Positions 1 through 24,027 of a stretch of 24,027 bases of DNA are shown one piece after another; the stretch's first letter is position 1, and each line of letters starts with the position of its first letter. Below the pieces are notes generated by a model. It made no database searches. It saw nothing but the letters and a program-made list of their open reading frames with translations, and was not told the DNA's origin. The stretch comes from a virus, in IMG/VR virus record IMGVR_UViG_3300021960_000498, positions 1 through 24,027 of that record; one strand, 5' to 3'. The translations under genes were made by a program, and so were the position numbers.

Positions 1-310
1 CTGCTGCTAGATTAACTGGCTCATCATTCTTGGCTGCTGCCGATTGCTGATAAGATGGGATATTCCCTTGTCCAGATTTATCATTCTCAAACACTCTGAA
101 AAAGATAACAGCATCGCCCTTGTTATATTCCTTAGAAGTATCTTTGTTGTAGATCTTAATATCCAAAGCTCCAGGAACGGCAGTTCGCTGCTTAGTTTCT
201 TTATCGAAGTTAGAACCTTCCCAAGTCTCAATGATGTATTCACCCTCTGAAAGAGTTGTGGTTCTCATTAGCTTGAAAGTTCTGTTACTGTGTGTTGGTC
301 CGTTAGACAT
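1..310 (-). CDS. Unknown phage protein, 3' end cut off by window edge
   Basis: This frame starts at ATG (308-310) and stays open to the left edge, giving about 103 residues starting MSNGPTHSNRTFKLMRTTT. The start is supported by an AGGAAA Shine-Dalgarno about 5 bases upstream and by a TATAAT-type promoter about 35 bases upstream. The visible part is soluble and polar, with several charged beta-prone stretches and an Ala/Gln-rich segment near the edge. There is no signal peptide or membrane helix. I do not recognise the family. It heads its own transcript downstream of the replication genes, so a DNA-metabolism role is possible but is only inferred from position. An open frame on the opposite strand (44-250) and another on this strand (7-243) cover the same bases, but neither has a ribosome binding site. 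Confidence 0.75.
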   Translation of the reverse strand, partial: MSNGPTHSNRTFKLMRTTTLSEGEYIIETWEGSNFDKETKQRTAVPGALDIKIYNKDTSKEYNKGDAVIFFRVFENDKSGQGNIPSYQQSAAAKNDEPVNLAA

Positions 311-345
311 ATATTTCCTTTCTGTTATGTTTCCGAATTGTTTTC

Positions 346-373
346 ATTATAACGATTAATAAAAATTCTGCAA
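346..373 (-). promoter_or_regulatory. Sigma70-like promoter for the left-edge gene
   Basis: On the minus strand there is a perfect TATAAT (346-351). A weak -35, TTGCAG (368-373), precedes it at a 16-base spacing. Transcription would start near 339, leaving a leader of about 30 bases with the AGGAAA site before the ATG at 310. A host-type consensus suggests use of host RNA polymerase. Confidence 0.55.
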
Positions 374-448
374 AAAAATTGTGAGATACCCCCCATATAG
401 TATTACGCACCGGGGGGGGAAGGTATGCCCTTTTTTTTTACCCCACAT
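356..448 (-). CDS. Possible 30-codon micro-ORF crossing homopolymer runs
   Basis: The frame starts MWGKKKGHTFPPRC and runs 30 codons. A strong AAGGAG (about 454-459) lies 5 bases before the ATG (446-448), a better site than many real genes here have, and a TATAAC hexamer (467-472) could serve as a -10. The frame crosses A9 (431-439) and C8 (412-419, given as G on the plus strand). If one C were missing, the peptide would end after 14 residues (...FPPGA). The second half could therefore be a sequencing or slippage artefact. The 3' end overlaps the next promoter. Function is unknown, and it may be a leader peptide. Confidence is low because of its length. Confidence 0.35.
   Translation of the reverse strand: MWGKKKGHTFPPRCVILYGGYLTIFLQNFY
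389..444. repeat. Homopolymer-rich intergenic tract (C6, G8, T9, C4)
   Basis: The plus strand carries C6 at 389-394, G8 at 412-419, T9 at 431-439 and C4 at 441-444 within 60 bases of an otherwise AT-rich genome. C6 and G8 can pair around a loop of 17 bases, and ATACC (386-390) has an inverted copy GGTAT (422-426). It may form a hairpin between the initiator gene and the left-edge gene. It is also prone to slippage and miscounting. Confidence 0.5.
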
Positions 449-502
449 TTGTTCTCCTTTTTCCTAGTTATAAAGTGTAAAGGTTCGTTTACTATTTATA
501 AA

Positions 503-1387
503 TTACCTTATCCTCTTGCTGTTAGAAATCCTCTTGATTATTCTTTGTAGCTCTTCCCGTTTATCAATGGGAGGTGGTCTCTTAAAGAATGCGTGTTCAA
601 AGAATACAATGCTTTTAGGACTATCCTTATGGTTATTCCTTCTCCAGATAAGTACATCCTTAATCTTACTGATAGCTTTATCTGGATCTAATCCTTTATC
701 TTTAATCCAGGACTGTACAATTTCTAGTTGTTTCTGATTGTATTGTAAATGTTGACCGAATATCTCTTCGGTTAATCTTCTAAACTCATTCATTACATAT
801 TTACCTTTAAGGAATATATCATTGTTAAGTTTGTTGTTATGTAGTCCTTCTGAATGAATATCTACATATTCCTTGGAGTGAATATCTACCTTATCCCCCT
901 CTTTTACTGTAGGCTTTTCCTCTGTCTTAGTATTCCTTCTGAGTGAATACTTAGTAGTCTTTCCCATCTTCGGTCCCTTCGGTACTTCTGGTTTCTCTTC
1001 GTAAGATCTATCAAGGTCTGTAGCTGTTGCAGCAGCATCCTCCTCGCTGACATCTGGATCAAAGACCATGAAGTATTTGTTACCCTTCAGCCCAGGATGT
1101 TTCTTAGCATATTTAATATATCCCATCTCAATCAGTTTACGAATATGTTTACTGACTGTACTCTGAGACTTAATTCCTAAGACCTTAGCAATAGTGATTT
1201 GGTTGGGCCAACAGACACCTTGCCTTGAGGTATAATTACCTAAAGCACATAGAACCATGAAAGTTCTGGGGTAGGTTTTAAATCTAATATCAGCCACAGC
1301 TCGTTGTGGAATGACACAGAAATGCCCAGGTGTTCTGCCGGTCCCGTAGTCTACTTTATCCTTTTTATTTTTCGGAGCAGTAGCCAT
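503..1387 (-). CDS. Winged-HTH replication initiator-like protein
   Basis: The protein has 294 residues. Residues about 25-110 form a helix-turn-helix/winged-helix domain of the type in phage and plasmid initiators: a helix with RTFMVLCALGNYTSRQG, then WPNQITIAKVLGIKSQSTVSK as the likely recognition region, then HIRKLIEMGYI and a beta wing. A polar linker (about 113-190) contains the repeat VDIHS twice. A helical C-terminal domain (about 195-294) could bind replisome partners. The ATG overlaps the end of the DnaA-like gene by 23 bases and has no good Shine-Dalgarno, so translation is probably coupled. The linker DNA holds three iteron-like repeats followed by AT-rich sequence, as in lambda O. 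The replication role is inferred from domain architecture and context; a transcription factor is the alternative. Confidence 0.7.
   Translation of the reverse strand: MATAPKNKKDKVDYGTGRTPGHFCVIPQRAVADIRFKTYPRTFMVLCALGNYTSRQGVCWPNQITIAKVLGIKSQSTVSKHIRKLIEMGYIKYAKKHPGLKGNKYFMVFDPDVSEEDAAATATDLDRSYEEKPEVPKGPKMGKTTKYSLRRNTKTEEKPTVKEGDKVDIHSKEYVDIHSEGLHNNKLNNDIFLKGKYVMNEFRRLTEEIFGQHLQYNQKQLEIVQSWIKDKGLDPDKAISKIKDVLIWRRNNHKDSPKSIVFFEHAFFKRPPPIDKREELQRIIKRISNSKRIR
781..949. other. Candidate replication origin inside the initiator-like gene
   Basis: Three related repeats (842-949) lie immediately beside a very AT-rich stretch: 781-840 has 13 G/C in 60 bases. All of this falls in the linker-coding part of the winged-HTH gene. 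This is the lambda arrangement, in which initiator-binding iterons and an adjacent melting region sit within the O gene. The call rests on architecture alone. Confidence 0.4.
842..949 (-). repeat. Three iteron-like repeats (consensus TATTCACTCAGAAGGAATA)
   Basis: The copies, read on the minus strand, lie at 931-949 (TATTCACTCAGAAGGAATA), 867-884 (TATTCACTCCAAGGAATA) and 842-860 (TATTCATTCAGAAGGACTA). The first and third differ at two positions; the middle copy has a one-base gap and a further mismatch. Each copy is an imperfect dyad with TATTC and GAATA (or GACTA) arms about 8-9 bases apart. The two left copies are about 25 bases apart and encode the repeated VDIHS; the third is 64 bases away and in a different codon phase. 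Similarity across reading phases argues for selection on the DNA rather than the peptide. Confidence 0.55.
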
Positions 1388-1886
1388 GCTGGATGTTACT
1401 TAGCAATTCATTTTTAATCTTGTTGTAGTCAGACCATAGAGCTAAACCTTTGTCAGTAGTCATAGACCAGCACTTCGCTTGTTCAGCCTTGATGCGTTGA
1501 TGGTAACACACAGTCGTGTGATCTCTGTCTCCACAAGTTCTCGCAATGTGCGTCACTCCATGCTTGGTTAAGTCTAAGCATAAATTAAAATACAAAGATC
1601 TAGCCTTCGCTAACTCTCCATGCTTTCTTTCTGACATGATTTGTTTTGGTGTAAAGTTCATGTGATTACAGACAGCAATCATAATATCCTTCAGCCAAAT
1701 TCTACCTTCAGCTTTCTCTGGGTAATAACTTATTTCTGTTTTCATTAGCTCCACTTGATCCTGGAGTATTCTTATTTTCTTTTCTAAGTTATCTATTTCA
1801 ATTTGTTTGAGTTGCCTCGGAGTGAGCTGCTGCAAATCATTCAAAGGTTTGGGTGGTCTGATAACAACATTATTTATTAGTGTCAT
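1365..1886 (-). CDS. Stand-alone DnaA domain-IV-like DNA-binding protein
   Basis: The protein has 173 residues. Residues about 60-136 match the DnaA-box-binding domain IV: helices through ICNHMNF-type sequence, then LTKHGVTHIARTCGDRDHTTV, with the DnaA signature G-D-R-D-H-T-T-V at 119-126. A predicted coiled coil (about 20-52) precedes it and could mediate dimerisation. The AAA+ ATPase domain of full DnaA is absent. The start at 1886 is preferred because AAAGGA precedes it by 8 bases; an in-frame ATG at 1943 lies deep in the upstream gene. It overlaps DUF3310 by 17 bases and the winged-HTH gene by 23. It may recruit or compete with host DnaA or mark the phage origin. Domain identity is confident; role is inferred. 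Confidence 0.8.
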   Translation of the reverse strand: MTLINNVVIRPPKPLNDLQQLTPRQLKQIEIDNLEKKIRILQDQVELMKTEISYYPEKAEGRIWLKDIMIAVCNHMNFTPKQIMSERKHGELAKARSLYFNLCLDLTKHGVTHIARTCGDRDHTTVCYHQRIKAEQAKCWSMTTDKGLALWSDYNKIKNELLSNIQHGYCSEK

Positions 1887-2226
1887 TGTCTTTGTCCTTT
1901 CTCTTGAATTTAACAATCGTTGGTTTTGGATTGAGTAGTTCATCTAACTCTTCATCAGTAAGATCTCGATCTGGATCCTTCTTATGTTTGTTAATTAGAT
2001 CTGTTAAAGTTTTTAAAAGATACTCAATGAACCAATGAGCTTTCGATACATCCTCTCTCGCACCTTCGAGTGTTGGGATCTTGATACCCATTCTCGCAAT
2101 GTACTTCATGATGCTGCCTTTTAAGTAACCGATAAACTCGGCCTCGGTCATCTGTGATTTGATTGCCTCGATTGTTTCGATTGATTTCTTTTTGTAATGG
2201 TCTGGATTGATTTTATCTTTTGACAT
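1870..2226 (-). CDS. DUF3310 family protein
   Basis: The protein has 118 residues. The DUF3310 signature begins almost at the N-terminus: INPDHYKKKSIETIEAIKSQ, then MTEAEFIGYLKGSIMKYIARMG, an ED pair and AHWFIEYL. This small helical family is widespread in phage early regions and is related to part of T7 gp1.7; its activity is not settled. The start at 2226 (MSKDK) places the domain at the front and has AGAGGG upstream; an ATG at 2250 is possible but lies inside the preceding gene. The gene overlaps the ribbon-helix-helix gene by 14 bases. Its tail is Lys/Asp rich and probably disordered. Confidence 0.8.
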   Translation of the reverse strand: MSKDKINPDHYKKKSIETIEAIKSQMTEAEFIGYLKGSIMKYIARMGIKIPTLEGAREDVSKAHWFIEYLLKTLTDLINKHKKDPDRDLTDEELDELLNPKPTIVKFKRKDKDNDTNK

Positions 2227-2431
2227 CGGTAACCATCCCTCTTGCTGCATTAATCATTTTGTCTAAACGATCTTGTCTAACTTTAGGTCTGATTGCTATT
2301 CCCATCTCTAAGATCTCAGACACCAAAGTTGCCATAGGTATTCGTTCTACCTTGGCTTGGTCCTGGAGTTTATCTTTGAGTTCCTGGGAGATCTTCATGT
2401 AGAAGGGTGTTAATTGCTTGGTTTTAGCCAT
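2213..2431 (-). CDS. Ribbon-helix-helix (CopG/Arc-type) regulator
   Basis: The protein has 72 residues. A short beta strand (about TPFYMKIS) leads into a helix (QELKDKLQDQAKVERIPM) and a second helix (ATLVSEILEMGI). This is the compact strand-helix-helix layout of Arc/CopG repressors, which bind as dimers through paired strands. The start has a strong AAGGAG (2437-2442) 5 bases upstream. It is the first gene of the leftward operon and directly faces the divergent early operon. The gap holds direct repeats that overlap both predicted promoters, so autoregulation and control of the early genes is the likely role (inferred). Confidence 0.75.
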   Translation of the reverse strand: MAKTKQLTPFYMKISQELKDKLQDQAKVERIPMATLVSEILEMGIAIRPKVRQDRLDKMINAARGMVTDVKR

Positions 2432-2442
2432 GTTTTCTCCTT

Positions 2443-2490
2443 GTTAAAATATATCTTGTAAATATATCAAAAATATCTATATTATTAGGT
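2443..2490. promoter_or_regulatory. Divergent promoter region between replication and early operons
   Basis: On the plus strand, TTGTAA (2456-2461) and TATATT (2478-2483) lie 16 bases apart, with a start expected near 2490. That leaves the ATG at 2528, not 2489 or 2498, as the usable start. On the minus strand an extended -10, TGATATATT (2461-2469), would drive the ribbon-helix-helix gene, with its start near 2455. The two core elements overlap, so a protein bound here could affect both directions. Confidence 0.45.
2448..2477 (+). repeat. Direct repeats AATATATC, candidate operator
   Basis: AATATATC occurs at 2448-2455 and 2461-2468, 13 bases apart, and a shorter AAATATC follows at 2471-2477. 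The copies lie within both predicted promoters. Arc/CopG/MetJ proteins bind short tandem half-sites, so these are the best operator candidates for the adjacent regulator. AT-rich DNA makes chance repeats likelier. Confidence 0.4.
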
Positions 2491-2527
2491 GTACAATATG
2501 AGAACAATAACAATGAAAGGAAATACA

Positions 2528-2848
2528 ATGACTAAGACACTCAAGTACGAAAACACAGCTAACATCGGTGACACAATAAGAGGTTATGACTTTGCAAGAT
2601 TAGGTTACAACGACAGTTACATCGAAGGATTAGTAGTTGATAAAGGTCAATGTGATGACAAGTATTATGCTTGTTACAAAATTAAATTAACTAAAAGATT
2701 AGTTAGTGGTGAAGATAGAACACAAAGCACTATCGATGCTGGAGCTGATATTTGGTATGTGCCATTTGAAACTAATGATGACACTTGGAATGTTTCAACT
2801 GATATTAAAAAAATAGAAAGAGTTACTAAAGTTAAGGAGGCTGCATAA
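2528..2848 (+). CDS. Unknown early phage protein, beta-rich
   Basis: The protein has 106 residues starting MTKTLKYENTANIGDTIR. It is the first gene of the rightward early operon. AAAGGA (2516-2521) lies 6 bases before this ATG; three in-frame ATGs upstream (2489, 2498, 2513) have no such site and lie at or near the predicted transcript start. The pattern IGDTIRGYDF, SYIEGLVV, YYACYKIKL and IWYVPFE suggests a small beta-barrel-like fold. Similar proteins seem common in marine phages, but I know no function. It ends in KEAA, encoded by a ribosome-binding segment reused at the next gene junction. There is no signal peptide or membrane helix. Confidence 0.75.
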   Translation: MTKTLKYENTANIGDTIRGYDFARLGYNDSYIEGLVVDKGQCDDKYYACYKIKLTKRLVSGEDRTQSTIDAGADIWYVPFETNDDTWNVSTDIKKIERVTKVKEAA

Positions 2849-2850
2849 TG
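2834..2850 (+). repeat. 17-base stop/start junction AAGGAGGCTGCATAATG, copy 1
   Basis: This segment encodes the last residues (KEAA), supplies a near-perfect Shine-Dalgarno and forms a TAATG stop-start overlap. An identical copy lies 185 bases downstream at the next junction. Confidence 0.85.
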
Positions 2851-3033
2851 GCTAAGTTCACAAAAAAACAATCAGACTTAAAAGACTACATGATCAAGAA
2901 TGATTTGATCTTGGAAGATGTAATGGAAGTTGTTTTGTTAGATCTTAATTGGATGAACCCAATATCTATCAATCAGCTTTGTGATGAGATGAAAAAAAAG
3001 TTAACCAATAAATGTTTGAAGGAGGCTGCATAA
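2848..3033 (+). CDS. Unknown 61-residue early protein
   Basis: This is a small, charged, probably all-helical protein starting MAKFTKKQSDLKDYMIKND. It has one acidic/hydrophobic helix (ILEDVMEVVLLDLNW) and a Lys-rich C-terminus that again ends in KEAA. Its ATG shares an A with the preceding stop codon, and its own stop overlaps the recombinase start in the same way. It therefore sits as a complete cassette between two identical 17-base junctions. I do not recognise a family. Expression is likely strong given the AAGGAGG site. Confidence 0.75.
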   Translation: MAKFTKKQSDLKDYMIKNDLILEDVMEVVLLDLNWMNPISINQLCDEMKKKLTNKCLKEAA

Positions 3034-3035
3034 TG
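3019..3035 (+). repeat. 17-base stop/start junction AAGGAGGCTGCATAATG, copy 2
   Basis: All 17 bases are identical to those at 2834-2850. Here they end the 61-residue gene and start the serine recombinase. Both copies also encode the same C-terminal KEAA. Confidence 0.85.
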
Positions 3036-3674
3036 AACATAGTTGCTTTAGTTAGAGTTAGTACAGATAAGCAAGAAGTTAATAATCAAAAATTTGCTAT
3101 CGAAAAAAAATACAATGATGCATCAATCACCTGGTTCGAGGAGCCGGGTGTTTCTGGAGCTAAGAAGTTTCAGAACAGACCAGTTCTACAAGATGCAATT
3201 AGAACAGCTAAGAAGTTAAGATGTCCATTAGTTGTTTATTCATTATCAAGACTTGGTCGTACATACGAAGTTGGTCAGTTCTTAGAGACTACTAACATTC
3301 AAGTTGATGTATTAGATACTCCAAACTTAGATGATGCAATCGCTGGGTTCCATGTTGCAATCAATAGACTTGAAAGAATTAATATTTCAAATCGTACCAA
3401 GGCAGCACTAACAAGATTAAAAGCAGAAGGTAAATTGTTAGGCAATCGTACTAACTTAGATGTAGTTAGAGTTAGAGGTCATGAAACTTCTAAGGCTAAT
3501 GCAAATCAGTACGCAAAAAATATTTCAGAAATTATTTCTGGCATCAGAGCAACGGGCATCAATACATTGTCTGGTTTAGCTAATGCCTTGAATGATCGTG
3601 GTGTTAAAACTTACCAGGACAAAGTTTGGTACCCGACAACAGTAAAAAATGTCCTAGAAAGAGTGGAGGTATAA
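3033..3674 (+). CDS. Serine recombinase, resolvase/invertase size
   Basis: The protein has 213 residues. The N-terminal catalytic domain has R8 and nucleophile S10 in VALVRVSTDKQ, Q19, R49, and R73/R76 in SLSRLGR. A long E-helix-like segment (about 105-135) leads to a C-terminal DNA-binding domain with ISGIRATGINTLSGLANALN and a final KVWYPTTVKNVL. The aspartate before RLGR in gamma-delta resolvase is serine here. The start at 3033 is set by TAATG coupling and AAGGAGG; the frame also opens at 3012. It lacks the large recombinase and zinc-ribbon domains of large serine integrases, so resolution, inversion or another recombination role is likelier than integration. No recombination site was recognised. 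Confidence 0.85.
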   Translation: MNIVALVRVSTDKQEVNNQKFAIEKKYNDASITWFEEPGVSGAKKFQNRPVLQDAIRTAKKLRCPLVVYSLSRLGRTYEVGQFLETTNIQVDVLDTPNLDDAIAGFHVAINRLERINISNRTKAALTRLKAEGKLLGNRTNLDVVRVRGHETSKANANQYAKNISEIISGIRATGINTLSGLANALNDRGVKTYQDKVWYPTTVKNVLERVEV

Positions 3675-3675
3675 T

Positions 3676-3903
3676 ATGTGGTCTTATATTGTTCTAGTAT
3701 TAAAGAAACAGTTCATGACTAAAGTGAACACAGAAGATAAACAATATGTTTACAAGGAACCTATGAGCATAAAAGAAATCTTGATTGGAATTGCAGAAGG
3801 TTTAGCATTCTTGTTTTTTTTAGGATCCTTAATTTTAATAGTTACACTTGGATGTGTAATGGTTGATAGTTGTTATTATTATTATGTACCAGGAGGATTT
3901 TAA
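3676..3903 (+). CDS. Small single-pass membrane protein
   Basis: The protein has 75 residues. A charged N-terminal half (with MTKVNTEDKQYVYKEP) is followed by one strong hydrophobic helix at about 36-62 (ILIGIAEGLAFLFFLGSLIL onward). The short tail has four tyrosines in a row and ends PGGF. GGAGGT lies 6 bases before the ATG. The last codons provide GGAGGA for the exonuclease gene. I do not recognise a family. It is an early-operon inner-membrane protein, so a role in host takeover or superinfection exclusion is conceivable but only inferred from timing and location. Confidence 0.7.
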   Translation: MWSYIVLVLKKQFMTKVNTEDKQYVYKEPMSIKEILIGIAEGLAFLFFLGSLILIVTLGCVMVDSCYYYYVPGGF

Positions 3904-3904
3904 T

Positions 3905-4885
3905 ATGAAAGATAGTGGTAGAAAAACTTCTTACAAAAGAAAAGAATTAGGTGCCAGTACAGTTGGATCTTTGATCCCTGGCATAAAAGGTTTCAAAACT
4001 CCTAACGAGGTTTTGGAAGATGCTCTAAATGAGTATCAAGGAAAGGAGGCTAAGAATGACTTAGCTAACAATCCAAAGGTTAAGGCTGGACAAGCATTGG
4101 AACCAGTCATAACTAAAATGTTTGTCGATGAGTTACAATCCATAGCAATCGATCAGAAGGCCAAATTTAAAATCTCTGTTCCGGAGAAGGCCAACTTGTA
4201 CTCATTAGACAATGGGAAACTCGGCAGTTCTTTAGATAATCTTTTAACTATTAAAAGTGGTAAGATTGAATTGACTGATCACAACAAATCAACAATGGTT
4301 CTTTCAGATAGTGGTCCAGTTGAAATCAAGAATTACTCTGGATCTGCCGATGATCCCGTATACCCATTAAACATTTATCAATTACAACAGCAGATGCTTT
4401 GTACTGGATCTACCTGGGGCATCCTAGTTAGATTAGTTAAAGGCTGGGAGTTGCAATGGTTTGTTTATCAAAGAAATACTGAGATGTGTAATGACATCAT
4501 TAATGCAGCTACAGATTTCTGGAATAGATTTGATGGGATCTTAGAAGGTAAAGACTATTGGTATCCACCAGAGACTACTGAAGAGGCATCCAAGATCTAC
4601 AAAGGTAATGGAAATATAGATCCAGTAAATATGGATGGTAACAATATGTTATCTGAATTGATTGAGGAATATATCAACGCAGATAAAACTTATAAGGATG
4701 CTAAAGAGAATAAAGATGAGGCATCCAAGGCTATTAAATCTATCATGAAGGATCATGAGGTTATTTCTTTTAATGGTTTTATTATCAATCATAAGACTAT
4801 GAGTAGAAAAAAAACTAAGATGGTAGAAGTACCTGGTGCTGATCCTATTGTGATGAGGAGGTTTAGTATAAAGGATGCAAGATGA
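3905..4885 (+). CDS. YqaJ-type viral exonuclease
   Basis: The protein has 326 residues. Motifs of the YqaJ/lambda-exonuclease (PD-(D/E)XK) fold appear in order: RKELGASTVGSLIPG at the N-terminus, GQALEP with E66, SSLDNL with D111, PVEIKNY with E140 and K142, then IYQLQQQM (about 157-164). It probably degrades one strand of DNA ends to expose single strands for the ERF protein two genes downstream. The start at 3905 (MKDSG) follows GGAGGA; a frame open from 3863 would overlap the membrane protein. A C-terminal extension (about 225-326) is helical and charged. Family assignment is confident from motif order and spacing. Confidence 0.88.
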   Translation: MKDSGRKTSYKRKELGASTVGSLIPGIKGFKTPNEVLEDALNEYQGKEAKNDLANNPKVKAGQALEPVITKMFVDELQSIAIDQKAKFKISVPEKANLYSLDNGKLGSSLDNLLTIKSGKIELTDHNKSTMVLSDSGPVEIKNYSGSADDPVYPLNIYQLQQQMLCTGSTWGILVRLVKGWELQWFVYQRNTEMCNDIINAATDFWNRFDGILEGKDYWYPPETTEEASKIYKGNGNIDPVNMDGNNMLSELIEEYINADKTYKDAKENKDEASKAIKSIMKDHEVISFNGFIINHKTMSRKKTKMVEVPGADPIVMRRFSIKDAR

Positions 4886-5156
4886 TTTCCAATGGTTCAA
4901 TGCTTATATCACAGCTCGTAAACTCACAGCTAAAATGTTGCGAGAAAAAATTTTACAGAAAACTGGTTTTGATATTGAGCAGCAGTTCCTGGAAGAGATT
5001 ATTGAAGTCATGGGCCAAACAGCATTTGAGTTCATGCAATTACAAAACAAAGTATTAACAATCAATGTCATAAAGGAGGACATAAAAAATGATACAACAA
5101 GAAGAGAAGAAACAGACGAAGGAGAAGATGACGATGACGAACCAACCCAACACTAA
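4875..5156 (+). CDS. Unknown acidic-tailed protein between exonuclease and annealase
   Basis: The protein has 93 residues. It has a helical body with TAKMLREKILQKTGFDIEQQ and FLEEIIEVMGQTAFEFMQLQ, then a strongly acidic disordered tail (DEGEDDDDEPTQH). The ATG overlaps the exonuclease stop by 11 bases. AAGG touches the start codon and a stronger GAGGAGG is 16 bases upstream, so translation is probably coupled. The last 68 bases overlap the ERF gene in another frame. The acidic tail resembles that of proteins that contact single-strand-binding or annealing partners, but this is inference. No family is recognised. Confidence 0.65.
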   Translation: MQDDFQWFNAYITARKLTAKMLREKILQKTGFDIEQQFLEEIIEVMGQTAFEFMQLQNKVLTINVIKEDIKNDTTRREETDEGEDDDDEPTQH

Positions 5157-5817
5157 ATCAGTTGTTGATGCTCTCTCACAATTTCAGAGTGAGGCTAACG
5201 CAGCAATTAAATCTAGTAAGAACCCATTCTTTAAATCTAATTACGCATCATTAGAGGATGTAATAGCTGCTGCGAATGAAGGTGCTAAGTATGGATTAGC
5301 ATTTACTCAATGCGTGGACTTCGAGAAGGATGTACTAGAAGGATCTGTAGTTCCTACAATGTATGTAAGGACCAGTCTAATGCACAATGCAAGTGATACA
5401 GTTATTACTTCTAGATACCCAGTAGTACCTAAGAATAATAGATACGATGATAGCCAGGCTTTGGGATCTGCTATTACTTATGCGAAAAGATATTCACTCC
5501 AGGCAATCTACGGATTACCAAGTGAAGATGATGATGGTAACTCAAATACTCATAATGAAAAAGTTATGGCTGATCAAAAAAGAAAGATGACAGTCTGGGT
5601 TAACACTATCAAAACTTCTGTAAAACAAACTCTTCAGAATAAAGAGATGAGTGATGCAGAAAAAATCCATGACTTAATTGCTTTAGAAAAAGAAAACAAA
5701 GCAGCATTCGAAAAGTTAATGGATCTAGATAAAGGTCAATGGGATATGCTTATGAATTATATCGTTGATGAAAAAAAGAAATTAGGAGGTATAGCAAATG
5801 ACACTAATGCTGACTAA
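5089..5817 (+). CDS. erf: ERF-family single-strand annealing protein
   Basis: The protein has 242 residues. The ERF core is clear: ALSQFQSEANAAIKSSKNP, FFKSNYASLEDVIAAANEGA, YGLAFTQ, then a strand-rich section with LMHNASDTVITSRYPVVP and SQALGSAITYAKRYSLQAIYGL (broken here at ITY for reading). The C-terminal third is helical and Lys-rich. It would anneal strands made by the upstream YqaJ nuclease, as in lambda Red-type pairs. I chose 5089 because AGGAGG precedes it by 9-10 bases. ATGs at 5128 and 5134 would shorten the overlap with the upstream gene and also have a GGAG nearby; the conserved domain starts after either. Confidence 0.9.
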   Translation: MIQQEEKKQTKEKMTMTNQPNTKSVVDALSQFQSEANAAIKSSKNPFFKSNYASLEDVIAAANEGAKYGLAFTQCVDFEKDVLEGSVVPTMYVRTSLMHNASDTVITSRYPVVPKNNRYDDSQALGSAITYAKRYSLQAIYGLPSEDDDGNSNTHNEKVMADQKRKMTVWVNTIKTSVKQTLQNKEMSDAEKIHDLIALEKENKAAFEKLMDLDKGQWDMLMNYIVDEKKKLGGIANDTNAD

Positions 5818-6016
5818 GAAACAACTTGAGATCTTTGATTTCATAATTGATCATATAAAAAAACATAGAGTACCACCAACTCTTAGAGAGATAGCTAAAC
5901 ATAAGAAGTGTGTACACAGTAATGTACATAGAATGTTAAGGCTGCTTGAGAGAGATGGTTACATTAAAGTTTACCCAGCGAGGCCAAGAGGAATTGAGGT
6001 ATTGAAAGATGGCTAA
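5798..6016 (+). CDS. LexA-like winged-HTH protein without protease domain
   Basis: The protein has 72 residues. It reproduces the LexA N-terminal DNA-binding domain: LTKKQLEIFDFIIDHIKK, then PPTLREIAKH, a recognition helix in VHSNVHRMLRLLERDGYI and a wing ending in ARPRGIEVL. The whole protein is this domain; the S24 autoprotease half of the about 200-residue LexA is missing, so it cannot be cleaved in the usual way. GGAGG lies 8 bases before the ATG, and the gene overlaps ERF by 20 bases. It could regulate phage promoters or compete at host SOS operators. The DNA-binding call is firm; the target is unknown. Confidence 0.8.
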   Translation: MTLMLTKKQLEIFDFIIDHIKKHRVPPTLREIAKHKKCVHSNVHRMLRLLERDGYIKVYPARPRGIEVLKDG

Positions 6017-6293
6017 GGTTTATAAATCTCGTTTCAGTAAATGGTTTGTAAAAGAATTGATTAAAGCATTTGATGGGGAGCATGATGTTGTTGTGGTTAC
6101 ATTTGATGAGCATGATGACAATGGAAATCCCCACCAAAAATTTTATTCAGCAGATGATATTGATTTAGAAGTCATGCATAAGACAGCTACAATTAATATC
6201 AGACCATACGAGGAATATTGGATTGAAAAACATAAAGACAAGATAGAAATAGAGTTGCTAAAAAAACCAGAAGAGAATACTACTGGTAATTAA
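6009..6293 (+). CDS. Unknown 94-residue early protein
   Basis: The protein starts MAKVYKSRFSKWFVKELIKA and continues with an acidic middle (HDVVVVTFDEHDDNGNP) and mixed strand/helix sequence to a Lys/Glu-rich end. The ATG overlaps the LexA-like gene by 8 bases and GAGG lies about 10 bases upstream. It has no membrane helix or signal peptide. Its stop shares a TAATG with the next gene. I do not recognise a family, and the position only says it belongs to the early operon. Confidence 0.7.
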   Translation: MAKVYKSRFSKWFVKELIKAFDGEHDVVVVTFDEHDDNGNPHQKFYSADDIDLEVMHKTATINIRPYEEYWIEKHKDKIEIELLKKPEENTTGN

Positions 6294-6514
6294 TGAAATT
6301 TATTTTGGCATATACACTCTGTTCAGCTATTACTGGGTTCTGTAATAATACTATGGTCTATCCAGTTGAGTATAAGAGTTGGTCAGAGTGTGCCATTGGT
6401 GGTGCCAATATAACAATCGAGCTCAATCAAAAATATTCAGAACAATTTTCTGAAAAAAAACTGTACCTAAATTACTTTTGTAATGAAGTTCCTATAGAAA
6501 AAACACCAGCTTAG
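6293..6514 (+). CDS. Small exported-type cysteine protein
   Basis: The protein has 73 residues. A hydrophobic start (MKFILAYTLCSAITGFC) looks like a signal peptide or short anchor, though it has only one early positive charge. Cysteines follow at SWSEC and in LYLNYFCNEV, so two could pair outside the cytoplasm. The start is fixed by TAATG overlap. The layout resembles the minus-strand gene at 8458-8679. It is the last gene of the plus operon. No known family or lipobox was recognised. Confidence 0.65.
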   Translation: MKFILAYTLCSAITGFCNNTMVYPVEYKSWSECAIGGANITIELNQKYSEQFSEKKLYLNYFCNEVPIEKTPA

Positions 6515-6596
6515 AGAACAAATAAAACACTTTCCGTTTAAATCCAATATAAAGCTCATACAGAGACTTTAATTATTTGATGACAGATGTATCGGA
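6515..6596. other. Convergent gap between early and late operons
   Basis: These 82 bases separate the ends of two oppositely transcribed operons. I find no GC-rich stem followed by a T run on either strand. The only inverted match, AATCC and GGATT, is separated by about 45 bases. Termination may be Rho-dependent or inefficient. Confidence 0.5.
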
Positions 6597-6905
6597 TTAA
6601 CCCTTTAACATAGCTCTATGGGCCTCTCTGATGGCCTTTTGAGACTGTTTATCAAAGACTTCTAATGGATATACATTTCTATCTCCATAGCCTGGATCTG
6701 GATCTAAAGAGTAGGATGAGAAGGTTCGGACATATTCCTTTCCGTTCTCTTCAAAGACATCATAGAGATATGCCTCAGTAATTATTGTAGCACATTTAAG
6801 TTTGTTAAATTCTGTATCACCTTCGAGTGTACTCAGACCTACAATATCAACCCAAGTTAATTTTAAGAAAAAATATTTTTGGTTATCGATAGTAACTGAT
6901 TTCAT
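6597..6905 (-). CDS. Unknown 102-residue late protein
   Basis: This is the last gene of the leftward late operon. The protein starts MKSVTIDNQKYFFLKLTWVD and is strand-rich, with a short DPDPGYGDRNVYP segment and a C-terminal helix (KQSQKAIREAHRAML). There is no signal peptide or membrane segment. The ATG overlaps the stop of the 38-codon gene as ATGA. Purine-rich AAGAAAAAG repeats encoding that gene's Lys tail are the only ribosome-binding candidate. Similar small proteins occur in marine phages, but I know no function. Confidence 0.7.
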   Translation of the reverse strand: MKSVTIDNQKYFFLKLTWVDIVGLSTLEGDTEFNKLKCATIITEAYLYDVFEENGKEYVRTFSSYSLDPDPGYGDRNVYPLEVFDKQSQKAIREAHRAMLKG

Positions 6906-7018
6906 TTCTTTTTCTTTTTCTTCTTACAGTTGGGCCAATCAAATGTTAAAACATCATCTACCTTTGCAAAGCAATCATCTATCCAGGCAAAGAATTTATA
7001 AATAAGTCTATCAATCAT
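6902..7018 (-). CDS. 38-codon protein with aromatic helix and Lys7 tail
   Basis: The sequence runs MIDRLIYKFFAWIDDCFAKV, then DDVLTFDWPNC, and ends in seven lysines. The first half is an amphipathic, aromatic helix; the tail is pure Lys. It is too short for most gene callers, but it joins both neighbours by ATGA overlaps, exactly filling the gap between the 46-codon gene and the 102-residue gene. AAGG lies 7 bases before the ATG. It may be a membrane-surface peptide in the lysis-region operon. Function is unknown. Confidence comes mainly from the gap-free junctions. Confidence 0.65.
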   Translation of the reverse strand: MIDRLIYKFFAWIDDCFAKVDDVLTFDWPNCKKKKKKK

Positions 7019-7155
7019 GGGCGACCTTGCCCTTTGTATCTTGATTTTTTAGACATTCTTTTCTCATCTTTATTTTTACTTTTCTTGTGAGCTCCTGGTC
7101 CCCTCTTCTTTGGTTTCTCTCTTGGTATAAAATGAGTAAACTTTTGTTTAGCCAT
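7015..7155 (-). CDS. 46-codon strongly basic protein
   Basis: The protein begins MAKQKFTHFIPREKPKKRGP and is rich in Lys and Arg throughout, ending in KGQGRP. There is no hydrophobic segment. It starts in a TAATG overlap with the phosphoesterase stop and ends in an ATGA overlap with the 38-codon gene. The composition suggests nucleic-acid or envelope binding and likely disorder. Short proteins of this look are familiar to me from marine phages, but no activity is known. Confidence 0.7.
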   Translation of the reverse strand: MAKQKFTHFIPREKPKKRGPGAHKKSKNKDEKRMSKKSRYKGQGRP

Positions 7156-7865
7156 TACACAATTTTACCGGTCCATCTTCCATGCTTGTCCATCTGCATT
7201 GCAAATAATTTTGGATGACCATCAATGATAGCTCCAGTACCAATAACAAATCTCATACGAAAGTTACGAGCATATTGGAAGGCGAGGCTGGACTGCTTTG
7301 TAAGACATCCACAAGACATGGACCATATTAAATTATCTGGATTAGAAAAATACTGAATGTTAAATTTAGAATGGAAGTGGCCCTGGACAATATTCTTTCC
7401 ATATTGCATAGCAAGTTTTAATCCATCTGCTGAAATTCCATGAGTTGCAAATACTTCGGATCCATCTGATATTTTAAAATTAATATCATCTACCCATTTC
7501 CACCCTTTACCAACTTCTAAAAATTCATTGTAATGTTTTAAGTAAGCTCTAGGCATTCCATGTTTCAGAGCTCTTCTATATATTAATGATGAGTGATTAG
7601 AGTGCAGCAATGTCATCTCTGGAAATATTTTTTCTAACTCATGTAACTTTTTTTTAGTAGCGATGAGCTCGTCTCCAGCCGACATAAGATCACTATCTGT
7701 ATCATGAAATGAGAGGGCATGGGCATCTGCCTCATCTCCCAGATTAAGTATAAACTCTGGTTTAATTTTTTTCTTTAATGCTTTTAAAAATTCAAATGCA
7801 TCTGGATGTTCCCAAGGACAATGCAAATCTGAGATCAGTAAAACTGATGAGTAACCTTTAGCCAT
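7155..7865 (-). CDS. Calcineurin-like metallophosphoesterase
   Basis: The protein has 236 residues. The metal-binding motifs are in the canonical order: D13-x-H15 in ISDLHCPW, G43-D44 in NLGDEAD, N90-H91 in HSNHSS, H142 in ATHG, and H163/H165 in QGHFHS. All ligand motifs are present, so an active two-metal phosphoesterase or nuclease is likely. The substrate is not evident. It overlaps the amidase gene by 8 bases and its stop overlaps the 46-codon gene, so it is expressed late with lysis functions. It has no signal peptide and is presumably cytoplasmic. Confidence 0.85.
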   Translation of the reverse strand: MAKGYSSVLLISDLHCPWEHPDAFEFLKALKKKIKPEFILNLGDEADAHALSFHDTDSDLMSAGDELIATKKKLHELEKIFPEMTLLHSNHSSLIYRRALKHGMPRAYLKHYNEFLEVGKGWKWVDDINFKISDGSEVFATHGISADGLKLAMQYGKNIVQGHFHSKFNIQYFSNPDNLIWSMSCGCLTKQSSLAFQYARNFRMRFVIGTGAIIDGHPKLFAMQMDKHGRWTGKIV

Positions 7866-8274
7866 AAAATTCGTCTTGTATCCATTGCTTTACATCGAAC
7901 CCAGGACAGTTTGGTTTATTAGGTTCAACATCACAATGGCCAATGATTTTTAAATCATCTCCATACATATCTTTAGTTGTATTGATTAGATTATGCAAGG
8001 TAATAAATTGTTGGTCAGTAAAGTTATCTCCTCTACCTACAAGACAGATCCCAACACTAGATCCATTAACTGCAACTGCGTGAGCTCCTTGCATTTCTAT
8101 TGGTCGACCAGGATCCAATGTACCATCTCTTCTTATTACCCAATGGTAACCGATGTCATCCCACCCTCGTTCTTTTGTGTGCCACTCTCTAATTTTTTCT
8201 GCACCAATATCCATATCTGCTGGTGTGTCTGCACAATGTATTACAACTGTATCTGTTTTATTTCTTTTAATCAT
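7858..8274 (-). CDS. N-acetylmuramoyl-L-alanine amidase (endolysin)
   Basis: The protein has 138 residues and is an Amidase_2/PGRP fold protein of T7-lysozyme size (151). Expected zinc ligands are H13 in VVIHCAD, H113 in IIGHCDV and C123 in NCPGFD. Y43 in IGYHWVI and K120 are candidate catalytic residues. Other family marks are WHTKERGWDDIGYHWVIRRDG in its front half (written here only to show order) and GAHAVAVN with SVGICLVG. It cleaves the glycan-peptide amide bond in the cell wall. It lacks a signal peptide, so it relies on the holin encoded upstream. The ATG overlaps the preceding stop (ATGA). Confidence 0.9.
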   Translation of the reverse strand: MIKRNKTDTVVIHCADTPADMDIGAEKIREWHTKERGWDDIGYHWVIRRDGTLDPGRPIEMQGAHAVAVNGSSVGICLVGRGDNFTDQQFITLHNLINTTKDMYGDDLKIIGHCDVEPNKPNCPGFDVKQWIQDEFYG

Positions 8275-8456
8275 TTTATTTCTAGTTCACTAACACCCTT
8301 AAAATACTTATAGTCAAATTCAACAACTCTGCAATCATGTTTTTTACGCATAGACTTTTGTTTGTTTTTAAATTCTATAGCTTTTTTTTCTGTCTCAAAT
8401 ATCATATTTGTAAATACTTTATAAAGATCGTTCTGTTTCCAGATCACACACCACAT
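8271..8456 (-). CDS. Unknown 61-residue protein in lysis operon
   Basis: The protein starts MWCVIWKQNDLYKVFTNMIF, followed by a Lys-rich helix (TEKKAIEFKNKQKSMRKKH) and a strand-like end (CRVVEFDYKYF). It reads as a small alpha/beta protein, with the first strand too short for a membrane anchor. It starts one base after the upstream stop codon and ends in an ATGA overlap with the amidase. I do not recognise a family. Confidence 0.7.
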   Translation of the reverse strand: MWCVIWKQNDLYKVFTNMIFETEKKAIEFKNKQKSMRKKHDCRVVEFDYKYFKGVSELEIK

Positions 8457-8457
8457 C

Positions 8458-8679
8458 TTACTCTGATATAATTTTATTTATTCTTGTTTTATTAAAATCA
8501 TCTGTATAAACTTCTGCCTCTACTACATCACAAGTATAATTATTATTATCATAACCATACCTTGTTATCTCTCTTTTTGTTTTAAGACAGTCTGAAATAT
8601 TTTTTTTGTAAGTATGTTCTATAACTTCACCACCCATCCAAAGGCATAAACTTACAACTATCTTAGTGACCATTACCAT
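8458..8679 (-). CDS. Small exported-type cysteine protein in lysis operon
   Basis: The protein has 73 residues with a hydrophobic start (MVMVTKIVVSLCLWMGG). It then has a helix with ISDCLKTKREITRYG and a second cysteine in NNYTCDVVEAEV. The layout (hydrophobic N-terminus with Cys, a helical Cys after an acidic/Ser residue, then an aromatic-x-C strand) matches the plus-strand gene at 6293-6514. ATGs at 8679 and 8673 are both possible, with a GGGA nearby. It overlaps the end of the coiled-coil membrane gene by 17 bases. It could be periplasmic; a spanin partner is conceivable but no lipobox is visible. Confidence 0.65.
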   Translation of the reverse strand: MVMVTKIVVSLCLWMGGEVIEHTYKKNISDCLKTKREITRYGYDNNNYTCDVVEAEVYTDDFNKTRINKIISE

Positions 8680-9043
8680 TCCCGTTACTAAATTTTATAT
8701 CTCTTGTTTGGTCTTTTAATTTCTCTACATCTTTTTTAAGTTTCTCTATTTCCTTTTCAAACATCTCAAGCATAACACCGGTGTGAATATTTTGATCTAA
8801 TAATTTTTGATGTTTATCTAATCGACCAGACATAAATTCTAATAATAAAAATTGTTCCTGGTCTATGGGTTTCTGAGCTGATGCCTCCAGGAGATCTTGC
8901 TGCTGTAGTTTGTCAGCAGTCTCTAATAAATTAAGTCTTTCAATAATGCCAAAGTAGGCCCAGACACCTATCGCTACGGCCCCGGCAATCGCAATTAAAT
9001 TTCTTATGGGTAAGGCTACCGATGTTTTGTCTGATAGTTTCAT
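8663..9043 (-). CDS. N-terminally anchored coiled-coil protein
   Basis: The protein has 126 residues. One membrane helix lies at about 13-34 (IRNLIAIAGAVAIGVWAYFG), followed by a helix rich in Leu/Gln/Glu and a clear heptad-like segment (MFEKEIEKLKKDVEKLKDQ). It ends in Asn-Gly repeats. An anchored periplasmic coiled coil next to holin and endolysin is the layout of an inner-membrane spanin, but there is no partner with a lipobox, so this remains a suggestion. It starts in an ATGA overlap with the 51-codon gene. Confidence 0.7.
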   Translation of the reverse strand: MKLSDKTSVALPIRNLIAIAGAVAIGVWAYFGIIERLNLLETADKLQQQDLLEASAQKPIDQEQFLLLEFMSGRLDKHQKLLDQNIHTGVMLEMFEKEIEKLKKDVEKLKDQTRDIKFSNGNGNGH

Positions 9044-9195
9044 ATACCCTGGAGCCTTGGATCTTTAGATGTAATATTCTTTTTAGCTTTGGGCCTAGCA
9101 ATACTGTCAAGACTTCTTTTACGAAGTTGTGCTTTTGCTGATGCCTCTTTTTTCTTTTCATCAATTTGTTTTTTTAGGTCCCATTTAAAATTCAT
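9040..9195 (-). CDS. 51-codon charged protein between holin and coiled-coil gene
   Basis: The sequence begins MNFKWDLKKQIDEKKKEASA, continues with a Lys/Arg-rich helix, and ends in SKDPRLQGI. It is highly charged with no membrane segment. Both ends overlap neighbours as ATGA: the start with the holin stop, and the stop with the next ATG. A longer frame in this region (8940-9164) breaks this arrangement and has no support. Function is unknown; it may help fold or time the membrane proteins on either side. Confidence 0.7.
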   Translation of the reverse strand: MNFKWDLKKQIDEKKKEASAKAQLRKRSLDSIARPKAKKNITSKDPRLQGI

Positions 9196-9602
9196 TTCTT
9201 ATCTATCTTCTTTAATTTCTCAAAAGATCTAGCTCCGGTTAATCCTAACAAGGCAAACAATGTAGTCATCAGTACATCGCTAGGCAAGGTAGGTAAGTTT
9301 ATTGGATTGTTTGTTATAGCTCCATACCAAGTAGTAATAGGTATGACTAAGAATTGAAAACCAAATGCCAGGACACAGATCCATGCAAGTGTGGGCCTCC
9401 ATAATCTCTGTACCCAGGATAACTTACCAGTAGCCTTTGCATCTTCTCTATTTATTTTTGCTTGTTCTTTGTCTACATCGACAAGAGCTTTTAATAATTC
9501 TTTTTCTAAATCTGCTTTGTGTTTTGCAATCTTGTTTTTATCTGGAACCAACTCAACAGCTTTGTTGAGAATAGGTAACAGAGCTGTCAATCCCTGGATC
9601 AT
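9192..9602 (-). CDS. GTA-type three-transmembrane holin
   Basis: The protein has 136 residues. Its landmark is the stretch around WVQRLWRPTLAWICVLAFGF (about 63-82), matching the 'holin of 3TMs, for gene-transfer release' family common in alphaproteobacterial phages and gene transfer agents. Hydrophobic segments lie at about 1-18, 70-92 and 108-124, with a charged coiled-coil stretch (about 20-60) after the first. It should form the inner-membrane lesion that releases the amidase. AGGAGA lies 5 bases before the ATG. It heads the tightly overlapped lysis gene run. Confidence 0.85.
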   Translation of the reverse strand: MIQGLTALLPILNKAVELVPDKNKIAKHKADLEKELLKALVDVDKEQAKINREDAKATGKLSWVQRLWRPTLAWICVLAFGFQFLVIPITTWYGAITNNPINLPTLPSDVLMTTLFALLGLTGARSFEKLKKIDKK

Positions 9603-9611
9603 TGTATTCTC

Positions 9612-9848
9612 CTAACTAAATTTTAATAATTTTAAAATACCAATAATAGCTGTAACTAAAGCACCTACATAGAAGATCACTCTAAGACCACCTTTACCCA
9701 TGGCTACTTGCTGCTTTAATTCTGTAATGTCTTTTGTATTTTGTTCTAAGTCTTTGTGTATGTGATTTAGTTTTTCATTAATATGCTGTAATGTAACTGA
9801 AGTTACAGTTGTTCTAGATGCTCGTTTTCTTTTAGTTACTTTAACCAT
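9612..9848 (-). CDS. Small coiled-coil protein with C-terminal membrane helix (XhlA-like layout)
   Basis: The protein has 78 residues. A basic N-terminus is followed by a coiled-coil helix (LQHINEKLNHIHKDLEQNTK, then DITELKQQVA) and one membrane helix (GLRVIFYVGALVTAIIGILK). This is the topology of haemolysin XhlA-type proteins, which assist holins. The link is by layout and position, not by a diagnostic motif. No Shine-Dalgarno is visible before the ATG, and an 18-base-spaced TTGTTT/TATAAA pair just upstream could give a nearly leaderless transcript. Confidence 0.6.
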   Translation of the reverse strand: MVKVTKRKRASRTTVTSVTLQHINEKLNHIHKDLEQNTKDITELKQQVAMGKGGLRVIFYVGALVTAIIGILKLLKFS

Positions 9849-9896
9849 TTTGTAATTTTATATTAGATTAAAAAAAATCGAAACAAGAACATTGTA

Positions 9897-10484
9897 TTAG
9901 TTGTAACCAAACCACCCTGTAATTATGTATTTTGTTTGAGTTTTTGATACTACACCTCTATGAGTAAAAGTCCAATCAGCAGGAAATATAACAGTTAATC
10001 CTTGTTCTGGTTTTATCTTTGTTTTTTGATAATAAAATTCTGTTTCTCCATCATCTTCTACATTGTTCAAATAAGTAGTAAAAACTAAATGCCTTTTAGC
10101 AGTAGGTAAATCTCTTTCAAAATGATATGCTTTAAATCCCTCATTTGGTAAATATTTTTGTATGTTAAATTCTGGGCATATAGACCAAGCATGATGTAAA
10201 TCGCTAGAATATTTATAAACATTTATATAAGCATCAACACAAGGTTTTAAATTTTCTGTTAAATATTTTTGTAACGCATCATTATTATTATTTACATTAC
10301 AAGTTAAATCTGTGGATGCTTTATAACTTTTATCTATTATAATTTTATTATTTCTATTTATTGATCCTTTGTGTGTCTTATCAATATTGTTTTCAAAATA
10401 TTCAATTAAATTTTTACAGTTGTTTTTATTAGTGTACAAACCATGTATAAAATTATTTTTTTTATTTATAGAGTGAGGTTTCAT
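9897..10484 (-). CDS. 2-oxoglutarate/Fe(II) oxygenase, prolyl-hydroxylase-like
   Basis: The protein has 195 residues. The double-stranded beta-helix motifs are H121-x-E123 in KAYHFERDL, the strand RHLVFTTYLNNVEDDGETEF, then GLTVIFPADW, the distal H175 in FTHRGV, and a basic residue for 2-oxoglutarate in QTKYIITGWF (K185). The usual HxD is HxE here, which some family members tolerate. The N-terminal 90 residues are very Asn/Lys-rich and the DNA is extremely AT-rich. It probably hydroxylates a protein or small substrate. ATGA overlap with the second oxygenase means co-translation. Confidence 0.8.
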   Translation of the reverse strand: MKPHSINKKNNFIHGLYTNKNNCKNLIEYFENNIDKTHKGSINRNNKIIIDKSYKASTDLTCNVNNNNDALQKYLTENLKPCVDAYINVYKYSSDLHHAWSICPEFNIQKYLPNEGFKAYHFERDLPTAKRHLVFTTYLNNVEDDGETEFYYQKTKIKPEQGLTVIFPADWTFTHRGVVSKTQTKYIITGWFGYN

Positions 10485-11017
10485 CTTACAGCAATATTCA
10501 AAACAATTCTTATATCAGTATCATTTTGAGATATACCTTGATGTTCATACTCATTAGGAAATATAAGTGCTTTGTTTTCTTGTGATTGATATTCTTTATC
10601 TTTAATTTTTGTAGCACCATTACAACTACTAAAATTTAATATTATAATTTTAATATCTGGTTTAGGGGTTTTTGATCCATCTGGATGAATATCTACTACA
10701 TCTTGATGAGGAGCATGAAATTTTCTTTTTCCCTTATTAGGGTTAAGATTTAATTTCATTCTTAATAATTCTTTGCATGGAATATGCTGTTGAATATTAT
10801 ATAGTATATGAGAAAATCTTTGGAAGTGTTCGCTATTCAATCCCTTATTATAATCCCACAATATATGAAAAAATTTAAAACTATCATCTAAAGGTTTTTT
10901 ATCCTCCCCAAAGACAGTAGAGTTAGTATAATACCAAGGAAAATTAGATGAATAGACTAAAGTTTTAAGTTCATCAAAGTAACCTTGAAGTAAAAAATTA
11001 TTTACTTCTTTAATCAA
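10481..11017 (-). CDS. Second 2-oxoglutarate/Fe(II) oxygenase
   Basis: The protein has 178 residues, not closely similar to its neighbour. Visible ligands are H104-x-D106 in HAPHQDVVDI, H159 in YEHQG, and R170 in DIRIVLNIA for 2-oxoglutarate. RMKLNLNP, IIILNFSSCNGAT and ENKALIFPN are the usual flanking strands. The start appears to be TTG at 11017 with a weak GAAAGAA upstream, 2 bases after the preceding stop; no ATG lies near. Its position directly after the fibre-related genes suggests modification of virion proteins or of a host target, which is inference. Confidence 0.8.
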   Translation of the reverse strand: MIKEVNNFLLQGYFDELKTLVYSSNFPWYYTNSTVFGEDKKPLDDSFKFFHILWDYNKGLNSEHFQRFSHILYNIQQHIPCKELLRMKLNLNPNKGKRKFHAPHQDVVDIHPDGSKTPKPDIKIIILNFSSCNGATKIKDKEYQSQENKALIFPNEYEHQGISQNDTDIRIVLNIAVR

Positions 11018-11019
11018 AA

Positions 11020-11346
11020 TTATTCTTTCGGAATATCAGTTTTTACTTGTTGTCTTGCAGTAACAATAGCATCCCACTCTGTACTATCTCCTGCCTCTTT
11101 TTTAAATAAAGCATCAAGTACATCTCCTAATTCTGCTACTTTACGATACTGATTTCTTCTTCTAACTTTATAATTTTTTAAAGTTGGTGCAGGGTTTGTA
11201 TCAGTAACAGTATTATCTGAATTTACTCTCCATCCTGCTTGAACATTATTATCTGAACAATCTTGCCAAGTACCCATATCTGGATGTACTTCAAATTCGT
11301 TCTCTGCTTTGTCTATAACTACATTGTTTTTAACTAATATTTTCAT
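11020..11346 (-). CDS. Fibre-associated protein, possible tail-fibre assembly factor
   Basis: The protein has 108 residues. The N-terminus (MKILVKNNVVIDKAENEFEV) and the GWRVNSDNTVTD segment are strand-rich; the C-terminal half (RRRNQYRKVAELGDVLDALF, later TARQQVKTDIPKE) matches the helical 'Y...GD.LDAL...W...VK..IPK' pattern of phage fibre assembly/XkdW-type proteins. It lies directly downstream of the adhesin gene with a TAATG overlap, the usual place for a fibre chaperone. The start at 11346 fits that coupling; a frame from 11370 lies inside the adhesin gene. Confidence 0.65.
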   Translation of the reverse strand: MKILVKNNVVIDKAENEFEVHPDMGTWQDCSDNNVQAGWRVNSDNTVTDTNPAPTLKNYKVRRRNQYRKVAELGDVLDALFKKEAGDSTEWDAIVTARQQVKTDIPKE

Positions 11347-12293
11347 TATGCATATTCCTCCACTACACAAATTCCATCAGCTCCATTTCCACCATTTGAT
11401 GCAGTTGATCCATCATCATCCCCAGATCCACCCCCAGATCCAAAAGCTGATCCTGCTCTACCAGTATCACTATTTCTACTAGCTTGTCCTAGACCACCTC
11501 CCCAAAATGAAACTCCACCACCAGAGCCTCCTGCCATATCGGTATTTACATCTCCACCTTGATAACCCTCTGAAGATCCACCAACAATACTTATATCTGC
11601 TCCAGTTGCTACAGCTAAAGTGGGTTGTCCTGTTCCAGAGGCATTAGTACCACCACTTCCTCCTGCTGCTGAAACATGAGTTCCAAAAGATGATGTTCCA
11701 CCACCACTTCCTGTTGATCCTCTTGATGTAGCTCCTGTTCCTCCAGATCCAACAGTTACAGCTACACTTGAGATTGCAGAAACATCAACTACTTTAATTC
11801 CAGTAGCTCCTGCGTGGCCACCACCTAGAGAATTATAGTTAGCATCTCCTGCTCCACCACCTCCTCCACCACCTGTAACAATGACTTTTACTTTAGTAAT
11901 ATTTGCAGGTTTTGTCCAAGTTCCACCTGTTGTAAAAACTTGCATAGATTGAAATCCACCTCCTGCTGCTGCCCAAACTGGGTTAGCACCAGAGCCTTGA
12001 GTTTTTAAAAAGTTTCCAGATGTTCCAGGAGCTAGTCGTGCAATAGCTGAACCATTGTTATAATAAATATCTCCTTGTACTGTTCCAGAGATACTAAATA
12101 AATCTGCATCAATTCCTTTGTCGGCCATCAATTCCCAGTAACTAGCATTAGGTGGAGTGTTACCAGTAGTTGCTGCTATACATACATAAGTAGATCCACC
12201 ACTCTCTACTACATCATCAACGACATAGGAAGTTGCACCATTGTATGCACCTTGCCATTTGAATTTTATTTTGCCTAAATCTATGGTTGCCAT
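11346..12293 (-). CDS. Glycine-rich tail adhesin with carbohydrate-binding-like N-terminus
   Basis: The protein has 315 residues. Residues about 12-57 (FKWQGAYNGATSYVVDDVVE and TPPNASYWELM) resemble a CBM5/12-type chitin-binding fold often found in tail proteins. A linker (about 58-115) follows. From about 120 on, FTTGGTWTKPANITKVKVIV leads into a very Gly/Ser-rich region with blocks such as TGGGGGGGAG, GSGGTGAT and GSGGGSGDDDG, resembling the polyglycine receptor-binding domain of T-even adhesins. It probably recognises the host surface at the fibre tip. AAGGAT precedes the ATG by 7 bases. The fold assignments are by pattern only. Confidence 0.75.
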   Translation of the reverse strand: MATIDLGKIKFKWQGAYNGATSYVVDDVVESGGSTYVCIAATTGNTPPNASYWELMADKGIDADLFSISGTVQGDIYYNNGSAIARLAPGTSGNFLKTQGSGANPVWAAAGGGFQSMQVFTTGGTWTKPANITKVKVIVTGGGGGGGAGDANYNSLGGGHAGATGIKVVDVSAISSVAVTVGSGGTGATSRGSTGSGGGTSSFGTHVSAAGGSGGTNASGTGQPTLAVATGADISIVGGSSEGYQGGDVNTDMAGGSGGGVSFWGGGLGQASRNSDTGRAGSAFGSGGGSGDDDGSTASNGGNGADGICVVEEYA

Positions 12294-12359
12294 AATTTTT
12301 ATCCTTATAAATTTATATAATTATTTGAATATACTTTTATCATAAACATTTAGAGTACA

Positions 12360-13721
12360 TTATATTGTTGCTATTAAATTTCCACTTGAGTTAATACTAA
12401 AAGTAAAACCATTTGCACTAAATAATACATCATCAAAATTATTATAATCTGTTGAAGATATGCTATCAGCACCTCCATTAGTTGTAGTAACAATTAAATT
12501 TCCATTTGAGTTTACTGAAAATCCATAAACCTCTGGTACTTGAACACTTAATGTTAAAGTTTCGTTAGATCCAGGATTTGTAACTGTTTTAGAAAGACTA
12601 CCAGATACAGCTAGTTTATCATTTAATACACCTCCAGATGTATCTGAACCAGTTACTTTTACATTTTGATCTTGTGCTGCAACAGCATTCCAATTCGATC
12701 CGTCAAAATATTTAAGCTCATTCGAGCTGGTATTAAAATTGAGATCTCCGGCATCCAAACTTGTTGTAGGATCTGAAGATCCAACTCTATATCTTTCAGC
12801 AAAACTATTTATTCCAGCAATATTATTTGCTGTAGTTGTAATATTGGCTTTGATACCCTCAACAGCATTTAGATCTGATACAAAATCTGTGGTTGCTAAT
12901 TGATTAAGATCATTAACTATATCAGTAGTCGCTAAAGTATTAAGATCTGCAATAACATCAGTAGTCGCAAGAAGAGCCATATCTGCAATTACATCAGCAT
13001 TACCTAATAATGCCATATCAGCTATTGTGTCTGCATTACCTAGTAATCCTATTTCAGTAGCTTTACCAGCTACGGCTGAAATATCAGAAGATCCAATACT
13101 TGCTACAGTCGAAACATCAGAGCTTACACTAGCTACTGTAGAAATATCAGATACGATTGATGCTAAAGTATTTAAGTTTGCAGTTGTTGGTCCAAGCTCT
13201 AATCCAGTACCATTACTGTCATATGAAATAACTCTCGATGCATTGTTAGATGGTGTAGCATCATAAGGCCAATAGATAGGACCAGATGTTCCAGATCCAG
13301 TTACTGTTCTAGGTGTACTTGGTTTTAATTGTAAAGCTCTGTCAGTTATTTCTTTAATCTGTTGTTGTCTAATAACTGTATTATCAAATTCTGTGTCCAG
13401 GTTAGTTGTAGTAATATCAGCAGCAGTATTTAAAGTTGTTGTTCTAGATAATGCTAGATCTCCAATAATAGTTACATAGTCTCCAGAGCTCGGAGTGTAG
13501 TTTGTTCCTCCTCCACCAGAGTTATCTATAAATGTAATAGATCCAGTACCATCTGCATTTAATGTAGCATTGTATTGAACACTTAAAGTTTGAGCTGTAT
13601 CATTTACATAGACTAATAATTCATCTGTAACATTAACTTGAAAATTAAAGTTATAGGTAGCCTGGCCAGTAGATACATACTGTTCCCTTCTTGCAGTTTC
13701 ATTTATAGCAAATGTAGCCAT
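12360..13721 (-). CDS. Tail fibre with T7-type attachment domain
   Basis: The protein has 453 residues. Residues about 10-135 match the T7 tail-fibre N-terminal domain: QYVSTGQATYNFNFQVNVTD, LLVYVNDTAQTL, a GDYVTI strand and LSRTTTLNTA, then QQQIKEITDRALQLKP. A repetitive shaft follows: V/S-rich units (191-215), then five 12-residue repeats (226-285). Residues 305-345 carry an AERYRVGSSDPTT...DLNFNTSSNELKYFDGSNW module common in marine phage fibres. The C-terminus has two copies of FS-N-GNLI. Only 453 residues compares with 553 in T7 gp17. It attaches to the tail and carries or contacts the adhesin encoded next. Confidence 0.85.
   Translation of the reverse strand: MATFAINETARREQYVSTGQATYNFNFQVNVTDELLVYVNDTAQTLSVQYNATLNADGTGSITFIDNSGGGGTNYTPSSGDYVTIIGDLALSRTTTLNTAADITTTNLDTEFDNTVIRQQQIKEITDRALQLKPSTPRTVTGSGTSGPIYWPYDATPSNNASRVISYDSNGTGLELGPTTANLNTLASIVSDISTVASVSSDVSTVASIGSSDISAVAGKATEIGLLGNADTIADMALLGNADVIADMALLATTDVIADLNTLATTDIVNDLNQLATTDFVSDLNAVEGIKANITTTANNIAGINSFAERYRVGSSDPTTSLDAGDLNFNTSSNELKYFDGSNWNAVAAQDQNVKVTGSDTSGGVLNDKLAVSGSLSKTVTNPGSNETLTLSVQVPEVYGFSVNSNGNLIVTTTNGGADSISSTDYNNFDDVLFSANGFTFSINSSGNLIATI
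12867..13046 (-). repeat. Five 36-base tandem repeats in the fibre shaft
   Basis: Residues 226-285 are five 12-residue units: LLGNADTIADMA, LLGNADVIADMA, LLATTDVIADLN, TLATTDIVNDLN, QLATTDFVSDLN. The two upstream units and the three downstream units form subgroups, as expected from stepwise duplication. A rigid repetitive shaft of variable length is likely. Confidence 0.85.
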
Positions 13722-13724
13722 CTA

Positions 13725-16706
13725 TTATCTTCTTCCTTTTTCTTTTATTTTTTCTTTTAAGTTTTCTACTTTATCATTAAAACTTGTATTATTAGACAAG
13801 AACAAATCTCTACCAGTTTGTTTGTATTGATCTACTATAGAATTTATTTCACTCATTTGATCACCAGGTAATAAATCTTGGAAGTCAGCATTATTAACTA
13901 AGTCACTTAACTCTTGTAATAAATCACTCTCACCATCTCCATCTTCATCAGTATTAATGTAAGCAATGTATTCACTATACTCATCTTGTGTCATTGGTAT
14001 TCCACCGATTGTATTTTTTGGCATTGATATACCTAATCCAGCTTTAACTAAAAACTCATCAACATCATTATACTTTTCATTCATTATTCTTATTGGTGAA
14101 AACATTCCTTGCTCTGGACCTACCATAGGTTCATTCCATAGAGTAACTCTAGGTTTAAGATCTGTATTAAAGAATGGACTATCTTTCATTGCTTTATTGT
14201 ATGCTTTATAGAAAGCTCTAATAGGAGCTGGAATATCACCATCAAATTGTTTTCTAAACCAATCAGCTTGTTCAGATGTAATATTGGTATCGTATATAGT
14301 TGGATCTTGCATTCTATTTAAATAACCACCAAAAGTACCAGTTGGATTTACAACTAAACCTACAGTACCTTCAGTTACTTTTTCAGTTAGAATAGTTAGA
14401 GCTCTAGTTACCATACCTTCTGCATCACCATAGCCTGGTTGAAATAATCTTCCTAATTCTTGAATACCAGTTAAGAATGGTTGTTCAGTCAAGTAAGGAA
14501 ATATTGCACCTAATCCATTACCAAATAATGATGTCATATTGTTAACAAAATTAGGATCTGCATATTGATCTGGTCTACTAGCCATGTAAGCCATGTCAGC
14601 AGAGATTGCTAATAAAGATGATATAGGATCAAACCTTGCGTAAGATATAGATTTGTATAATCCAGTTTCTTTATCTAAGATTGCTATTGAATATGGCTGC
14701 AATCCTTTTCTAAGGAATGCCTCTCTCTCAGTTTTATTCATTGGGGCCATACCAGTAATCATAACATCCTGGTCAAACCCAGATCCACCATAGGCCATTG
14801 TTCCAAAGAAATACATTAATGTTGAACCAGTTGAAAGTTTAGCAAGAGCTAATTGTTGTGTAGCTTTTCCATTCTTACCAGAAAGATCCATTCTAATTTT
14901 ATTTCCTAATTCACCTGGTAGTAATGAACCACCAGCCATCATAATAGGATTTCGTTTATTACTTTCCATAAAGATGTTCATGACTGTTTTGTAGAATGGT
15001 ACAAACAATTTCATTTCTGGAATATTAAAGAATGTTTGTGCTTTTGAAAAAACTCCTGGAGGTAGATCTTTTTGGAATGTACCTTCTAATGCAGCATCTT
15101 GAGCTTGTTTAACTACATCACTAGATGGATCAGATAATGTTTTTATAAATACTTTTTGTGCATCATCCTCAGATAGACCATCTGCAATAGCTTGATTAAA
15201 TTTTCTAGTTGCAAGTCTTTCTAATTCCATTTGAAATAAAACACCTTTAGCAAATTCATCTTCAGCTACTAATAATCTTCCTGGTATTCTTGCATATGTT
15301 CCCATCATCTCAAGAGTGTGGCCCATAAAAGTATCTTGATATTTTTCTGGTAATAATCTTTTACCTAATGCATTTGGTTTTCTAAGATCTAATTTAGTTG
15401 TAACAGCCTCACCAGTTTTAAATGCCTCATGAGCATTAACCAAACCAAGTTTAGTTCCATACTTCATAGACTTAATCATTTGCCAAACTTCATTAAACAT
15501 AATTCCTTCTTTAGCAGATAGGCCAGGGATCTTATTAAATGTAGCTGCAATCCCATACTCAGCAACACGAAGAGTATTAAATGTTGTGTTACCTACTATA
15601 TTAACAATATGAGTAATTGGACTTGCGAGTTTAGAGTTAACCCAAACTTCAGCCCATGCATCTCTAATTTTTGTAGCATAAGTATCTTTAGCAAATTTAT
15701 TTTGTTGATGTGGTTTTAATGATAAGAATGCAGATGCAATTTTAGTTGCACCTTCTATTGATAGATCTGCACCCATTTCTTCTTCTAAAATTTTAACTAC
15801 ATCTAAAGCACCTTGCTCTGTTGGGGTTTCTACTTTAGATACAATACCAAGTGTTCTACCACTTTCAGATACAGATGCAGCAGTCTGTGAATTGACTGCA
15901 CCATACAATCTTAATACTTGGTAAAAATTTTGTATTTCTTTTTCACTTGCATTACCACTTAAAACTATATTGGCAAGTTTCTCAGTTTCTACTCTTAGGA
16001 TCTGAGTTTCCATAATAGCTCTGTAAGTAGTTGGTAGATCTAAAATTTCTCCTGGTTTCTTTTTAAGAATTTTTAAGTAAACATCATTTCTACCTAACTT
16101 GGCAGCCTCTGCTGCAATAGTCTCTACAGAGATCTTACCTCTTTTAGCTTTGTCAATACTGTCTTTAAAAATAGTAGCAACAGCATCTTGGAATTGTCCT
16201 GTATTAAATAAATCAGTTTCTCTTAATGTTTTTTGTAATGATCCTTTAACTTGATCTAAGTTACCAAGTTGTAAGTTGGTTATTGTATCATCAATAACTT
16301 TTAATTGAGTGTCTGAAAATTCACCAAAGATAATATTACCAGTACCAGGTTCAAATATAAAATCTTCACCTTCTGTTTTGGTTCCCAACATTTCTTTTTG
16401 TTTTTCACCAATCTCTTTGAAATTTTCACCATAAGGTTTATCAGTTAAAGTCTTTTTATCTTTTGGTTTAGGAAGTTTTTTTGGAAATAGACTAGCAACT
16501 TGAACATACTCTTCTTCATTAGAACCAGGGCTCTCAGATAAAATAGGATTATCTTTTTCTTCTAAGTTACTTATGTCATTTGATGACTGTTCAATATTCT
16601 CTGATGGAATATTTTCAGAAGTAGTACCTTCTACTTTTTCTAAGAAATCTAAATCTGGAGATTTAGTATTATCAGTTTTGTTCAGAGGATCCTTTGGTAT
16701 TGCCAT
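13725..16706 (-). CDS. Large internal virion (ejection) protein, 993 residues
   Basis: This is the largest gene, in the T7 gp16 position next to the fibre. The N-terminal 110 residues are acidic, Ser/Asn-rich and probably disordered. Helical sequence follows to about 355. SPITHIVNIVGN (362-373) opens a hydrophobic section with RVAEYGIAATF; another lies around GSTLMYFFGTMAYGGSG. The C-terminus is charged (VENLKEKIKEKGRR). I see no lytic transglycosylase motif such as that at the start of T7 gp16. Hydrophobic stretches fit a protein that is ejected and forms a channel in the envelope. GGAAGGA precedes the ATG by about 6-8 bases. The assignment is by position, size and composition. Confidence 0.75.
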   Translation of the reverse strand: MAIPKDPLNKTDNTKSPDLDFLEKVEGTTSENIPSENIEQSSNDISNLEEKDNPILSESPGSNEEEYVQVASLFPKKLPKPKDKKTLTDKPYGENFKEIGEKQKEMLGTKTEGEDFIFEPGTGNIIFGEFSDTQLKVIDDTITNLQLGNLDQVKGSLQKTLRETDLFNTGQFQDAVATIFKDSIDKAKRGKISVETIAAEAAKLGRNDVYLKILKKKPGEILDLPTTYRAIMETQILRVETEKLANIVLSGNASEKEIQNFYQVLRLYGAVNSQTAASVSESGRTLGIVSKVETPTEQGALDVVKILEEEMGADLSIEGATKIASAFLSLKPHQQNKFAKDTYATKIRDAWAEVWVNSKLASPITHIVNIVGNTTFNTLRVAEYGIAATFNKIPGLSAKEGIMFNEVWQMIKSMKYGTKLGLVNAHEAFKTGEAVTTKLDLRKPNALGKRLLPEKYQDTFMGHTLEMMGTYARIPGRLLVAEDEFAKGVLFQMELERLATRKFNQAIADGLSEDDAQKVFIKTLSDPSSDVVKQAQDAALEGTFQKDLPPGVFSKAQTFFNIPEMKLFVPFYKTVMNIFMESNKRNPIMMAGGSLLPGELGNKIRMDLSGKNGKATQQLALAKLSTGSTLMYFFGTMAYGGSGFDQDVMITGMAPMNKTEREAFLRKGLQPYSIAILDKETGLYKSISYARFDPISSLLAISADMAYMASRPDQYADPNFVNNMTSLFGNGLGAIFPYLTEQPFLTGIQELGRLFQPGYGDAEGMVTRALTILTEKVTEGTVGLVVNPTGTFGGYLNRMQDPTIYDTNITSEQADWFRKQFDGDIPAPIRAFYKAYNKAMKDSPFFNTDLKPRVTLWNEPMVGPEQGMFSPIRIMNEKYNDVDEFLVKAGLGISMPKNTIGGIPMTQDEYSEYIAYINTDEDGDGESDLLQELSDLVNNADFQDLLPGDQMSEINSIVDQYKQTGRDLFLSNNTSFNDKVENLKEKIKEKGRR

Positions 16707-16739
16707 TATAATTCCTTCCTATTTAATATATATAATTTC

Positions 16740-18881
16740 TTAGTCATAAGCCTCGCTATCTATTTCAGCTTTTTTCATAATTGTTTCAAAATCTTTTTCA
16801 CTATAGTTACTAGAAACATAAGCAATAAAATCTTTTAATTTTTTATCAGATTTATTTATATCTACATATTTATTATAAATATCTGCACCCACAACATTTT
16901 CTTGAATACTTTGTAATCCACTTGGATCATCTGTAATTTTGAAATATGTTGTTTTAATTCTAGTTGGAGTATTCGGTTTAAAAACTACAAGATCTTGATG
17001 TGGTAATGTACCATTAATAATTTTATCAAATTCTTTGTTTGGTTTTGTATTTTTTAAATTTGTAAAATTATTTGTTTGTGCATTAAAATTATCAATCTCA
17101 TCTGCACTAATACCATAGACATCTTCAGTATTTAATCCTAGATCTTCTCTGACGATGTATTCTTTTTTTGTTTTTCCTCCAGCTTTTGTGCTAGTAGAGC
17201 TCCCAGTCGAAATGCTCTTGCTCGATCCTCCAGGGTTCGAAAACTCTGAGACGAGGGTTTCGATTGCGTCTGCTCTATCTTCGAGGGCTTTTTTGTAGTC
17301 TCTGACATCATTTAATCCTTTCGCTTTTGCTTTTGTTATATCATGATCTCTAATTTGATTAAAGGCCCAAATTGCTGCTTGGGTTTCTTTAGGTGTCCAT
17401 CCTAATTCATTAGATATTTCAGTAACAATTTTCTTACCTTCGGCCATATTATACTTACTTACTTGAGCTTTTTTACCAAAGATAATTTGTATCATATGTC
17501 GGTCCATTGTAACTACTTCATCAGTTCCTACTTTCATAGCCTCTACAAAATCTGGAACCTTATTACCAGCAAAGTAAGTTTCTATTCCAGTTGAAGTTTT
17601 AGTTGGACTAGCTCCCATTCTTTCTCTTATTTGTTTATCTGCTGCTAATTTACCAGTAGCACTTTCCATAGATCCATCTAATCTTTTTAGATTACCAACA
17701 ACTCCTTTTAATAAAGATAGTTCATTGTTATCTGAAAACTCTAAATCTTTAAAAGAACCTTTTTGTTTAAAATATTTATAAGCAATCATAGCTCTTTCAA
17801 TATTTTCATCTACTGATGCTTGTTGTGATGTAATACCAATTAACTCTTCAAAAAAATCTGCATCATCACCAAGTAATTGTTTTAATACTGGTTTATGTCT
17901 AACATACCAATCTTTACCAGTCTCAGCTACTTTAGCACCAGCAATTAAATCTTCTTTTGTTATTGCTAAACCTAAAGGTTCTTTAGGTGTTTTGTATGGA
18001 TTATCTGGTACCTCAAACTCATATTTAAATGTACCATCTTCAATTTGTTTTGCTAAAGGACCATCTGGGTTCATAGCTGCACCAGCAGAAAAATTCATTT
18101 TGTTATTTATTTCTTGGATTGCTTTGTCATTACCTTTAAATAATTTTTTCATTCCTTTGATTGTCATTTGGAATAAAGGAACCAATGTTTCACCAATGGG
18201 ACCTAATGGAGCATCGGCTAATATAGCTTTAAATTTTTCTTCAAAGACTTGATCTGCATCGTAACCACCTTCTACATTTGCTGGAGTAGCAAGATAATTA
18301 AATACTTCTTTTGCAATACTGTCTGCTTTAGTTGTATCAACATTTAACATTTGAGAAATAAATCCTACAAAGTTTGGATCTCCAGGAACCTGGGCAGTAG
18401 CTACAGTTGCACCTTCTGCTGCAAGAGCTCTAGATATAAAAGGCCAAACACCTTTTGCTTTTATTATTCCATTAAATAATTTGTAGTATCCAACACCAGG
18501 AGTTAAGAATTGTGTAATACCTTCTGCAAATCCACCGGCTAATGTTTCAGTCTCTCCAATATTAGGATATACATTTTCTGCAAAATACTTTCCAATATCT
18601 GTAACAATGCCATCACCTTCTGGATCTAGCATCTTCATACTCTCTGGGCCTAATACAAACTTCTCAGCACCAGCAGCAAGTAAACTTATAATACCTTCAC
18701 CAAGTTTAGCTCCACCTCTTACAGTACCAATACCAATATCTTTTCCATAGTAACCTACATCTTGAAAAAAAGTTCTTTTAGCATTTTGTTCTAACTTATA
18801 ACCATCATTACCAAGAAGATAATCATTATCACTTTCTTGGTACTCTTTATAGTTTAAGAACATATCATCAATATTACTCAT
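16740..18881 (-). CDS. Internal virion protein with embedded enzyme-like domain, 713 residues
   Basis: The N-terminal part (about 1-160) has Gly/Ala-rich amphipathic segments (GTVRGGAKLGEGIISLLAAG). A distinct block at about 325-510 has LLGDDADFFEELIGITSQQA, ENIERAMIAYKYF, KVPDFVEAM, VVTMDRHM (457-463) and LGWTPKETQAAIWAF. From memory this motif order recurs in large polyvalent phage/plasmid proteins and faintly recalls helix-hairpin-helix glycosylases; I cannot confirm it. A Ser/Gly linker (about 545-570) is encoded by an unusually GC-rich stretch. The gene overlaps its upstream neighbour by 8 bases. A role in genome ejection is inferred from position. Confidence 0.7.
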   Translation of the reverse strand: MSNIDDMFLNYKEYQESDNDYLLGNDGYKLEQNAKRTFFQDVGYYGKDIGIGTVRGGAKLGEGIISLLAAGAEKFVLGPESMKMLDPEGDGIVTDIGKYFAENVYPNIGETETLAGGFAEGITQFLTPGVGYYKLFNGIIKAKGVWPFISRALAAEGATVATAQVPGDPNFVGFISQMLNVDTTKADSIAKEVFNYLATPANVEGGYDADQVFEEKFKAILADAPLGPIGETLVPLFQMTIKGMKKLFKGNDKAIQEINNKMNFSAGAAMNPDGPLAKQIEDGTFKYEFEVPDNPYKTPKEPLGLAITKEDLIAGAKVAETGKDWYVRHKPVLKQLLGDDADFFEELIGITSQQASVDENIERAMIAYKYFKQKGSFKDLEFSDNNELSLLKGVVGNLKRLDGSMESATGKLAADKQIRERMGASPTKTSTGIETYFAGNKVPDFVEAMKVGTDEVVTMDRHMIQIIFGKKAQVSKYNMAEGKKIVTEISNELGWTPKETQAAIWAFNQIRDHDITKAKAKGLNDVRDYKKALEDRADAIETLVSEFSNPGGSSKSISTGSSTSTKAGGKTKKEYIVREDLGLNTEDVYGISADEIDNFNAQTNNFTNLKNTKPNKEFDKIINGTLPHQDLVVFKPNTPTRIKTTYFKITDDPSGLQSIQENVVGADIYNKYVDINKSDKKLKDFIAYVSSNYSEKDFETIMKKAEIDSEAYD
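17191..17290. other. GC-rich island inside the 713-residue virion gene
   Basis: I counted 52 G/C in these 100 bases, against 14 in the 60 bases at 16981-17040. The codons for residues about 531-564 use TCG, CTC and GTC, which are rare in the flanking gene. The frame stays open, and the encoded stretch is a helix end plus a Ser/Gly linker. It looks like a patch acquired by recombination. Confidence 0.7.
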
Positions 18882-20784
18882 ATAATTTTCTTAATGCGTT
18901 AAGCTCCTCTATTAATAAATTGATTTGTTGATTTGTAATACCTCTAGGTCTTTCAAATTTATCATCAAAAAATCCACCTTCTGATGTAACCATATCTTCG
19001 GTTACTTTATATTTAACACCTGGTTTTAATTCTTTTAATTCTTCTAGTTCAATAATTAATGCATCAATACCACCTGGAGTATTAATAAAATCATCTCCAA
19101 TACTCTTGTACTCTGGACTGTAGAATTTTTTAAAGTATCTTGTCCAAGCTCTACCTTTTAATCCAAAGTCACCTTTTTCACTTGTAATTGTTTTTTTAAT
19201 TGTTTTAATTTCTTTATCAATATCTCTAGCCTCATTAACATTACCAGTAATTGCTTTTGCCTCTGCCATAATATCTTTTGCTGTTGCGTCTGGATTAGCT
19301 CTCATATAATCCATAATTTGATTAGATGCATTTCTGAATTGTTCAAATGCAACTTTAGTATCTCTGTCTAGTGTGATCATTCCAGCCTCTGGAAAACCAA
19401 AAGAATTTCTCATATACTTTTCTGCTGCTCTGTACTCTTCGTTTTTCTTAATTAATAATTTAGATTTAAGATCTCTCTTTTGATCAATACTGATTGCATT
19501 ATTATCATAAGCATAATTAATTTCTGACATTGATAATGTTCCACTAAATAACATATCATCAAGATTAGACATAACTGAAGGATCTAAGAAATCACCATCT
19601 TCTTTGTCTTGTTGAATATCTGTAAGTAAATCTTTGTATAGAGTTGTATCTACACCTTTAGCCTCTTCTACTATTGCATTAGCAGTTCCAAAATCTTTAT
19701 CTCTTACAGCCTCTAAGTATTTAATTTCAAGATCATCTTTCTTTGTTTTAATATCTAAATCAAATGCTTTCTCATTATCTTCAATAGATTTAATACGATT
19801 GTTTTTCCATTCTCTTACACTATTTCTAAATTCAGCTTGTTCATTTTCATCAAGTGAATTGTATATAGCCTGGAGTTTTTTATTGTCATTGAAATTACCA
19901 TTCTGTACTTGTTTCCAAATGTTACTTGCTGAAGTAGCACTTGTAAGATTTTCTGGTTTATCTACAAACTCACCAAATAAAATATTCTTTTTAGTTTGTA
20001 ATACTTTTGCATCCCACTTTCCTTCCCACTTAATAAAATCTTCTTTCTTCATTCCTTTACCAAGTAGTTGAAGTCTGTATCTATTTTTTAATAAATTTAA
20101 ATGTTCATCAATACCTACTTGTTGAGCTGTACCATCTTCACCTATAATAGTAACAATATGACCTTTAGACATTTCATCTGGTATAGTATCAACTAATTCA
20201 TTACCAAAAATAAGTGTGGTACTATCAGTTAAGTTTTTATAATCTTTAACAATTTTATCTGAGTAAGATGAGTAGTAAGCACTAGCTTTACTTGCTAGAT
20301 CAGCTTTAACAGTTATTGCTGCCTCTGCATCTACATCTAATACAGCATCACTATAACCTTGTACAATAGCATTAAGTTGATTTTCATATTCATCTAAAGG
20401 CATATTAGTTGTGTTAGCCTCAATCTTTAATGACATGAAATCTTTCTGAGCTTTGATAGCCATCTCAGTAGATAGGAATGATAATTGTGTTGCTCTTACA
20501 GTCTGGCCATAACTTGTATCTTTGTTACCACCTACTAATTTTTCTCTTTCGACTGGTGATGCATTTATGTAATCGTTTACACTAATAGGATTAGATGCAG
20601 CATAAGTCTTAGCCTCTTCTATTTGAACCTTCTCTTCTTTCTTAATAGCAAAGTTAACCAGGCTATCTAATTTTCTTTCCATAGTATTAGCTCCACTTGC
20701 CATCTCTTGGTATTGAGCAAATGAAACACTCGGTATTCCTACCGATCTAACTAATCCACCTTGATATATTTTTCTCTCTGCCAT
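18874..20784 (-). CDS. Helical internal virion protein (T7 gp15-position), 636 residues
   Basis: The protein starts MAERKIYQGGLVRSVGIPSV and is almost entirely charged helix and coiled coil, with many Lys/Glu/Asp runs (KAFDLDIKTKKDDLEIKYLE) and no membrane segment. The order tail tube B, small internal protein, this protein, large internal proteins matches T7 gp12-gp14-gp15-gp16. T7 gp15 is 747 residues. It would form part of the ejected core or the periplasmic tube. The start shares TAATG with the previous stop. There is no enzymatic motif. The ortholog call relies on synteny. Confidence 0.75.
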   Translation of the reverse strand: MAERKIYQGGLVRSVGIPSVSFAQYQEMASGANTMERKLDSLVNFAIKKEEKVQIEEAKTYAASNPISVNDYINASPVEREKLVGGNKDTSYGQTVRATQLSFLSTEMAIKAQKDFMSLKIEANTTNMPLDEYENQLNAIVQGYSDAVLDVDAEAAITVKADLASKASAYYSSYSDKIVKDYKNLTDSTTLIFGNELVDTIPDEMSKGHIVTIIGEDGTAQQVGIDEHLNLLKNRYRLQLLGKGMKKEDFIKWEGKWDAKVLQTKKNILFGEFVDKPENLTSATSASNIWKQVQNGNFNDNKKLQAIYNSLDENEQAEFRNSVREWKNNRIKSIEDNEKAFDLDIKTKKDDLEIKYLEAVRDKDFGTANAIVEEAKGVDTTLYKDLLTDIQQDKEDGDFLDPSVMSNLDDMLFSGTLSMSEINYAYDNNAISIDQKRDLKSKLLIKKNEEYRAAEKYMRNSFGFPEAGMITLDRDTKVAFEQFRNASNQIMDYMRANPDATAKDIMAEAKAITGNVNEARDIDKEIKTIKKTITSEKGDFGLKGRAWTRYFKKFYSPEYKSIGDDFINTPGGIDALIIELEELKELKPGVKYKVTEDMVTSEGGFFDDKFERPRGITNQQINLLIEELNALRKLYE

Positions 20785-21257
20785 TATGCTGTACCTTTCT
20801 TATCAAAAGCACCAGTCTGTCCTAGTGTTGCCATATCTGTACCAAACCCAAATATTGCACTCATTATTCCAGCTTGTTTAGCAGCCTTACCAGCAGCTCT
20901 TAAATTAGTAAATTCTACTATTCCTAAGTTTTGCATTATCTCTTGATTGATTTGTGCAACATTAAAATCTTCTACTCCATTTCTTAATGAGACTTGTTGA
21001 GCAACTAAAAGATTTCCTTCATCAACTAATATTCCACCAGCAGCACCTTTAGCTATAATTGATGCTAGAGCTTTATTTGTTTCTTCTAATACTTTTACTC
21101 CGGCCTCTTTACTTTCAATTCTTTTATCTTTGTACTGTAGAAGTTTCATATCAGCCTGGGCATCGTAGTATGCCTTCTTAGCCATACCTTCATAGTATGC
21201 TGCGTATGCTTTACCAGCCGATGCTACTACTGCTATTGCTGCCCAAGGAAATGCCAT
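20784..21257 (-). CDS. Small internal virion protein (T7 gp14-like)
   Basis: The protein has 157 residues. An Ala-rich hydrophobic start (AFPWAAIAVVASAGKAYAAY) leads into a long helix with YYDAQADMKLLQYKDKR, then a central AKGAAGGILVDEGNLLV segment and a helical end with GKAAKQAGIMSAIFGFG. This matches the look of T7 gp14-like proteins (gp14 is 196 residues), which insert into the outer membrane on ejection. It lies directly after tail tube B with a TAATG overlap, as in T7. The assignment is by pattern and synteny. Confidence 0.75.
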   Translation of the reverse strand: MAFPWAAIAVVASAGKAYAAYYEGMAKKAYYDAQADMKLLQYKDKRIESKEAGVKVLEETNKALASIIAKGAAGGILVDEGNLLVAQQVSLRNGVEDFNVAQINQEIMQNLGIVEFTNLRAAGKAAKQAGIMSAIFGFGTDMATLGQTGAFDKKGTA

Positions 21258-23221
21258 TACTGTCCTACACTCACTTTAAATTCAACTCCCAATAATGTAA
21301 AAAATAAAGGTTCAGATTGGGAGAAGGTCATCTGTCCTCTTCTGTCATAACCTAAAATAGGTTTTCTTCTTTTTAATCCAGTATAAAATTCACCACCTAT
21401 AAATGAAAAATCATTTCCATTAAGTGATAAATTTTGTGTCAAGTACATATTTGCTGTTGCCTCTACTATTCTTTTTTTCTGAGCTATTACATTACCACTA
21501 GATAATTTTAATTCCACCGGTAAAGTTTTAATTTCTGGAGTAAAATCTAATCCTATTTCAACATAAGAAGTTGGAACAGCACTCAATATAATTTGACCAG
21601 AAGATACAACTTTGTCGGGTTGCATTTGATCATCAGCAATAACTTTTACAGTTTCACCTTCTAAATGATCTAATCCAGTTACAGTTGTTGTTCCAGGTAA
21701 ACTTGCACCAGTTAATAAAACATTACTGTCTGTTGTATTGTCATCATTAAATGCCTCTACATAATAAACAGTAGATCCATTAATAGTTCTTTTTACTACA
21801 AAATAAATTTGATCAACATCAACAGCAACTTTTACAAACTCACCATCAATAGTTGATAAAGATGGAGCAATAACATTTTGTCCTCTTAAAATAGAATAAG
21901 TTGCAAGAGATCCATCGCTGCCATTAACAATCATTAATAAGTCACCATCATCAGTAGATGTTGCTTTTCTAAGAGCCATGTCAGATGGAGATCTTAATAA
22001 GTGAGAAGATAATAAAGAAATATTATTAGAGATATAAGATAACTCCACATCACTAAATAAAAATTCTCTTAATGCTTTACCAGCTCTTTGAATAAATAAA
22101 GTACCACTCTCAGCACCAATAGGTTTAATACCTTCTTTGGCCCCTCTTCTTGTTGCTGTACTTACAACTAAGTTGTTTGGAGTAATAGGATCTAGTGATG
22201 CCTGAGAAATAAAAAATTCACCTCCTTTAGTAAAGATCTGTAAGTCTCTACCAGCAAACAATCCAGTTATAGCATTAACACTATCAGTTGCTAGAGTAGC
22301 ATCAATAGCATCATCATCTAAAGTTTCTCCAGGATTAAAATCAAAAAACCTTGCAACTCTAGATGCGAAGATTGTATTAGGTCTAGATTTAGATCCACCA
22401 AAATATAATCTGCCTTGGTGAAAAGTTACAGTTCTTGGCCATCCTTTAGATGAGCTCCAGGCATCTTCGTAACCACTCTCTATAAACCAAGATCCAGATG
22501 CAATAGCATCCGTACTAAAAAATGGAATTTCAACAATAGCCTCTACTTCACTTGATGAAATAAATCCCGTTATTCTTGCTCTGCCTATTCCATCATTAGT
22601 CTCAACATACTGACCTACATCAGCAGCAGCAAAAGATCCACCACCAGCACTAATTTTAATATTACCATCTACTTCACTAGGTGTTAAAGAATGACCTCCA
22701 GCAGTTGTTGTAATAGTAAATGCATACTGAGGTATGTAATCAAAAGTAATATTTGTAATTGTCCAGGAGCTGTCACTTGCACCTCTAGTAATTTCTACTG
22801 GCTGCATATCTTCATGCACTACAATTAATGTATCAGCAGACTGAGCATAATCTAAAGTAGCTAAGTATGAGCTTTGAATTGTAGTAGTTAAATAATCATT
22901 ACCAGATCCATTAATATTAGTTACTAATTCTTTATCTTTATAAACATACATTCTATTATTAACAAATAACATCATGTAACTTTGAGTAGTTGAAAATTCA
23001 AATGGAACCAATCTTACTCCATTTTGAGGATTGGCAGCAGATGGTATTGTACTAATATATTCTAATCCTGGTCTACGAACAGCACCACCTTGTGGTTGGA
23101 TTAAAACATTACGAGCTTTATCAAGAGCATTATAATATTGATTAATATCAATCCTAGAATTTAATAATGGATCTAGTTCTCCAGTTGTGAAGTTTGATTG
23201 AATTGTTACAGCTCTGCTCAT
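21257..23221 (-). CDS. Tail tubular protein B (T7 gp12-like nozzle)
   Basis: The protein has 654 residues. The family signature is at the N-terminus: QSNFTTGELDPLLNSRIDIN, then YYNALDKARNVLIQPQGGAV and RRPGLEYI. The strand-rich body has WPRTVTFHQGRLYFGGS and NTIFASR near 260-285, and GGEFFISQASLDPITPNNLV, all typical of gp12-like nozzle proteins. It is shorter than T7 gp12 (794). It forms the distal tail tube below the gp11 ring. The TAATG overlap with tail tube A shows co-translation. Confidence 0.9.
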   Translation of the reverse strand: MSRAVTIQSNFTTGELDPLLNSRIDINQYYNALDKARNVLIQPQGGAVRRPGLEYISTIPSAANPQNGVRLVPFEFSTTQSYMMLFVNNRMYVYKDKELVTNINGSGNDYLTTTIQSSYLATLDYAQSADTLIVVHEDMQPVEITRGASDSSWTITNITFDYIPQYAFTITTTAGGHSLTPSEVDGNIKISAGGGSFAAADVGQYVETNDGIGRARITGFISSSEVEAIVEIPFFSTDAIASGSWFIESGYEDAWSSSKGWPRTVTFHQGRLYFGGSKSRPNTIFASRVARFFDFNPGETLDDDAIDATLATDSVNAITGLFAGRDLQIFTKGGEFFISQASLDPITPNNLVVSTATRRGAKEGIKPIGAESGTLFIQRAGKALREFLFSDVELSYISNNISLLSSHLLRSPSDMALRKATSTDDGDLLMIVNGSDGSLATYSILRGQNVIAPSLSTIDGEFVKVAVDVDQIYFVVKRTINGSTVYYVEAFNDDNTTDSNVLLTGASLPGTTTVTGLDHLEGETVKVIADDQMQPDKVVSSGQIILSAVPTSYVEIGLDFTPEIKTLPVELKLSSGNVIAQKKRIVEATANMYLTQNLSLNGNDFSFIGGEFYTGLKRRKPILGYDRRGQMTFSQSEPLFFTLLGVEFKVSVGQ

Positions 23222-23856
23222 TAGTCTCTAACATCTGTTAATGGGAAATCCACTATTGCGTAATTTGGTTTTCCTCTTCCGTCAATATTAGTTGCTTGTC
23301 GAAAATACCCACCCCTTCCATTTTCGCTTTCCGTACCCACAGCTACTTTTCTCCAATAATCAGATTTAGTTATTTGATCTGTTACTGGTTCTGCTAGATG
23401 CCATGCCATCATATAAACGAGTAGCTGAACAAAGTATGAGGGCATTAGTCCTTCAGTAATAACACTTGAAACATAATCTATATAAATTGTTTCCTCATTG
23501 GTAGCTATAGCTGGTCCAGATGATGTATATAAAATTTCGTAATTTTGTATTGGTAATACTCTTGTAGAGCTTGAATTATAAACTTGTAAAGGTGTAGATG
23601 AAATTGCAGTTGAAGGCATAACATATTGATAGGCCCATTCATTAATTGGTGTGCTTGAAGATCTAGCTAATTGTGTTTTTGTTAAGGCAAAAGACCAAGG
23701 GTATAAAGATAATGCTTGTTTCTTAACTGTGTCATAAATTTGATTACATACAGTTGCTGCATCATTTGTAGTATCACTAAACGATGAAATTGTGTCTGAA
23801 CCTAATAGCACTAATGCTTGGTTACAGATTGAAACATTTGTATCTCCACTTGCCAT
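23221..23856 (-). CDS. Tail tubular protein A (T7 gp11-like gatekeeper)
   Basis: The protein has 211 residues, near T7 gp11 (196). The N-terminal motif SICNQALVLLGSDTISSFSD, followed by CNQIYDTVKKQALSLYPWSF and ALTKTQLAR, is diagnostic. A later helix (VQLLVYMMAWHLAEPVTDQI) and a Gly/Arg segment (TESENGRGGYFRQA) also fit. It forms the ring between portal and nozzle. GAGGA lies 5 bases before the ATG. A strong hairpin separates it from the upstream gene, so its expression may be set separately from the capsid side. Confidence 0.9.
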   Translation of the reverse strand: MASGDTNVSICNQALVLLGSDTISSFSDTTNDAATVCNQIYDTVKKQALSLYPWSFALTKTQLARSSSTPINEWAYQYVMPSTAISSTPLQVYNSSSTRVLPIQNYEILYTSSGPAIATNEETIYIDYVSSVITEGLMPSYFVQLLVYMMAWHLAEPVTDQITKSDYWRKVAVGTESENGRGGYFRQATNIDGRGKPNYAIVDFPLTDVRD

Positions 23857-23877
23857 TTAAATCCTCTAATTTGTGAA

Positions 23878-23895
23878 GAGGCCCCGAAGGGCCTC
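23878..23895 (-). terminator. UUCG-loop hairpin between capsid-side gene and tail genes
   Basis: On the minus strand GAGGCCC-TTCG-GGGCCTC makes a perfect 7-base-pair GC-rich stem closed by the extra-stable C(UUCG)G loop. The following bases (TTCACAAATT) contain only a poor U run, so it may be a weak terminator, a processing site or a 3'-end stabiliser. It is by far the most GC-rich stem in this intergenic region. Confidence 0.65.
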
Positions 23896-23909
23896 CCCAG
23901 TATTAGTTA

Positions 23910-24027
23910 TTAGTCTGCGTCTGCAACTGATAGAGCTGTTCCATCAGATACATCAACAACTCCACTTGCGTTACTTAAAACAGTAACTAAAGTAGAAGTT
24001 GGTACAGAGCTATCCCATACATGAATT
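23910..24027 (-). CDS. C-terminal end of a gene upstream of tail tube A
   Basis: The frame is open from the right edge to TAA at 23910-23912, giving about 39 residues ending DGTALSVADAD. The sequence is Val/Ser/Thr-rich and strand-like (VPTSTLVTVLSNASGVVDVS). In T7-like order the gene before tail tube A is the major capsid protein or a small structural protein. The fragment is too short to decide between them. The start lies outside the window. Confidence 0.65.
   Translation of the reverse strand, partial: IHVWDSSVPTSTLVTVLSNASGVVDVSDGTALSVADAD

Follow-up and report, generated by a model that had tools for sequence, protein, structure and literature searches.

A candidate replication origin carried within the coding sequence of an initiator-like gene in uncultured marine phages

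The window analyzed here is the whole 24,027-nucleotide stretch of IMG/VR record IMGVR_UViG_3300021960_000498, a 24 kb phage fragment with podovirus-like tail genes. Its nozzle protein has its closest cultured match in Methylophilales phage MEP301 (51% identity), with SAR11 phages next. Behind a divergent promoter region (2432-2497), a minus-strand operon contains, in order, a small, weakly Arc-like gene (2213-2431, 72 amino acids; PHROGs Arc-like repressor at E about 0.02 only), a DUF3310 gene (1870-2250), a gene for a stand-alone DnaA domain IV, the DnaA-box-binding domain (1365-1943, 192 amino acids), and a winged helix-turn-helix (wHTH) gene encoding 294 amino acids (503-1387; hereafter the initiator gene). 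An Rfam scan of the window gave no match at the gathering cut-offs. A serine recombinase of the resolvase/invertase family is encoded on the plus strand at 3012-3674. MEP301 and relatives encode one too, and no tyrosine integrase was seen.

The initiator gene was defined by its open reading frame, its PHROGs and Pfam matches, and an AlphaFold2 model. The best PHROGs matches of the protein were replication initiators, several of them O-like (1.4e-12 to 8.6e-10); the O-like clusters matched its wHTH part (best, 8.6e-10), and the Pfam match was HTH_36 (2e-11), in agreement with the original prediction of an initiator-like wHTH gene. The model comprises a winged helix (about residues 28-113; pLDDT about 75-80; LexA/CRP-like, Z about 7), a linker without structure (residues 126-189), and a helical C-terminal domain, which gave a pLDDT of 83 when modeled alone. 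The best VIA match of the C-terminal domain was a weak one to a DnaD-like protein (2zc2_A; Z 5.7, rmsd 2.5, 64 residues), which makes this domain possibly DnaD-like. A weak DnaD_N match was found in 17 of 20 family members. Foldseek with the C-terminal domain found no match under E 2, and a PDB sequence search with the family profile gave no match. Fold searches with the whole protein and the C-terminal domain returned generic wHTH folds and the weak DnaD-like fold only, and the absence of other folds from them is no evidence. The Pfam lambda O family (Phage_rep_O) was absent from the 12 families matched by the window protein up to E 0.1 and from the 25 families listed for 20 relatives.

Three repeats had been predicted in the linker-coding part of this gene, and their sequences and positions proved right: iteron 1 (TATTCACTCAGAAGGAATA) at 931-949, iteron 2 (TATTCACTCCAAGGAATA) at 867-884, and iteron 3 (TATTCATTCAGAAGGACTA) at 842-860, all on the minus strand. 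Iteron 3 abuts a CATAACAACAAACTTAACAAT element (821-841, minus strand), which can be written CATAAC-N9-AACAAT or CATAACAAC-N6-AACAAT (hereafter the AACA element), and it is the iterons and this element that encode the disordered residues 126-189. Two features had escaped the original prediction, namely that the copies are imperfect palindromes (TATTC...GAATA) and that the AACA element, which is frozen among relatives, separates the last repeat from the remaining AT-rich DNA. The 60-base stretch with 13 G/C was located by sequence and composition steps at 781-840, as had been described; it is a candidate DNA unwinding element, and the AACA element is likely the start of this candidate melting region.

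The repeats were also said to keep their likeness in more than one codon phase, and the three copies in the window do occupy two different phases. The accompanying worry, that repeats may arise by chance in a genome this AT-rich, was fair for the window alone: 1-2% of shuffles of the window gene reached the observed triple (6 of 300 synonymous-codon and 3 of 300 dinucleotide shuffles), and the best pair was matched in 14 of 300 and 3 of 300, respectively. A 19-mer allowing up to 3 mismatches had 2 matches in the whole window and 0 in 100 shuffles, although this pattern was derived from the same sequence. The window by itself thus goes only modestly beyond chance, and the case rests on relatives.

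In scans of IMG/VR, a homologue was present on about 90 contigs. Of these, 85 differ in sequence, with protein identity as low as about 46-47%, and 39 genes less than 95% identical to one another formed the non-redundant set for site and codon analysis. No homologue was found in cultured phages by tblastn at 1e-5, and none in bacterial genomes, host or prophage. MEP301, the closest cultured phage by tail protein, has a wHTH gene (gp55) without an iteron-like array, and the wHTH genes of HTVC203P and HTVC010P have only short or weak repeats. Every clade of the relatives showed the same array. Along the coding strand, iteron 1, whose distance varies and which some clades lack, precedes iteron 2; iteron 3 follows 6 or 5 bases later and runs directly into CATAAC-N9-AACAAT. 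The iterons are imperfect palindromes of 17-19 bp with TATTC/GAATA or TATGC/(A,G)CATA arms. Iteron 2 was found in 39 of 39 non-redundant relatives, and iteron 3 was recognizable in all 39 with 0-2 arm mismatches. An iteron 1 equivalent lies 75-108 bases from the AACA element in most clades and is apparently missing in L014/15, L047/55, L064/66, and L095/96. Persistence and concerted change of the sites across the 85 distinct genes make chance a practically negligible explanation and contradict, at this level, the worry that held for the window. An extra TATTC..GAATA palindrome occurs downstream of the initiator gene in the Lys-type L031/L041 group, about 596 bases past the start of the AACA element; it may be a further site or a coincidence of the coding sequence.

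Another explanation is that selection acts on the linker peptides (VDIHSKEYVDIHSEG) and that the DNA repeats merely follow. Two of the three copies in the window indeed encode similar peptides. However, the linker is predicted to be disordered, and codon phases differ both within a genome and between genomes at the equivalent site: iteron 2 keeps its right end in place, but the distance from the start of its left arm to the AACA element is 42, 43, or 44 bases. The arm therefore falls in all three codon phases and the encoded peptides differ (YAPSEY, IHSKEY, and FTQSAY), while the DNA arm is kept. Synonymous sites are frozen as well. When 250 windows were ranked by synonymous conservation in the 39 genes, the first 12 all lay at iterons 2-3 and the AACA element, and synonymous codon identity peaks at the latter with the gene's highest value (0.97 observed versus 0.61 expected). 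Two Asn positions use AAC in 39/39 and 38/39 genomes, and a third uses AAT in all 35 genomes that retain Asn. Furthermore, the sites change in concert: among 13 clade representatives, arms were more alike within a genome than to the other sites of other genomes (11.2 versus 9.8 of 14 arm bases), a difference reached in 0 of 5000 permutations. These results, and the covariation of the arms with one residue in the helix that reads DNA (see below), leave selection on the peptides exceedingly improbable. The proposed check, that the repeats should persist while the linker diverges, came out in favor of the sites, and conservation across the family indicates that the repeats almost certainly function at the DNA level.

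The residue in question is residue 80, encoded in the window as Lys at 1148-1150 (minus strand) in the helix QSTVSKHIRKL, of which QSTVSKHI aligns with recognition helices. Lys is present at this position in 24 of the 39 genes and Arg in 15. The right arm of iteron 3 is NCAT in 15/15 Arg80 and 0/24 Lys80 genomes, and residue 80 predicts the iteron 3 arm base in 39/39, with Lys accompanying GAATA-like arms and Arg accompanying NCATA. Among 273 variable columns, it was the only perfect predictor outside the linker; the runner-up columns lie within the linker and are themselves encoded by the iterons. On a tree built with the recognition helix and linker left out, residue 80 changed four times, a number with which a sign test cannot reach 0.05. 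One of the switches is seen in L054/L057: their clade is well supported, the rest of it is Lys-type, and in these two the iterons switched together with residue 80. The correspondence has some looseness in the arms themselves: the iteron 3 right arms of Lys80 genomes are imperfect (GACTA and others), and at iteron 2 the simple arm rule is broken in 3 of 39 genomes, the Lys80 exceptions being L034 and L087, both with GCATA arms. A contact between Arg and the G of TATGC is chemically reasonable. Taken as covariation between gene and site, these data suggest that the encoded protein very likely recognizes the sites.

A packaging or partition site could by chance have come to lie in the initiator gene near terminase genes, and terminase-like genes do follow within about 1-1.5 kb downstream in relatives. 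We regard this as very unlikely, given that the covariation is with the initiator's own recognition helix and that a better packaging candidate exists in the strongly conserved non-coding element between the initiator and terminase genes. This element directly follows the initiator gene (window 369-424, minus strand). It occupies the same position in 18 clade representatives, and MEP301 (L084 33800-34060) has a weak counterpart there. It consists of a C- or G-run, a GCGTA-like motif, TATATAT, GGGGGG, and TATCTCACAATTTTTTTGCA; the first run is G and not C in L031 and L087, so a hairpin is not the feature that is kept. It lies ahead of SSB-like and terminase genes and may serve in packaging, as a cos site, or as another element of the origin.

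We also found that sites of the same kind are present at some promoters. In 647 kb of sequence from relatives, exact TATGC-N7..9-GCATA was found 7 times outside the linker; each copy stands where the initiator operon begins, and each of these genomes is of the Arg80 type. The first gene after the palindrome is DUF3310 in L055 and L064, methyltransferase-like in L047, another small gene in L095, and the initiator gene itself in L050, L059, and L061. In L047, the DNA-methyltransferase-like ORF (1530-2633) separates the palindrome from the initiator gene; relatives carry DUF3310 at this place, or no gene at all. Initiators of iteron plasmids also act at an inverted repeat at their own promoter, and the positions of the palindrome fit autoregulation by the initiator. 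Four of the palindrome-bearing genomes (L047, L055, L064, and L095) have no DnaA-like gene directly upstream of the initiator gene, whereas genomes with the DnaA-like gene lack the palindrome; these also possess the small Arc-like gene, and their promoter carries another motif. We considered the palindrome as a substitute for the DnaA-like gene and rejected this, since it is confounded with loss of the Arc-like gene. The divergent promoter (window 2432-2497, and in relatives) bears ATATATTT[AG]CAAGATATAT in genomes having the Arc-like gene, and this motif is likely the operator of the Arc-like protein.

The promoter palindromes raise the alternative that the internal sites serve regulation only, that is, that the wHTH protein reads them as an internal operator for autorepression or as a roadblock, with the origin elsewhere. 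In its favor are the identical palindrome, a likely operator, at the operon promoter of seven Arg-type genomes, the fact that wHTH folds are mostly repressors, and the GC-skew switch at the divergent promoter in most genomes. By contrast, the promoter is without a site in most clades while the internal sites are always present; the frozen AACA and AT-rich element beside iteron 3 and the fixed spacing would be useless to an operator; and the PHROGs matches are replication initiators. On balance, we consider regulation without an origin function unlikely.

The skew itself was a poor guide. A GC-skew switch at the repeats had been proposed as a check, but the local skew minimum of the window lies near 2.0-2.5 kb, at the divergent promoter and about 1.6 kb from the repeats, and in most relatives the minimum is 0.8-2.5 kb upstream of the iterons; in L055 and L061 it falls 17 bases past iteron 3, the last repeat. 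GC skew follows the direction of transcription here and hence does not decide the position of the origin. We therefore discarded it as proof of an origin, the signal being confounded with divergent transcription.

Repeat persistence, synonymous freezing, concerted arm change, helix covariation, the restriction of palindromes outside the linker to initiator-operon heads in Arg80 genomes, the predicted fold of the protein, and the PHROGs matches together support the lambda-style origin candidate of the original prediction, and we think it likely that the three near-palindromic sites and the adjoining AT-rich element inside the initiator gene are the phage replication origin. The computations show that the sites exist, are conserved as DNA, change in concert, and are linked to the recognition helix; from this we infer binding, dimers, melting, helicase recruitment, and origin activity as follows. 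The winged-HTH domain would bind each 17-19 bp site, probably as a dimer with one recognition helix per arm, and residue 80 would read base 2 of the inner arm (GAATA or NCATA). Once assembled, the complex may strain and open the adjoining A/C-rich, AT-rich DNA, after which the C-terminal domain would bring the replicative helicase. With its sites in the DNA that encodes the disordered linker, the gene would carry its own origin, as lambda O does. No lambda P-like helicase loader was recognized among the ORFs, or among the scanned proteins (part of the ORFs), of this incomplete 24 kb fragment.

In lambda, four imperfect inverted repeats, each 18-19 bp long, lie with an AT-rich tract of 39 bp in the linker-coding part of the O gene (PMC7466680, PMC6022878). 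The minimal O site is a 19 bp imperfect inverted repeat, and two iterons with the AT-rich tract are enough for unwinding (PMC7466680); the O protein, 299 amino acids with a flexible linker, sits as a dimer on each iteron (PMC6022878). The layout of the present locus agrees feature by feature with that of ori-lambda, as found in lambdoid and Stx phages, in having repeated sites within the initiator coding sequence, in a row beside an AT-rich tract (17-19 bp with TATKC..GMATA/ACATA arms here), and in that the two tract-adjacent repeats, the number sufficient for lambda unwinding, are always kept. The proteins are likewise near-equal in length (294 versus 299 amino acids) and share an N-terminal DNA-binding domain, a flexible iteron-encoded linker, and a C-terminal partner domain. 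Unlike lambda and lambdoid phages, which have four to six iterons, the present genomes have three or two, unevenly spaced and different in sequence; in addition, the protein has only generic wHTH Pfam matches and possibly a DnaD-like C-terminal domain, a DnaA-domain-IV gene lies upstream in place of a recognized P gene, and an iteron-like palindrome stands at the operon promoter in some clades. As the protein falls outside the Pfam lambda O family, we call the system lambda-like in its working but a separate family by sequence.

In plasmids, the iterons are located apart from the initiator gene and are bound by monomers, whereas the sites described here are palindromic and inside the gene. Neither RepA_N nor Rep_3 appeared when the window protein was compared with Pfam up to E 0.1. 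What is shared with iteron plasmids (such as P1, F, R6K, and RK2; for iterons in plasmids, see PMC5043065) is initiator-specific repeats beside an AT-rich region, sometimes with DnaA boxes. The weak DnaD_N match and the weak fold match of the C-terminal domain recall Firmicute DnaD and DnaD-like phage replication proteins, but both are below the level that shows kinship. DnaD is not known to carry an origin in its own gene. We found no description of an origin of this type in marine phages in open-access text.

Skew and homology give little guidance to origins, and for this reason those of uncultured marine phages are hardly ever known. In this family, codon-level constraint lets an origin be read, and natural variation at a single residue does the same for the site specificity of its initiator. 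If the reading is true, the lambda layout exists in a protein family that is unrecognized by Pfam's lambda O model, ready initiator-origin pairs are available for the study of winged-helix DNA reading and replicon incompatibility, and the approach offers a recipe for locating other hidden origins. Such an origin also prompts one to ask what role an ATPase-less DnaA plays next to it.

The DnaA-domain-IV gene was found immediately upstream of the initiator gene in nearly all relatives. In the window, the 192-residue product matched Bac_DnaA_C at residues 85-148 (7.6e-15), and Pfam gave no match to the AAA+ ATPase domain III of DnaA. The window contains no exact DnaA box TTATNCACA, and words within one mismatch of it were fewer than by chance (18 versus 40.8, sd 6.1), so that canonical DnaA boxes were rejected as part of the window's origin. 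Exact boxes (TGTGGATAA) do occur in the initiator genes of L014, L064, L066, L072, L075, L095, and L096, 85-106 bases before the AACA element; L095 and L096 each carry a pair, spaced by 12 bases. About 1 of the 39 genes would be expected to have an exact box and 7 do, so this is a clade-level feature.

A two-part origin system can be proposed from these patterns, though only tentatively, and we hold it to be possible rather than probable. In clades with the ATPase-less DnaA domain IV protein, that protein would serve the origin or the promoter; in the L047/L055/L064 group and L095, which have no such gene, the initiator would take over its own promoter through the iteron-like palindrome. Canonical DnaA boxes beside the iterons in L064 and L095 might point to recruitment of host DnaA, and the single Lys/Arg switch in the recognition helix, at residue 80, may divide these phages into origin compatibility groups. 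Stand-alone DnaA domain IV proteins are also encoded by the SAR11 phages HTVC203P and HTVC010P, the copy in the latter (L086 27001-27558, minus strand) being annotated as hypothetical.
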